A stretch of DNA of 46,249 nt. It comes from a virus. Under the pieces are notes generated by a model, which was not told the DNA's origin, searched no databases, and saw nothing but the letters and a program-made list of their open reading frames with translations. Positions 1 through 46,249 of the stretch are shown one piece after another. The stretch spans positions 1 through 46,249 of the IMG/VR virus record IMGVR_UViG_3300032401_000021. One strand, given 5' to 3'. Positions within the stretch are counted from its first letter, which is position 1, and each line of letters starts with the position of its first letter. The translations under genes were made by a program, and so were the position numbers.

Positions 1-105
1 CGCCTTAAGAGTGGTCGTATCCGCCTTAAGAGTGGTCGTATCCGCCTTAAGAGTGGTCGTATCCGCCTTAAGAGTGGTCGTATCCGCCTTAAGAGTGGTC
101 GTATC
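1..105. repeat. 21-bp tandem repeat, left-end block (five units)
   Basis: Five perfect copies of the 21-bp unit CGCCTTAAGAGTGGTCGTAT+C lie end to end, followed by a diverged half unit. Read on the minus strand, each unit encodes the heptapeptide DTTTLKA. The same unit fills the right end of the window. The unit length is a multiple of three, so copy number can change without breaking the frame. The repeat is the likely reason the assembly was cut here. Confidence 0.97.
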
Positions 106-171
106 TGCCTTAATCTCGTCTACCTTAACTTCAACGACTTCAATCTGATCGTCTTCGCTCCAAACACTCAT
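1..171 (-). CDS. Coiled-coil virion protein, N-terminal part (gene continues at the right end of the window)
   Basis: This is the 5' part of a gene that crosses the contig junction. It starts at an ATG at 171-169, preceded by a GAGGAG ribosome binding site. It encodes an acidic N-terminus (MSVWSEDDQIEVVEVKVDEI) and then runs into DTTTLKA heptads without a stop. The frame continues at the right end, where more heptads lead into a globular domain. Heptads with Leu at one core position and Thr three residues earlier suggest a trimeric or dimeric coiled-coil stalk. Its place between head genes and the head-tail connector suggests a minor virion protein such as a head fibre or whisker. I do not recognise a family. 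Total length depends on the true repeat count (about 231 to 259 residues with 6 to 10 repeats). Confidence 0.85.
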   Translation of the reverse strand, partial: MSVWSEDDQIEVVEVKVDEIKADTTTLKADTTTLKADTTTLKADTTTLKADTTTLKA

Positions 172-181
172 TATCTTCTCC

Positions 182-529
182 TCAACACACTATCGTTACC
201 CTGCAATAAGAATCACCCTCACGGACAAGTCTTATTGCAGTCACTCTCTTACAGACTCCACTCTTTACTCCCGACACGAGACCATGTACCCAGGACTCCC
301 ATAGAGGGAGGCCTTCTTCGACTTTCTCCACACTGTCTGTCGTTGTCTGCACCTTGCAAGAGAAGCCTTCCGATCCGCTGACTGTTACCACAATCTCAGA
401 CACCCCTCTCGGAATTATCAAAGCCTCCGACTCTAATCCGGAAGAAATGTCCAGCTCGGCTTCATAAGAAGCCGTGTGATCTGCTCCTCCGGCCATTGTT
501 CCAGACATTCTCTTTATTGGATTACTCAT
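182..529 (-). CDS. Hypothetical small virion-region protein
   Basis: The gene encodes 115 residues from the ATG at 529, which lies inside the last codons of the upstream gene and just after a GAGG ribosome binding site. An in-frame ATG 15 bases earlier (544) is less likely because it lacks that site. The sequence is rich in Gly, Ser, Thr and Val, with alternating beta-type stretches such as SEIVVTVSG. It has no signal peptide or membrane segment. Its position, two genes after the major capsid protein, fits a capsid decoration or head-associated protein, but no family was recognised, so this role is inferred from context only. Confidence 0.75.
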   Translation of the reverse strand: MSNPIKRMSGTMAGGADHTASYEAELDISSGLESEALIIPRGVSEIVVTVSGSEGFSCKVQTTTDSVEKVEEGLPLWESWVHGLVSGVKSGVCKRVTAIRLVREGDSYCRVTIVC

Positions 530-848
530 TATTATCCTCTTCATACATATAGATAAATCCCCTACTTATGAGGATTCTTTTTAGCTCTTCGTCGCGAACT
601 ACACAGATTCCGTTTCTAATCTCTACACTGTGTTTTTTATCCAACACGGATAAAAAAATCGTTTTGTTTATATATCCGGATCTGTTAGACGGATTGTCCG
701 GATCAAATAAATAAAAAGACTTTTTAGATTTAGATAACGGCGGAGAGACTTTTTCTTTGTACTCGTCAGAAACGTGTTCTTTCTTAGATACAAGAGAAGG
801 CTTCTCCGCCGTTAGGTTATTGAGTTCTTTTCTCGTTAAGACAGGCAT
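522..848 (-). CDS. Hypothetical protein downstream of major capsid protein
   Basis: A 108-residue protein whose ATG overlaps the TAA stop of the major capsid gene (TAATG), so translation is probably coupled. The first half is lysine-rich and low in hydrophobics (residues about 10-45), likely flexible. The second half is more ordered and contains a DPDNPSNRSGYI segment and then short beta-like stretches. In many phages a small protein with a C-terminal ordered domain sits here and binds the head or its vertex. No family is recognised. Confidence 0.72.
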   Translation of the reverse strand: MPVLTRKELNNLTAEKPSLVSKKEHVSDEYKEKVSPPLSKSKKSFYLFDPDNPSNRSGYINKTIFLSVLDKKHSVEIRNGICVVRDEELKRILISRGFIYMYEEDNNE

Positions 849-2299
849 TAGGCCGCTTTCAGACCTCGGACTATGCTACTCGTCTTCTCAAAGCTGTCCG
901 CAAGAGCGCAGTAAGTCTTGAGCATAAAAGGGAGATAGTCGTCCGTCTTTGCTAAATCTTCGAAAGACACCAAACCTCCGAATCTTGATCCACCCTCATT
1001 GGTGTAGGCCAATCTTCCGATTCCTTGATACTCATCGAGATCCCAGAAAAAGATGTACTCCGGGGGATTGTCAAGCGTTCCTACGAAAGGACGATCTTCG
1101 ACCATCTTTCCGACCACTGCCAAAGAGTCTGCGATTGAAGGATCAGTCTTTAGTAGTACAGAAACGACTTGTCCGTTTGAATTGGAGGTTACGACTGTGT
1201 TTACGTTTATCGCATTAGACGCGACTTCTTTCAGTATCGTTCCGTTAGTGTCGTACACGAATGCAGGAACGATCCTGCATAAGAAGGTCTCCCCTGTTTC
1301 AGTTCCGACGTATATCTTATATCGGAACGCACCTACGACCGGAGAAAAGGTGAGCTCAATCTTATGCTCGTTAGGATTTCCCTCCGTCCCAGTCGCTTGA
1401 CTGATCTGTTCGCACGACAACTGTTCTCCATCTCTGGTCATAGCGGCGACTCTAAAATAGTATGTCTTACTGTCAGGAATAGTTCCTCCAGCGTTAGCCA
1501 GTATCGGAGTCACTGTGCCCATTTTAGATTTAGGTCGACAAGCGGAAGAAACTACTATCGGAATATCCCGATAGGCGTTAAGTCTCCATCCACCCGGGAC
1601 GTCCACCGCGGACATCTGACCCACGATACCTTGAACGAGGCGAACGTTTGTGAGAAGTTGAGAAAACTTACTCAACATATAAGGGGACATATAGATCGCT
1701 TTCTTGTGAGACGAGCCCTGATAATCCAAGTTAATGTCTATCAGATCGTCAAGTGTCTTGAGCGACGTAGGCACGACCCCTCCTGAAGCCATGTTGATTC
1801 TATTCGACTGGATGAACTTGTCAAGTCCGTCGAATTCGTATTGATTCGCATCCTTATTTCCGTAAAGCAAGTAATTCTCGAGATCAAAGACGTGCGCGAG
1901 CATATTTGCTTCGATGTTAGTCGCAGCCGCGTCGACGTTCTTTTTAGAAGAGTCCTTCAAGAAATCCGTGGTCGCACCTTTGCGACGAACGACTTTCATG
2001 AAGACACCTGTGCGCGAGAAATTCGGATTATATGTGGGAGTTGTTGCGCCTTCTCCCATCGCTCCTCCTGCGTCAGGTAGAGACACCAATCTATTAAATT
2101 CGTGGTATTTCTGGTTATCGAATTTTGGCTCGATCATCGCAAGAGTCGGACTCAAGCGAGGAAGAGCGTTAGTGATGACCTGTTCCAAGTGCTGCGGAAT
2201 TAGGGCTTCCCCTACACCGGTCGCACTCGAAAGAGCTTTCTGAACAAGAGACTTATTCTCTCCTGCCAAACGATTATACTGTCTGATTAGATCAGGCAT
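848..2299 (-). CDS. Major capsid protein (HK97-fold type) with an inserted Ig/FN3-like domain
   Basis: A 483-residue protein that follows portal, MuF, protease and scaffold genes in the canonical position for the capsid subunit. The N-terminal arm and the segment around residues 75-135 (GGAMGEGATTPTYN, then a basic stretch and TDFLKDSS) resemble HK97-fold capsid proteins of contractile phages. Residues about 262-355 have a different character. They start with a TPILANAGG linker, then have TYYFRVAAMT, FRYKIYVGT and ETFLCRIVPA strands, as in fibronectin type III or Ig-like domains. The capsid-like sequence then resumes (PPEYIFFWDLDEYQG and after). I infer a surface-exposed domain inserted in the fold. 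The protein is longer than the roughly 300-400 residues usual for this fold, consistent with an insertion. Confidence 0.88.
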   Translation of the reverse strand: MPDLIRQYNRLAGENKSLVQKALSSATGVGEALIPQHLEQVITNALPRLSPTLAMIEPKFDNQKYHEFNRLVSLPDAGGAMGEGATTPTYNPNFSRTGVFMKVVRRKGATTDFLKDSSKKNVDAAATNIEANMLAHVFDLENYLLYGNKDANQYEFDGLDKFIQSNRINMASGGVVPTSLKTLDDLIDINLDYQGSSHKKAIYMSPYMLSKFSQLLTNVRLVQGIVGQMSAVDVPGGWRLNAYRDIPIVVSSACRPKSKMGTVTPILANAGGTIPDSKTYYFRVAAMTRDGEQLSCEQISQATGTEGNPNEHKIELTFSPVVGAFRYKIYVGTETGETFLCRIVPAFVYDTNGTILKEVASNAINVNTVVTSNSNGQVVSVLLKTDPSIADSLAVVGKMVEDRPFVGTLDNPPEYIFFWDLDEYQGIGRLAYTNEGGSRFGGLVSFEDLAKTDDYLPFMLKTYCALADSFEKTSSIVRGLKAA

Positions 2300-2310
2300 T
2301 GTGATCCTCC

Positions 2311-3018
2311 TTAGATTCTTTTGAACATGAATTTTAGGGCTTCGCCATCGTTAGCGGCGAGACTCTTTGCGACATGATGATCGTTAAAGGAAATCTGTTG
2401 TGTCGGCTCTTTTGATTCCAGCATCATGCTGCGAATGAACTCTAAACTCTTAGCGACCTCCTGGGGAGAGTACTGCACAGGAAGCGCCCTTTTCTTTTCT
2501 TCTGCAGGATTGATCTTCAATATCTCATCCGCGATTCCGAGTCCTTTGAGAATATTCGTACTGAATTCTTTCTGTACCCGTATCTCATCCTGTAGAGATT
2601 TGACTACACCCGTTAGTCCCTTCAGAGCTTCTATCGTCGTGGAAGAAGGTTGTGCTTTTTTCTTTCTCCCCATAAGCTCATTCAAAGCCTTTGCGACCTC
2701 TTCTACATTTTGGGCGTTGATTTCTCCGATCTCTTTTAATCGTTCTTCTGCAGAGTCCGATCCCGTTGCCCCTTCGACGGACTTCGTGACTTCCTCGGGA
2801 GTCTTCTCGGGTTCTTTATCTATGTCCTCAAGATACTTTAGTATCTTTTGCACAGTCTCCGGAGAGACCTTTTCTTCGGGTTCTCCGCCCGCAGGTTGAC
2901 CCTTCTTAACCGATTCAGTAGTTTCCGGATTTGATACCTCCGAGCCTTGCATCATTTGTGACGCTTGCTCTGCAAGGGACTTGATGTTCTGCACGATTGC
3001 CGATAATTCAGCATCCAT
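2311..3018 (-). CDS. Probable capsid scaffolding protein
   Basis: A 235-residue, highly charged, Glu/Lys/Gln-rich protein with predicted helical and coiled-coil stretches (about 80-150) and no cysteine. It ends in a compact C-terminus (residues 180-235) with a basic tail FMFKRI. Its position directly between the prohead protease and the major capsid protein is the classic place of the scaffold. Scaffolds guide capsid assembly and are then degraded by the protease. The call rests on composition and position, not on a conserved motif. Confidence 0.72.
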   Translation of the reverse strand: MDAELSAIVQNIKSLAEQASQMMQGSEVSNPETTESVKKGQPAGGEPEEKVSPETVQKILKYLEDIDKEPEKTPEEVTKSVEGATGSDSAEERLKEIGEINAQNVEEVAKALNELMGRKKKAQPSSTTIEALKGLTGVVKSLQDEIRVQKEFSTNILKGLGIADEILKINPAEEKKRALPVQYSPQEVAKSLEFIRSMMLESKEPTQQISFNDHHVAKSLAANDGEALKFMFKRI

Positions 3019-3031
3019 ATTTACCTCGCTC

Positions 3032-4045
3032 TCATTTTAATTTCGCTAAGAGTTTATCGACTTCCGTTATGAGACTCTTTGCGATTGCTATCTTATTGTT
3101 TTTCTTAAACTCGACTCTTCTTTCGTATATCGTAGGATTGACGACCGGAATCGCGTCAGACGTCAAGCGTTCTGTGTCGATTACATCTCCGGTGTATCGT
3201 TCCTTATCGAACATCGACGAGGATTCAAATACCAATTCCATCATCGCTGTTTTATACTCGTTAAAAAGTTTATCCAAATTTTCTTCTTTGTCTCCGATCT
3301 TTGGATTGACCATAATGTTCTCTATCTCATCTTCCAACATATCTTGGAATTGAAATCTCTTCTTAAAGTAATTGTTCGTAAGATCTTCTTTTACGACCTT
3401 ATCTCGGAATCCCTTTCCGAGCATTTTATTCAGATTCCAGGGAGGAATCTCGTCGAGAGCTTTATAAACCGCTTGAGCTATCGACGAGCGATACGCAGGG
3501 CGAGGTATGATAACCACCCCATCCAGCATCACGTTATCTATGACTCTCTTCTTGTCTCTATCTATGGACTTTAAACCTCCGTCCGGAATGTACCCTTCGA
3601 TGGAAAAACCTAATTCCTTCGGAGAAGAGTACGGAGGAAGACCATTGACTTTAGCCCACAGCTTATTTGCGCGATCTAACGTTTCCTGCCCCATACCATC
3701 GTCTTCATCGTAGAGACGGAACTCTGTAAGCCAATCATTATTCGGCAGTATCTCGGAATGCGTCAGTTTTCCGATGTCTTGACTGTGATCAAAGTAATGC
3801 GCTCCGTCGTACAAGAGTACATCGCCGCTATTCGCCTGATCTTGGAATGACTTTATTCCCGTAGGGGTCATCTTCTCTCCGTGTCCGTCGACCGCTGTGC
3901 CCGAAGAAACTCCGATGAGGTATCTTCGTTGTTTCGCACCGTCTTGTTTCGTTACGAAATGAGAACGATTCTCAAAGTTATATGGATGAAAGACAAAAGA
4001 TATCCTTTTCTTATCTTCGCCAAGATTTTTTAATTTTGCGCTCAT
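3032..4045 (-). CDS. Prohead maturation protease (S78/HK97-type)
   Basis: A 337-residue protein. The N-terminal half carries the pattern of phage prohead serine proteases. A GVSSGTAVDGHGEKMTP segment (45-61) is followed by a catalytic-type histidine in AHYFDHSQDIGKL (82-94), and by the nucleophile-type serine in LGFSIEG (145-151). The part after about residue 215 is longer than in the minimal protease and may serve an assembly role. It would cleave scaffold and capsid precursor inside the prohead. The stop overlaps the neighbouring genes' frame in the usual ATGA style with the MuF gene upstream (4042-4045). Confidence 0.87.
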   Translation of the reverse strand: MSAKLKNLGEDKKRISFVFHPYNFENRSHFVTKQDGAKQRRYLIGVSSGTAVDGHGEKMTPTGIKSFQDQANSGDVLLYDGAHYFDHSQDIGKLTHSEILPNNDWLTEFRLYDEDDGMGQETLDRANKLWAKVNGLPPYSSPKELGFSIEGYIPDGGLKSIDRDKKRVIDNVMLDGVVIIPRPAYRSSIAQAVYKALDEIPPWNLNKMLGKGFRDKVVKEDLTNNYFKKRFQFQDMLEDEIENIMVNPKIGDKEENLDKLFNEYKTAMMELVFESSSMFDKERYTGDVIDTERLTSDAIPVVNPTIYERRVEFKKNNKIAIAKSLITEVDKLLAKLK

Positions 4046-4833
4046 TGACCAGACTCCTGCGTATTAGCTGTCTTACCCGCCAATACATATTTAATTTCGC
4101 ATCCGCAATTTATAGATTCTTCTGCGGGCAGTCTATCGTCGTGTGGACGAGAAACTGAATACGTCTGACCCCTAATCCCTTCCAATCGGAAGTCTTCCCT
4201 AAAAGGTACTCTAATCAGATTAAGATTTCTGTGTCCGACACGAGCGGCGTAGTCTTTTCTTCTTGATCCGCGATGTATCCAAACTTTCATCATCTGCAGA
4301 TCAGGATTCTTATCCGTCAAGGCTGAAATATATTCGTGTCTAACCATATTGATCGCAGAATGCACCTCTGTCTTTGCGATTGTGGATATGTTCGTGGGCA
4401 TCTCCTTTTTAGTCTTTTTTGTGTACCCATCAAAGATTTCCGTTACGTGTCCTTGGAAATCTGAGACAAGATTCTCTTTGATCAATCCAGCGTTCCTTCC
4501 TCGTCGTTGAGCATATTCGGGCTGGGACAATACTTGTCTAAGCCTACGCGTGAGCTTATCTCGCAAAGTGTCCGTTATCAATTCGCCTTGCTCTGCGGCC
4601 TTCAACATATATACCGATCTTTTCGGAAATACGTCTTGGAGATCCAGAATTTGGACTGTCTTTCCTTCTTCCAATTTACTTGCCTGACTACGAAAATCTC
4701 GGACTAATATTCTTCCCACGTTATTCTTTATGTTCTTCCGATTCTGAGTAAGTATATTGGTCACAAGATCTTGATAGTTCTTTCCGGACCATCCGAACTT
4801 TTCTTTTATTCTATCTAAATGGATCTTCGCCAT
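4042..4833 (-). CDS. Phage Mu F-like head morphogenesis (minor head) protein
   Basis: A 263-residue protein with the signature of the Mu gpF family in its second half. It contains IAKTEVHSAINMVRHEY, then KVWIHRGS with R/GH residues, and finally a PHDDRLPAEESINCGCEIKYV motif ending in the NCxC pair. This family is a minor head protein that acts with the portal in DNA packaging or ejection. The gene lies two genes downstream of the portal and just before the protease, as in Mu-like and other myoviruses. Confidence 0.88.
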   Translation of the reverse strand: MAKIHLDRIKEKFGWSGKNYQDLVTNILTQNRKNIKNNVGRILVRDFRSQASKLEEGKTVQILDLQDVFPKRSVYMLKAAEQGELITDTLRDKLTRRLRQVLSQPEYAQRRGRNAGLIKENLVSDFQGHVTEIFDGYTKKTKKEMPTNISTIAKTEVHSAINMVRHEYISALTDKNPDLQMMKVWIHRGSRRKDYAARVGHRNLNLIRVPFREDFRLEGIRGQTYSVSRPHDDRLPAEESINCGCEIKYVLAGKTANTQESGQ

Positions 4834-4834
4834 C

Positions 4835-5428
4835 TTACTTAGATTCCATAGCCTTTAGTTTCGTGTAATATTTTGGATCTTCTACAAGGTGATCTCTTGC
4901 GATCTTATCTGCTATTAAGATATTGTCAGTATGCTCTCTTTCCACCTCTACGCCCATCTTCAATTCGTTAGAATCTACGGTGACAGGCTTTCCTTCCGAA
5001 AGTCCTCCAGTCAGAAGATCCGATATTATGGAGTAAATGATAGTTTCCAATTCGTTAGGAGAAGCTCCCAATTTCTCGGCAAGGGAGTGTACCTGCGTGT
5101 CCGTCGGATTCTTATTGGACTTAAAGAATCTTACGACCTCCGATCGAATATACCTATCTTGATCCAATTCTTTATGAACGAGATTCACCAGAGATTTTTT
5201 AACGTCCAATATTTTATTCCTCAATTCCGTCTTCGCCATAGAATCCAGATCTTTCAAGGTTACTCCGGATTCACTCAAACCTATTGCGATCGCCTGTTCT
5301 CTCTCCGTAACCTTCTTTCCGTGGGAATCTTTCAATGTTCCGGTCTTGAATTTATCCATGGCGGTTTTCATCTTATCGGAGTCTTTTTTAGCTCCTCCGC
5401 ACCCTTTTTGAATACCTGTGTTAGTCAT
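4835..5428 (-). CDS. DUF6496-like / DUF5661-like two-domain protein
   Basis: A 197-residue protein with two recognisable conserved segments. The N-terminal segment (about 18-55) reads KMKTAMDKFKTGTLKDSHGK followed by KVTEREQAIAIGLSESG, the pattern of DUF6496 proteins. The C-terminal segment (about 150-195) has ELKMGVEVEREHTDNILIA followed by ARDHLVEDPKYY, the pattern of DUF5661. Both families occur in phage head modules; their function is unknown. The start overlaps the preceding small gene (5425). A structural or packaging-associated role is inferred from position only. Confidence 0.8.
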   Translation of the reverse strand: MTNTGIQKGCGGAKKDSDKMKTAMDKFKTGTLKDSHGKKVTEREQAIAIGLSESGVTLKDLDSMAKTELRNKILDVKKSLVNLVHKELDQDRYIRSEVVRFFKSNKNPTDTQVHSLAEKLGASPNELETIIYSIISDLLTGGLSEGKPVTVDSNELKMGVEVEREHTDNILIADKIARDHLVEDPKYYTKLKAMESK

Positions 5429-5568
5429 GAGAGTAGCTCCTCTATCTGGATTACCATCTCTTCGGGAGAGATATCTTTTTCCAAAATTCTTTGGACTTCC
5501 GCTTGAACAAGATTGAACGCCATAATTAAGTCTAATTCCAATTCATCTTCTAATTCTTCGGTATTCAT
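5425..5568 (-). CDS. Small acidic hypothetical protein between portal and DUF5661 gene
   Basis: A 47-residue acidic, helical protein (MNTEELEDELELDLIMAFN and onward, ending EELLS). It is linked by ATGA overlap to the portal gene upstream (5565-5568) and to the next gene downstream (5425-5428). The perfect coupling at both ends and the intact frame make it a real gene despite its size. No family recognised. Confidence 0.78.
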   Translation of the reverse strand: MNTEELEDELELDLIMAFNLVQAEVQRILEKDISPEEMVIQIEELLS

Positions 5569-7073
5569 ATTAACCCTGAAGAATTTGGGTTAATCTCAGT
5601 CTGCGATCCGCCGTCCGGAAGATCAAACTTTTTATCCGGAAAAGGATCTTCGTTCAGATCATTGACGCGAATCTCGTTGACAGAATATACACCCGTTTCT
5701 CTCTTCGCCTTCAGCTTCTCCATTTTCTCTTTGTCGGTTGGCTCTAACGTAAACTTGAGCTTATATCCGGGACCTTCTCGGTACGGAAGAATGTCATAAT
5801 CCCACAGTGTCTTGATTATCTGTACTATCGGAAGAACTCCAGATGACATATAGATATCTCCCTGTTCTTCCGACGTAGATCTTCCAGAGGTGTTGTCCCC
5901 GCCTGCAAGACTCATCTCCATTGGTGTCGCTTGGAACACCATTCCCACCTCTTCTCGGATATCCTTCTGCCTTTGCATCTGTATCGGCATCGTATTTTCC
6001 CGAGAAAGATCTATGACCTCCACGTGATTGCCGGTGAATGTCATTATGGCGTTCTTCTTTGGAGTGTTTATCTTAGTTTCTATCCGAGCCTGTTCGTCGT
6101 CAGAAATTGGTAATTCAAATTCTCTATCTATAGCTCCGAATGGCGAAGGATTCGCGACAATCACCATCTTCTCAGGAGGCTTTGTTCCGTCCGCTTGCTC
6201 GGCCATCAATTTATCAAAAAGAAGAGACTCGCACACCTTGTTGATCAACGCCTCTAAAGGGATGAATCCATAGTTTCGCGCCGTCGTTGGAATATATGTC
6301 GCATAAGCTAATTCGTCACCGAAGAATATCTGCGGTGAGAGTCCAATGACAATCTGAACGTATCCTTGAACACCTCCGACGAACATATTCTTAAGAGGCA
6401 AGACTGTTCCTCCGGGTAGAGCGTAGACATTCTCTACTCGATTATCCAAAATCTCTTTGTACACGGAACAAGATCCATGCACCATAAGATCAAAGACATT
6501 CTGTTTGATGAGATCCGGAAATTTCGTGTTGATGTTCGGCTGCATACACCAATCTTGTATTCTTTCAGCGTCATCCGTTTTCTGTGAATTAATCCGCTTC
6601 TTCCATCGCAATAGAGCGGAATTAAAGTTGGATAAATCCGGAAGTACGTCGGGTAAGGTGTTCTTAATCTCTTGCAATATCTTTCCGCGAGCGATGACAT
6701 ACGCAAGATCTGTACAAGAGATATACTCGTCGCATATTTGCTTCAAAGATTTTAATCTTTCGTAGAGTTTATCTTCTTGCGACTTATCCGAAACGATTGT
6801 CCACTCCAATCCGGCTATCCTTTGCATACGAGAACTGACGACGCTTGTAACCGGCGCGCAGAGACGGAAAATTGAGACCCTCTCCTCTATCGTAAGATAG
6901 AATATGGGTTGTTCGTAGTTCCCTGTCAACCTTTGTCCGTCTTTTGTCTCTCCTGTTATTCCAAGCAGTTGAGACATCGTATAGACCTGTAGACCTCGAC
7001 CCTTCTCTTCCGTGGATGACGCGGAGATAATGTGATTAGGCATCAGGGTCTCGTGTATATCGGCTATGGCCAT
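5565..7073 (-). CDS. Portal protein
   Basis: A 502-residue protein immediately downstream of the large terminase, where the portal normally lies. Features consistent with a portal of the Mu gp29 / DUF935-like or lambda-like kind are a central beta-rich region with LPGGTVLPLKNMFVGG and an aromatic-rich crown region. There is a long helical stem segment and a late ETGVYSVNEIRVNDL motif. RETGVYSxNEIR is common near portal C-termini. It forms the dodecameric ring at the head vertex through which the terminase pumps DNA. No exact subfamily assigned. Confidence 0.88.
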   Translation of the reverse strand: MAIADIHETLMPNHIISASSTEEKGRGLQVYTMSQLLGITGETKDGQRLTGNYEQPIFYLTIEERVSIFRLCAPVTSVVSSRMQRIAGLEWTIVSDKSQEDKLYERLKSLKQICDEYISCTDLAYVIARGKILQEIKNTLPDVLPDLSNFNSALLRWKKRINSQKTDDAERIQDWCMQPNINTKFPDLIKQNVFDLMVHGSCSVYKEILDNRVENVYALPGGTVLPLKNMFVGGVQGYVQIVIGLSPQIFFGDELAYATYIPTTARNYGFIPLEALINKVCESLLFDKLMAEQADGTKPPEKMVIVANPSPFGAIDREFELPISDDEQARIETKINTPKKNAIMTFTGNHVEVIDLSRENTMPIQMQRQKDIREEVGMVFQATPMEMSLAGGDNTSGRSTSEEQGDIYMSSGVLPIVQIIKTLWDYDILPYREGPGYKLKFTLEPTDKEKMEKLKAKRETGVYSVNEIRVNDLNEDPFPDKKFDLPDGGSQTEINPNSSGLI

Positions 7074-7076
7074 TCT

Positions 7077-8651
7077 TTATCTCACCGTTAGATACATTCT
7101 TTTCGCTAATAACATATATCCGGTCGCGAACATATAGTGATCAGGCTTTGATCCGTGGATCCAACTATACTCTTCTTTATCTTCGTCGAATACTCTAACT
7201 GAATTCGTCATTTGATCATAGTAGTTTGGAATCTTTCTCGCATTCTTTGGAAGAAGAATTTTCCTCAAAAGAACATTCTCTTTAACATTGTCCAAGAACG
7301 CTGTTCTTATCTGAGAGATCGTTTTCGTTTGCCTATTGAAAGAGAATTCCCTATTCTTAGAATTCACATTACAATCGCATCCTGTCCAACTATTGACCAA
7401 CTTCCTCGCTAATCTAATCTCCGGCATTGAGTCTATGACAAAGAACTTTACGTTATATGCTCGGAACAAGGTTATTATTTCTTCATAACCTCCTGAGACC
7501 TCTCCCAGATAAACCGTTCTCAACAAGTCCGAAGACAAGACTTCCGCGATATGTATGTGGAGTAGTCCACCTACATCTATCCCCGCGACGCAATTCATCT
7601 TACTCGTGTCGGGCATTATGTAATCTTCCCGAAGCTCGTCTAACATCTCATACGTCAACTTTGATCCTGCAGAGGTGTACGATTCTCCAAAGTCGGAGTT
7701 ATAAACTCTCTGCATCCTTACATCGTTAACCAGACCGGCGGAGAAATTATTTACGATCTCCCGGATTGTACCCGTCCCGGAGAATAGACGAGAGATATGC
7801 TTGCCAGAGAATATCGCGGAACCCTCGTCAACGTATTCTCCCTCGGAATACCGATCAAACGGCTTACCACACACAGAGCAGATCGGTCGTATATCTTTAT
7901 CTAACTCTGCGTCGTAGTCTGGATCTCTTATAACGTAATCCTGTTCTCCGATCTTCTCTACTATGTGATCGAAGAAATTCAACTTATTCCAGTGTCCGCA
8001 TTCGCCCTGAATGTGCCATCGTGACTTCGTGGACTGATCCCACTTTTCATCTAACGCGTCTCCGATATACGAAGGATTCCCTACATATATCATGTGAGGA
8101 TCAGAAGCGTGTCCCAGTCGTTCCTTTGCCATCTCGACGTTATCTGCGTCACACTTTGCGAGCTCGTCTACTATTAACCAGTCAGCAGGAATCTCGACGA
8201 GAGGAACCTCTGACCTCGACCCCGCGAATGCGATAACGCCCGCACCGATATCCTTAAGAGTTTGATTATCGATCATCTCTTTAGAGAGGCTTTGAGACTT
8301 ACTGTCTGACTTATGTTCTTGATAGTATCTCGTGTAAGAGAGGCTCTTCTCGTACCGATTGGTTACGAATCGTTTCATCAATCCGTGCGTAGGTAACATA
8401 TAGAAGATCGTGTTTCCCTTGACCGCCGCCGACCACGAGATTACAATTAAGACTTCGGACACTCCTCCTTGCGTACTCTTCTTATACACTCGGAACCTAC
8501 TCTTGTCCATCAGTATCTCTTTGAGATACTGATGTTTGTCCAGAGTGAGATATCTATTCGTATGTGTCTTATGGTGATTCAGAACAAGCCACAAAGGATA
8601 CTCTTCTTTCTCCAGGAAACGATCTAATGATCGAAACTGTTCATTCTTCAT
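7077..8651 (-). CDS. Terminase large subunit (ATPase plus nuclease)
   Basis: A 524-residue protein. The N-terminal ATPase shows a deviant Walker A (KSTQGGVSE, residues 58-66) and Walker B WLIVDELAKCD (158-168). A Cys/His cluster (CGHWNKLNFF and ICSVCGKPF, about 220-270) matches the zinc-binding insertion of GpA-type terminases. The C-terminal RNase H-like nuclease starts with CVAGIDVGG (about 350) and ends with HGSKPDHYMFATGYM carrying the last acidic residue. It drives DNA into the prohead and cuts the concatemer. It overlaps the small subunit gene by 4 bases. Confidence 0.93.
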   Translation of the reverse strand: MKNEQFRSLDRFLEKEEYPLWLVLNHHKTHTNRYLTLDKHQYLKEILMDKSRFRVYKKSTQGGVSEVLIVISWSAAVKGNTIFYMLPTHGLMKRFVTNRYEKSLSYTRYYQEHKSDSKSQSLSKEMIDNQTLKDIGAGVIAFAGSRSEVPLVEIPADWLIVDELAKCDADNVEMAKERLGHASDPHMIYVGNPSYIGDALDEKWDQSTKSRWHIQGECGHWNKLNFFDHIVEKIGEQDYVIRDPDYDAELDKDIRPICSVCGKPFDRYSEGEYVDEGSAIFSGKHISRLFSGTGTIREIVNNFSAGLVNDVRMQRVYNSDFGESYTSAGSKLTYEMLDELREDYIMPDTSKMNCVAGIDVGGLLHIHIAEVLSSDLLRTVYLGEVSGGYEEIITLFRAYNVKFFVIDSMPEIRLARKLVNSWTGCDCNVNSKNREFSFNRQTKTISQIRTAFLDNVKENVLLRKILLPKNARKIPNYYDQMTNSVRVFDEDKEEYSWIHGSKPDHYMFATGYMLLAKRMYLTVR

Positions 8652-9055
8652 TCTCTTTTATCTGGAGCCGAATATCTCTTCACTCGCAAGAGAGTGGCGT
8701 ACTCTTTCGCAAGACGTTCGTCGTTTTCTTTTAAATCGTTTCCGGAGGGGATCGTAAGTTTGAAATCGGGCTTCAGCGCACTGAACGCTTCCGGATAGAG
8801 AATCTTTCCGAGTTCTATAGTCGCGCGAAAAGAAATCTTCTCGTCACCCGATTCAGACAAATTTCGTAATCGGCGTAAGATGGATTCTCTTTCTGCAATT
8901 AGTCTCAGAGATAGGCGAAATTGGAAATCCTCGTCCAGATCTAATTCGCCGATCTCCTCGTCGGTAAGTCCCACTCTCGCGTAGGCCATAGTCCTGTCGA
9001 ACGTCTCCGCATAGCTCTGTAAGATTAGCTCTTTCTTCTCGGTTAGATCAGACAC
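8648..9055 (-). CDS. Probable terminase small subunit
   Basis: A 135-residue protein that opens the leftward late unit, directly upstream of the large terminase. It begins with an apparent GTG (9055). The N-terminal third (AETFDRTMAYARVGLTDEEI) has the pattern of the DNA-binding helix-turn-helix of small terminases, in which a set of genes tests for sequence novelty in a new host. The middle is helical and charged. It would recognise packaging sites and load the large subunit. The assignment is by position and helix-turn-helix pattern. Confidence 0.78.
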   Translation of the reverse strand: MSDLTEKKELILQSYAETFDRTMAYARVGLTDEEIGELDLDEDFQFRLSLRLIAERESILRRLRNLSESGDEKISFRATIELGKILYPEAFSALKPDFKLTIPSGNDLKENDERLAKEYATLLRVKRYSAPDKRE

Positions 9056-9068
9056 GATATTAGACCCC

Positions 9069-9085
9069 CTACTATATAATAGTAG
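9069..9085. promoter_or_regulatory. Palindromic operator-like site
   Basis: CTACTATATAATAGTAG is a perfect 7-3-7 inverted repeat. A related sequence, ACATATAATAGTAG, lies at 9166-9179. On the minus strand a possible late promoter has its -10 (TACTAT, 9079-9084) inside the palindrome and a -35-like TTGTCG 17 bases upstream (9102-9107), so a bound regulator could block or drive leftward transcription. Promoter assignment is weak; the palindrome is directly visible. Confidence 0.55.
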
Positions 9086-9191
9086 TAGGCACAGCGCGCA
9101 CCGACAAGCGTTTTTTGGCTACACTGCCCAAAAATATGTGTAGTATAACCAAGCAGGCGGGGATTACATATAATAGTAGGGATTATCCGCG

Positions 9192-9214
9192 GATCTTGCG
9201 CGCGGCGCAAGATC
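9192..9214. repeat. GC-rich inverted repeat in control region
   Basis: Arms GATCTTGCGC and GCGCAAGATC are perfect complements around a GCG centre. No T-tract follows on either strand, so an intrinsic terminator is unlikely. It may be a protein-binding palindrome or a leader hairpin. Confidence 0.8.
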
Positions 9215-9218
9215 TCCG

Positions 9219-9253
9219 AAAAATCTAATTTTTTCCAAAAAAATTAGATTTTT
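9219..9253. repeat. AT-rich 16-bp inverted repeat upstream of early promoter
   Basis: AAAAATCTAATTTTTT pairs perfectly with AAAAAATTAGATTTTT across a 3-base centre. The same CTCCGAAAAA sequence flanks it on both sides (9214-9223 and 9254-9263). It sits just upstream of the -35 element of the rightward promoter and could act as an UP-element, a bidirectional terminator or a binding site. Confidence 0.75.
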
Positions 9254-9266
9254 CTCCGAAAAACTC

Positions 9267-9295
9267 TTGACAAAATATATCTATGACATTATATT
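9267..9295 (+). promoter_or_regulatory. Strong sigma70-type early promoter
   Basis: TTGACA (9267-9272) and TATATT (9290-9295) are separated by exactly 17 bases, the consensus arrangement. It points at the first early gene, whose ATG is at 9337 behind a GGAAAG ribosome binding site. This is the best promoter in the window and should be read by host RNA polymerase at once on infection. Confidence 0.85.
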
Positions 9296-9336
9296 ACTAT
9301 TATTGATAAACAATAAAAAACAAAAGGAAAGAAAAA

Positions 9337-9555
9337 ATGAAAACAACAAAAACACAAAAGATCGCAAGAATGGCAGTGATGAACGGATCGAAAAACATGG
9401 GGCACCTGAAAACTCAGATTAACGCAACGACCGACAAGCAGATGTTCTTCATCCTCAACAGATTACAAAGACGTGGGATCATCCAGTGGGAGCGTGGAGC
9501 AGGACGCAATATCATCTTCTCTCTAACCGTAGCGACCGAAGCCTACGCAAGATAG
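9337..9555 (+). CDS. Small basic winged-helix-like early protein
   Basis: A 72-residue, basic protein that is the first gene after the strong early promoter. Residues about 10-60 read as a winged helix: helices IARMAVMNGSKNMGHLKTQI and MFFILNRLQRRGIIQWER, then a wing (GAGRNIIFSLTV). The RLQRRGIIQW segment is typical of recognition-helix ends that precede the wing. It is probably a DNA-binding regulator, though I cannot assign a named family. A hammerhead ribozyme starts 3 bases after its stop codon. Confidence 0.8.
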   Translation: MKTTKTQKIARMAVMNGSKNMGHLKTQINATTDKQMFFILNRLQRRGIIQWERGAGRNIIFSLTVATEAYAR

Positions 9556-9558
9556 AAA

Positions 9559-9610
9559 GGACGAAACGCCCCGCAAGGGCGTCCGATCGTAAACGATCGC
9601 TGACGAGTCC
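9559..9610 (+). ncRNA. Type II hammerhead ribozyme
   Basis: All catalytic core elements are present in the order of a type II (open stem II) hammerhead. Stem II is GGAC (9559-9562) with GUCC (9607-9610). The conserved GAAA is at 9563-9566. Stem III is the A9566-U9582 pair plus CGCCC (9567-9571) with GGGCG (9577-9581) and a 5-nt loop. The cleavage site follows C9583. Stem I is CGATCG (9584-9589) with CGATCG (9594-9599) and a UAAA loop, and the conserved CUGACGA is at 9600-9606. Self-cleavage would separate the mRNA of the first early gene from the next, leaving the latter with a 5' hairpin. The element lies wholly in the intergenic space. Confidence 0.92.
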
Positions 9611-9638
9611 GTCGGAAATAAACCAAAAGGAGACCTAA

Positions 9639-10118
9639 ATGGAAGAAACAAAAGGCGTAAGCCCCGTATGGGAGAAAGTAGTAGATCCTAAGAAGGAAGC
9701 TCGTAAGGCAGAGAAGAAAGCGCGCAGAGAGAAACAACGAGCTCTTCTCGAGAAACTGGGCGCAGCGATGGCCAAGACTCAAGATCAAGAGATCAAGAAG
9801 ATCTGGAACGAGTTTGCGACAGCCCAATCACAGCGTCCTGTTTCTAACGGACAAGCGTCTTATGCCAAGTTCGTTCAGCTCGTAGAAACGAAGAAGAATG
9901 TCTCCGAAGAGGAAATCTTCAAGACATTCCACGTTGGACGAAAGGATTGCGCAGGCTATCTTCGCAAGTATCTTAAGAATGCACTCCCGGAAGAAAGGAT
10001 CTGGATCAACTTCACCCCTTCCGACGGAACCTACAGATTCCTTTCCAAAGGGAAAGAAATGCCGAAGAACTACACCGGATATGTTCCTTCGGACGAGATT
10101 CTCGACATAAGCAAGTAG
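9639..10118 (+). CDS. Hypothetical early protein with basic coiled-coil N-terminus
   Basis: A 159-residue protein with an AAAGGAG ribosome binding site, located between the hammerhead ribozyme and a strong terminator. Residues about 15-60 are Lys/Arg/Glu/Ala-rich and helical (KKEARKAEKKARREKQRALL), likely a coiled coil. Residues about 75-150 look like a compact alpha/beta domain (EEEIFKTFHVGRKDCAGYLR, then NFTPSDGTYRFL), perhaps a winged helix. It may bind nucleic acid or host proteins early in infection. No family recognised. Confidence 0.8.
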   Translation: MEETKGVSPVWEKVVDPKKEARKAEKKARREKQRALLEKLGAAMAKTQDQEIKKIWNEFATAQSQRPVSNGQASYAKFVQLVETKKNVSEEEIFKTFHVGRKDCAGYLRKYLKNALPEERIWINFTPSDGTYRFLSKGKEMPKNYTGYVPSDEILDISK

Positions 10119-10152
10119 TGCATCCTCCTCTATCCTCGTATAACCTGCCTCC

Positions 10153-10180
10153 AAAGGCCGCCCAATGGCGGCCTTTTCTT
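10153..10180 (+). terminator. Rho-independent terminator
   Basis: AAAGGCCGCC (10153-10162) and GGCGGCCTTT (10167-10176) form a perfect 10-bp stem with a 4-nt CAAT loop, followed by TCTT. It ends the short early transcript, so genes beyond 10773 need read-through, antitermination or another promoter. Confidence 0.93.
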
Positions 10181-10329
10181 TGCGCTTATAAGACCCTGTA
10201 CACCAATATTATAATCCAATAGCGATAACCGTAGACCCTCTTTTCTTCCAATCAGTTAGAGCGCCGCGATGGAAGCGACTCTGTTCTTCACGGAAGCTAT
10301 CGCGGATCCCCAGTAGTGGTAAAGTAAAA

Positions 10330-10709
10330 GCGTAACAGCGTAACACGGGCGTAACAAGGGTGTGTCTGGTTTTGCCCGCATTTGCGGCCAAAAACGGACG
10401 CGGCTTGAAGCCTGTTACGCCTGTTACGCCTGTTACGGTCTTTTTATTTTTTTTCCGGCGGCAAAAATAAAACCGCAAAAAACTGCAAGGCGTAACAGGC
10501 GTAACAGGCGTAACAACGTAACATAGCCCGACTGGGCTGGAAAAAAGTACGCAGTTGCGGTAGAAATGGAGAGCAGCCCGACTGGGCTTTGTTACGCTTA
10601 TGGCCTATGTAGGCGTAACAAAGCCAGTCGGACTGTAAAAAATTTAAAAAAATTTAAAAAAAATTAAAAAAATCCTTGCCAAATAATTACTGGGCTTGCA
10701 TGGTTACGC
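10330..10709. other. Candidate replication origin: iteron-like repeats plus AT-rich block
   Basis: A gene-free region (10119-10772) holds about nine copies of GCGTAACA or close variants: direct at 10330, 10338, 10349, 10490, 10499, 10508 and 10613; inverted at 10413, 10422, 10431 (last base changed) and 10590. The inverted cluster 10413-10437 and the direct cluster 10491-10515 are perfect 25-base complements 53 bases apart and could form a long hairpin or cruciform. Two perfect AGCCCGACTGGGCT palindromes (10525-10538, 10575-10588) and a diverged third follow. A/T-only runs at 10637-10672 would be easy to melt. Iterons beside an AT-rich block are the classic layout of an origin, but a regulatory role is also possible. 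Confidence 0.6.
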
Positions 10710-10756
10710 AATAATAATAATAGTAATAATAATAATAGTAATAATAATAATAATAG
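10709..10756 (+). repeat. TAA/AAT trinucleotide microsatellite upstream of pentapeptide gene
   Basis: About 48 bases of imperfect AAT triplets, with two AGT interruptions, end in TAGGAGGAGG, the ribosome binding site of the next gene. Changes in copy number would alter the leader length rather than the frame. Confidence 0.85.
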
Positions 10757-10772
10757 GAGGAGGATAAAAATC

Positions 10773-11333
10773 ATGGAAGAAAACAAAATTAACGAAATCC
10801 TATTAGCGCATAGCCGGTGGATTGCAGGAGGTAAGGATGGAGTTCGAGCCGATCTTCGGGGAGCCAATCTTAGGGGATTCGATCTTCAGGGAGCCGATCT
10901 TCGAAGAGCCTTTTTACAGGGAGCCGATCTTCGAAGAGCCTTTTTACAGGGAGTCGATCTTCGGGAAGCCAATCTTCAGGGAGCCGATCTTCGAAGAGCC
11001 TTTTTACAGGGAGCCGATCTTACAGGCGCCGATCTTACAGGCGCCGATCTTACAGGCGCCGATCTTACAGGCGCCGATCTTACAGGCGCCGATCTTACAG
11101 GCGCCGATCTCATTAGTGGCAGGAAGAAAAAGATTAAGATGAAAAGACTCGCAAACAGAGCGGGTAGATATGCGCTCAATATCTTGGTCGCGTTAGATCA
11201 GTTAATTAACGCTGTTCTTCTCGGCGATCCTAAAGAGACAATCTCGGGCAGAGTCGGTCGTGTAGCGCCGAACTCCAGAATCGCAAAAAGAGATAGACAA
11301 ATTGATGTTCTATCAGAACGATCATTGTCGTAA
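10773..11333 (+). CDS. Pentapeptide-repeat protein with C-terminal phage domain
   Basis: A 186-residue protein starting at ATG 10773 behind AGGAGGAGG. Residues 1-24 form a short cap (EILLAHSRWIAGGKDGVRADL) shared with the second pentapeptide gene. Residues 25-113 are pentapeptide repeats of the A(D/N)LxG type, ending with six perfect DLTGA units coded by six identical 15-bp copies (11016-11105). Such repeats form a right-handed quadrilateral beta-helix and, in Qnr/MfpA relatives, mimic DNA to bind gyrase. The role here is unknown. Residues about 123-186 start with Met (MKRLANRAGRYALNILVALD) and then LINAVLLGDPKETISGR, a pattern found as a stand-alone small phage protein. That segment may be a fused or internally translated domain. 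Confidence 0.87.
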   Translation: MEENKINEILLAHSRWIAGGKDGVRADLRGANLRGFDLQGADLRRAFLQGADLRRAFLQGVDLREANLQGADLRRAFLQGADLTGADLTGADLTGADLTGADLTGADLTGADLISGRKKKIKMKRLANRAGRYALNILVALDQLINAVLLGDPKETISGRVGRVAPNSRIAKRDRQIDVLSERSLS

Positions 11334-11434
11334 GTCAATCGAAAAAGACGAGGGAAAAGGGGATATACTATATCCGGAGAAAAGCACCAGGATAAGAGAT
11401 AATATTGCAGAAAAATAAAAGAAGGAGGATTACG

Positions 11435-11458
11435 ATGTATATATTCTGGGGAATGTAG
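11435..11458 (+). other. Seven-residue mini-ORF behind a perfect ribosome binding site
   Basis: ATG at 11435 follows GAAGGAGG by 6 bases and opens MYIFWGM, then stops at 11456-11458. The ribosome binding site is stronger than that of the next gene (11487). It could be a leader peptide that modulates translation or termination, or a decayed gene start. Nothing else lies in 11334-11486. Confidence 0.4.
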
Positions 11459-11486
11459 GCAAGGAACCTGTGGAGAAAAGACAAGG

Positions 11487-11792
11487 ATGAATGATCTCTC
11501 AGGAAAAGAACTGTTCGTGGGCGACATCGTTATGTCTTCAGTAATCAATGAAGATGGCATTTGTGAGAATCACGGTTTATCCGCAGTCGTGTCTGATAGA
11601 TGGGAGACATGGAGCGGAGGAATCCATAAAGAAAAAGAAGGTGTCGTAGAGCACTTCGTCATGGGCATAAAGTCTATCGAGTTTATGGGAAAGGATTCCA
11701 AAAACTGGATCGTTAAGAAGCTGAAAGACTGGTCGGAATGCCTTGAAGGAGAGCATTGGATAGAATACGGTTTTTCTTACAGAAAAGACTAA
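11487..11792 (+). CDS. Hypothetical early protein
   Basis: A 101-residue acidic protein with Trp-rich patches (ETWSGGIHKE, KNWIVKKLKDWSE, EHWIEYGFSY). The first third (LFVGDIVMSS and SAVVSDRWETW) resembles small SH3-like or YopX-like beta-barrel phage proteins, but the match is loose and only suggestive. It is translated behind GACAAGG. It lies between two pentapeptide-repeat genes, in a block of small early accessory genes. Confidence 0.75.
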   Translation: MNDLSGKELFVGDIVMSSVINEDGICENHGLSAVVSDRWETWSGGIHKEKEGVVEHFVMGIKSIEFMGKDSKNWIVKKLKDWSECLEGEHWIEYGFSYRKD

Positions 11793-11824
11793 AATAAACA
11801 ATAAAAGAAAGGAGGAAGAAAAGA

Positions 11825-12292
11825 ATGCAGAACGACACGAGAGAACTACGATTAGAACACGAGGATACGACGAAAGATCCGAGTATTCTTAAGAGGATCT
11901 ACAAGAAAGAAAAAGAGGGTCAACTAAACTATCTCTATCTACGATGCAAGGCGGAAGAGATAGGAAACGAGGTGATCGGAGATAAGATCGGAATCTATTC
12001 TGTCAGGAAGGAAGACAAGTTTAAAAAGCTGATTCAAGACTCTATGCTCTACGAAGGTAAGCCTTTCCCTCTCTTAACAGGGAATGTTGTTAAGATTCAA
12101 AGAGATAACACAATCATCGCCGTATATGTCAAGACAAGCGACGAGTATGTTGCTCATGTCGTTGAGAATCACTTTAGAGAACTAAAGTATTCCATATACA
12201 CTCACAGAGTCCCTCCCCATTCCTTCGCTAAGATCTACAATTCTCAAAAGGAGCTGGAGATAGCGATGGAAGAACTAAATTTAGCTGTGTAG
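11825..12292 (+). CDS. Hypothetical early protein
   Basis: A 155-residue soluble protein behind a GGAGGAA ribosome binding site. It is mixed alpha/beta with many charged residues, with no signal peptide, membrane segment or known motif. A segment NVVKIQRDNTIIAVYVKTSD (about 87-106) suggests a beta-rich core. Its stop is 9 bases upstream of the second pentapeptide gene, so both are probably on one transcript. Function unknown. Confidence 0.78.
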   Translation: MQNDTRELRLEHEDTTKDPSILKRIYKKEKEGQLNYLYLRCKAEEIGNEVIGDKIGIYSVRKEDKFKKLIQDSMLYEGKPFPLLTGNVVKIQRDNTIIAVYVKTSDEYVAHVVENHFRELKYSIYTHRVPPHSFAKIYNSQKELEIAMEELNLAV

Positions 12293-12301
12293 AGGCAAAG
12301 T

Positions 12302-13153
12302 ATGAATAAAGATAAGATTAAAGAAATTCTATATCTACATCTATCCTGGATTAACCAGTGTGCGGGTGGAGTTCGAGCCGATCTTAAAGGCGCCGATCTT
12401 AAAGGCGCCGATCTTAAAGGCGCCGATCTTAAAGGCGCCGATCTTAAAGGCGCCAATCTTCAGGAAGCCAATCTTCAGGAAGCCCATCTTCAGGAAGCCA
12501 ATCTTCGGGGAGCCAATCTTCGGGGAGCCAATCTTCGGGGAGCCAATCTTCGGGGAGCCAATCTTCAGGGAGCCAATCTTCAGGAAGCCGATCTTAAAGG
12601 AGCCAATCTTCGGGGAGCCAATCTTCAGGAAGCCAATCTTCAGGAAGCCAATCTTCAGGAAGCCCCTCTTCAGGGAGCCCATCTTAAGGGAGCCCATCTT
12701 CGGGGAGCCAATCTTCGGGGAGCCAATCTTCGGGGAGCCAATCTTCAGGGAGCCAATCTTCAGGGAGCCCATCTTCGGGGAGCCAATCTTCAGGGAGCCA
12801 ATCTTCAGGACGCAAATTTCAACGAAGACTATCTAATCTCCTTGACTTCGATACTTCCCGAAGGAACTTTAGTGGGGTATAAGAAGTGTCTAAATCGTGT
12901 AGTAGTTAAGTTGGAGATTCCTTCGGATTCTCGAAGGAGCAATGCAACAGGAAGAAAGTGTCGCGCCGAATACGTTAAAGTGTTGGATGTTTATGGAGCA
13001 GAAAGAGGGACGTCTTCCTACAATCAAAACACACATTACGAGAAGGGTGAGATCGTTACTTGCGACAACTGGGAAGAATGCCGGTGGAGAGAGTGTTCCG
13101 GCGGAATTCATTTCTTTCTCACGAAACGGGAAGCCGAAGGTTATCTGCTGTGA
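12302..13153 (+). CDS. Pentapeptide-repeat protein with DUF5758-like C-terminal domain
   Basis: A 283-residue protein. Residues 1-24 repeat the cap of the first pentapeptide gene (EILYLHLSWINQ, then GGVRADLKG). Residues 25-172 hold about 29 A(N/D)LxG pentapeptides, coded by a 15-bp degenerate tandem repeat, and should fold as one long beta-helix of seven or so coils. Residues 173-283 form a globular domain with GTLVGYKKCLNRVVVKLEIP, RRSNATGRKCRAEYVKVL and WRECSGGIHFFLTKREAEGY. These match the DUF5758 pattern often attached to pentapeptide repeats in phages and large viruses. Function is unknown. A DNA-mimic or host-interaction role is possible. Confidence 0.9.
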   Translation: MNKDKIKEILYLHLSWINQCAGGVRADLKGADLKGADLKGADLKGADLKGANLQEANLQEAHLQEANLRGANLRGANLRGANLRGANLQGANLQEADLKGANLRGANLQEANLQEANLQEAPLQGAHLKGAHLRGANLRGANLRGANLQGANLQGAHLRGANLQGANLQDANFNEDYLISLTSILPEGTLVGYKKCLNRVVVKLEIPSDSRRSNATGRKCRAEYVKVLDVYGAERGTSSYNQNTHYEKGEIVTCDNWEECRWRECSGGIHFFLTKREAEGYLL

Positions 13154-13215
13154 ATGGACGAATTCTTTTTACTGATACCAGAAAATCTTTGAGTTCAACG
13201 GATGGGAGGACAAAT

Positions 13216-13344
13216 ATGAGTGTAATAAGGAACTATCCCAGAAGAGACATATTCGAGAGGGATCTTAATCGCTCCGCCTGTGGTCGGAGGGCTGTACTGA
13301 TAAGTCTGTTGATCTTGTTGATATGGATCATAGTCTTTTTGTAG
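13216..13344 (+). CDS. Small single-pass membrane protein
   Basis: A 42-residue protein starting at ATG 13216, 6 bases after GGGAGGA. The N-terminal half is basic (RNYPRRDIFERDLNRSACGRR). The C-terminal half is one hydrophobic helix (AVLISLLILLIWIIVFL) that ends at the stop. The positive-inside rule places the N-terminus in the cytoplasm. It could be a membrane-anchored early toxin or host-takeover peptide; it is far from the lysis genes, so a holin is less likely. Confidence 0.7.
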   Translation: MSVIRNYPRRDIFERDLNRSACGRRAVLISLLILLIWIIVFL

Positions 13345-13371
13345 AAAAATAAATCTTAGAGGACATAATCT

Positions 13372-13620
13372 ATGCCTAAAAAATATCCAAGAATTACATT
13401 CGTCGTAAGTCCCTCGGATCTCTCCAATTTCTTTAAAAATGAAGAAGAAATTGTGCAGTTTATGGTAAACACGGGAGCCAGAATTGTAGTCCGAGACGGT
13501 CGGATATACGAGAATGGGGAATCTCGCGAGATGCAAGAAGTCTGTAGAGGAAGGTCTCAGAGAGCATTAAGAAAATCGAGTCGAGACTTAATTTGGAGTA
13601 ATCTTTTATGGATAAGTTAG
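13372..13620 (+). CDS. Hypothetical small basic protein
   Basis: An 82-residue protein, with a GAGG ribosome binding site. The sequence starts MPKKYPRITFVVSPSDLSNF and ends with a basic tail. No known motif. Its last 13 bases overlap the start of the HU-like gene, which indicates co-expression. Confidence 0.7.
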   Translation: MPKKYPRITFVVSPSDLSNFFKNEEEIVQFMVNTGARIVVRDGRIYENGESREMQEVCRGRSQRALRKSSRDLIWSNLLWIS

Positions 13621-13880
13621 TGTCTAACCTTTCTATGAGACTACTGGTTAGCAAGAGACAAGCGAGAATCTTGCTAACCGAAGTCTTTGCAGAGATAATC
13701 GAGTCTTCGGAAGAAGAGTCTGTCCATATAAAGAATTTCGGGACCTTTGAGAAAAGAAGAACATCTAAAAAATACAGAGATCCAAGAACTAAAGAACTCA
13801 AAGAAAGCGAGGACAAGTGCAGGCTTATTTTTACGGCTTCAAAAAATCTGTTCTCGAGGGACACTTATGTTAGAGATTAA
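13608..13880 (+). CDS. HU/IHF-family DNA-binding protein
   Basis: A 90-residue protein of HU length. Residues 14-35 match the helical base (VSKRQARILLTEVFAEIIES), and VHIKNFGTFEKRRTSKKYRDP (about 44-64) is the hallmark HU/IHF beta-arm entry, where GFGTF is typical. The rest of the arm and the closing helix region (CRLIFTASKNLF) are present. It bends and compacts DNA. In this setting it may help the nearby origin or protect phage DNA. A host-type histone-like protein encoded by a phage is a known feature. Confidence 0.9.
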   Translation: MDKLVSNLSMRLLVSKRQARILLTEVFAEIIESSEEESVHIKNFGTFEKRRTSKKYRDPRTKELKESEDKCRLIFTASKNLFSRDTYVRD

Positions 13881-14178
13881 CGGAGAAAAGACAGTAAACA
13901 TTGAGGGCGAAGATATGTGGACAGCCAGATCCTTCGCCGAACTCACCCAAAGATCCGTGCGAGTAGTAAGAAAGTTAGTCTTGTACGGGAATCGAATAAG
14001 AAAGCTGAAGGGAAAAACTATCAACGGTCGTATGTACATATACGAACAAGAATTGTTTGATTTTGAGTTCACGACCGGAGGTAGACCCGCAGATATGGGA
14101 GATTTTGTAGAAAGATTTTATATGGAAGAAGGAGAACTACTCCGAGAGGAGGCGTGTGTTAAACCATGCCGAAATTAA
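13867..14178 (+). CDS. Helix-turn-helix / MerR-like DNA-binding protein
   Basis: A 103-residue protein starting at ATG 13867, inside the end of the HU-like gene. Residues about 19-55 (WTARSFAELTQRSVRVVRKL, then a YGNRIRKLKGKTINGRMYIY wing) form an excisionase/MerR-type winged helix. The C-terminal 35 residues are acidic. It is probably a small transcription or replication regulator. It overlaps the primase gene start by 13 bases. Confidence 0.75.
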   Translation: MLEINGEKTVNIEGEDMWTARSFAELTQRSVRVVRKLVLYGNRIRKLKGKTINGRMYIYEQELFDFEFTTGGRPADMGDFVERFYMEEGELLREEACVKPCRN

Positions 14179-15779
14179 ATGCTCTACAGATCCAGGAGTT
14201 TATGAACTATTTCGGCGGATCTCAATATGTTTACGGAGAATTTATTCCTTCGGAAAAGGATGAGACCACTGGAAAAATGGAGGGGAGATATAGCCTCGTA
14301 TCCAATAAGCTGCTCACAATAGAAGAATATAGAGATCATTTAGAAGGGGATAAGGGACTGGGAATAGTTCCCGTAGACGATAAGGGACTTTGTCGTTTCG
14401 CTGCGATAGATATAGATATTTATAGCTTGGATATGAATATGTATGTGGAAGCCATAGAGAGAGTGAGTTTCCCTATCGTCCCTTTCCGCTCAAAGAGCGG
14501 CGGTCTTCATTTCTTTACATTCTTTAAGAGCGCCGTTCCTGCGACGAAGGCGATCGATCTCATGAGAAAATTCTCTTCTCTTTTGTCCGTAGACTTACTG
14601 GTTAAGTCCAAGAAGAAGGGGGGAGTAGAAATTTTTCCAAAGCAGACAAAGACAAATAGCAAGAATAAAGGGAACTTCCTGAATCTGCCCTACTTCAATT
14701 TTAAGTCGACGAAACAGACGGCTTTGCGGGGCGGAAAAGAGTTAAGTCTAACAGAGGCACTTGTCTACATTAGGGATAAGTTGACGACGTTAGACGAGGC
14801 GGAGAACTTTATACACAATCTCGAATACAACGATGCTCCTCCTTGTTTGCAACAGATCTATATCTTAAATCCGTTTGACTATATGACGGGTAGGAACACG
14901 TTTCTTTTTTCTTTCGGAATATACCTTAAGAAGAAAGACGAAGATAGCTTTGAACAAAATCTCATAGACCTGAATGACTATCTAAAAGATCCGTTAACCA
15001 ATACGGAATTGGAAAGAACTGTTATCTCTTCTCTTAAGAAGAAAGATTATACTTATAAGTGCAAAGAGTCACCATGCGTAGATTTCTGTTCCAAGAAGCT
15101 GTGTAAAGAAAGAGAATATGGTATCGGGAAGAACGAAGGATACTTTTCGTCCGTGGAGTGCGGGCAGCTCTATCAGTACAGGTTGGATCAGCCCTACTAC
15201 GAATGGGAGGTGAGATTGCAAGGACAGAAAGAATTCGTTAAGTTGAGGTTTAAGACGGAAGAAGAGATAATCAGACAAGATATGTTCTTGAGGTTATGTA
15301 TGAGAGAGCTCCATGAGCTCCCTTCTAAACTAAAACAGATCGAATGGTTTTCTAAAGTGAACGCAGCTTTGAAGGAGATCGTAAGCGTATCCGTCGACAA
15401 GGATGAGGACACTTCGCCATATTCTCTGTTCCTAATATTAGTCTCCGACTTCTTAACGGGTCAAGTCTTTGCGGAGACGAGGGAACAGATAAGTTTACAC
15501 AGGGTCTATTTTGATCTTGAGAGTCAAGAATATTGGTTCCGGACAAGTGATCTTCAAAACTATGTCGTGAATACGAAGCAATTTAAACATTTTCTTCCGT
15601 CGGAGTACCATTGGCTATATCGTCAAATGGGGTGTGAGCCAAAGACAATAAGAATATCTCCGGAGAAAACCATTCGCGTCTGGTCTTTATCCAAAAAGAA
15701 ATTGGAAGATTTCGGAAAGATTACAGTTTACGAAAAGTTTCAGCCGGATTTTAAGAAATACACAGAAGAAGATTTTTGA
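14166..15779 (+). CDS. Archaeo-eukaryotic primase (AEP) superfamily protein
   Basis: A 537-residue protein. The catalytic core shows IDIDIYS (81-87, the metal-binding aspartates), then PFRSKSGGLHFFTFF (106-120, the SxH motif), and later GVEIFPKQ (153-160). These are the three AEP motifs of primase-polymerases. A cysteine cluster at 299, 304, 308 and 313 (CKESPCVDFCSKKLCKE) followed by a YGIG motif resembles the metal-binding part of the phage and TOTE-type AEP proteins. It would prime DNA synthesis for the phage family A polymerase. The C-terminal 180 residues have no recognised motif and no helicase domain is fused. Confidence 0.88.
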   Translation: MPKLNALQIQEFMNYFGGSQYVYGEFIPSEKDETTGKMEGRYSLVSNKLLTIEEYRDHLEGDKGLGIVPVDDKGLCRFAAIDIDIYSLDMNMYVEAIERVSFPIVPFRSKSGGLHFFTFFKSAVPATKAIDLMRKFSSLLSVDLLVKSKKKGGVEIFPKQTKTNSKNKGNFLNLPYFNFKSTKQTALRGGKELSLTEALVYIRDKLTTLDEAENFIHNLEYNDAPPCLQQIYILNPFDYMTGRNTFLFSFGIYLKKKDEDSFEQNLIDLNDYLKDPLTNTELERTVISSLKKKDYTYKCKESPCVDFCSKKLCKEREYGIGKNEGYFSSVECGQLYQYRLDQPYYEWEVRLQGQKEFVKLRFKTEEEIIRQDMFLRLCMRELHELPSKLKQIEWFSKVNAALKEIVSVSVDKDEDTSPYSLFLILVSDFLTGQVFAETREQISLHRVYFDLESQEYWFRTSDLQNYVVNTKQFKHFLPSEYHWLYRQMGCEPKTIRISPEKTIRVWSLSKKKLEDFGKITVYEKFQPDFKKYTEEDF

Positions 15780-15789
15780 GAGGGATGAA

Positions 15790-16023
15790 ATGTTCGACTA
15801 CACCAAGGCAAAGAATATTGCGAGTGATATACTATCCGATAAGGTAAGAATATCAACTGCGACATTTCCAGGATACTACGGAGATGGATACGAGACCTGG
15901 ATATTTAGTAGAGATGATCGAGTTAAGACGAGACAGATCTGGCACAGGAACAAGAATAAGGCTCTATCCGTGCATGGTCATATTGTTAAGAATCTAAGGA
16001 AGGTAATCCTTGCACAATCTTAA
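15790..16023 (+). CDS. Hypothetical small protein between primase and helicase
   Basis: A 77-residue basic protein behind GAGAGGG. It has an aromatic central stretch (ATFPGYYGDGYETWIFS) and basic C-terminus (GHIVKNLRKV). The pattern resembles small phage proteins of the replisome region, but no family is assigned. The downstream helicase starts 14 bases before its stop. Confidence 0.7.
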   Translation: MFDYTKAKNIASDILSDKVRISTATFPGYYGDGYETWIFSRDDRVKTRQIWHRNKNKALSVHGHIVKNLRKVILAQS

Positions 16024-17455
16024 CCTAAACTTAATCTTTGGAGCTCCAGGATGTGGAAAGACCACGTATCTATTGAATCTATTAGAGAATCTATTTAGGA
16101 GATATTCTCCAAACGAGATAGCTTACGTGTCGTTCACCAAGAAGGGGGCTTACGAAGGAAGAGATCGCTTCGTTAAAAATTTTGGGTATTCCGAAGAAGA
16201 GCTGCCCTACTTCAGAACTATTCATTCTCTTGCTTTTCGCGCCTTAAAGATGAGTCGTTACGATATGATAAGTCAACGGAATTACAGAGAATTCTCGAAA
16301 GCCATGAATATGAACTTTCTCGGATATTACACGGAGGACTTGATTCATAATGATGATATGTATCTTGCGTATTGGTCGTTGAGAAAGAACAATCTTAAGA
16401 TGTCAAAATGTATGGATCCGTACATAGAATTTTCTAAATCCAAAATGGTAGGGGAGAACTATGAGCGATATAAGAAAGAAACTGGTATAAAGGATTTTGA
16501 CGATCTATTACAGATATTTATTTCGGAGAATAGACCCTTGCCCGTGAAGGTCGTGATAATCGACGAGGCGCAAGATCTAACCACTCTTCAGTGGAGATTT
16601 TGTGAAATTGCGTTCAAAGATTGCAAGGAGATGTACGTCGCTGGAGACGACGATCAGGCAATCTATGAATGGAGCGGAGCCGACATAGACTTTTTTCTAA
16701 ATCTTAAAAAGTTATCTGGAACAAAGGTAAACATTTTGGATCAGTCTTATAGGTTAAGAGAGAACATACTTAATCTTTCTAAAAGGATATCTGGACAGAT
16801 CAAGACCCGAGTAGACAAGCAATTTAGACCTATCGACAAGGGAGGAAACATATTCTTCCACAGAGACATAAGAGAGTTGACTTTTTCGAGCGAGGGCTCT
16901 TATTTTCTTCTTGCGAGAAATAGAATGTTTCTTAAGAAATTCGTCGAACAGGTCAGGGATCTCGGTTTGGTTTATAGTTTCAAAGATAAGTTGTCATTAG
17001 ATAAGGATTTGATCAAGGCTATCTACACCTACGAGGGATATCGTAAGGAAGGGTTTTCCAAATTGAATGGTAATTCGTGGGTACAATCTTTTCTTCGCAA
17101 AGATTGTACCATAACAAAAGAAATGAGATGGTTCGAGGCGTTCGGCATAGACGAGGACTCTGAGAAATACTGTCGCGCTCTACTTAAGAATAAGAATCAG
17201 AATGCTGAAAGCAGTATTAGGATAGATACTATACACGGTGTCAAGGGGGGAGAAGCGGATAACGTAGTCCTTTTCTTAAACGTGACCAGAAGGGTTTACG
17301 AGAACTTTGAGTTGAATCAAGATTCTTTGGATTCAGAACTGCGCTGTCTCTACGTCGCGATAACGAGAGCGAAGAAGAATCTGCACTTAATTCTGTCCGA
17401 TTCAAAATTCGGATATGAAAAATTTATAGGGGGAAAAGAGAATGGTAGTCGATAA
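16010..17455 (+). CDS. UvrD/Rep-like superfamily 1 DNA helicase
   Basis: A 481-residue protein starting at TTG 16010 behind AAGGAAGG. Walker A is GAPGCGKTT (11-19). Motif Ia/Ib follows, then motif II VVIIDEAQDL, motif III AGDDDQAIYEWSGAD, motif V SIRIDTIHGVKGGEADNVVL and motif VI LRCLYVAITRAKKNL. This is a compact UvrD/PcrA-type 3'-5' helicase, shorter than the roughly 700-residue host enzymes because of reduced 1B/2B domains. It may unwind the fork or act in recombination. It overlaps neighbours on both sides, as expected within an operon. Confidence 0.92.
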   Translation: MHNLNLNLIFGAPGCGKTTYLLNLLENLFRRYSPNEIAYVSFTKKGAYEGRDRFVKNFGYSEEELPYFRTIHSLAFRALKMSRYDMISQRNYREFSKAMNMNFLGYYTEDLIHNDDMYLAYWSLRKNNLKMSKCMDPYIEFSKSKMVGENYERYKKETGIKDFDDLLQIFISENRPLPVKVVIIDEAQDLTTLQWRFCEIAFKDCKEMYVAGDDDQAIYEWSGADIDFFLNLKKLSGTKVNILDQSYRLRENILNLSKRISGQIKTRVDKQFRPIDKGGNIFFHRDIRELTFSSEGSYFLLARNRMFLKKFVEQVRDLGLVYSFKDKLSLDKDLIKAIYTYEGYRKEGFSKLNGNSWVQSFLRKDCTITKEMRWFEAFGIDEDSEKYCRALLKNKNQNAESSIRIDTIHGVKGGEADNVVLFLNVTRRVYENFELNQDSLDSELRCLYVAITRAKKNLHLILSDSKFGYEKFIGGKENGSR

Positions 17456-18365
17456 TCTGGAAGGGATAAGTTATAGGATTGTGATTCCGAGTAGAGCAAG
17501 ATCAGGTATGCTCCGAGACAATCGCGGAGTATGGAAATATGTGGATAAGGATAAACATTTTCTTCAGGTTTATGTAAGAGAAGAAGAATACGACGATTAC
17601 GGAGGAGACAATAGCCCTGTGCCTCTAATCCGGGTTGATAATGAGTACAGCACTTTGGAGAAAAGAAAGTTTGCTCTCGTGTCTGCCCACAGAGATGGGA
17701 TAGAGTTCCTGGTGTTCCTTGACGACGATATCGTAGTAGGATTCAGAAAAGAAGAATGGCCTTCTAAGTATTGCAATAAGAAAGAAGAGGTCTTGTCTAA
17801 CGAGGTGTTCGATAAGATGTTAGTCGAGAGCATAGGTCTATGTTGCGGGAGTATTCCGTTAGTGGGTTTTCCGATGAGGCAGGTCGGGTTCGTTCTTTCT
17901 GGAGATAACCCTTTCTATAAGACCCAGCCGATTATAAGATTCGCCTGCTATCATACACCCACTATGATAAGAGAGGGTCTCCATGAGAAAGATTTGGGAG
18001 CTCCCTATATGTGTGATCGCTTCTTTCAATTAAGCCTCTTAGATAAAGGGTATATGACGATAACTAATGCGAGATATTCTGTGGACGATAGCGGAACGGG
18101 AGCGTTAGGAGGATGTCAGGTTACTCGTACAGTAGATCTTCAGAACAAGTCTGCTATGAATCTTAGAGAAAGATTCCCTTCTCGGATAGAATTGAAGACA
18201 AAGTCTAACGGATCTTGGATCGGTCCAAGATGGGACTGTAAGATTAAGTGGTCGTCTTTCTTGCAGAAAACAGAAAGTAAGAATCTGTTTAACAAGATCG
18301 CATTCGGAAAGATCTTAGGAAAGTTTCCTTCTTACGGTGAGCACCTCTTCGAGGTGAATCTATGA
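17442..18365 (+). CDS. TAGT-like glycosyltransferase (DNA base modification)
   Basis: A 307-residue GT-A-type protein. The N-terminal strand reads YRIVIPSRARS (11-21), followed by a nucleotide-sugar-binding core with FLVFLDDDIVVG (89-100), whose Asp-Asp-Asp is the metal-binding DxD motif. This combination matches the TET/JBP-associated glycosyltransferase (TAGT) type found in phages with modified pyrimidines. It would transfer a sugar from a nucleotide-sugar to a hydroxymethyl base on DNA, in the cytoplasm. It is the first of six linked modification or nucleotide genes and overlaps the next one by ATGA. The substrate is inferred, and the family match is by motif only. Confidence 0.78.
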   Translation: MVVDNLEGISYRIVIPSRARSGMLRDNRGVWKYVDKDKHFLQVYVREEEYDDYGGDNSPVPLIRVDNEYSTLEKRKFALVSAHRDGIEFLVFLDDDIVVGFRKEEWPSKYCNKKEEVLSNEVFDKMLVESIGLCCGSIPLVGFPMRQVGFVLSGDNPFYKTQPIIRFACYHTPTMIREGLHEKDLGAPYMCDRFFQLSLLDKGYMTITNARYSVDDSGTGALGGCQVTRTVDLQNKSAMNLRERFPSRIELKTKSNGSWIGPRWDCKIKWSSFLQKTESKNLFNKIAFGKILGKFPSYGEHLFEVNL

Positions 18366-19225
18366 TAGATCAAAATGTAGATTTGTTTCTAAAAACCGCG
18401 GAAGAAAGACACTTGATTTATATAAGAAAACGTATCTTGGATTCCCCAAAGCCGTGGACAGAGGATGAGATTTTTCAAAGATTCTTTTTCTGCAATCTCT
18501 TCAGACAATACGATAAGTGTTCTCAATGGATGATAGACAATATAATCCCGAAAAGACGATGGGATCTCATAGTCTTGTATAGATATATATCGACGCATAA
18601 GACGTATCGTAAACTCCAAGATAACATAGATCTAAATTCTTTAGACGAGGCCGAAAGATTTCTTTTGGAGATGAAGAAGGAGGGAGAGACAGTGTTCTCT
18701 TCGTGCTTTATCCGAAATCCCCACTCATGCGAAGGAGTTGTGGGAGCACACCAAGTTCCGTTCATACTCATAAAAGAAATGAAGAGAAACGGCTGGAGTT
18801 CTGACGGATCTATGAGAGATTTTCTCTGGACAACTCTCCAAGAACTGCATAGAGAGCTCATGAGATATGGGTCGGTCGGTAAATTCATGGCTTACGAGTA
18901 TGCTTGCGATATGGAGTACACGGACGAATTCCATCCGACAGATAAGAACGAATGGTGTAGTCTTGGTCCCGGAGCAATGAAAGGGCTGAACATACTCGTA
19001 ACCGGTAGTGCCCATAGGAGATACGACAAGAAAATAGAAAAGGAGTATATACAGGAATTGTATCTTGCGCTCAAGGATAGGATCGAAAGAGAGTTTCCAA
19101 GTGAAACGATTACAATGAGAGAGGTGGAACACTGGTTATGTGAATTCTGCAAGTATGTAAAGTACATGGGGTTCGTTCGATCGGGTGGTCGGGTGAAGTT
19201 TAGAAAGTATGAAGGAGGATGTTGA
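18362..19225 (+). CDS. 5-hmdU kinase helical-domain / aGPT-pyrophosphorylase family protein
   Basis: A 287-residue, mainly helical protein. It has LIYIRKRILDSPKPWTEDEI (about 18-37), then FCNLFRQYDKCSQW, a central FMAYEYACDMEYTD with LGPGAMKGLNILVTG, and finally REVEHWLCEFCKYVKY. These are the conserved blocks of the HMUDK helical domain (alpha-glutamyl/putrescinyl thymine pyrophosphorylase family), a DNA glycosylase-like fold that acts on modified thymine in DNA. In known pathways the kinase domain phosphorylates 5-hydroxymethyl-dU and this fold replaces the pyrophosphate by an amine or amino acid. No kinase P-loop is fused here. It overlaps both neighbours. Confidence 0.82.
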   Translation: MIDQNVDLFLKTAEERHLIYIRKRILDSPKPWTEDEIFQRFFFCNLFRQYDKCSQWMIDNIIPKRRWDLIVLYRYISTHKTYRKLQDNIDLNSLDEAERFLLEMKKEGETVFSSCFIRNPHSCEGVVGAHQVPFILIKEMKRNGWSSDGSMRDFLWTTLQELHRELMRYGSVGKFMAYEYACDMEYTDEFHPTDKNEWCSLGPGAMKGLNILVTGSAHRRYDKKIEKEYIQELYLALKDRIEREFPSETITMREVEHWLCEFCKYVKYMGFVRSGGRVKFRKYEGGC

Positions 19226-20271
19226 TGGATCAAAAAGAAAAGTTTGAGATATTTAAGAAGAGAAGACTCCTTGCATTCGACGAGATTAGGCACATAAAGT
19301 TAGAGCCATTCCACGGATGCAGTTTGAATTGTCCTTTTTGCGGAATTTCCAGAGACAAGATAGAGGCCATGCCGAGAGAAATATTCTACAAGATAATTCG
19401 AGAATTGAATCCCGATAAGTTGAGGTTGATAACTTTATGCGGTCACGGAGAGCCGACTCTTTGTAAGGATATAGAATTGTATATCCATGAATTGAGGAAT
19501 AGATTCCCTACGGCAGTGATGGAGATGTACTCCAATGTCGAGGTCTTCTTAAGATTCGGATTTAAAAAAATGTTGGATGTGTTTGATTCTGGTCTTACCC
19601 ATCTAATGGCCGATCTGTACGGAGACGATAAGTACGATATATTTATATCGGAATTGAAGAAAATTAGAGGAGAAATAAGTTCTCGTAATATAGACGTAGT
19701 CCTCTATAAGGATAGTCCCTATCCTCTATGCACTTATACGAAGCCGAAGCAAAAGAGGTTGGTGATAGCGAGAGAGGTAAGTTCCGATACGTCCGATGCG
19801 TCAAGACGACGACACACATGGGGAGGCAACATCTGCGAGGATAAGATAGAAGAGTATTCAGGAAGAAGACTGGAAGATTTTCCTTTGCAAAAGAGATGCG
19901 TGGATCTTCTAAAATATCTTACGATCTATGTAAGCGGAGACGCGATGATCTGTTGTCGGGATGGAGGAAGAGCAATCTCCGTGGGAAACGTCAAGGAAAA
20001 TAGTCTTTCTGAAATTTGGAACAGCGACGAAGCGCAAATTATTCGGTATCTACTGCACACTAAAAGAAGGGGAATGATTCCTTCTTGCTATTTCTGCACA
20101 CAGCAGAGTTTCCGAGAAGGACTCTATCCCTACTGGGGTAGGGAATACTCGGAAAAAGAAATAGAGGAGGGTCTTAAAAAAATGATGAGAATAAATCAAA
20201 AGAGCGAACTGTGGAAGAATCTAAAGAAGATAGAAACAAGATTACCTGATGTAATCCAAGAGGCACTATGA
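19225..20271 (+). CDS. Radical SAM enzyme with SPASM-like C-terminus
   Basis: A 348-residue protein. I chose ATG 19225 because it lies 6 bases after AAGGAGG; the upstream ATG at 19219 is too close to it. The cluster-binding motif is C32-SLN-C36-PF-C39, the CxxxCxxC of the radical SAM superfamily, followed by a GHGEPTL glycine-rich motif. A C-terminal cysteine cluster (DAMICCRD, then SCYFCTQQ) resembles a SPASM/twitch domain for a second cluster. It would use S-adenosylmethionine to make a 5'-deoxyadenosyl radical. In known thymidine hypermodification pathways radical SAM enzymes rearrange the added side chain, so such a role is likely, but the substrate is unknown. Confidence 0.9.
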   Translation: MDQKEKFEIFKKRRLLAFDEIRHIKLEPFHGCSLNCPFCGISRDKIEAMPREIFYKIIRELNPDKLRLITLCGHGEPTLCKDIELYIHELRNRFPTAVMEMYSNVEVFLRFGFKKMLDVFDSGLTHLMADLYGDDKYDIFISELKKIRGEISSRNIDVVLYKDSPYPLCTYTKPKQKRLVIAREVSSDTSDASRRRHTWGGNICEDKIEEYSGRRLEDFPLQKRCVDLLKYLTIYVSGDAMICCRDGGRAISVGNVKENSLSEIWNSDEAQIIRYLLHTKRRGMIPSCYFCTQQSFREGLYPYWGREYSEKEIEEGLKKMMRINQKSELWKNLKKIETRLPDVIQEAL

Positions 20272-20771
20272 ATATCGAAGACTTTGTTAAGCAGTATCAA
20301 ATTCTTAGGAACATTAAGAGATTCTCTATGGAGTCTGTCATCGTTCCACAAAATCTATGTGAACACGGTTACGGTGTGGGTAATCTGTTCTACTTTATAT
20401 GCAAGGAGCGCGGAATAAAGATCGACGCAGAGCTATTGTTTAGAATATATAACCACGACTTCGTCGAGTCTTTCTCCGGAGACTTGAATAAGAGTGTGAA
20501 GGAATTTGATGAACAGACCCTCTCCTCCTGGAAAGAGATAGAGAATAAGATCGTTCCAAACCACCTCAAGGAATTTTCTGAGAAGAACTTAGAAGATTTT
20601 GTGAAGACGAGCTTCGGAGAAAGAGTTTGGACTTGCTTTCTTCTTGCCGATGCGATAGACGCGGCCTGTTATTGCGAGGCGGAGATAAGTCTGGGGAACC
20701 GTAATCTGGTTAGGGCTCTTACACACTACGTAACCCATATAAAATCTCTGTACGAAATACTGAACAAGTGA
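20268..20771 (+). CDS. HD-domain nucleotide phosphohydrolase (YfbR/DatZ-like)
   Basis: A 167-residue protein with the HD signature: H33 in CEHGYG, H63-D64 in YNHDFVESFSGD, and D128/D131 in LADAID. This matches YfbR-like deoxynucleotidases and phage dNTP phosphohydrolases, such as DatZ. In modified-base phages such enzymes remove the unmodified nucleotide from the pool. No purZ is present here, so 2-aminoadenine synthesis is not indicated. The ATG overlaps the stop of the radical SAM gene (ATGA). Confidence 0.82.
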   Translation: MNIEDFVKQYQILRNIKRFSMESVIVPQNLCEHGYGVGNLFYFICKERGIKIDAELLFRIYNHDFVESFSGDLNKSVKEFDEQTLSSWKEIENKIVPNHLKEFSEKNLEDFVKTSFGERVWTCFLLADAIDAACYCEAEISLGNRNLVRALTHYVTHIKSLYEILNK

Positions 20772-20778
20772 GGTAACG

Positions 20779-21570
20779 ATGGATAACTTAATCGTAAAAC
20801 AAGACAATATGAATATGGTATACTACAAGACGCTCATTAGGTTACTGACGATAGGGACAACGATCACCAATAGACAAGGAGAAACTCTTACGGAATTGAT
20901 CAATCCTACTCTGATCTTGACGAATCCCATTGATTGCTTTTGTACTGTAAGAAAGATGTCTTTCGATTATCTAAAAGGAGAGATGGAATTCTATATGAGC
21001 GGAAGCGATCGATTGAAAGATATCGCAAGATATTCCAAATTTTGGAATAAGTGTTCCGACGATGGAGAAACGATAATCTCTAACTACGGCAAGCTCTTAT
21101 TGCACGATAAGAATTCTTATGGATATACCCAATTCAACTATGCGAAAGAGATGCTGATCCGTAACAAAGATAGTAAGAAAGCGGTTATGACGATTTACGC
21201 TCCGAATCATGCGAAGAAGAGTAATGACAATCCTTGTACAATGTATTTGCAGTTCTTTATCCGGAAAGAACGTTTAGATTTATACGTCAAGATGAGATCG
21301 TCCGATGTGTGGTACGGATTGCCGTATGATATCCCGTTCTTCGTATTCATTCAAACTCTACTTAAAGAAGAATTGAATCAGTCTGGGTATGAATTAGACC
21401 TCGGGGTGTACAATCATCAAGCGGGAAGTCTTCATTTCTATCACAGGAATTTAGAAAAGATACTGGAGACAATTAAGTTTTTCCGCCAAAACTATCGCGA
21501 ATTGTCCGACGAAGAACAGGGGTATCTTTATGAAGAACATATACTTTCTAAATTATGGAGGGGAGAATGA
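20779..21570 (+). CDS. Thymidylate synthase-like pyrimidine hydroxymethylase (dUMP or dCMP)
   Basis: A 263-residue protein of the thymidylate synthase superfamily. Recognised blocks are YMSGSDRLKD (72-81), the SNYG motif (101-104), NPCTMYLQFFIRKERLDLYV with the catalytic C153, and MRSSDVWYGLPYDI (172-185) of the nucleotide-binding site. Phage relatives with PCT...QF and MRSxDVWxG make hydroxymethyl-dUMP or -dCMP from methylene-tetrahydrofolate. D184 sits where thymidylate synthase has Asn, and Asp is found in dCMP-specific enzymes, whereas the adjacent dCMP deaminase supports dUMP. The base therefore remains open. It would supply the modified nucleotide for incorporation by the adjacent polymerase. 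Confidence 0.88.
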   Translation: MDNLIVKQDNMNMVYYKTLIRLLTIGTTITNRQGETLTELINPTLILTNPIDCFCTVRKMSFDYLKGEMEFYMSGSDRLKDIARYSKFWNKCSDDGETIISNYGKLLLHDKNSYGYTQFNYAKEMLIRNKDSKKAVMTIYAPNHAKKSNDNPCTMYLQFFIRKERLDLYVKMRSSDVWYGLPYDIPFFVFIQTLLKEELNQSGYELDLGVYNHQAGSLHFYHRNLEKILETIKFFRQNYRELSDEEQGYLYEEHILSKLWRGE

Positions 21571-22052
21571 CACCATTAGCAAAGGATAACGAGATTAAGA
21601 TTTCTCAAATGGAACTTCTTGAGAATATTTTGAATGCGAGGAAATGGTCGGAAAGAGCGACCTGCCTAAAGAAGAAGGTAGGTGCAGTCTTATATAACTT
21701 AGACGTGCAAGCAATCGTCGGAGTAGGTTGGTCTGGAGCGAAGATTGACTGTAAAGAGTGTGTCCGGAACGACCTCCTGTGGACTCACGATTCTTGCTGG
21801 TCTATTCATGCAGAGATGAGAGCGATCGTTAATGTAGATCCTTCTATAAACCTCGGTAGATCCATAATGTTCTCCACTCACGGTCCTTGTGATCAATGTA
21901 TTAAGTTGTTGTCGTATAAGGGGGTCAGAGCTGTCATCTACGAAAAGCCGTATCGCACAGACTATTCCAAGTGGAATGGACGGATTTTGATCTTGAACTT
22001 ACAGGAGGTATCCAAATGCTCTCTTATAGAGATTACGGAAAAGACGAACTAA
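21567..22052 (+). CDS. dCMP deaminase family protein
   Basis: A 161-residue protein; ATG 21567 overlaps the stop of the previous gene (ATGA) and lies just after GGAGGGG. The zinc site is H81-A-E83 in SIHAEMRAI and PCDQC (107-111) in STHGPCDQC. It has KKKVGAVLYN (36-44) near the start, as usual for the family. It converts dCMP to dUMP, which would feed the adjacent thymidylate synthase-like enzyme and reduce the dCTP precursor pool. Confidence 0.9.
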   Translation: MTPLAKDNEIKISQMELLENILNARKWSERATCLKKKVGAVLYNLDVQAIVGVGWSGAKIDCKECVRNDLLWTHDSCWSIHAEMRAIVNVDPSINLGRSIMFSTHGPCDQCIKLLSYKGVRAVIYEKPYRTDYSKWNGRILILNLQEVSKCSLIEITEKTN

Positions 22053-23875
22053 TTGGAGTAGACATAGAATCTAAAGATCCTTTTCTTAAAGAAAAAGGAC
22101 CGGGAGTATATCGTAAAGATGGATACGTCTTAGGTTGTTCTTTATCTAACGGAGAGATATCTGAATACTATCCTTTACAGCACTACGACACTACGCCCCA
22201 AGAGCGAGAAAAGAATCTCGGATATTTGAAGGATCAATTAGGAAAGAACAATAGGAAAGTGTTCGCGAATGGTCTTTACGATTTAGACTGGTTAGAGAAT
22301 TACGAAGGAATAAAAGTTTCCGGAAGATTCGAAGACGTTCAGATCGCGGAGCCTTTGTTGGACGAATACAAACGATCGTATTCTTTGGATTCTTTGTCTA
22401 AGGAATATCTTAAAGAATGCAAGGGGTATAAGAATATTTATGATCAAGTTTTTAAGGATCATCCGGAGGTCAAGAAAGAAAGCGATATCAGAAAGATTCT
22501 TTGGAAATTACCTCAAGATCTCGTCGCTGAATACGCTCAAAACGACCCGAACTTAACCGTAAGAGTATTCAGGGAGCAAGAGAAGAAGCTAAACGCGCAA
22601 GATCTTAAAGGGGTGTACGATCTTGAGATGAGCCTCTATCCACTCTTACTCCTGATGAGAAAAACGGGCGTGAGATTGGATGAGAACAGGTTGACCCAGT
22701 TGGGATTAGAACTATCTGACGTAAGATGCGAATTACAAGAGAAACTCAATCAGAACCTTGACGCAGAGATTAACGTCAATAGCGCTAACGATCTTGTTAA
22801 GATATTTGACAAGTACGACTTACCCATAACTTACGGAGAACCTACTCCAAAGATGATGGAGAATGGGATCTATCGGGGCAATCCCACGTTCGATAAGAGG
22901 GTATTGAGTCGTATAGATCATCCAATAATCAAAGATGTAAAAGCGATAAGACACCTCACCACTTTGTTCAGTCTGTTTCTTATTCCGTATCCTGATCTCG
23001 TAGTGTCTGGAAGATTGCACTGTCAATTCAATCAGTTAAGGGGAGACGAGTATGGGACAGTCAGTGGTAGATTCTCTTCGTCTAATCCAAATTTACAACA
23101 AGTCTCCGCAAGAAATGAGGAAGACTACTCCGATTCGGATAATCCTTTAATATCGGGACAGGCTATAAGAAAGCTGTTTCTTCCTGAAGAAGGTTGTTTT
23201 TGGTTAAAAGACGATTACTCTCAGGTTGAGTATAGACTCATATCTCACTTCGCTATTGGAGAAGGGGCAGACACTATACGATCAAGGTATAGAGATGACC
23301 CGAAAACAGATTACCATCATGAGATGGGTTTGATGGCGGGAATAGAAGATCGTAAGATCGTTAAGACTCTAAATTTTGGAGCCGCTTATGGAATGGGTCC
23401 AAACACGATGGCCGATATCTATGGTTGGGATAAACTCACCGCTCGCTCTATCTATGATCGTTATCATAAGAAGCTCCCGTTCATCCGAGAAACTGCGAAT
23501 CGTGTCGCGGCTAAAGCAAAAAGGGTTGGGTACATACGAACGATATTGGGTCGTCGAGCAAGATTGGTGGATCAAGATAAGTCTTACGTTATGTTCAATC
23601 GTTTGATTCAAGGATCTGCCGCGGACATTATGAAAAAGGCTATGAGCGATTCTTACAGGGCAGGAATATTCAATGTTCTACATCCTCACCTGACTGTGCA
23701 CGACGAAAAGGATGTGAGCGTGCCAAGAACTAAAGCAGGTTTAGAGGCGGCTAAAGAGCTCCAGAACATCTTAGAAAACTGCGTTAAGTTGAGAGTCCCG
23801 TTAATTGTAGATTGTCAGATTGGAGATTCCTGGGGAGAATTGAGTATAGTCGAAGACTGGAATAAAATAACTTAA
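22016..23875 (+). CDS. polA-like: Family A DNA polymerase
   Basis: A 619-residue protein; ATG 22016 lies 8 bases after AGGAGG and inside the end of the deaminase gene. The N-terminus has a 3'-5' exonuclease domain (GVDIESK, D16/E18; then FANGLYDLDWL and YAQNDPNLT). Polymerase motif A is DDYSQVEYRL, motif B RKIVKTLNFGAAYGMG with the Lys and Phe of the O-helix, and motif C LTVHDEKDVSV. The motif-B Phe, in place of Tyr, is the E. coli-like type that discriminates against dideoxynucleotides. No 5'-3' exonuclease domain is present, so it is a phage replicative type. It would incorporate the modified nucleotide. Confidence 0.95.
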   Translation: MLSYRDYGKDELIGVDIESKDPFLKEKGPGVYRKDGYVLGCSLSNGEISEYYPLQHYDTTPQEREKNLGYLKDQLGKNNRKVFANGLYDLDWLENYEGIKVSGRFEDVQIAEPLLDEYKRSYSLDSLSKEYLKECKGYKNIYDQVFKDHPEVKKESDIRKILWKLPQDLVAEYAQNDPNLTVRVFREQEKKLNAQDLKGVYDLEMSLYPLLLLMRKTGVRLDENRLTQLGLELSDVRCELQEKLNQNLDAEINVNSANDLVKIFDKYDLPITYGEPTPKMMENGIYRGNPTFDKRVLSRIDHPIIKDVKAIRHLTTLFSLFLIPYPDLVVSGRLHCQFNQLRGDEYGTVSGRFSSSNPNLQQVSARNEEDYSDSDNPLISGQAIRKLFLPEEGCFWLKDDYSQVEYRLISHFAIGEGADTIRSRYRDDPKTDYHHEMGLMAGIEDRKIVKTLNFGAAYGMGPNTMADIYGWDKLTARSIYDRYHKKLPFIRETANRVAAKAKRVGYIRTILGRRARLVDQDKSYVMFNRLIQGSAADIMKKAMSDSYRAGIFNVLHPHLTVHDEKDVSVPRTKAGLEAAKELQNILENCVKLRVPLIVDCQIGDSWGELSIVEDWNKIT

Positions 23876-23886
23876 GGAGAAAGGAA

Positions 23887-24564
23887 ATGGGAGAAAAGGC
23901 AAACTTAATCAACGCAACATTGATCGGAAAGGTGGAATGGTACTTCACCTCGCCCGATGCAATCATTAAAGACGAGCGAGGCGGAGACGGAAAATTGACA
24001 TGGAAGAAGAAGGCGTTTGAAGACCTTAAGAGTACTCTCGCAAGAACATATACGGATATGCCGGAAGCCGCGAGAAGGGGCATAGTCTTCGAAAAAAGCG
24101 TGTACGAGAACGCTAAGAAAGAAGAGATAAAAGGGAGTCCGGAATTTATCTCCGTATGCAGATCCGTTCAGAACTTTTCTTTTTACGAGAAAGAAGGGAA
24201 AAAGCTATCTACGAAATTTGGAGACAGCTACATCCATTGTAAGTATGATGCGATCAACAGAGAGCGTAAGTGTGTCATAGACATAAAGACAACAGAGAAG
24301 TATTACAAGGGCAAATATATGGAGACTGTTCAACATTTATTATACTGTTACGTGTCCGGATGCACCCAATTCACATATCTCGTCGCTGAATGGGATCAGT
24401 ATCCGAAGATAAAGAAAATACACCAAGAGAACTTCTGGGTCGAGAAAGATCTACCTGGATCTGAGTTGAAAGAGTCCATACTCTACAAAGTAGAGAGTTG
24501 TTTGAAAGCTCTTAAAGACTTAGATCTTTGGGATCTCTATCGGGACAAGTATTGTCTGTACTGA
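23887..24564 (+). CDS. PD-(D/E)XK nuclease (RecB/exonuclease-like)
   Basis: A 225-residue protein behind AAGGAGAAAGG. Motifs are a RGIVFEKSVYE helix (64-74), the metal site D121 in KYDAI, D132-I-K134 in CVIDIKTT and Q149 in TVQHLLYCYV. This is the order of the RecB/lambda-exonuclease-like fold, where KTT and QxxxY follow. It could resect DNA ends for recombination-dependent replication, or degrade host DNA. No partner recombinase (annealing protein) is obvious in the window except the SSB-like gene. Confidence 0.85.
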   Translation: MGEKANLINATLIGKVEWYFTSPDAIIKDERGGDGKLTWKKKAFEDLKSTLARTYTDMPEAARRGIVFEKSVYENAKKEEIKGSPEFISVCRSVQNFSFYEKEGKKLSTKFGDSYIHCKYDAINRERKCVIDIKTTEKYYKGKYMETVQHLLYCYVSGCTQFTYLVAEWDQYPKIKKIHQENFWVEKDLPGSELKESILYKVESCLKALKDLDLWDLYRDKYCLY

Positions 24565-24590
24565 TATCGCGGAAGAAGAATAATTATTAC

Positions 24591-24647
24591 GCGGGGGTAT
24601 AATACCCTGCTGTTTTCAGGGGGTATTAAACCCTTACCCCCTGAAAA
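24591..24647 (+). promoter_or_regulatory. Two hairpins in the leader of the SNF2-like helicase gene
   Basis: GGGTATAATACCC (24595-24607) is a palindrome that contains TATAAT. TTTTCAGGGGGTA (24613-24625) pairs perfectly with TACCCCCTGAAAA (24635-24647) over 13 bp with a 9-nt loop. No T-tract follows, so these look regulatory or mRNA-stabilising rather than terminating. The region 24565-24703 otherwise holds no gene. Confidence 0.6.
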
Positions 24648-24703
24648 TAAACGCCCTGTGGGGCAAATGGGGGAGGGTAATTTGGCCGTAAGTGGAGGAA
24701 AAA

Positions 24704-26344
24704 GTGGAATTGGGGAAGAAGATACCGGAATTGTATGAACATCAGAAAGAAGCTCTGAGATTTATAGAGAATAAGTCTTTCTTTGCGCTGTTCATGGAAA
24801 TGGGGACAGGAAAGACTCGCGTCGTTTTGGAAAAAGCCAAGTTGTGGTATAGAGAAGATAAGATAGACTGTGTTCTCATCGTTTCGTCCAACGCGATTAA
24901 ACACCAATGGATAGACGAGCAGATTCCTCTTCATGTAGAGTCCGATATAGACTGGACAGGAATCGTATGGACAGGAGATTCCTCACAGAAGTTTAACCGA
25001 GAATTTATGAACAGGTTAGCGGATAAGAAAAAACTCTTATTTGTTTCGATCAACATAGAGGCTTTTCGTTCCGCGGATACCCAGCGGTCTTTAAACATCT
25101 TATTTAAAGAGAGGAAGGTTTTCTTCGTAGTGGACGAAAGTGTAAAGATTAAGAACGGAAGATGGCCTGCTGTCCGCGGTAAGCGAGGAGGGGCGCAACA
25201 AGCTAATGCTATATTGGACTACTCTCTACGAACTCCTTACAAGGCCATTCTGACAGGGACACCTACTCCTCGGAGTCCGTTAGATCTTTGGAGCCAATTT
25301 GAATTCTTGAAGAAGGATTTCTTCAGAATGGGTTATTTCTTGTTCTCGCACAAATACGCGATCTTAATCTCTAAAAAGACGCAAGAGGGAAAAAAATACG
25401 AGACTCTGATGGACGAGAAATCCTACAACATTCTTAAGAATAGCTTGAGGAAACTTGAGGATCAGTCAGAGAACCCTGCGTATTCCCCGCACACAGAGAT
25501 AGAGCGACTCGCACTAATGAATGGAGTACCTGTGAAGGATATCCTGACTGTGAGGAACATGAACAAATATTCTCCATTTAAGAATCTTAAAGAATTGCGA
25601 GAAGAAATTTCTTCCGTGACCTTCTATAAGAATAAGTCTGAATGTCTTAATCTTCCGGATAAGATATACGAGAAGATGGTTTGTGAGATGCGCGGAGATC
25701 AATTGAAATTGTACAGGGATCTTAAAAAGTTTATGTATGCGGAGTATAAGGATAAGGAATTGGTCGTAGGTCACAAACTTACACTCTTGATCCGACTGCA
25801 GAACATCACCGGAGGGTTTTTCCCCATGATAAGCGGAGAGGGTGAGGCGGAGAGGGTGAGCCTCTTGGAGATAGACACTAACTGTAAACTTACCGCACTT
25901 TTAGAGGATTTAGAGAGTGTTCCAGAAACGACATCCATAATCGTTTGGTCGAGATTCCGAGCTGAGATTGAGGCTATACATCGTCGGCTTACCTACGAAG
26001 GATATTCCAGCGGAATCTACTACGGAGGATCCTCGGAGGATATAATAGACCAATTTAAGCGACGGGAGTTCCAAATTCTGGTTAGTAATACACTGAAGGG
26101 CGGAGAGGGATTGAATCTGCAAGTTAGCTCGTTGCAATATTTCTACAGCAACGACTTTTCGGAGGATAAAAGATTACAGGCCGAAGATCGCAGTCACAGG
26201 ATAGGTCAGACAAACACCGTAGTCTATAAGGATTTAGTCTGTAAGGACACTATCGACGAACACATCTACGCCGTCCTAAAAAGAAAAGAGGATCTGATAA
26301 ACTACTTTCGCAATAAGCCTTTGAAGGAGATCTTAGACGAATGA
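24704..26344 (+). CDS. SNF2-like superfamily 2 helicase/translocase
   Basis: A 546-residue protein. I chose GTG 24704 because GGAGG ends 5 bases before it; an upstream GTG (24692) overlaps that site. The helicase core has the Q-motif LYEHQKEALRF, Walker A MEMGTGKTRVV (31-41), the Walker B FFVVDESVKIKN, motif III LTGTPTPRSPLDLW, then LVSNTLKGGEGLNL (motif V) and LQAEDRSHRIGQTN (motif VI). The last is a hallmark of SNF2 proteins. It would translocate on double-stranded DNA, perhaps at forks or to displace host proteins. It is co-transcribed with the nuclease that follows (ATGA overlap). Confidence 0.9.
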   Translation: MELGKKIPELYEHQKEALRFIENKSFFALFMEMGTGKTRVVLEKAKLWYREDKIDCVLIVSSNAIKHQWIDEQIPLHVESDIDWTGIVWTGDSSQKFNREFMNRLADKKKLLFVSINIEAFRSADTQRSLNILFKERKVFFVVDESVKIKNGRWPAVRGKRGGAQQANAILDYSLRTPYKAILTGTPTPRSPLDLWSQFEFLKKDFFRMGYFLFSHKYAILISKKTQEGKKYETLMDEKSYNILKNSLRKLEDQSENPAYSPHTEIERLALMNGVPVKDILTVRNMNKYSPFKNLKELREEISSVTFYKNKSECLNLPDKIYEKMVCEMRGDQLKLYRDLKKFMYAEYKDKELVVGHKLTLLIRLQNITGGFFPMISGEGEAERVSLLEIDTNCKLTALLEDLESVPETTSIIVWSRFRAEIEAIHRRLTYEGYSSGIYYGGSSEDIIDQFKRREFQILVSNTLKGGEGLNLQVSSLQYFYSNDFSEDKRLQAEDRSHRIGQTNTVVYKDLVCKDTIDEHIYAVLKRKEDLINYFRNKPLKEILDE

Positions 26345-26715
26345 CCGAAGACAAGATATATCACAAGGTAATCCGCCCCCTGTGTAAGAAGAACAGAATC
26401 CTTGTACATAGATTCGAATCTCAAAGCATTCCGGATGTATATATGAGTAAGAACGGGTATGTCCTATGGGCGGAATTAAAGAGCATAAAACATTATCAAG
26501 CTGAGATTAAGCCCGACTGGAGGATCGGACAGCTTGCATGGATCAAACGCCATGCAATATATTACAGCTATAATCTTTGTTTGATTTTATTTTATATAGA
26601 TAGGGTATATTTTCTAAAACCAAAGGAATCCTACAACCCGGAGGAATTGGTGGACGAGAAAGAATACTATCTGAACATTTTGAAAAAGGAGAGTGTATGG
26701 AAGAAAACGCGCTGA
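26341..26715 (+). CDS. VRR-NUC / PD-(D/E)XK-like phage nuclease
   Basis: A 124-residue protein. The active-site pattern is IPDVY (30-34), LWAELKS (42-48; E45, K47) and RIGQLAWI (61-68), which matches the small phage VRR-NUC type (P-D-x..E-x-K..Q). These are structure-specific nucleases, possibly Holliday-junction resolvases. Its position between the SNF2 helicase and ssDNA-binding genes supports a recombination role. It overlaps both neighbours. Confidence 0.83.
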   Translation: MTEDKIYHKVIRPLCKKNRILVHRFESQSIPDVYMSKNGYVLWAELKSIKHYQAEIKPDWRIGQLAWIKRHAIYYSYNLCLILFYIDRVYFLKPKESYNPEELVDEKEYYLNILKKESVWKKTR

Positions 26716-27209
26716 AAGAATTGGAGAATTTGATTTTAGACAAACGGAAAGTCTCTTTTGAGATTGAGAAAGTTGAAGATCAACTAAAGTCTCTTAAGAC
26801 TCAAGAAGAACATCTCGCAAGAGAACTTATTCCAAGTCTTCTCAATCGTTACGGACTATCGGAGATAAGACTATCTTCAGGGGAAAAGGTTATAGTGAAG
26901 GATAATCTCAAGGCGAGTATAGCGGACAAGAACTATTCCCTCGCGTATCACAATATGATAGACGCGGAAGGTGACGACAAGGATCAAGCCGAGAATAAAG
27001 TTAAATCTTTATTCAAAGTACAAACCGTCATAGAGGATCCATCTCCGGAAGTCTTGAATTTGCTGATGGAGAATTCGGTCGTATACGATATGAAGCACTC
27101 TATTCATCCACAGACTTTGAAGAAATACTGCAAGGATAGATTAGAGAACGGAAAGACTATACCAGAAGGTATTTCAGTGTACCAGTATCAAGAAGCCGAC
27201 ATAAAATAA
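26697..27209 (+). CDS. Conserved phage coiled-coil protein (DUF7173-like)
   Basis: A 170-residue protein. Residues 5-45 form a coiled coil (LILDKRKVSFEIEKVEDQLK), then LSSGEKVIVKDNLKASIADK, and a C-terminal block IHPQTLKKYCKDRLENGKTI with PEGISVYQY. These three blocks in this order match a conserved phage family, commonly placed beside the probable ssDNA-binding protein. The family's role is unknown; it may help recombination or SSB loading. ATG 26697 follows GGAGAG. Confidence 0.75.
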   Translation: MEENALKELENLILDKRKVSFEIEKVEDQLKSLKTQEEHLARELIPSLLNRYGLSEIRLSSGEKVIVKDNLKASIADKNYSLAYHNMIDAEGDDKDQAENKVKSLFKVQTVIEDPSPEVLNLLMENSVVYDMKHSIHPQTLKKYCKDRLENGKTIPEGISVYQYQEADIK

Positions 27210-27226
27210 TCTAAGGAGAAAAGAAA

Positions 27227-27982
27227 ATGTCTAAAGAAGAAAAAAATTCACTTAAAATACAACAAGAAAGCTTAGATGTAACCCTATTCCAAGGACAAGA
27301 ATCAGGATTCGAAGGAACGTGTGGACAGACTTTCAAGACCCCTTTCTTAAAGATTCTACAAGCGTTGAGTCCAGAATTGAAGAAGAGCGACCCAAAATAC
27401 AGCTCTTCCTCGGAGCAAGGTCAATTTTTCAACACCGCGCTGGGAGAATCTTATGACTCATTGGATATCGTGGTCTTGCGAGTAGAGCATTCTTTGATCG
27501 TATGGAAACCGGATCGAAAAGGATTCTCAGGTCGTTTTCCAAAATTCAAGGAAAACGAAATATTAGCCAGACAAGAAGGATTACGAAAATGGACTAAAGA
27601 AGGAGACAACGTCGTAGACACCATTGAATTCTTTTGTCTTGACATTAACAATCCCTCCAGCGTGTTCCTTCTTTCTTTGTCTACGACTTCTCTCAAGTAC
27701 GCGAAGTCCTTCGCCACTCGTCTAAGAATGCTCAAGTCTAATGGAGAAAGCGTTGGAGTGAGCTGGGCGGGTGTGTGGAAGATACGCACAGTAGAGGATT
27801 TTAACGATAAGGGCTCGTGGTTTACGATTGGAGAAACTCCCGAATTTCAACGATTCGTAACCAAAGAGGAGATAGAAAAGTACATTCTTCCGGCTAAAGA
27901 AATGCTGAAGTCTGCGGAAACAGACTACACGATAGTTGAATCTGAACGCCCTTCGTCCAGTTCTGAAAACGAAGAATTCTAA
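27227..27982 (+). CDS. Probable phage single-stranded DNA-binding protein
   Basis: A 251-residue protein behind AAGGAGAAAAG. The region TPFLKILQALSPELKKSDPKY (38-58) and the middle block with DKGSWFTIGETPEF match a phage family commonly labelled ssDNA-binding protein. The C-terminus (SERPSSSSENEEF) is a flexible acidic tail ending in Phe, as in T7 gp2.5 and host SSB, where the tail recruits partner proteins. It would coat the displaced strand in replication. Confidence 0.75.
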   Translation: MSKEEKNSLKIQQESLDVTLFQGQESGFEGTCGQTFKTPFLKILQALSPELKKSDPKYSSSSEQGQFFNTALGESYDSLDIVVLRVEHSLIVWKPDRKGFSGRFPKFKENEILARQEGLRKWTKEGDNVVDTIEFFCLDINNPSSVFLLSLSTTSLKYAKSFATRLRMLKSNGESVGVSWAGVWKIRTVEDFNDKGSWFTIGETPEFQRFVTKEEIEKYILPAKEMLKSAETDYTIVESERPSSSSENEEF

Positions 27983-27989
27983 GAGTAGT

Positions 27990-28023
27990 AGAGCCTCGTC
28001 TCAGACAGTTAAGACGAGGCTCT
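27990..28023 (+). promoter_or_regulatory. 12-bp hairpin between SSB-like and ligase genes
   Basis: AGAGCCTCGTCT (27990-28001) and AGACGAGGCTCT (28012-28023) are perfect complements around a 10-nt loop. No T-run follows, so it is probably an attenuator, processing site or stabiliser rather than a true terminator. The ligase ribosome binding site (GGAGG) begins 6 bases after it. Confidence 0.65.
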
Positions 28024-28037
28024 GTCTCGGAGGACCA

Positions 28038-28964
28038 ATGATAGAGTTAAAGATAAGAGGCAAATTTCCTTTCCCTGAATACAGGCCTGGGATGAGTTCA
28101 AAAGAATATGTGTCTTCCGCCTTCTACGAATTTCCCCTGTGGGATTCAAAATTTCTCTGTCAAGAAAAACTTGACGGTTGGTTTGGTATAATCCACAGAA
28201 AAGATTCTGAATGTAGATGGCATAGGGACTGGAGCAAGTACACCATTCTCAAAGAGGCCGCGGAAAATTTTATTCTTCCGAAAGATACGATCATCGTAGG
28301 AGAGGTGGGATACGGAACAGAAAAAGAAACTCGTCTACTGAAAAAAACAAACCGGCTAAGATTTGTTCCTTACGATATTCTTAAGTACAAGGGAGAAGAA
28401 TTATTTAAGAAAACCCACGAAGAAAGATTTTCCTCTCTGATGTCAATTCTTCCTGATCTCATAGAAAAGAATGAGTTCGTTTCCGTGCAAGAGTTAAGTT
28501 GGATAAACCTGTGTTCGCGTGACGGATTAGAAAACAAAGTTATGGCCTGGAATTTCTTTAAAGACGTCTTGTCAGACGGAGGAGAGGGGATTGTTCTTAA
28601 AGAATACTCCGGAACATTGAAAAGTAATTCGCCCTGTACATCTATGTATAAGGTAAAGAAATTTCTTACGAAAGACTATGTGTGTCTCGGATTCTCCAAG
28701 TCGTCCTCAGAACTATATCTTTCGGAAGATATGAGCGTATCCTCTATGGAGTGCGGGTTATATGTTGACGGAAGATTGAAGGAAGTGACCAAGACCAGCG
28801 GATTTGATTTTCAGTGGAGGAAGAAATTTTCAGAAAATTCAAAAGAGTATATCGGAAAAGTGGTTGAGCTCGGAGGATTTGAGATATTTCCAAGTGGGGC
28901 TATGCGACACTCCAGTTTCTTACGATTCCGAGAAGATGTAGATCCGGAAAACTGTGTTTTGTGA
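28038..28964 (+). CDS. ATP-dependent DNA ligase
   Basis: A 308-residue protein; ATG 28038 lies 5 bases after GGAGGACC. The nucleotidyltransferase motifs are visible: motif I QEKLDGW with the AMP-accepting K44, motif III GEVGYG, motif IV EGIVLKE and motif V YKVKKF. It lacks an N-terminal zinc finger or a BRCT domain, so it is a compact phage ligase. It would seal Okazaki fragments and join recombination intermediates. It is the last gene of the early unit. Confidence 0.92.
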   Translation: MIELKIRGKFPFPEYRPGMSSKEYVSSAFYEFPLWDSKFLCQEKLDGWFGIIHRKDSECRWHRDWSKYTILKEAAENFILPKDTIIVGEVGYGTEKETRLLKKTNRLRFVPYDILKYKGEELFKKTHEERFSSLMSILPDLIEKNEFVSVQELSWINLCSRDGLENKVMAWNFFKDVLSDGGEGIVLKEYSGTLKSNSPCTSMYKVKKFLTKDYVCLGFSKSSSELYLSEDMSVSSMECGLYVDGRLKEVTKTSGFDFQWRKKFSENSKEYIGKVVELGGFEIFPSGAMRHSSFLRFREDVDPENCVL

Positions 28965-28969
28965 AAAGA

Positions 28970-28994
28970 GACCGGCGAGGAAATCCCGCCGGTC
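28970..28994. terminator. Bidirectional terminator at the convergence of early and late units
   Basis: GACCGGCG (28970-28977) and CGCCGGTC (28987-28994) form a perfect 8-bp GC-rich stem with a 9-nt loop, between the end of the ligase gene and the end of the lysis cassette. On the minus strand it is followed by TCTTTTC, a U-rich run; on the plus strand the run is missing. It most likely terminates the leftward late transcript. Confidence 0.8.
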
Positions 28995-29025
28995 AAAGAC
29001 ATTCAAAAGGAGACAATAAATAAAA

Positions 29026-29355
29026 CTATTTTTGATTTAACTGTTTAAAGCACTGATCCTCGTCGTGTCCAGACCATCTGTTCTTCTGATCCTTACAATA
29101 GATGTACTTGTCGAACGCTCTGCACTCCATTGTTCTTGCAGTGCAGTCTTGTACCTTTGCTTCGCTGTCCAAGTTAGCATTCTGCCATTCACAAAGATCG
29201 GCACGATAGCACGATTCTAACGTGTAATTCTCTCTCTTTGGCATTGTACTCACCTTCCCGTAAGTGGCACACCCTTGAAGAATCAAGGAAGTCCATAGTA
29301 CACTTACGACGATTAAAGCTAATGTTACAACTATACGGGCTTTCTTCTTATTCAT
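29026..29355 (-). CDS. Lipoprotein, candidate outer-membrane spanin or lysis lipoprotein
   Basis: A 109-residue protein with a type II signal peptide: a basic start (MNKKKARIV), a hydrophobic core (TLALIVVSVLWTSLILQG) and C29 in the lipobox LQGC. The mature part is acidic and has eight cysteines, which suggests disulphides in the periplasm. It overlaps the previous membrane gene (ATGAATAA). In such an order, holin, endolysin and a membrane protein plus lipoprotein suggest a spanin-type pair. The usual spanin motifs were not visible. Confidence 0.72.
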   Translation of the reverse strand: MNKKKARIVVTLALIVVSVLWTSLILQGCATYGKVSTMPKRENYTLESCYRADLCEWQNANLDSEAKVQDCTARTMECRAFDKYIYCKDQKNRWSGHDEDQCFKQLNQK

Positions 29356-29605
29356 AGATTTTCTCCTTGTCGTGTATTGTAGGCACGAATCGATCTCTTT
29401 CGCACCGTTCCGGTCTACACTTTTCTGTTTCGTCGGTAACTCCAGGAAAAGGGATTCTTATTTCCTGTTTTTGACATTTGAATTCTCCGAAAGAAATAGA
29501 GAATCCAGAGAGAGTCACAGCTCCCACGATGAAAGCTAAAATTATCTTCCACCAATTTTTGCTCTTTAAGAATTCAATTAGAATCTTAACCTTAGAATTC
29601 TTCAT
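29348..29605 (-). CDS. Small inner-membrane protein of the lysis cassette (spanin-like or holin-like)
   Basis: An 85-residue protein with one hydrophobic helix (residues about 20-38, KIILAFIVGAVTLSGFSISF) after a basic N-terminus, giving a type II orientation. The C-terminal 45 residues are charged and contain three Cys. Its stop overlaps the start of the following lipoprotein, as in many i-spanin/o-spanin pairs. A holin role is the alternative. Confidence 0.72.
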   Translation of the reverse strand: MKNSKVKILIEFLKSKNWWKIILAFIVGAVTLSGFSISFGEFKCQKQEIRIPFPGVTDETEKCRPERCERDRFVPTIHDKEKIYE

Positions 29606-29607
29606 AG

Positions 29608-30075
29608 TTATACCTCCATTAATCCTTCTCTATATGCGATGTTACCCTGCTCGTTTATAATCTGTGTGAGTGTCTGTTGTCGCATTCTTTGATCCAATCC
29701 TATGTGAACTACTTGATAAGGTTTTCCGTTCGCTATCTTGTACTCCAGAATCAGCTGATCGTACAGCAGTCCTCTGTCCCGAATTATCGCGGCAAGTTCG
29801 TAAGGAGAATACCCTGACGCGGAAATATCTGCCGCTAATCCCAGGACGTGGGTACTCGTAGGCGATCCTCCCACCTTGACGTTAAGTTTTCCGCAACGAT
29901 ATCCTGATCCAATAGTTATGGGTCTTTTTATTATCTTCCGTACTTTTTCCAAGAATTGCGCGACAAGAAGAAGATTGTCCACAACTCCCGGAGAAGGTGT
30001 ATTGTCTATGCCTTCTCTTACAGCGGATTCCGAGAATAGGAATTCGTCCAGCGAAAAGTTTTCTGTCATCTTCAT
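29608..30075 (-). CDS. Peptidase M15-type endolysin (L-alanoyl-D-glutamate / D-Ala-D-Ala type)
   Basis: A 155-residue protein without a signal peptide. The N-terminus has FSLDEFLFSESA, the TPSPGVVDNL helix, ITIGSGYRCGKLNVKVGG (54-70), then STHVLGLAADISA (74-86) with H76 and D83, and VVHIGLD (122-128) with H124. These are the zinc ligands of the M15A family. It cleaves peptidoglycan stem peptides and is released by a holin. Its start overlaps the small membrane gene before it (ATGA). Confidence 0.9.
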   Translation of the reverse strand: MKMTENFSLDEFLFSESAVREGIDNTPSPGVVDNLLLVAQFLEKVRKIIKRPITIGSGYRCGKLNVKVGGSPTSTHVLGLAADISASGYSPYELAAIIRDRGLLYDQLILEYKIANGKPYQVVHIGLDQRMRQQTLTQIINEQGNIAYREGLMEV

Positions 30076-30290
30076 TTCTTTGTCCTCTTAATGACTCCGT
30101 ATGTTTTCAGATACTCCAGCCTCGTTTTGATTTCGGCTATCGCCACGATTGTCTTTTCATTGTTCTCAAAATGCTGTTTGTCATTCTTTCTCAAAGAGAA
30201 GATCGTATAGATCAAAACATTGACAAGTATAAGAGAGACAAAACCGAGAGCTGAAACAGACAGCTTGTAAAGCTCAACGTTATTATCCAT
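30072..30290 (-). CDS. Putative holin (one transmembrane segment)
   Basis: A 72-residue protein with one long hydrophobic helix (LGFVSLILVNVLIYTIFSL, about 15-33) followed by a charged helical C-terminus (HFENNEKTIVAIAEIKTRL) ending in a basic tail KRTKK. It sits just upstream of the M15 endolysin, overlapping it by ATGA. ATG 30290 has a distal ribosome binding site inside a triple GGAGGA run. Position and size support a holin; some phages use such membrane-anchored coiled-coil proteins as regulators. Confidence 0.7.
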   Translation of the reverse strand: MDNNVELYKLSVSALGFVSLILVNVLIYTIFSLRKNDKQHFENNEKTIVAIAEIKTRLEYLKTYGVIKRTKK

Positions 30291-30300
30291 AGGTCTTTCA

Positions 30301-30321
30301 TCCTCCTTCCTCCTTCCTCCT
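30301..30321 (-). promoter_or_regulatory. Triple GGAGGA ribosome-binding repeat before putative holin
   Basis: On the minus strand three copies of GGAGGA(A/T) run in tandem upstream of the holin ATG at 30290, with the nearest 10 bases away. This spacing is longer than the optimal 5-8, which may weaken or time holin translation. Confidence 0.6.
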
Positions 30322-30327
30322 TTATGA

Positions 30328-31872
30328 TTATGGTGTCGGAAATTCCGCGTCCAGTGTAAACTTTCCTCGTAAATAAAGTGGTCCCACGACTCCCGCTGCA
30401 GCCATAACGACGTTAGCGATACCCGATCCCATATAGTATTCCGTGACAGGGCAATCTTCAGGAGAACTTGGAGCTGTGGCAGTAGTTCCATTTGGATAAT
30501 ACACGGTCGTTCCTACGAGATACGTTATTTTCGGAGTAATCCTCATAGGTATGCCCCGAAAATGAAAGCTACTCGTCGTAGATCCGAAACTAACTCCAGA
30601 GAAATCTCGTTCTATCCGATAGTACCTCGCGCAGGCGAGAGTATCCTCTTCGAGGGATCCGCCGTAAGGACTGTAAGGTTGAGCGGAGAATCCCTCATTG
30701 AGCATAATCTTAGCAAGAGAGATTACTCCGTTGGCTTGAGATATAGTTCCAGTTCGAGACACCCAATCTGAGCCTGCTGTTAAGAATATATTCAGTCTTA
30801 GATAGTCGTCTTTGTTTGTTCCGTATATCTTGCTTTTCGTATCGGGTATCGTGACCGTGACTCGATACTCACACCATCCGGAAAGAATCGTGACCGGAAT
30901 CGCTCCAATACCCGTTACTGGGCTTGAAGGACTTCCGCCTGTTCCAAAATTTTGCTCAAATTCAATTCCTATCGTGCGAGATACGTCGCAATTCGCCCAA
31001 AAAGAAAGGGTTAGAGTTTTTCCCGCGTACTTTTTTAGATTCTCTATCTTTTGAGAAACAGCTGTAAATTTGGAAGGAGACGATCCTCCGATAACATATA
31101 TTCGATAAAAGTATTCCGAGTAGTCTTCTCCGATTGTTCCGTCCGTAGGTCCCGATAGGCTTTGCTGGGTAGGAGGAAGAGTTATAGGATCTTTGTTCAC
31201 AAACCATCTATCTGCGAGCATCGGAAGAAATCCTGATGTTCCTCTCTGCCAGTTCTGAAAGCAAGAGTTAATCAAAATGTTGCCATTGCCGACGGAATCT
31301 AAGTTCAGCGCAGGATAATTGAAGATCTTAAATATCTGATTCACTACACCTACGAGAGTCGCAAGAAGAATCTCGTCTTGAGTAGGCACAATCGGATCAA
31401 CCAATATCTCATAGGATTCTATCTTTTCATAAACATAGTCCGATAGAGTTTTGGCTTTGTTTCGTATCGCTCCGTCGATCTCTTTATACCTCAACTTAAC
31501 ATAATTCACCGTCGTTCCGTCTAACACTGCTCCCGGTAACTCCAAGGTGACATTCTCTGATTCTACTCTCTGTTTAGTGGTCACAGACATTTTAGTCTGT
31601 GGAATAGCTTCAAAAGAGTCCGGAACCTCCACAGTTTTCGGAACATATCCTATCGCCTTTGCGATGTAAATCGTACTTTTGGTACTCTGTTGAACGAATC
31701 CTCCGCGAAGCAAGATCGGTGTCTTCGCTATTAGATCTTCTACGATCCTTGATCCGACGTGATGTGCAAAAAGATTGTCCCTCAACAGGTCTTGAGAGTA
31801 ATATCGATCGCCGAGAAATTCAGGTAGGTCTCCGTCGTAGTTTAAATTAGCTCTCTTATTCATATCCGCCAT
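30328..31872 (-). CDS. Tail fibre / receptor-binding protein
   Basis: A 514-residue protein with no Cys-rich regions. The N-terminal 190 residues include GDLPEFLGDRYYSQDLLRDN and are likely to dock to the baseplate. Residues about 195-470 form a beta-rich module with NILINSCFQNWQRGTSG (near 200) and a jelly-roll pattern (TLTLSFWANCDVSRTIGIEF, then LAKIMLNEGFSAQPYSP). NxxFxxWQRGTS plus a CARYYRIE motif are common in carbohydrate-binding ends of phage fibres. It lies downstream of the baseplate genes and probably determines host range. Confidence 0.85.
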   Translation of the reverse strand: MADMNKRANLNYDGDLPEFLGDRYYSQDLLRDNLFAHHVGSRIVEDLIAKTPILLRGGFVQQSTKSTIYIAKAIGYVPKTVEVPDSFEAIPQTKMSVTTKQRVESENVTLELPGAVLDGTTVNYVKLRYKEIDGAIRNKAKTLSDYVYEKIESYEILVDPIVPTQDEILLATLVGVVNQIFKIFNYPALNLDSVGNGNILINSCFQNWQRGTSGFLPMLADRWFVNKDPITLPPTQQSLSGPTDGTIGEDYSEYFYRIYVIGGSSPSKFTAVSQKIENLKKYAGKTLTLSFWANCDVSRTIGIEFEQNFGTGGSPSSPVTGIGAIPVTILSGWCEYRVTVTIPDTKSKIYGTNKDDYLRLNIFLTAGSDWVSRTGTISQANGVISLAKIMLNEGFSAQPYSPYGGSLEEDTLACARYYRIERDFSGVSFGSTTSSFHFRGIPMRITPKITYLVGTTVYYPNGTTATAPSSPEDCPVTEYYMGSGIANVVMAAAGVVGPLYLRGKFTLDAEFPTP

Positions 31873-31881
31873 TTATTCCTC

Positions 31882-32170
31882 CTATAGATGTATTATTCCA
31901 TTTTCGTACGGAATTAAATTGTTATCCTCATCTTTATAGCAAATACAAAGATTTAGATACGCATTCAAAGTTTTGTCCCGAATATCAAGATAGGTTTTCT
32001 CGAATCTGCGATCAGAATCATACCCAAGATATCTTCCCAGAATTTCCGGCCAAAACGGCGTAGTTCTTGTCCACCTCAAGTAGACCGTCGCCAGACAAAA
32101 TCTAATCGTTCTCCATAGAATTCTGTATAATCATAGAAGGAATAAGTCCTTCGATCAAATTCAATTTCAT
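31882..32170 (-). pseudogene. Possible frameshifted gene between baseplate and fibre genes
   Basis: The expected gene starts with ATG 32170 overlapping the stop of the gpI-like gene (ATGA) behind GGAGG. That frame ends after 22 codons. In the second frame, codons after 32170 read EIEFDRRTYSFYDYTEFYGE, then LDFVWRRST, which looks like real coding sequence. In the third frame, codons from about 32079 to 31882 read LRWTRTTPFWPEILGRYL and continue for 65 residues to the end. Two shifts would be needed to join these. Either sequencing indels, programmed shifts or true decay could explain it. I could not tell which without other data. Confidence 0.5.
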
Positions 32171-32835
32171 CCTATCGTTCCTCCTTCATAGATTATAAAT
32201 ACACCACTTTCGTCCAAATACCCAAGATAGATCCTCATATATGCCGGAAGGGCGAACGTTTTGAGATCACTTACCATCTTGAATACTTGTTCGTTCGTCA
32301 ACACCACTGTATAGATTCCAAAGTGACAGTTGACGTATATGTTCCCTGGAATTTCTATTTCAGATCCCTCACCTATAAGATACATTCCGTAAGGATGTTC
32401 TCCGTCTCCTCCGAGTATCGCCCAGTTGGAGCTTTGTTCTAATTCTCCGTTGCCGGTCAATATCCAATCATCAGGATCAGAGCCTTCTCCGAGAGAATAT
32501 AACCTGGAGTCGTATCCTGCGATAGAGTCTACAATTAACTTAACGTGACTTACCCACGTTCCTCTCTTCTTATTTATCCTAATCGCATTATAGATTTTGA
32601 GCCTTATCTCTCTATCGTCGTCATAAGTGCTTATGTCGGCTCCGAATAGATACCCCAATTCTTTCAAAAATTCCGAAGGACATCTCTCCACTCTTGAAAA
32701 GTTTGAGATGGATTTTGCGTTCTCAAACCACTCTATGAACAGATCGTCCAACTTATTCGTTAAAGCAATTAGAGCTTCATCCGGATAATCTCGAAAGACT
32801 TTCGGAAAAAAATTTATTGAAGGTACTGGGATCAT
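32167..32835 (-). CDS. Baseplate protein gpI-like (tail protein I family)
   Basis: A 222-residue protein next to the baseplate J-like gene, as in P2-like phages. Residues about 28-95 (DDLFIEWFENAKSISNFSRV, then FLKELGYLFGADISTYDDDREIR) and the RLKIYNAIRINKKRGTWVSH segment fit the family pattern, where RxLI..A ..+KGT is typical. The C-terminal half has beta strands and a Gly/Asp-rich loop. It acts in the baseplate wedge. ATG overlaps the J-like gene by one base. Confidence 0.78.
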   Translation of the reverse strand: MIPVPSINFFPKVFRDYPDEALIALTNKLDDLFIEWFENAKSISNFSRVERCPSEFLKELGYLFGADISTYDDDREIRLKIYNAIRINKKRGTWVSHVKLIVDSIAGYDSRLYSLGEGSDPDDWILTGNGELEQSSNWAILGGDGEHPYGMYLIGEGSEIEIPGNIYVNCHFGIYTVVLTNEQVFKMVSDLKTFALPAYMRIYLGYLDESGVFIIYEGGTIG

Positions 32836-34583
32836 TATAAGATCTCCGTCGTCACAATCGTTCCTATCGTCGAGATACTGTTTGAACTAAAATTAACGGG
32901 AAAGATCCAGGGCACAGACACGTTAATATGATCTATACCCTTTATGATCGCAAGCGTGGATATGACCTTAGACTCTTGGAGACTTACGCCTAACGAAGGA
33001 GCTTCTACGTACGCTATCAACGAAGCTATCTGCGAATAGTTGGATTTTCCGAATGTCGTTTCCCAGATGGAATTAAGTAGTGAGACTGTGTCTTCTATTC
33101 CATTTTGAGAGTAGTACGATTTAATTTCCGCCGTTCTTTCTGATAAGATCAGTCTTACACCCAATTCATACATCGGATTTAGATCAGAGAAGGTATATCC
33201 CGACTCGACTTTATAGCTGCTCGTAAAATCTACGGGTGCATAATTCGCGTCTGTTACGCGTACATCGACGGAAGATAGAATTGTCTTGTCAGTAAGATAA
33301 TTCTTAAGTTCTGTCTTTAACGCGGAACTTAATGCTCCTCCTCCGTTAGGGACACAGGTCACTCTGCAAGACAGTAGCCCGTAGTAATTCTCGTCGATTC
33401 TTGACGTGGATATTCCGCCAAAGGCCTGAATAAGTACAAGACCATCGTCCTTTGTGACGAATCGTTCTTGCTTCTTGGTCAACATAGGACCAATAATCTT
33501 CGCGGAATCTATACTCTCTCTATCGTCTCCTCCAGAAAAGTAATCCGTATTAGTCACACCCTTAACGTATTCATTTCCTCCACCGTAAGAATTTATCTTG
33601 TCCAGAGCGTTGACATTAGAAAGAAGACCCCCACCGGAAGCGTATTCCGGAATAATGTCGAATGCTTCTGGGATCTTACCGTAGTTTCCATCGCCAAACA
33701 AGATATATCCCGACTCGTCTGAGTTGTATAACAACCTATAATGTTTGTCCGTGGACGCGGAATTCAGTAGAGTATCCACCCTCACCCATAGTTCGTCGTT
33801 TATAACTATCGAAACGCTTTCTTCTAACAGCCCTATCTCCGAGATATTGAACGTTTGCCATTTAGATATTCCGTCGGATTGACCCAAACTTGAGAAAGAA
33901 TCCGGGGCAGTTTGTTGGTACGCGGTCGTAGAAAAGTAGAGTTTCTTAATGTAATGAGTTCCTGATCCCTCGTCTTCTATGGCGATAGGCAAACCTAAGA
34001 AAGCATTCTTCTTATTCGAGGCTAATTTGATTTCTGTCTCGGAGACCTTTATGGCATAGTAGTCTGTGCCTGTCTCCAGTGGAGTAGGGAGAAGGTTAGT
34101 CGTCGATACTCTAACGAGACCACCCGTAACATAGTCTTCTCCGACTGTTAAAGAATTCGTAGAAACGTCCGCCATGAAAGATTCTACACTTTCTTCGACG
34201 ACCACGTCTTCACGAGCCTCGAATCTTAATGAAGAAAAGTTCACCCCCCCTGGACTAACTCCGATTAAATCTTTCTTTTCTACAGTTATCGGAAAAACCG
34301 TTTCAGGCGAAAGATAAAAAGTCAGAGTACCTTGCGAGGTTCTTCTTGGTCTGATCTCATAATCTATGAGTTTCAAAAGATCCTTAACGGATTGAAATGT
34401 AAACGCTGTCCTTATGTAAGATTGATTCGCGTTTAGATCTTGTATAGTAGCGATAACGTCCCCTACTCCAGATACCATTCTCTTAAAGAATTCCGGTTTA
34501 TCTATCAGGTCTGGATCGGAGTTTATGTCGTTCATAATCTCAAGAAAAGACCTACTCGTAGTTTTAATCGGATTTGTGGACAT
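32835..34583 (-). CDS. Baseplate J/gp47-like wedge protein
   Basis: A 582-residue protein, longer than the P2 gpJ of about 300 residues and closer to the large wedge proteins. The helical N-terminus is followed by a beta-rich middle. The YILFGDGNYGKIPEAF motif is the hallmark GDGxxGxxP loop of the baseplate J family, and KTELKNYLTDKTILSSVDV follows later. It forms the wedge around the hub. It overlaps the gp25-like gene by a single base (34583). Confidence 0.88.
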   Translation of the reverse strand: MSTNPIKTTSRSFLEIMNDINSDPDLIDKPEFFKRMVSGVGDVIATIQDLNANQSYIRTAFTFQSVKDLLKLIDYEIRPRRTSQGTLTFYLSPETVFPITVEKKDLIGVSPGGVNFSSLRFEAREDVVVEESVESFMADVSTNSLTVGEDYVTGGLVRVSTTNLLPTPLETGTDYYAIKVSETEIKLASNKKNAFLGLPIAIEDEGSGTHYIKKLYFSTTAYQQTAPDSFSSLGQSDGISKWQTFNISEIGLLEESVSIVINDELWVRVDTLLNSASTDKHYRLLYNSDESGYILFGDGNYGKIPEAFDIIPEYASGGGLLSNVNALDKINSYGGGNEYVKGVTNTDYFSGGDDRESIDSAKIIGPMLTKKQERFVTKDDGLVLIQAFGGISTSRIDENYYGLLSCRVTCVPNGGGALSSALKTELKNYLTDKTILSSVDVRVTDANYAPVDFTSSYKVESGYTFSDLNPMYELGVRLILSERTAEIKSYYSQNGIEDTVSLLNSIWETTFGKSNYSQIASLIAYVEAPSLGVSLQESKVISTLAIIKGIDHINVSVPWIFPVNFSSNSISTIGTIVTTEIL

Positions 34584-34993
34584 TAGGAACTCCTCCCTAC
34601 GGGTAAGGATATGGATCTGCTATCGCTATAATCTGCATACAGAAAGTAGATCACGGTCAAGGATAGATTATCTCCACCTTCTCGAATGAATTCGATAGAA
34701 AATTGACTTAAAGCGATTCTCCTATCGGGATAGTTGTCTTCTCCACTTGTTACTCGTTGATTACGCAAAGCAATAGCTTGAGCGATATCGTATCTCAGCC
34801 CGATCTGCAAAGTTAGTCCGTTAGGGTAGTTTTCGTATTCCGTCACACCGGCTCCAAAAGATCGCGCGTAAAACATAGACCTCTTCGATTGCAGTAATTC
34901 AGAAACGAGGTCGAATCTACATTCTTCTTGAAGAGAATTTTTTCCGTGATAGAAAAAATAATCCGAACTGAATTGAGTATTGTCTTGCATCAT
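34583..34993 (-). CDS. gp25/gpW-like baseplate wedge protein
   Basis: A 136-residue protein between the spike and the J-like gene, the usual place of gpW/gp25. The middle reads LQIGLRYDIAQAIALRNQRV, and the C-terminal strands LSQFSIEFIREGGDNLSLTV resemble the gp25 fold. The start overlaps the spike gene by ATGA. It forms the trigger element of the wedge. Position is the main evidence. Confidence 0.72.
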   Translation of the reverse strand: MMQDNTQFSSDYFFYHGKNSLQEECRFDLVSELLQSKRSMFYARSFGAGVTEYENYPNGLTLQIGLRYDIAQAIALRNQRVTSGEDNYPDRRIALSQFSIEFIREGGDNLSLTVIYFLYADYSDSRSISLPVGRSS

Positions 34994-35634
34994 TCTCCCT
35001 TTATTTTAGACGAGACTATATTAGGTTTAATCGGAGCCAGAGCGAGGGGAGGAGACGTCGGGCTGCCAAGAGAAATTGCATTATGAGTATGCGCAGATAG
35101 CCAAGTCATCAATGATCCCAAGAAAGAGTCCAAGGCCGTCCCTAAGACGAACGCTTCCGTTCCCGCTAACATCTTTATTTGTTTGCTCAAAATCTCTAAC
35201 TGATCTCCGGATAACTTAATATTATCAACGCCTATGTCCAAGCTCTTATTCTTATATTTGATTTTCTGCTGTGATCTCTTTGGATCCTCAAACAAAATAT
35301 GATTCTCCGCGTCTCCGTCATAATTCTTACAAGATTCAAAGCTCTCCGAAGCCGATCCCAAATACACTGCCCTATTACGATTTCCTGATATAAAATAAAC
35401 CTCTACATAGGAATCTATGGTCGGAACACTCATAGAATGTTTGTCCCTCGGATAAGCCCAGATCCCTTCCGATTCTCTCAAAATATTCAATTCTGGAATG
35501 ACGACTAACACCCGACCTTTCTTTAGAGGATCTTCATTCTGTACAATTTGAGCAATATAGTGTCGAAGAAACGTGGTCTCCCTTCTCACTATCCTCTCCA
35601 ATAGACCGGTTATGTCGTGGATGTCATCGTTCAT
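34990..35634 (-). CDS. Baseplate spike / gpV-like OB-fold protein
   Basis: A 214-residue protein from ATG 35634, which overlaps the end of the hub gene (ATGA). An ATG 99 bases upstream lies within the hub gene and is not used. The N-terminal part has an OB-fold entry (QIVQNEDPLKKGRVLVVIP), as in gpV and gp5. The C-terminal tail HTHNAISLGSPTSPPLAL is typical of the family, where HTH...G.T..P occurs. It forms the membrane-piercing spike on the hub. No lysozyme domain is visible. Confidence 0.85.
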   Translation of the reverse strand: MNDDIHDITGLLERIVRRETTFLRHYIAQIVQNEDPLKKGRVLVVIPELNILRESEGIWAYPRDKHSMSVPTIDSYVEVYFISGNRNRAVYLGSASESFESCKNYDGDAENHILFEDPKRSQQKIKYKNKSLDIGVDNIKLSGDQLEILSKQIKMLAGTEAFVLGTALDSFLGSLMTWLSAHTHNAISLGSPTSPPLALAPIKPNIVSSKIKGE

Positions 35635-36935
35635 GCGACGTAAGATCCTCCAGACGCCGTGAACATATCCACGATCTCCACATCCCCTTGATAGCCTTGT
35701 TGAGTTATCTCGTGAGTCACTTTTCTGATCCAAAATTTGTAATTCTTGTTTTTGAAAACATCGGGAAAACCTTCGGCTGTTTCATTTGTAAAGATTTTAT
35801 CCAGACCGCCCAAACTATTCTTCTTCTCAGATTGATCCTCAAAAATCGCTCTCATAGAAGATGTCGCCATAGTGTTTCCAAGAATCTTACAAGTTATCTT
35901 AAATCCAAGTCCTTGAGGCGCGGTTGTTTCCGTGCTTGCAACAAAGAATCCTTTCTTAACGAGGGTCTCAAACTCGTTGATCGCTAACCAATCTTTCAAT
36001 AGATCAGATCTCGCGGCAAGGTTTGGTTGAGTCTTGAGCATCGCCCGCACTTTTTCAGGTTTGAATTTGTAGACTATCGTAGACTCCGTCGCAGCGTTAT
36101 ATCGTATAAATTGAGGTTGACCTGCGACCATGACTATCTGGACATTGTCACCCGCGCCTCCACCAGATTGAGACCAATCATAGCTCTTAACAAGGCAAGC
36201 GTTCTCCCCTTTCTTATACATATAATTGAAAGTCATAAAGCTCCCTCTTTCCGCCTGACTCTTTAGCTTTGCATAATTTTTTTGCGACAGAGAATCCATT
36301 GTCGCGAACAGACCCACTCGCTCTCCTGATGGGGTCGTCGCCAATTCAAACAGTGCGCCCCACTCGAAGCTCAATCTCCTTAAGAAATTGACGTGACTCT
36401 CATACTGCATAACGTATGTGTCTTCCGTTATTCTCTCCTTTCCTCTCGGAAAAGATATATACTGATTCTTTTTTGAGATAACTAATAGACTCATGACTTC
36501 AGAGATTACTGTCGCTTTAGTTCCCGTCCGGAACACCTTATTGTAGATCCCTGCAGAATACTCCCTGCCGATAAAATTGCAGTTGTACACCTTTACGCCC
36601 TTGTCGCTCGCACTCCCTGACGGCGATTGTATTATAGCCCGTATTCCTGTTCGATTAAACGCACCCGTCGTCTGATCTTTATCTTCCTTGAATGTAGAGA
36701 AGAACACGGGATTCTTCTTGTACCCGAATTCTATGTTTATCGGCTTTCCCATTCGCAAGATATTCCCATAGTAGTCCGTCGGATCGTAAATTGAGAGAGA
36801 TCCAGACAATAGTTTACCGGTCTCTTCGGTGAGAGAGAATCGAATGACCTGCTGGGTCATTATGGACATAGATTGTTTAATACTGTCCGCGGACAACTTG
36901 AAATAACTGCTGTCTCGATTGATCAATCCTATCAT
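35631..36935 (-). CDS. Baseplate hub protein (gpD / gp27-like)
   Basis: A 434-residue protein upstream of the spike. The N-terminus has ETGKLLSGSLSIYDPTDYYG and a beta-barrel-rich body with YNCNFIGREYSAGIYNKVFR, and FWIRKVTHEITQQGYQGDVE at the end. This matches the late control D (gpD) hub family in domain order and position. It bridges tail tube and spike as a trimer. ATG 36935 overlaps the gene before it. Confidence 0.82.
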   Translation of the reverse strand: MIGLINRDSSYFKLSADSIKQSMSIMTQQVIRFSLTEETGKLLSGSLSIYDPTDYYGNILRMGKPINIEFGYKKNPVFFSTFKEDKDQTTGAFNRTGIRAIIQSPSGSASDKGVKVYNCNFIGREYSAGIYNKVFRTGTKATVISEVMSLLVISKKNQYISFPRGKERITEDTYVMQYESHVNFLRRLSFEWGALFELATTPSGERVGLFATMDSLSQKNYAKLKSQAERGSFMTFNYMYKKGENACLVKSYDWSQSGGGAGDNVQIVMVAGQPQFIRYNAATESTIVYKFKPEKVRAMLKTQPNLAARSDLLKDWLAINEFETLVKKGFFVASTETTAPQGLGFKITCKILGNTMATSSMRAIFEDQSEKKNSLGGLDKIFTNETAEGFPDVFKNKNYKFWIRKVTHEITQQGYQGDVEIVDMFTASGGSYVA

Positions 36936-37210
36936 AGTAAGCTCGGAATTTCCAAAATTTTAAATCGGTACAAGTTAAAGTTAGACTCCACAAATTTAAT
37001 CTTGTTGTGCTCAATGATCTTATAAGATTCACCTTCCGCGTCTGCGCCATATATGTCCCTTCGAGAAGCTATCTCGTCGACGAAGCTTCCCGAATATACT
37101 GGGATAGTCTTCAGTTTTGGATATGTAGGTATCTCTCGAAGCTCACGGACCGGAATCTTTCTTCCGTCAAAAGTTATGAAAGAGACAGTATTCTGATTTA
37201 TATAACGCAC
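36932..37210 (-). CDS. Small baseplate / tail protein X-like protein
   Basis: A 92-residue protein with TFDGRKIPVRELREIPTYPK, then SFVDEIASRRDIYGADAEGE and YKIIEHNKIK. The size, the DEIA and DIYG motifs and the position between hub gpD and the upstream tail protein fit tail protein X, a LysM-like hub component. I call it by context; the family match is loose. Confidence 0.65.
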   Translation of the reverse strand: MRYINQNTVSFITFDGRKIPVRELREIPTYPKLKTIPVYSGSFVDEIASRRDIYGADAEGESYKIIEHNKIKFVESNFNLYRFKILEIPSLL

Positions 37211-37211
37211 G

Positions 37212-37799
37212 TCAAAAGTTCCTCTTAGATTCTTGTCCTGTGAGCATAGAATAACTGCTCTCTATCATTCCAGCAAAAGAAGAAACTTTTCTGAAGACCT
37301 CTTCAGCAAGGTACAGAGGATTCTGCTCGTCTAACCAAAGTTCTATCTCCAGCTCGGAATACTGGGGCATTCCCAACTCGTTCACCCATCCTGCTTTGTG
37401 TGTCGCATCGCATTTTGCGACGTAGTAGACAAGAGGAGTAGACCCTACTCCATAATTGTACAGCACTTGAGGATTCGGTTTGAATTGTCCACCAAAGACC
37501 CCCAGTAGTCCCGTCGCCTGATTTCGGAGGTTATCAAATTGTTTAAGTAAGAGAACGTTTCCCACAGAATTGTTCCTTTTGATCAGGGGAAGAGTGAAAG
37601 ACACCTTCCTGTTTCCGCCTCCTCCATATATGACTGGTTGATAATTGAGTCCAGGAATCGGAGTCTCAGAATAGACAATTCCCTTACTGTCCTTTATATC
37701 TCCAGGAATAAGTGGGGTCGTTATCAACTGCTTATTGTCGATGTCAAACATAAAGAAAGGTAAGTGGAAAGAGGTTTTCGGCAGATTCAATTTCGCCAT
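37212..37799 (-). CDS. Tail protein of the hub region (unassigned)
   Basis: A 195-residue protein between tape measure and small baseplate protein. Residues include ETPIPGLNYQPVIYGGGGNR, KVSFTLPLIKRNNSVGN and a C-terminal LEIELWLDEQNPLYLAEEVF. It resembles proteins that cap the tape measure in contractile systems, which include a CIS tube/LysM type, but the match is weak. Position and a single-base overlap with the tape measure (37799) support a tail assembly role. Confidence 0.62.
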   Translation of the reverse strand: MAKLNLPKTSFHLPFFMFDIDNKQLITTPLIPGDIKDSKGIVYSETPIPGLNYQPVIYGGGGNRKVSFTLPLIKRNNSVGNVLLLKQFDNLRNQATGLLGVFGGQFKPNPQVLYNYGVGSTPLVYYVAKCDATHKAGWVNELGMPQYSELEIELWLDEQNPLYLAEEVFRKVSSFAGMIESSYSMLTGQESKRNF

Positions 37800-39094
37800 T
37801 ATCTTTGACCTCTTCTTCTTTCTTCCTCTCTCAAGGCGTCGTTAACGCCCTTTGAGATTATGTTAGCATAATTCTGCGGATCTAACGGCTGATCCTTCGG
37901 AAGCTCAACATTCAGTACGATATTAGAATGATTCGTCTGGGAGTTGTTTACTGTTTGAGATCCTGCGATCACTTGTCCTTTCGGACTGCCGACAGCGTTC
38001 CAATTCTTCTCCACGGAAGAAACTCCCGCCACGACACCTTCTTTAGTCTTATTCCATCTTTCCGATGTCCTTTCTTTGTATTCCTCGCTAGATTTCCTTC
38101 TCTCATCCATAAGCTGTCCGGCCTTTTCAAAGTCGCCGGAAAGAGTCGCGGCTGCGATGCGACCGACGAAAACGACATCTCTGAGAGCAGAAACGATCGT
38201 GTCTATGATTTGTGCGAGCGCAGCGAATACCGGAATTAGCTCTGTACCCGCGATGGAGCCCAGTACACGAAAGAGTTGACCTATGTATTCCACATCTACC
38301 GATCCAAAATTGAATACGTCGAAAAGTCTACTTAACGAATCACCAATATCGCTTATGAACGGCATCGCTCCTCCAAAGGCCTCTGCAAAACCCTCGTAAA
38401 ATTGATTCACCCAGTAGACTATATTGATTACGGAATCTATAATGAATTCTACAATCGGCTCCAACAACATTTGCGCGAATAAAAATATCGCCGTGATCTT
38501 AAACAGAATCAGGTTGAATACTTCTGATGTTGTTTTAGTCATCTTTCCGAATCTTTTTTCTATCCCACCAATCAAGTAGTTCCATAGATTTTGTATTGTC
38601 TCGGACATACCACGAAAGACGGACACGACAGCGCGGAACACGTTAGCAAGGTAAGTCCCCCATTGGACGAACATCGCCCTGTGATCCCTTGTCCAATTTA
38701 AGAAAGATTGCAACATAGGGATCATTTCTTTTCGTAGAGGCCATAGAAAGTTTCTTAAAAATATATCAGAAGCTATGCTCGCCGTGTTTGCTATTTCCGG
38801 GATATTGGAACTGATCTTACTCATAGCTGACGTGATTGCTCCAGCGATTAAAGTTCCTTTCGCCATCGCCCAAGCCCCGAATCCATTCGTTTCATTCTTT
38901 GCCGATTCGTTAGCTTTAGTCTGGGAAGATTTTTGACTATCTGTCATCTTTTTTCCGGACTTGTTAGAAGACTCTTGCACAGAATTCTCTGTCTTCTCAA
39001 ACGCCTTCTCGAAGATAGCTAAAGAATCCATCATACTCTTTATTCCTGTCTTGAATGAATCAGGATCAAAGGTCAACGCTATGTCAGGCTCCAC
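37799..39094 (-). CDS. Tape measure protein
   Basis: A 431-residue protein with a polar N-terminus (SVQESSNKSGKKMTDSQKSS, likely flexible), then several hydrophobic or amphipathic helical segments (about 75-250; WAMAKGTLIAGAITSAMSK and LILFKITAIFLFAQMLLEPI). It follows the tail assembly chaperone and precedes hub genes. Its length predicts a short tail of roughly 65 nm using the usual 0.15 nm per residue. The C-terminus is charged (ALREEERRRGQR). Confidence 0.85.
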   Translation of the reverse strand: MEPDIALTFDPDSFKTGIKSMMDSLAIFEKAFEKTENSVQESSNKSGKKMTDSQKSSQTKANESAKNETNGFGAWAMAKGTLIAGAITSAMSKISSNIPEIANTASIASDIFLRNFLWPLRKEMIPMLQSFLNWTRDHRAMFVQWGTYLANVFRAVVSVFRGMSETIQNLWNYLIGGIEKRFGKMTKTTSEVFNLILFKITAIFLFAQMLLEPIVEFIIDSVINIVYWVNQFYEGFAEAFGGAMPFISDIGDSLSRLFDVFNFGSVDVEYIGQLFRVLGSIAGTELIPVFAALAQIIDTIVSALRDVVFVGRIAAATLSGDFEKAGQLMDERRKSSEEYKERTSERWNKTKEGVVAGVSSVEKNWNAVGSPKGQVIAGSQTVNNSQTNHSNIVLNVELPKDQPLDPQNYANIISKGVNDALREEERRRGQR

Positions 39095-39119
39095 TTTTTC
39101 CTCCGCTTACGTGTACTAA

Positions 39120-39374
39120 TTATTCGTCTTCCGCAGATTCTTCTTTCTTATCGTTAAGTTTACTAACTCTAATCGCTTCCTTCACGAGGATCTCATACTC
39201 ATTGAAGGGAAGATCCTTAAGAACATCGTAAGAGAATCCTCCCTTACTGTAATGCCCTATCATAAACGACTCTATCAGTAGAGCTTCTTTGCTGAAGTCC
39301 AGATAATTCATCGAATTCAGCATCCATCCAATTTCGTCTTGCTCCCCGCTAACTATACACGGAGAGCGGAATCG
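39120..39374 (-). CDS. Tail assembly chaperone, -1 frameshift extension
   Basis: This 84-codon segment is in the -1 frame relative to the upstream chaperone gene and follows the slippery site (39374-39380) without a stop. It would add RFRSPCIVSGEQDEIGWMLN and then SMNYLDFSKEALLIESF to residue 273 of the upstream frame, giving a fusion of about 357 residues. It can also be read as a 67-residue ORF from an internal start at 39323, but no clear ribosome binding site supports that. This organisation is typical of the G/GT tail chaperones, where GT guides tape measure folding. Confidence 0.72.
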   Translation of the reverse strand, partial: RFRSPCIVSGEQDEIGWMLNSMNYLDFSKEALLIESFMIGHYSKGGFSYDVLKDLPFNEYEILVKEAIRVSKLNDKKEESAEDE

Positions 39375-39380
39375 AAAAAA
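39341..39380 (-). promoter_or_regulatory. Programmed -1 ribosomal frameshift signal
   Basis: On the minus strand U UUU UUC (39380-39374) is in the correct 0-frame register (codons AAU UUU UUC). After a 6-nt spacer, GCTCTCCG (39367-39360) pairs with CGGGGAGC (39348-39341) over 8 bp, with one U-G pair and an 11-nt loop that contains the 0-frame stop UAG. The -1 frame has no stop until 39120. Slippery heptamer, spacer and hairpin agree with known frameshift elements. Confidence 0.85.
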
Positions 39381-40192
39381 TTGGACGTATTAACTCTTTG
39401 TTTCCAAACTTTTCCGCAGTCGAGACAAGTTTTCTCAACGAATGGAATAACGCCATATTGGTTAATTCTATCCATCAGAGACCCGAAGTCTTTTTTCATA
39501 TTCGGCATATTCTCGAGAAAATAGTATCCGTAGTTATTTCTCCAGCGGTTTTCTATTTTCTCATTATTGATCTTAGTGAGAGCGTTAGCATATAGAGCGA
39601 ATTGCAACTTAACTGGATTACGTGATCCGTAAGTCTGGAACGCGTTGATACCGTGCTCCAATGTCGGAAATTCCACAGAGTACGAGGATATCTCCATGAC
39701 GATACGCTGCTCCGATCTGTCTTTCAGTACAAACGGATCTTCCATTTGTACTGAAAGGATATTTTCTTTTTCTTCAAAAAAATTAACTTTAAGATTGGAT
39801 ATGAAATCCCGATTGTCGAGAGTCAGATCTTCTGTCTCTTTTAACTCACAGATCAGCTGATGTCCGCAACGAGGACAAAGATACGCGCCCTCTACTCCAT
39901 CGTCTTCATTGTAATATTTAAGAATGATCTCTCTGGAGACTTGTTCCGCGGTCTTGTGAGGCATCTTAGAGATTAAAGACTTTAAAGACACCGGATCTGT
40001 GATCACTTGTTCGTCTTGCTCTGTGACGCTCTGAATACACCCTCCGACGAATACTTTAGAGGCGAGAAAGAAATTTCCCTGACTATCGTCAAGTGCCGAT
40101 CGCGTATCTGCTAAAATCTTGCCCGTAGGTTTTCCAATCTCAACATCCGTATAAACTTTTCCGCTGTGAAATATGGGGATCGATAATCTCAT
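39353..40192 (-). CDS. Tail assembly chaperone (G-like, 0 frame) with two zinc-knuckle-like pairs
   Basis: A 279-residue protein between the tail tube and the tape measure genes, where tail chaperone G lies. The middle has CPRCGH (about 105-110), and the C-terminus has CLDCGKVW (about 261-268). The two CxxC pairs may bind one zinc. The last codons contain the slippery site that leads to the -1 extension. It is larger than lambda-type G proteins, so the exact family is not identified. Confidence 0.75.
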   Translation of the reverse strand: MRLSIPIFHSGKVYTDVEIGKPTGKILADTRSALDDSQGNFFLASKVFVGGCIQSVTEQDEQVITDPVSLKSLISKMPHKTAEQVSREIILKYYNEDDGVEGAYLCPRCGHQLICELKETEDLTLDNRDFISNLKVNFFEEKENILSVQMEDPFVLKDRSEQRIVMEISSYSVEFPTLEHGINAFQTYGSRNPVKLQFALYANALTKINNEKIENRWRNNYGYYFLENMPNMKKDFGSLMDRINQYGVIPFVEKTCLDCGKVWKQRVNTSNFFDSALRV

Positions 40193-40193
40193 A

Positions 40194-40613
40194 TTAGGCT
40201 GCCCCCAGCGGTATTATGTCGTCCGGATAAACTGTAATCGTCATACTCGCGTACTGTGGACTCTCCGCACTATACGCCGGATCAGTAATCTCAACACACT
40301 CACAAAGAGGACAGAGTCTCCTGGAGTACTCCACACCGTGAGCGTCAGTCTTTATTATTGTTAGATCCTTGACCTGTTCTTTTTCAAAAAATTCTTCCAA
40401 AAATTTTTGAGTCTTCGTCGGTCTATCCACCCGATATTTTAGTTTGATCGCAGGAATCTTCTTGATTCCTGCTGATATTGGTCTTATGCGCTTGAACGAG
40501 GGGACTTCCACTGTATTCTTTGTCAGTGTTATCTCCTCTACAGATACGAGCCCTGGGATCTCTTCGCCATCCCACATAGCTCTTTTCTTTTCCGCCATTT
40601 CTTGTTTCTGCAT
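40194..40613 (-). CDS. Tail tube protein
   Basis: A 139-residue protein directly downstream of the sheath gene, where the tube protein is encoded in myoviruses. The sequence is beta-rich (LVSVEEITLTKNTVEVPSFK, IRPISAGIKKIPAIKLKYRV, then MTITVYPDDIIPL), as in tube proteins of the gp19/hcp type. Three Cys in RRLCPLCECVE form an unusual knuckle. It polymerises into the inner tube inside the sheath. Confidence 0.8.
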   Translation of the reverse strand: MQKQEMAEKKRAMWDGEEIPGLVSVEEITLTKNTVEVPSFKRIRPISAGIKKIPAIKLKYRVDRPTKTQKFLEEFFEKEQVKDLTIIKTDAHGVEYSRRLCPLCECVEITDPAYSAESPQYASMTITVYPDDIIPLGAA

Positions 40614-40627
40614 TTCATTCCCCCTGA

Positions 40628-42421
40628 TTATAGCTGCATTAGGCCGACACCGATTTTAATCGATCCTGCCGGAGTCGCGAATGTAAACCAGGAGTCTAAA
40701 TTGCGATTACCTGCGTTGATAGAGCTCTGTGGATTGTTCACAAGGTCGGCCTGAACTTGAAAGTGATCTTCCGGAGCTGTAGATGATCCGTCGTCTTTGA
40801 TAGACTGCCCGAAGGTCTCTCCTTCCGGAACATTGCCCGTGGATCCAGTTTTCCAATTCTTGTAGAAAAATTGGAGGATAGCCATCTTACTCTCCTTTAT
40901 TCTTGCAAAATTGTTAGGCTCATTTTCCGTGTCCGCGAGAGACTCAACGAAAGAAACTTTGAAATATTCCCGCATTAAGATACCGTTCGCGAAAGAGAAT
41001 TCCTCCGTTGTGGAGGGGGTAAAGAAATTCTTCACTACAGTTCCAAACCCTGCTTTCTCTTGGATGACATTTACTCCCGCGTCCGACAACCTTGTCCTTT
41101 CTTGATCGTCCAACGCCTGATCTCCAACGACTCCGTTGACATTGAATAGTGGAGAATCCGATTGACAAGGTATGTAGTGGATTCCTTTAGTTCCCACTGT
41201 CCTTATCCACAATCCCATAACCGCTCCAACCGATGGGATACGTCTATCTAATGAGAAAGAAGACGTAGAAAACGGGTCAGTTATCTTGATCCAATTACCT
41301 ACTATGACCCCCAGAACGTCATCAGATCTTTGATACTTGTTGCCAAGAGTAATCAGTTGAGACACGGATAGATTCTCTGGAACATTGAATATAACTTTAG
41401 GAAGATCCCATCTTCCTCGACAATAGGTCTCCATCGCTTTTTGTACAGACATATCCGAAGTCTCAGGATTGCACAGCATCCTTATCGGCTTATTATCTAA
41501 CGCCGTAAGATTTGGACTCCAGTGGATTGAGGTAGATGGAGATGTGCCATCAGCTCCGCCCGAAAGAAAAGTTTCTTCGGACACGTTTATAGGATACGCG
41601 CTCGGTACTTCTAAAAGATCCGTGACTTTGACCCACTTAGATTCACGAAACACGTTGGAAACGTAGTAGTCCGAGACTTCCGAAGACATGGAGCAAAGTA
41701 TTTTTCCCAGTTCGGAATCCACCTCTCTAAGAAGACCTTGCTTTGACTTTCTCCAGATTCTTAATCGGAAGCCCATAACCTCGACGCTATCCCCATCCAA
41801 GAAATCTGCGCTTCCGAATTCCGTAGAGAAAGCAATTCTCCCAAGAGATTCTTCAATCTCGGACACTTGCTTAAATACATAGGTATCCAGTGAAGATTTA
41901 CATTTAATCCAGTCCCCTTTCCTTATTCCTGCGACACTGTCTAACTGTAAGAACAGATCTCCAGTGAGAGGAGCACCCGCGCAAACCGTCGAGAATCTTG
42001 CTCCGTTCTCTATGGTATACGCTGTCTTATTTCCATCCACAGAAAAGTCTACGCTATCTTTATACGCGGATTCCACCTTTATGACGAAGGTGCCTGCTCC
42101 ATTAAGGGCTTGTGAAGAAGCCGACACTCCATCGAAATCCGTTCCATCGTAACCGACGTGAGACTTGATCCATAGCTTTGCCTCTACACCCTTTACGTTA
42201 TCCCAAAAAGAATTGACGGCGTCCCATCCGTAATAAGAAGGGATAGAGTGTTCTCCGAATATCTCCCTCGCCTCTTCCGTATTGAACGTTTCAAAGGCCG
42301 TCAAGTACTTTCGTGGGAACAGACCCACTATCCCCCCAATGAGAAAATCTGACGCCTTCACAACTTTAGTTTTCTTAGTCGGAAGGCTTTCTCCATAAAC
42401 TCCGAGTCTTCTTCGCCCCAC
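40628..42421 (-). CDS. Tail sheath protein
   Basis: A 597-residue protein starting at GTG 42421, 8 bases after AAGGAGG. Residues 20-45 (KVVKASDFLIGGIVGLFPRK) match the start of sheath proteins. The C-terminal domain has LSDAGVNVIQEKAGFGTVV and NGILMREYFKVSF, as in the conserved sheath fold, where the C-terminal arm interlocks subunits. It is the contractile outer sheath and defines this phage as myovirus-type. Confidence 0.93.
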   Translation of the reverse strand: MGRRRLGVYGESLPTKKTKVVKASDFLIGGIVGLFPRKYLTAFETFNTEEAREIFGEHSIPSYYGWDAVNSFWDNVKGVEAKLWIKSHVGYDGTDFDGVSASSQALNGAGTFVIKVESAYKDSVDFSVDGNKTAYTIENGARFSTVCAGAPLTGDLFLQLDSVAGIRKGDWIKCKSSLDTYVFKQVSEIEESLGRIAFSTEFGSADFLDGDSVEVMGFRLRIWRKSKQGLLREVDSELGKILCSMSSEVSDYYVSNVFRESKWVKVTDLLEVPSAYPINVSEETFLSGGADGTSPSTSIHWSPNLTALDNKPIRMLCNPETSDMSVQKAMETYCRGRWDLPKVIFNVPENLSVSQLITLGNKYQRSDDVLGVIVGNWIKITDPFSTSSFSLDRRIPSVGAVMGLWIRTVGTKGIHYIPCQSDSPLFNVNGVVGDQALDDQERTRLSDAGVNVIQEKAGFGTVVKNFFTPSTTEEFSFANGILMREYFKVSFVESLADTENEPNNFARIKESKMAILQFFYKNWKTGSTGNVPEGETFGQSIKDDGSSTAPEDHFQVQADLVNNPQSSINAGNRNLDSWFTFATPAGSIKIGVGLMQL

Positions 42422-42423
42422 GG

Positions 42424-42594
42424 TTAGTCCTCCTTCACGACAAAGTAGTCAGATTGACGTTTAAAATCAGAATGGTTAATCTCTTTCCCGGTCAGGGTGA
42501 TGGATCCTTTCGGAGAGATTCTATACGGCTTTCTGCCAATGTAAAGTTCAAAAGTCCTGTTCTCTTTAAATGTTACGGTAAAGCTCCTTTCCAT
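42424..42594 (-). CDS. Small hypothetical protein upstream of sheath
   Basis: A 56-residue protein with start ATG 42594 and a GGAGGTTAA ribosome binding site that overlaps the stop of the upstream gene. It is beta-rich (SFTVTFKENRTFELYIGRKP and YRISPKGSITLTG). It is absent from simple listings because of its size. Possible neck or sheath-associated role. No family recognised. Confidence 0.75.
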   Translation of the reverse strand: MERSFTVTFKENRTFELYIGRKPYRISPKGSITLTGKEINHSDFKRQSDYFVVKED

Positions 42595-43779
42595 TTAACC
42601 TCCTATCTCAACCGAAGCCTGAATAGCCTTCGTAGAGTTTAATTTTTCTTTCTCGTAGACCTCCTCTTGGATTATGACGTCTACGGTATATTGCACTTTC
42701 GGAATTATCTGAAAAGATTCCGTGGAATCTATTTCTTTTGCTCCTCCGAAGAAAGACAAAGCTAATTTCTTACCATTGCAGTAAAAATATGTGGATCCGA
42801 TCACTCTGCGGATTACGGTCGTCAATTCCGCAAGGAGTTCATCTTGACGCGCCTCGCAATCAATCAAGATTGTGTGCTTTATAAAGTGGCCTTCCCTTCT
42901 TTCCATAACAGTCTCATCGGATACACGGTGAGAATCGTTTATCGCATCCATTTGATTCGCAAGAGGAACAAGTTCAGGTTCCAATCCCCAAAGTGTGATG
43001 GAAGGGAGTTCTATCTCCGTTTGCCGCCTTCCGAATACGACCGGAAAATGAAGATAAACCAAACCTTCTTCATAATCATTCTTCAGGAATTTTCCGTCGT
43101 AAGTTTTAGCAAAAAAGAATTCCCCTTCTTTTCTTTCGGATACGCTGTGTATTTCGGAATTTGTCTCGTCTTTCAACAAAATGGTACTATGACGATCTAT
43201 CCAAGGAGAATCTTTAGCTATCCGTATTCTATCGGAATCGCTCTCCGCCGTAAATTCTCCTATCAAATATTTTTCTTGAATTGTCTTTGAAATTTCAATT
43301 TCAATTTTTTCCTTTATTCCCGTAAATACGTCAATCGGAAACTCGTCTTTCGATAGCACACCGTAGCTGATTATAATGTGATCCTCGTTATCCGTCAACG
43401 CCTTGATCTTTATCTTCTCCAGTGACGAAATTTGAGAGCAGTCGAACACAGCGTAAAAGAAGGATTCTCGGATAGGCAGATAGAATTCTTCTGTGTCGTT
43501 GAATGAAATTGAATATGAGAAATCACTTTTCGGATTCCTATATCCATTGCGCCGCTTATTCCTGCTCCAAACCCAGATCAGTATCTCGGTATAGCCAGTA
43601 AGATCTATCGCAGAATCGTAAGTCTTTTCTGCGTAAGAATCCTTTCCAGAAAATCTAAGCAAAACGGAATTTTCTAAATCTCCCGCAACAAATTCCTTTA
43701 TAGAATTCAGGCTTATTGTAGATCCTTCGGAAATATCCCATCCTGACAGATCGTCAAAGTTATCGAACACAGAATTCAT
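42595..43779 (-). CDS. Virion protein with carbohydrate-binding-like N-terminus (unassigned)
   Basis: A 394-residue protein. Residues 1-130 read as a jelly-roll (FDNFDDLSGWDISEGSTISL, YDSAIDLTGYTEILIWVW) of the type in galactose-binding or CBM domains. Later strands include EFFFAKTYDGKF and a basic region. It is located between neck genes and the sheath, where tail terminator or fibre-like proteins can occur. It could be a second adhesin or a tail-completion protein. No family assigned. Confidence 0.75.
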   Translation of the reverse strand: MNSVFDNFDDLSGWDISEGSTISLNSIKEFVAGDLENSVLLRFSGKDSYAEKTYDSAIDLTGYTEILIWVWSRNKRRNGYRNPKSDFSYSISFNDTEEFYLPIRESFFYAVFDCSQISSLEKIKIKALTDNEDHIIISYGVLSKDEFPIDVFTGIKEKIEIEISKTIQEKYLIGEFTAESDSDRIRIAKDSPWIDRHSTILLKDETNSEIHSVSERKEGEFFFAKTYDGKFLKNDYEEGLVYLHFPVVFGRRQTEIELPSITLWGLEPELVPLANQMDAINDSHRVSDETVMERREGHFIKHTILIDCEARQDELLAELTTVIRRVIGSTYFYCNGKKLALSFFGGAKEIDSTESFQIIPKVQYTVDVIIQEEVYEKEKLNSTKAIQASVEIGG

Positions 43780-43780
43780 A

Positions 43781-44380
43781 TCACTCCTCGGATAGACCCT
43801 TCTCCGTAACCTTGTTCTTACCTATGAACGTTCTATATCTTCCGTAATCCGCGTTTGAAATATATCCGTTGATTGCGGACTTAACTTGCCGGGATGTTTC
43901 TCTTTTATCCGCTTTCCTTTTTGACATCCATTTTCTGTAGGCATACAGAAGAGCCGGACGAGGAGGAATGATCACTATTGTTCCATCTTTCTTTACAATC
44001 TTCGTTCCGTATTCGTGGATCGTAAAAAGATCCTTCAGAGATATCTTTTTAGACCAGTGCATTCGCTTACTCGGTGTCACTTTGTATCCGCCCTTTACTT
44101 TTTGGATCTTAAACAAATTTATATAGGAGTCGTTTTTTCTGTCGTCTCCTTTCCCGTATAGTGGGTTCTCAGGCTTGGAATACCCTTTGTTTCTTTTTCC
44201 TTCTATGGTTAAAGAAGCTAACTTTTCTAATCCGAGACTATTTTTTCTCAGACCGTTTTTAAATTCGTTTATCAATCCTTTGACATCTTTCTTAAGTTTA
44301 GCTTGCATCATATCATTGACTAATTCTGGAAGATTCTTTATTCTTTTCTTTCTTGCTTCGTAGCTCAATGAGAATTTCAT
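43781..44380 (-). CDS. HK97 gp10-like neck / tail completion protein
   Basis: A 199-residue protein from ATG 44380, which overlaps the upstream stop (ATGA). Longer starts have no coupling. It has HEYGTKIVKKDGTIVIIPPR, then PALLYAYRKW, a pattern of the HK97 gp10/gpS-like family (IPxRPFL...A). It would complete the tail end or bind head-tail joining proteins. The basic N-terminus (YEARKKRIKNLPELV) is unusual. Confidence 0.75.
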   Translation of the reverse strand: MKFSLSYEARKKRIKNLPELVNDMMQAKLKKDVKGLINEFKNGLRKNSLGLEKLASLTIEGKRNKGYSKPENPLYGKGDDRKNDSYINLFKIQKVKGGYKVTPSKRMHWSKKISLKDLFTIHEYGTKIVKKDGTIVIIPPRPALLYAYRKWMSKRKADKRETSRQVKSAINGYISNADYGRYRTFIGKNKVTEKGLSEE

Positions 44381-44796
44381 TTCTTTACCAGACCGAGAGT
44401 TGTATATAGGGATATGCCCGCGAAATTGGAAGATGTCCCTTTCTCCTTTATGATCCACGTTTGATTATCCCACACGATCGTCGCTCTAAGTGTGTCTATG
44501 TCCGAGAGACTTATTTCTTTCTCCTTAAGACTATTAGTAGACACGGTAAGAAGAAGATCCACTCGCTGAAATATTCCGGCCTTGTTCATCTGATCCTGGG
44601 AAGGGCTATTTATAGTCGTAAAACTGATCAATGTAATCTTATCCGAGAAAGATTTAGATTTAATGCCATTATACTTATCTCTTATAATCGTATCTTCTCC
44701 CTCAAGATATAGATCGAAGGAATCTCCCCAATCTTCGGCTATAGACTCTATAGAGCATTCCGCTTGCCCCAGTTCCAATTGAGCTCCGAGGCTCAT
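44377..44796 (-). CDS. Probable head closure protein
   Basis: A 139-residue protein between head-tail adaptor and gp10-like genes, the normal location of the head closure (stopper) protein. It is beta-rich (LRATIVWDNQTWIIKEKGTS). It overlaps the downstream gene by ATGA. Assignment is by gene order. Confidence 0.68.
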   Translation of the reverse strand: MSLGAQLELGQAECSIESIAEDWGDSFDLYLEGEDTIIRDKYNGIKSKSFSDKITLISFTTINSPSQDQMNKAGIFQRVDLLLTVSTNSLKEKEISLSDIDTLRATIVWDNQTWIIKEKGTSSNFAGISLYTTLGLVKK

Positions 44797-44797
44797 A

Positions 44798-45643
44798 TTA
44801 GGCGACCACCGATGTTCCGTAAGATCTTAAAATCCAATGAGCTTGTCGGGCAAGATCGTTTCTTATGTCTTGGTACATTCCGCGCGCTCCATAATTGCGA
44901 CCATACCCCTGCACACTTACGGATCCTCCACCTTGTCTCGATCCTATGAATCCTAACGCCTGCTCCGAAGCTAAATATATCAAGCATTCTTTAATGTCTT
45001 CCGGACACTCCAAATATCCATAACTATAAGTTATCTTTAGATTTCTATCTCCTTTCGCAAATACAGGAAGATAGTAGGCCTCTTCATAATTTCTTTTCGC
45101 TTTTAAGATTCCTTGAGATCTTATGACCTCGATATTCTGTAAATTCAATATTGTGAAATTACTTCCTCCGAGTACATATCGTATCTCTAACAATTCCTTG
45201 AGAGGCCTTCTATTTAGAATTAGATAGTTCTTTCCATTCCCGTCGTAATACTCTACCGCAGTGGTCTCTCTACCCAGACTCTGCCTTACGGTTTTCTCAA
45301 CGAATGGAACTATGAATCCATGGAATCTTTTCTCAATCCATTCGTTAGATAAAAAAGTGTAGTCCTCAATAACCAATTCTTTTTCTTCTCCAGAAGAAAG
45401 CGCGGGCTTGCTCAAAGTAATCTGCGTCGGAGAATCGATAGAATCTATGACCGTGTCTATGTCTACACCATCCCCGGATACCTCCATATACGGAGAAAGG
45501 CCGGATACATTAGACACATTGGTCACTATCGGACTATTTTGAATAAGATTTCCAACAACGTCCATAGAAAGTTTTTGATCCAACTTACAATAATTTTCCA
45601 AAAACTTTCTTATGTCTTTGCTTGTCACACAGAATTCGCTCAT
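44798..45643 (-). CDS. Head-tail connector (adaptor-like) protein
   Basis: A 281-residue protein from ATG 45643, which overlaps the stop of the coiled-coil gene (ATGA). The longer in-frame ATG at 45721 lies within that gene. The middle region (KNYLILNRRPLKELLEIRYV) and the C-terminal helical part (CPEDIKECLIYLASEQALGF) match head-tail adaptor proteins of the gp6/gp15 type, although this one is longer. It links portal and tail. Confidence 0.78.
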   Translation of the reverse strand: MSEFCVTSKDIRKFLENYCKLDQKLSMDVVGNLIQNSPIVTNVSNVSGLSPYMEVSGDGVDIDTVIDSIDSPTQITLSKPALSSGEEKELVIEDYTFLSNEWIEKRFHGFIVPFVEKTVRQSLGRETTAVEYYDGNGKNYLILNRRPLKELLEIRYVLGGSNFTILNLQNIEVIRSQGILKAKRNYEEAYYLPVFAKGDRNLKITYSYGYLECPEDIKECLIYLASEQALGFIGSRQGGGSVSVQGYGRNYGARGMYQDIRNDLARQAHWILRSYGTSVVA

Positions 45644-46249
45644 GCGACCTCGTATTCGTGGATACCAAAATAAAAGTCTACATACTTTGCATTTTGTCCT
45701 GGACACTTGACTCTCGCCCATATAGGGACTCCCGACGGAACTCTCCTTGTTCTTACGTCTACTGAGACCTTATCCAGCAGATTAGAGGAAATGGTCAGAA
45801 CGAATTCTGTGTATAGTCCGGCAACATAAGACGCGGCAGGATCGGGTCCTGCGACGGCCTGGACAAAGAATGTTCCAGTCGCGTCGGACGTGACAACCGA
45901 AAACTTATGCGCATCGAAGGAAAGCATTCCCGGGATCTGGGGAGTATCCTGGGATCCAAGAAGACATATCCATGCGCTCCAATCATTATTCCCGCTTGTT
46001 GCCCTGACAGGGTTATTGGTGACGGTTATTCTATCTCCTGCGTGTATGCTTCCGTGTGGAAAGTTTGCCCGTCCAAACCATCTTTCTCGAGAATGAACGT
46101 GATTATCCAAAATCTCAGTCTCTAATTTCAACGTGGTCGTATCCGCCTTAAGAGTGGTCGTATCCGCCTTAAGAGTGGTCGTATCCGCCTTAAGAGTGGT
46201 CGTATCCGCCTTAAGAGTGGTCGTATCCGCCTTAAGAGTGGTCGTATCC
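45640..46249 (-). CDS. Coiled-coil virion protein, C-terminal part (gene begins at the left end of the window)
   Basis: Continues the gene that starts at 171. After the last DTTTLKA repeat, the sequence reads DTTTLKLETEILDNHVHSRE, then a beta-rich domain with WFGRANFPHGSIHAGDRITV and a Thr/Pro-rich middle. It ends in ...FYFGIHEYEVA at 45640, where the stop overlaps the next gene. The presence of aromatic HVHSRERWFG after the coiled coil suggests a fibre neck and head. The last base, 46249, duplicates position 1. I infer one continuous gene across the junction. Confidence 0.85.
   Translation of the reverse strand, partial: DTTTLKADTTTLKADTTTLKADTTTLKADTTTLKADTTTLKLETEILDNHVHSRERWFGRANFPHGSIHAGDRITVTNNPVRATSGNNDWSAWICLLGSQDTPQIPGMLSFDAHKFSVVTSDATGTFFVQAVAGPDPAASYVAGLYTEFVLTISSNLLDKVSVDVRTRRVPSGVPIWARVKCPGQNAKYVDFYFGIHEYEVA
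46144..46249. repeat. 21-bp tandem repeat, right-end block (five units)
   Basis: Five perfect copies of the same unit as at 1-105, plus one extra C. The overlap with the left end can be 1, 22, 43, 64 or 85 bases, because the repeat is periodic. The real number of copies in the phage is therefore not fixed by this sequence. Confidence 0.97.

Follow-up and report, generated by a model that had tools for sequence, protein, structure and literature searches.

What does a self-cleaving RNA do between two genes of a phage? The question is raised by a hammerhead-like sequence at positions 9559–9610 of IMGVR_UViG_3300032401_000021, a viral DNA record that we analysed over its whole length of 46,249 nt (the window). 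It is a question that the literature describes as open for the hammerheads of bacteria and phages (PMC6155905). According to Perreault et al. 2011 (PMC3088659), type II hammerheads cluster around single phage genes, tandem arrays were cleaved in vitro and one array was cleaved in vivo in E. coli, and mRNA processing was proposed as the likely role of the type. For the present locus we consider it probable (about 75%) that a self-cleaving type II hammerhead acts as punctuation within a short transcription unit, between its two genes.

Anatomy of the ribozyme and of the candidate two-gene unit

The original prediction named GAAA at 9563–9566, CUGACGA at 9600–9606 and the sizes and order of three helices, and every one of these elements was found in the sequence at its coordinates:

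9558, + strand: conserved A (A-1) immediately 5′ of stem II, recognized by its frequency in copies and its covariation with a U of loop I
9559–9610, + strand: type II hammerhead ribozyme, from its core, the Rfam alignment and the subfamily model R1
9559–9562, + strand: 5′ strand of stem II, GGAC, an open helix of 4 bp with GUCC at 9607–9610 that covaries in relatives
9563–9566, + strand: core G12-A13-A14-A15.1 (GAAA)
9566–9582, + strand: stem III hairpin ACGCCC-CGCAA-GGGCGU, the A15.1-U16.1 pair (A9566-U9582) plus 5 bp (9567–9571/9577–9581)
9583–9584, + strand: predicted cleavage site between C9583 (C17) and C9584, placed by hammerhead numbering
9584–9599, + strand: stem I hairpin CGAUCG-UAAA-CGAUCG (strands 9584–9589/9594–9599), from sequence, folds and covariation
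9600–9606, + strand: core CUGACGA (C3-A9), aligned by both Rfam and R1
9607–9610, + strand: 3′ strand of stem II, GUCC

The window copy has the CUGANGA...GAAA core, the A15.1-U16.1 pair and a UH cleavage triplet, and loops close stems I and III while stem II is open, i.e., the topology of type II. Together with the covariation, the held-out model score and the orthologous copy in a related phage described below, this supports the assignment of 9559–9610 as a complete type II hammerhead. The nucleotide at the predicted cleavage position is C in 331 of 338 copies, and the downstream RNA would have the stem I hairpin as its blunt 5′ end. Loop I of the window copy has only 4 nt (UAAA); the usual loop, UNANG, is longer, which counts against the reading that we prefer.

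The ribozyme is surrounded by the following features:

9267–9295, + strand: sigma-70-like promoter TTGACA-17-TATATT upstream of gene 1, a consensus match only (11 of 12 consensus bases)
9337–9555, + strand: gene 1, encoding a 72-aa protein with weak winged-helix-like matches, all below the curated Pfam cut-offs; stop codon TAG at 9553–9555
9627–9632, + strand: Shine-Dalgarno sequence AAGGAG of gene 2
9639–10118, + strand: gene 2, encoding a 159-aa lysine-rich protein without a family, orthologues 37 and 43% identical
10156–10180, + strand: terminator-like hairpin GGCCGCC-CAAU-GGCGGCC followed by UUUUCUU, read from the sequence and unlisted by a simple scan

The stop codon of gene 1 ends 3 nt 5′ of the ribozyme, and gene 2 starts 28 nt 3′ of it, behind AAGGAG. 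The ribozyme is intergenic between two co-directional genes, as is its orthologue in the related phage L234. Judging from this spacing, genes 1 and 2 probably share a transcript, and the terminator-like hairpin would close the candidate two-gene unit. Promoter-like sites were no more numerous in this region than in shuffled sequences. The predicted location between the first two early genes held with regard to the co-directional gap, whereas "early" is no more than plausible, from the sigma-70-like promoter and the position. No tRNA or tmRNA genes were found at the ribozyme loci or in the window.

Scores, controls and covariation

The pattern of invariant letters matched once in the 46,249-base record, and neither on the reverse strand nor in a control read backwards. 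A check against the Rfam type II model, as had been proposed, gave a mixed outcome: RF02276 (Hammerhead_II) aligned to exactly the expected bases of the window (E 0.0015 in a 301-nt search) with 26.9 bits, under the gathering cut-off of 37 bits, which is a property of the model rather than of the fold. Because of this difference, a default Rfam scan of the whole window reports nothing. RF02276 scores of the subtype to which the window copy belongs were 26.9 and 21.3 bits, and no copy of it reached the cut-off in the 26 stretches tested; since the subtype escapes this threshold, phage annotations will under-report it. A subfamily covariance model (R1), built from 50 diverse copies with the window copy left out, scored the latter with 60.6 bits (E 8e-15, whole-window search).

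Copies of the element are numerous. The conserved letters alone matched at least 119 IMG/VR stretches, and when 1.95 Mb of fetched loci were scanned for the structure, there were 405 matches forward and none in the reversed control, giving 340 distinct copies across 200 loci. With stem I unconstrained, at least 5 bp formed there in 97% of 117 distinct copies, compared with 1% after shuffling of the letters. With stem II left free except for its first base, per-position pairing was 98–100% in 121 copies; as many as four or more pair types occurred, and pairing ended after 4 bp. All three stems covary: 50 diverse copies displayed 236 double-sided changes over 16 pairs, with invariant letters in the catalytic core and stems free to change. 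In the same set 97.7% of cells were paired vs 30–41% in slid registers, a percentage that is biased upwards because the scan selecting these copies demands some pairing; more weight attaches to how varied the pair types are.

Conservation is also seen in synteny. L234, whose terminase is 61% identical, possesses homologues of both flanking genes and, in the same gap, a hammerhead (53.8 bits) whose stems I and III differ in sequence; the TAG stop codon upstream overlaps the first G of its ribozyme. A chance match or a decayed, inactive ribozyme, to which the score below the Rfam gathering cut-off might point, is hence scarcely credible: the held-out copy reached 60.6 bits, the reversed controls gave zero matches, the syntenic L234 copy has compensatory changes, and in the stretches tested Rfam fails to report any member of the subtype.

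We also looked for a similar element in named phages; across 50,697 phage records, a distant DNA search yielded nothing beyond matches of a chance-like kind that lay outside the ribozyme.

Position relative to genes

That mRNA processing is the function, as originally predicted from one locus, gains support from the position of hundreds of copies between co-directional genes. These statistics come from a direct test of reading frames, independent of any gene caller, chosen because a naive caller predicted numerous spurious ORFs on the strand opposite the copies. A stop codon of the upstream frame lay within −15 to +12 nt of the ribozyme start in 62.5% of cases vs 7.2% of random sites, most commonly as TAG with its G shared by stem II (41), followed by an abutting TAA (29). 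Downstream, a start codon with Shine-Dalgarno sequence and open frame followed within 90 nt in 265 of 324 cases (median 24 nt), compared with 30% of random sites. At all 67 loci with two or more copies, these were on a single strand, with a median spacing of 562 nt. Some phages carry five to eight copies, about one per gene; L046 has eight in 8.2 kb and L037 seven, and gene-ribozyme-gene series occur in L046, L104, L037 and L044. This arrangement suggests that these phages may divide long transcripts into pieces of one gene each, with no protein involved. The idea of mRNA punctuation becomes directly testable with such data, i.e., a stop codon touching the ribozyme, a start about 24 nt further on, one strand and about one copy per gene.

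For the window, the proposed order of events is as follows. The unit would run from the promoter at 9267 through gene 1, the ribozyme and gene 2 to the terminator-like hairpin. The co-transcript would fold shortly after position 9610 has been synthesized and cut itself between C9583 and C9584. As stems I and III are closed in type II, both new ends would carry a hairpin: the 3′ end of the gene 1 mRNA would consist of stem III plus UC and bear a 2′,3′-cyclic phosphate, and the gene 2 mRNA would begin with the blunt stem I hairpin and a 5′-OH. Only the 4-bp stem II would then hold the pieces together. The tail CGUCGG of the window would pair with CUGACG, displacing stem II, releasing the upstream piece and making the cut irreversible, after which the two mRNAs would separate in stability and translation. 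Cleavage itself, its timing, the refolding and any effect on decay are steps that we infer from the sequence.

A tail that may refold the 3′ product

Directly 3′ of GUCC, the window continues with GUCGG, complementary to CUGAC of the core, which allows a further structure:

9600–9615, + strand: alternative hairpin CUGACG-AGUC-CGUCGG, mutually exclusive with stem II, predicted by folding the precursor and the 3′ product

Folded in isolation, the 3′ product of the window forms two neighbouring hairpins, as does that of L234 with its different tail letters. At least four Watson-Crick pairs between CUGAN and the tail were possible in 29% of copies vs 5.7% with shuffled tails. The tail nucleotide opposite core base 7 matches this base (T-A 29, T-G 2, C-A 2, C-G 18), with a p value of 1e-9 raw and 0.0001–0.015 after dereplication. 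Five or more pairs occurred in 15–19% of dereplicated copies, compared with 1–2% for shuffled tails and 8–10% with base 7 permuted. Since strong complementarity is restricted to about 15–19% of the dereplicated copies, refolding is no general requirement.

The same tail is the basis of a different reading, in which the ribozyme is active but regulatory, instead of separating two stable mRNAs: cleavage would make one product accessible to decay, or the alternative hairpin would keep the ribozyme inactive until a certain condition arises, and one gene would be turned down. The computed minimum-energy fold of the precursor, from an energy model that ignores the hammerhead core and tertiary contacts, contains the alternative CUGACG/CGUCGG hairpin instead of stem II, so that the ribozyme could partly misfold, and an inhibitory role of the tail before cleavage is conceivable. 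Core base 7 covaries with the tail, and regulated cleavage was raised for phage hammerheads by Perreault et al. 2011 (PMC3088659). We nevertheless judge regulation unlikely, as the series with one copy per gene look like constitutive punctuation, and transcription reaches the tail only once the whole ribozyme has been made, so that cleavage could come before refolding.

Returning to punctuation, its generalization to many phages can be offered only tentatively, at odds somewhat against it: type II hammerheads embedded in stop codons and devoid of the pseudoknot would separate messages gene by gene, leaving a hairpin on both ends, and in a subset a tail covarying with core position 7 would refold, eject the upstream RNA and render the cut irreversible. 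If true, the second structure would partly explain the natural freedom of core position 7.

Other structures in orthologous gaps

Two more distant orthologous gene pairs, in L233 and in L236/L237, contain no hammerhead in the same gap, a point against the preferred reading. In L233 (4803–4838), the position of the hammerhead is taken by a 7-bp plus 6-bp UUCG hairpin (fold z −4.1), which may be an RNase III-type site. The gap of L237 (3889–3926; the same region in L236) reads GCUGG-(9 nt)-AGCCGGUUCAACUCCGGCU-CCAGC, which resembles a tRNA T-arm-like minihelix; its fold is no more stable than shuffles (z −1.5), and it gave a weak match to a tmRNA 3′ end (E 0.03). This minihelix might be an RNase P substrate and possibly an alternative processing device in the place of the hammerhead. 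Rfam searches of these gaps in L233 and L237 returned nothing convincing. Four lineages offer the suggestion that the gap favours some structured element, of which the hammerhead would be one kind.

The hairpins without a hammerhead in L233 and L237 would fit a plain structured spacer, which would shield mRNA ends or draw in a host nuclease by means of its hairpins, with self-cleavage not under selection. This seems quite improbable to us, as CUGANGA, GAAA and the UH cleavage triplet are kept while the stems vary, which would not be the case for a hairpin alone.

A subtype with a 4-bp stem II

Stem II is strictly 4 bp across the subtype. Classical type I and III hammerheads (GUCC-loop-GGAC) likewise have a 4-bp GUCC/GGAC stem II. 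Core, topology, occurrence in phage genomes and clusters flanking single genes are as in published type II hammerheads (RF02276; PMC3088659), in which, by contrast, stem II often has 1–2 bp. The same source describes a pseudoknot between loop I and the 3′ tail for most type II members, of which we found little sign: 3-bp matches between loop I and tail were as frequent as with shuffled tails (19.2% vs 18.2%), 4-bp matches were slightly enriched (4.7% vs 2.2%), and the UAAA loop of the window copy has no complement in its tail. We therefore rejected this pseudoknot for the subtype.

Instead, an A just 5′ of stem II, present in 314 of 340 copies and kept in 209 of the 224 whose stop codon does not touch the position, is coupled to loop I. 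Where A-1 is present, the first unpaired base of loop I is U in 306 copies vs 7 with another base; where it is absent, the ratio is 4 vs 22, i.e., there is usually another loop type (p 1e-24; 1e-4 to 1e-5 after strict dereplication). From this covariation, we infer that loop I makes a tertiary contact with the open end of stem II, as would be expected from the loop-loop contacts in type I and III hammerheads. A loop I U beside an A beyond stem II is reminiscent of the reverse-Hoogsteen contact described for type I and III (PMC6155905). Unlike there, stem II is the open end here, so that what would be loop II lies partly in the upstream and partly in the downstream RNA. The pseudoknot hammerhead (structure 8YDC; PMC11300833) and the pistol ribozyme likewise combine hammerhead chemistry with a stabilizing tertiary element; in 8YDC a pseudoknot replaces helix II, whereas the subtype has a normal 4-bp helix II and no evident pseudoknot.

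Phage type II hammerheads that cut mRNA were already proposed in 2011; apparently new are the pseudoknot-less 4-bp subtype, its overlap with stop codons and the putative refolding tail. The original prediction had not picked up the absent pseudoknot, the usual contact with the stop codon or the possible pairing of the tail with the catalytic strand. None of the three features was described in the literature searched, whose coverage is incomplete; the supplementary alignment of Perreault et al. may include members.

In copies at L089, L219, L221, L228, L230, L231 and L232, T replaces the A before stem II; several of them are in actinobacterial genomes (Saccharopolyspora, Lentzea, Sciscionella). 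These copies have a different loop I in common, of a GGRAUNGAGACC type, apparently a second, separate tertiary module.

Further features of the window

Just 3′ of gene 2, the segment 10327–10625 contains many GGCGTAACA/TGTTACGCC 9-mers, direct and inverted, including a perfect 25-nt inverted repeat (10413–10437/10491–10515); it looks like replication-origin iterons or a protein-binding array. A run of AAT-type triplet repeats (10710–10754) lies immediately 5′ of the first of two genes for pentapeptide-repeat-like proteins (10773–11333 and 12302–13153), which have an N-terminal family in common (phrog_7713). The product of 17442–18365 matches a TET-associated glycosyltransferase (PF20691, E 7.6e-7), from which the phage may have hypermodified DNA bases.

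Follow-up and report, generated by a model that had tools for sequence, protein, structure and literature searches.

Among the closest described relatives of the locus analysed here are M6/YuA-type phages, where one operon-like block holds HMUDK_hel (in M6-type phages the partner of the 5hmdU DNA kinase), a thymidylate synthase homologue, a YfbR-like HD protein, a family A DNA polymerase and a dCMP deaminase, together with the 5hmdU kinase, the amino acid:DNA transferase ADDT (formerly aGPT), a PLP enzyme and a radical SAM enzyme. T-even phages have glucosylated or gentiobiosylated 5-hydroxymethylcytosine (5hmC), a system with gp42, alpha/beta-GT and TAGT, the last being a DNA glycosyltransferase family of these phages (PMC13216743). 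The phages with 5hmC carbamoyltransferases known from MetaGPA combine a dCMP-type synthase (judged at positions 147 and 177), a dCMP deaminase and a tailoring transferase (PMC8670742). Finally, BtrN, the 2-deoxy-scyllo-inosamine dehydrogenase of the butirosin pathway, oxidises a hydroxyl of an aminocyclitol and carries a four-cysteine auxiliary cluster (PMC9012708).

The locus studied here lies in a viral stretch of 46,249 nt, referred to below as the window. It shares with the M6/YuA-type block all five of the genes first listed above, but its synthase is of the dCMP type, a TAGT glycosyltransferase is added, and the HMUDK_HMUD1 kinase, ADDT and PALP are missing, so that HMUDK_hel stands beside TAGT instead of a kinase. 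The dCMP-type signature, the dCMP deaminase and TAGT are as in T-even phages, whereas alpha- and beta-glucosyltransferases and a dNMP kinase were unseen in the ORFs scanned and HMUDK_hel and a radical SAM enzyme are additional. The MetaGPA phages resemble it in three elements (147/177 type, deaminase, tailoring transferase), but tailoring would here consist of glycosyl transfer and radical SAM chemistry rather than carbamoylation. The radical SAM enzyme has the core and twitch auxiliary cluster of BtrN, with aligned cysteines; unlike BtrN, it is about 80 residues longer and is encoded within a phage DNA-modification operon. With a probability of about one half, the product of this cluster would be a cytosine of the phage's own DNA that bears a radical-edited sugar. 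The features that bear on this reading are the following:

16010..17455, + strand: UvrD-family helicase, a conserved upstream neighbour outside the chemistry
17442..18365, + strand: TAGT-family GT-A glycosyltransferase, 307 aa (Pfam TAGT, PHROG 842, AF2 fold)
18362..19225, + strand: HMUDK_hel protein, all-helical, 287 aa (Pfam HMUDK_hel)
19219..20271, + strand: BtrN-like radical SAM enzyme with twitch/SPASM domain, 350 aa (Pfam, PDB matches)
19318..19341, + strand: radical SAM cluster motif C34-x3-C38-x2-C41, invariant in 10 homologues
19897..20100, + strand: SPASM/twitch auxiliary [4Fe-4S] domain with C227, C245 (C246), C290 and C293 (Pfam, BtrN alignment)
20268..20771, + strand: YfbR-like HD 5'-deoxynucleotidase, 167 aa (Pfam YfbR-like, 5.3e-17)
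20779..21570, + strand: thymidylate synthase homologue of dCMP type, 263 aa, proposed dCMP 5-hydroxymethylase (Pfam, PDB matches, T/D signature)
21235..21240, + strand: codons of C153 (nucleophile) and T154 (E. coli 147, specificity), by alignment
21328..21330, + strand: codon of D184 (E. coli 177, T4 Asp179; specificity), by alignment
21555..22052, + strand: dCMP deaminase, 165 aa (Pfam dCMP_cyt_deam_1, 3.7e-10)
22016..23875, + strand: family A DNA polymerase, a conserved downstream neighbour

The six ORFs, all on the + strand at 17442-22052, form a real, contiguous and translationally coupled cluster, as first described from the letters: adjacent genes share 4 to 16 bases, except the HD and synthase genes, which are separated by 7 bases. 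The same six-gene set is found in the same order in three further viral contigs (protein identity 34-59%), and a variant of it on one MAG contig. The order is identical in the divergent contig L004, where the genes are also flanked by a UvrD-like helicase and a DNA polymerase A, and in contigs L057 and L058; therefore, the arrangement is not due to chance. Megablast of the cluster region and tblastn with the TAGT and radical SAM proteins found no match among 50,697 phage records. The preliminary description did not recognise this exact set, and indeed the combination is undescribed in the literature searched, which did not extend to the original thymidine hypermodification papers or the 2013 computational survey. 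Both ends of the record bear the same 21-bp repeat array, so the record may be nearly complete.

The synthase homologue bears on the identity of the modified base. It matches Thymidylat_synt (E = 2.5e-21), its best PDB matches are the MilA CMP hydroxymethylase and the T4 dCMP hydroxymethylase, and its alignment with T4 gp42 and MilA reveals the Cys, Thr and Asp of the dCMP hydroxymethylase active site. The Thr and Asp occupy E. coli positions 147 and 177, as in both of these enzymes, and are perfectly linked across the sampled relatives. The same positions discriminate cytosine-modified phages (PMC8670742), and in the five 5hmdU-type phages compared (M6, ViI, phiW-14, PaMx11 and Sonora) they are Asn/Asn without exception. 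Set against this Asn/Asn pair, the Thr/Asp signature suggests that the base, which the preliminary description had left open as a pyrimidine, is probably cytosine. The synthase is nearly universal among these viruses.

It could be argued that the dCMP deaminase (HAE at 85, PCDQC at 111) converts 5-hydroxymethyl-dCMP to 5-hydroxymethyl-dUMP, in which case the final base would be a glycosylated 5hmU. The deaminase is adjacent in every member of the close group, and three viruses with TAGT and HMUDK_hel (L021, L030 and L034) have a synthase of the dUMP type, so TAGT can go with hmU too. Nevertheless, T4-type phages have dCMP hydroxymethylase and dCMP deaminase together and their DNA still contains hmC; moreover, with dUMP-type synthases common in the same families, a path to hmU by way of hmdCMP would be roundabout, and this route appears very unlikely. 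Another reading concerns the product rather than the base, on which alone position 177 is informative: the synthase might make 5-hydroxy-dCMP or 5-methyl-dCMP, and the sugar might be joined straight to the ring oxygen, the arrangement of RB69-type arabinosylated DNA. The RB69-type homologue, a 5-hydroxy-dCMP synthase, does belong to the same superfamily (PMC13390438), but the closest solved relatives of the present protein are hydroxymethylases and the cluster contains no arabinose-precursor genes, which makes such a product improbable.

The sugar would be transferred to the 5-hydroxymethyl group in DNA by the TAGT-like enzyme, a function that is probable from its sequence and model. Its Pfam match (PF20691, E = 7.6e-7) scores 29.7 bits against a curated cut-off of 27.5, and it also matches PHROG 842, a T-even DNA glycosyltransferase family (2.6e-17). 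A DDD metal/nucleotide-sugar motif is present at residues 94-96, and D95, D192, GG223-224 and R229 are invariant in 16 homologues. A PDB search with the sequence gave nothing useful; the AF2 model matched GT-A enzymes in a fold search (best E = 5.5e-7). A Pfam scan of 30 ORFs of the window detected neither alpha- nor beta-GT. A dedicated hmdCMP kinase and a T4-type dCTPase were likewise unseen in the ORFs scanned, which tells against the pathway proposed below.

The second protein matches HMUDK_hel over its full length (1.2e-42), the family of M6 gp55. The preliminary description had read it as also containing an aGPT pyrophosphorylase, but this fusion must be rejected: Pfam gives HMUDK_hel only, and no ADDT match was obtained across the record at E<=1. 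The same is true of the 5hmdU DNA kinase (HMUDK_HMUD1); a kinase hidden elsewhere in the record was rejected on this null profile search and on a scan of ORFs of at least 90 aa for Walker A (GxxxxGK[ST]), which found the UvrD helicase only. The other family assignments hold in Pfam (TAGT, HMUDK_hel, SPASM/Radical_SAM, YfbR-like, Thymidylat_synt and dCMP deaminase).

The pairing of HMUDK_hel with TAGT is seen in gene co-occurrence. Among 49 HMUDK_hel records, at strict thresholds, a kinase or ADDT is present in 0/15 with TAGT versus 22/34 of the others (Fisher p = 1.7e-5, a statistic that ignores shared ancestry). The HMUDK_hel tree needs at least three well-supported label changes for TAGT, and the phylogenetically independent pairs, too few for significance, all agree in direction. 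In one record (G033/L045), however, a sub-threshold TAGT match lies beside a kinase and ADDT. A PDB sequence search with HMUDK_hel gave nothing useful, and its AF2 model (pLDDT 90.9) had no significant match in the fold search, where several non-significant hits were HhH DNA glycosylases (TM up to 0.47). The proposal that HMUDK_hel is a base-presenting partner of TAGT therefore draws on co-occurrence.

The radical SAM protein matches SPASM (2.1e-12) and Radical_SAM (3.8e-8). BtrN is the sole PDB match to the single sequence (2e-9) and the top match to the family profile (4.6e-32; next 7.5e-9). The CxxxCxxC motif and every auxiliary-cluster cysteine are invariant in 10 homologues, and C245, C290 and C293 align with BtrN C187, C232 and C235. 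A scan of viral contigs with the single radical SAM sequence found none. An assignment to the type of M6 gp53 was rejected, as that protein has a weak Radical_SAM match and none to SPASM. The enzyme is proposed to be a dehydrogenase or epimerase of sugar hydroxyls, the likeness to BtrN indicating the reaction class and not the substrate.

In related viruses SPASM radical SAM genes accompany TAGT (9/9 in TAGT-positive records, p = 2.4e-6, again ignoring shared ancestry) and never ADDT. A pyrimidine hypermodification cluster that encodes both glycosylation and radical SAM chemistry is supported, while the association of radical SAM with an aGPT-type enzyme falls. Several scenarios can be considered for the radical SAM enzyme. 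One possibility is that it acts before transfer, modifying the donor (a nucleotide sugar or aminocyclitol) while this is still free, and so provides TAGT with an unusual sugar for cytosine. A free aminocyclitol is the substrate of BtrN itself (PMC9012708), sugar-precursor genes are known beside the transferase in arabinosylating phages (PMC13390438), and the restriction of SPASM genes to TAGT records is equally compatible with the making of a donor. Yet genes of a donor pathway, such as a nucleotidyltransferase or sugar kinase, are absent from the cluster, and this scenario seems rather unlikely. Alternatively, the enzyme could oxidise the 5-hydroxymethyl group, giving 5-formylcytosine for instance, while TAGT glycosylates other residues in parallel. 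The BtrN-type reaction is a two-electron alcohol oxidation, and an alcohol is what the hydroxymethyl group offers, but an hmC oxidase should need no TAGT, and despite the ubiquity of the synthase the SPASM enzyme keeps to TAGT records; the chances of this oxidation are slim. More generally, a single pathway, with the radical SAM enzyme acting on the sugar added by TAGT, is more likely than the two parallel modifications that had been suggested from the letters. Contig L058 carries the TAGT and the radical SAM gene in two copies each, a joint duplication that does not separate editing before transfer from editing on DNA. In L071 a B12-binding radical SAM protein is encoded between TAGT and HMUDK_hel.

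In the favored reading, that of a sugar edited on the DNA, the synthase homologue would first convert dCMP to 5-hydroxymethyl-dCMP; the choice of substrate is well supported by the active site. The nucleotide pool would then be tuned in favor of the modified nucleotide by the deaminase and the HD nucleotidase, whose H...HD...D metal site is present (H33, H63-D64, D128) and which is proposed to remove the competing canonical dNMP. The family A polymerase encoded downstream, expected to use modified dCTP as a substrate, would incorporate it. After replication, HMUDK_hel may bind DNA and present the base, the counterpart of its role as kinase partner in M6-type phages, while the TAGT GT-A enzyme would place a sugar on the hydroxymethyl group. 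Finally, the radical SAM enzyme, BtrN-like by class, would take a hydrogen from the attached sugar, turning a hydroxyl into a ketone or epimerising it. The likely purpose is the evasion of host nucleases, including those that recognise ordinary glucosyl-hmC. A broader hypothesis can be put forward tentatively: that the DNA-attached sugar placed by TAGT on 5-hydroxymethylcytosine is oxidised, epimerised or methylated by a BtrN-like radical SAM enzyme (a B12-dependent one in one relative), and that HMUDK_hel is a base-presenting subunit shared by kinases and glycosyltransferases.

If true, this would mean that a radical SAM enzyme tailors DNA that is already glycosylated, with a DNA-bound sugar as its substrate, and that phage cytosine can carry a carbonyl-bearing or otherwise altered sugar, a type additional to the glucose, gentiobiose and pentose ones treated in the literature searched. 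About one third of the sampled HMUDK_hel records have a glycosyltransferase and no kinase; therefore, calling such phages "thymidine-hypermodified" on the strength of the Pfam name is probably a misannotation, and the two synthase residues offer a quick test for which base is modified. The decoration of cytosine with a sugar that is reworked by a radical enzyme would plausibly be a novel means of concealing DNA from bacterial defences, and new DNA glycans bear on restriction, CRISPR and DNA-glycosylase defences.

The pyrimidine hypermodification cluster consists of six genes whose coordinates, as the preliminary description had them, were confirmed and which all lie on the + strand with small overlaps or gaps between them. 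Its family calls were borne out by Pfam matches to TAGT, HMUDK_hel and SPASM. The match of the first protein to TAGT, a DNA glycosyltransferase family, exceeds the family cut-off (7.6e-7), and this protein also falls in the T-even DNA glycosyltransferase family of PHROGs. The second protein corresponds to HMUDK_hel (1.2e-42); since this match spans nearly the entire protein, the aGPT label (now ADDT, amino acid:DNA transferase) that it had also received is unsupported. The remaining Pfam calls are Radical_SAM plus SPASM, YfbR-like, Thymidylat_synt and dCMP_cyt_deam_1, and the radical SAM protein has no equivalog in NCBIfam. The cluster and some other features of the window are as follows:

1-113 and 46133-46249: 21-bp tandem repeat CGCCTTAAGAGTGGTCGTATC, common to both ends, inside a tail-region ORF
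10773-11333 and 12302-13153: two pentapeptide-repeat proteins made of 15-bp tandem units, the second ending in a DUF5758 domain
14166-15779: primase with an AEP-TOTE domain, belonging to the replication block that precedes the cluster
17442-22052, + strand: the six-gene cluster

Because the same repeat occurs at both ends, the record could represent nearly all of a circularly permuted genome, though IMG/VR lists it as linear.

Viral contigs were scanned with HMUDK_hel, radical SAM and TAGT. The full set was found, in the same order, in three further contigs (L004, L057 and L058; L004, L056 and L059 are one and the same), flanked by a UvrD-like helicase on one side and polymerase A on the other, with protein identities to the window of about 34-59%. 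L057 has a tandem pair of TAGT genes, and in L058 both the TAGT and the radical SAM gene are present twice; a small HNH-homing-endonuclease-like ORF (L058:7545-7928) lies between the second TAGT and first radical SAM gene of L058. The scan of bacterial and archaeal genomes found L071, a 7.4-kb contig whose cluster is the same except that a B12-binding radical SAM (L071:1608-2993) replaces the SPASM, BtrN-like one. It is binned to a Thermoplasmata archaeon MAG, reflecting either misbinning or an unusual host.

The best solved relatives of the synthase homologue are MilA, a CMP hydroxymethylase, and the T4 dCMP hydroxymethylase, with whose Cys-Thr and Asp the window Cys153-Thr154 and Asp184 align. 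The corresponding E. coli positions, 147 and 177, separate cytosine-modified from unmodified phage contigs (PMC8670742). T147 and D177 are perfectly linked across the sampled relatives: both are found in the window, L004, L057, L058, L009/L061, L013, L015, L060, L032 and L063, and likewise in L071, and every other sampled relative, including M6, ViI, phiW-14, PaMx11 and Sonora, has N/N. This signature makes cytosine the likely modified base. RB69-type homologues produce 5-hydroxy-dCMP (PMC13390438), so the hydroxymethyl form is a putative product here. HMUDK_hel and TAGT also accompany a dUMP-type synthase in six contigs (L021, L022, L030, L034, L046 and L049), probably glycosylated 5hmU phages, and L021 and L022 also carry the radical SAM.

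In phage M6, HMUDK_hel (gp55) is encoded with a P-loop kinase (gp54, HMUDK_HMUD1) and ADDT (gp51). Neither the 5hmdU kinase nor ADDT was found in the whole window record, in which the pattern applied for Walker A motifs matched once, in UvrD. Co-occurrence was studied in 48 HMUDK_hel records and the window, local HMM/BLAST matches included. At strict thresholds, TAGT and kinase/ADDT are mutually exclusive (0/15 vs 22/34, p 1.7e-5, ancestry ignored); counting G033 (L045), where a sub-threshold TAGT match lies beside kinase and ADDT, gives p 1.5e-4, ancestry again ignored. Independent-pair tests, with just three supported pairs, never contradicted the pattern. The TAGT label changes at least three times on well-supported branches of the HMUDK_hel tree and seven times on the best tree, which suggests repeated exchange of its partner. 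Tandem HMUDK-type P-loop kinase genes adjoin HMUDK_hel in two contigs (L036:1817-2994 and L045:6839-7986). The confident AF2 model of HMUDK_hel (pLDDT 90.9) has no significant match in the PDB; several weak matches are HhH DNA glycosylases, a hint, no more, that it might flip bases.

The AF2 model of the TAGT-like protein (pLDDT 79) matches GT-A enzymes (PcManGT, 5.5e-7, TarP, RmlT and LH3), as published for T6 TAGT (PMC13216743). In T2/T6, TAGT adds a second glucose; 288/753 genomes have TAGT without alpha- or beta-GT and were suggested to encode novel transferases (PMC13216743). The window cluster appears to be of this type, with no alpha- or beta-GT among the 30 window ORFs scanned against Pfam. 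The SPASM radical SAM of contig L013 (3920-6893) is a different one; its gene overlaps TAGT, and two glycosyltransferase-like ORFs come next, which suggests a longer DNA-bound glycan.

BtrN is the only PDB match of the window radical SAM sequence (2e-9) and the first of a ten-member profile (4.6e-32; next match 7.5e-9). This twitch radical SAM enzyme, with a four-cysteine auxiliary cluster, performs the two-electron oxidation of 2-deoxy-scyllo-inosamine (PMC9012708). Window C245, C290 and C293 align with BtrN C187, C232 and C235, and C227, invariant among homologues, is the likely fourth ligand. Eight of the 48 related records contain SPASM genes, as does the window; all of these are TAGT-positive and none has kinase or ADDT. 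A general Radical_SAM search returned the same set above cut-off, with sub-cut-off matches in G004, G041 and M6 and at one further position in G018. Given this distribution, and since the radical SAM gene adjoins or overlaps TAGT in L013, L021, L028 and L071, we propose that the enzyme would edit the sugar installed by TAGT; possible alternative substrates are the donor sugar or the hydroxymethyl group.

The genes and the families they belong to, the signatures of their active sites, the recurrence of the set and the patterns of co-occurrence are the directly observed basis of a model in which the synthase homologue would make the hydroxymethyl nucleotide, polymerase A would incorporate the modified nucleotide, TAGT would act on DNA with HMUDK_hel as putative base-presenting partner, and the radical SAM would work on the attached sugar. 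No hmdCMP kinase or T4-type dCTPase was recognised among the window ORFs scanned, and the HD nucleotidase may stand in for part of these roles.

The six-gene set was not found described in the literature searched, which excluded key original papers on the pathway. The earlier claim of a hypermodification cluster of unfamiliar composition is supported, though not its aGPT-type enzyme: the window shares HMUDK_hel, synthase, HD, polymerase A and deaminase with M6-type clusters, but differs from them in having a synthase of the cytosine type and, for tailoring, a module made up of TAGT and a BtrN-like radical SAM. The set is most fittingly placed within phage pyrimidine hypermodification, as a new variant.
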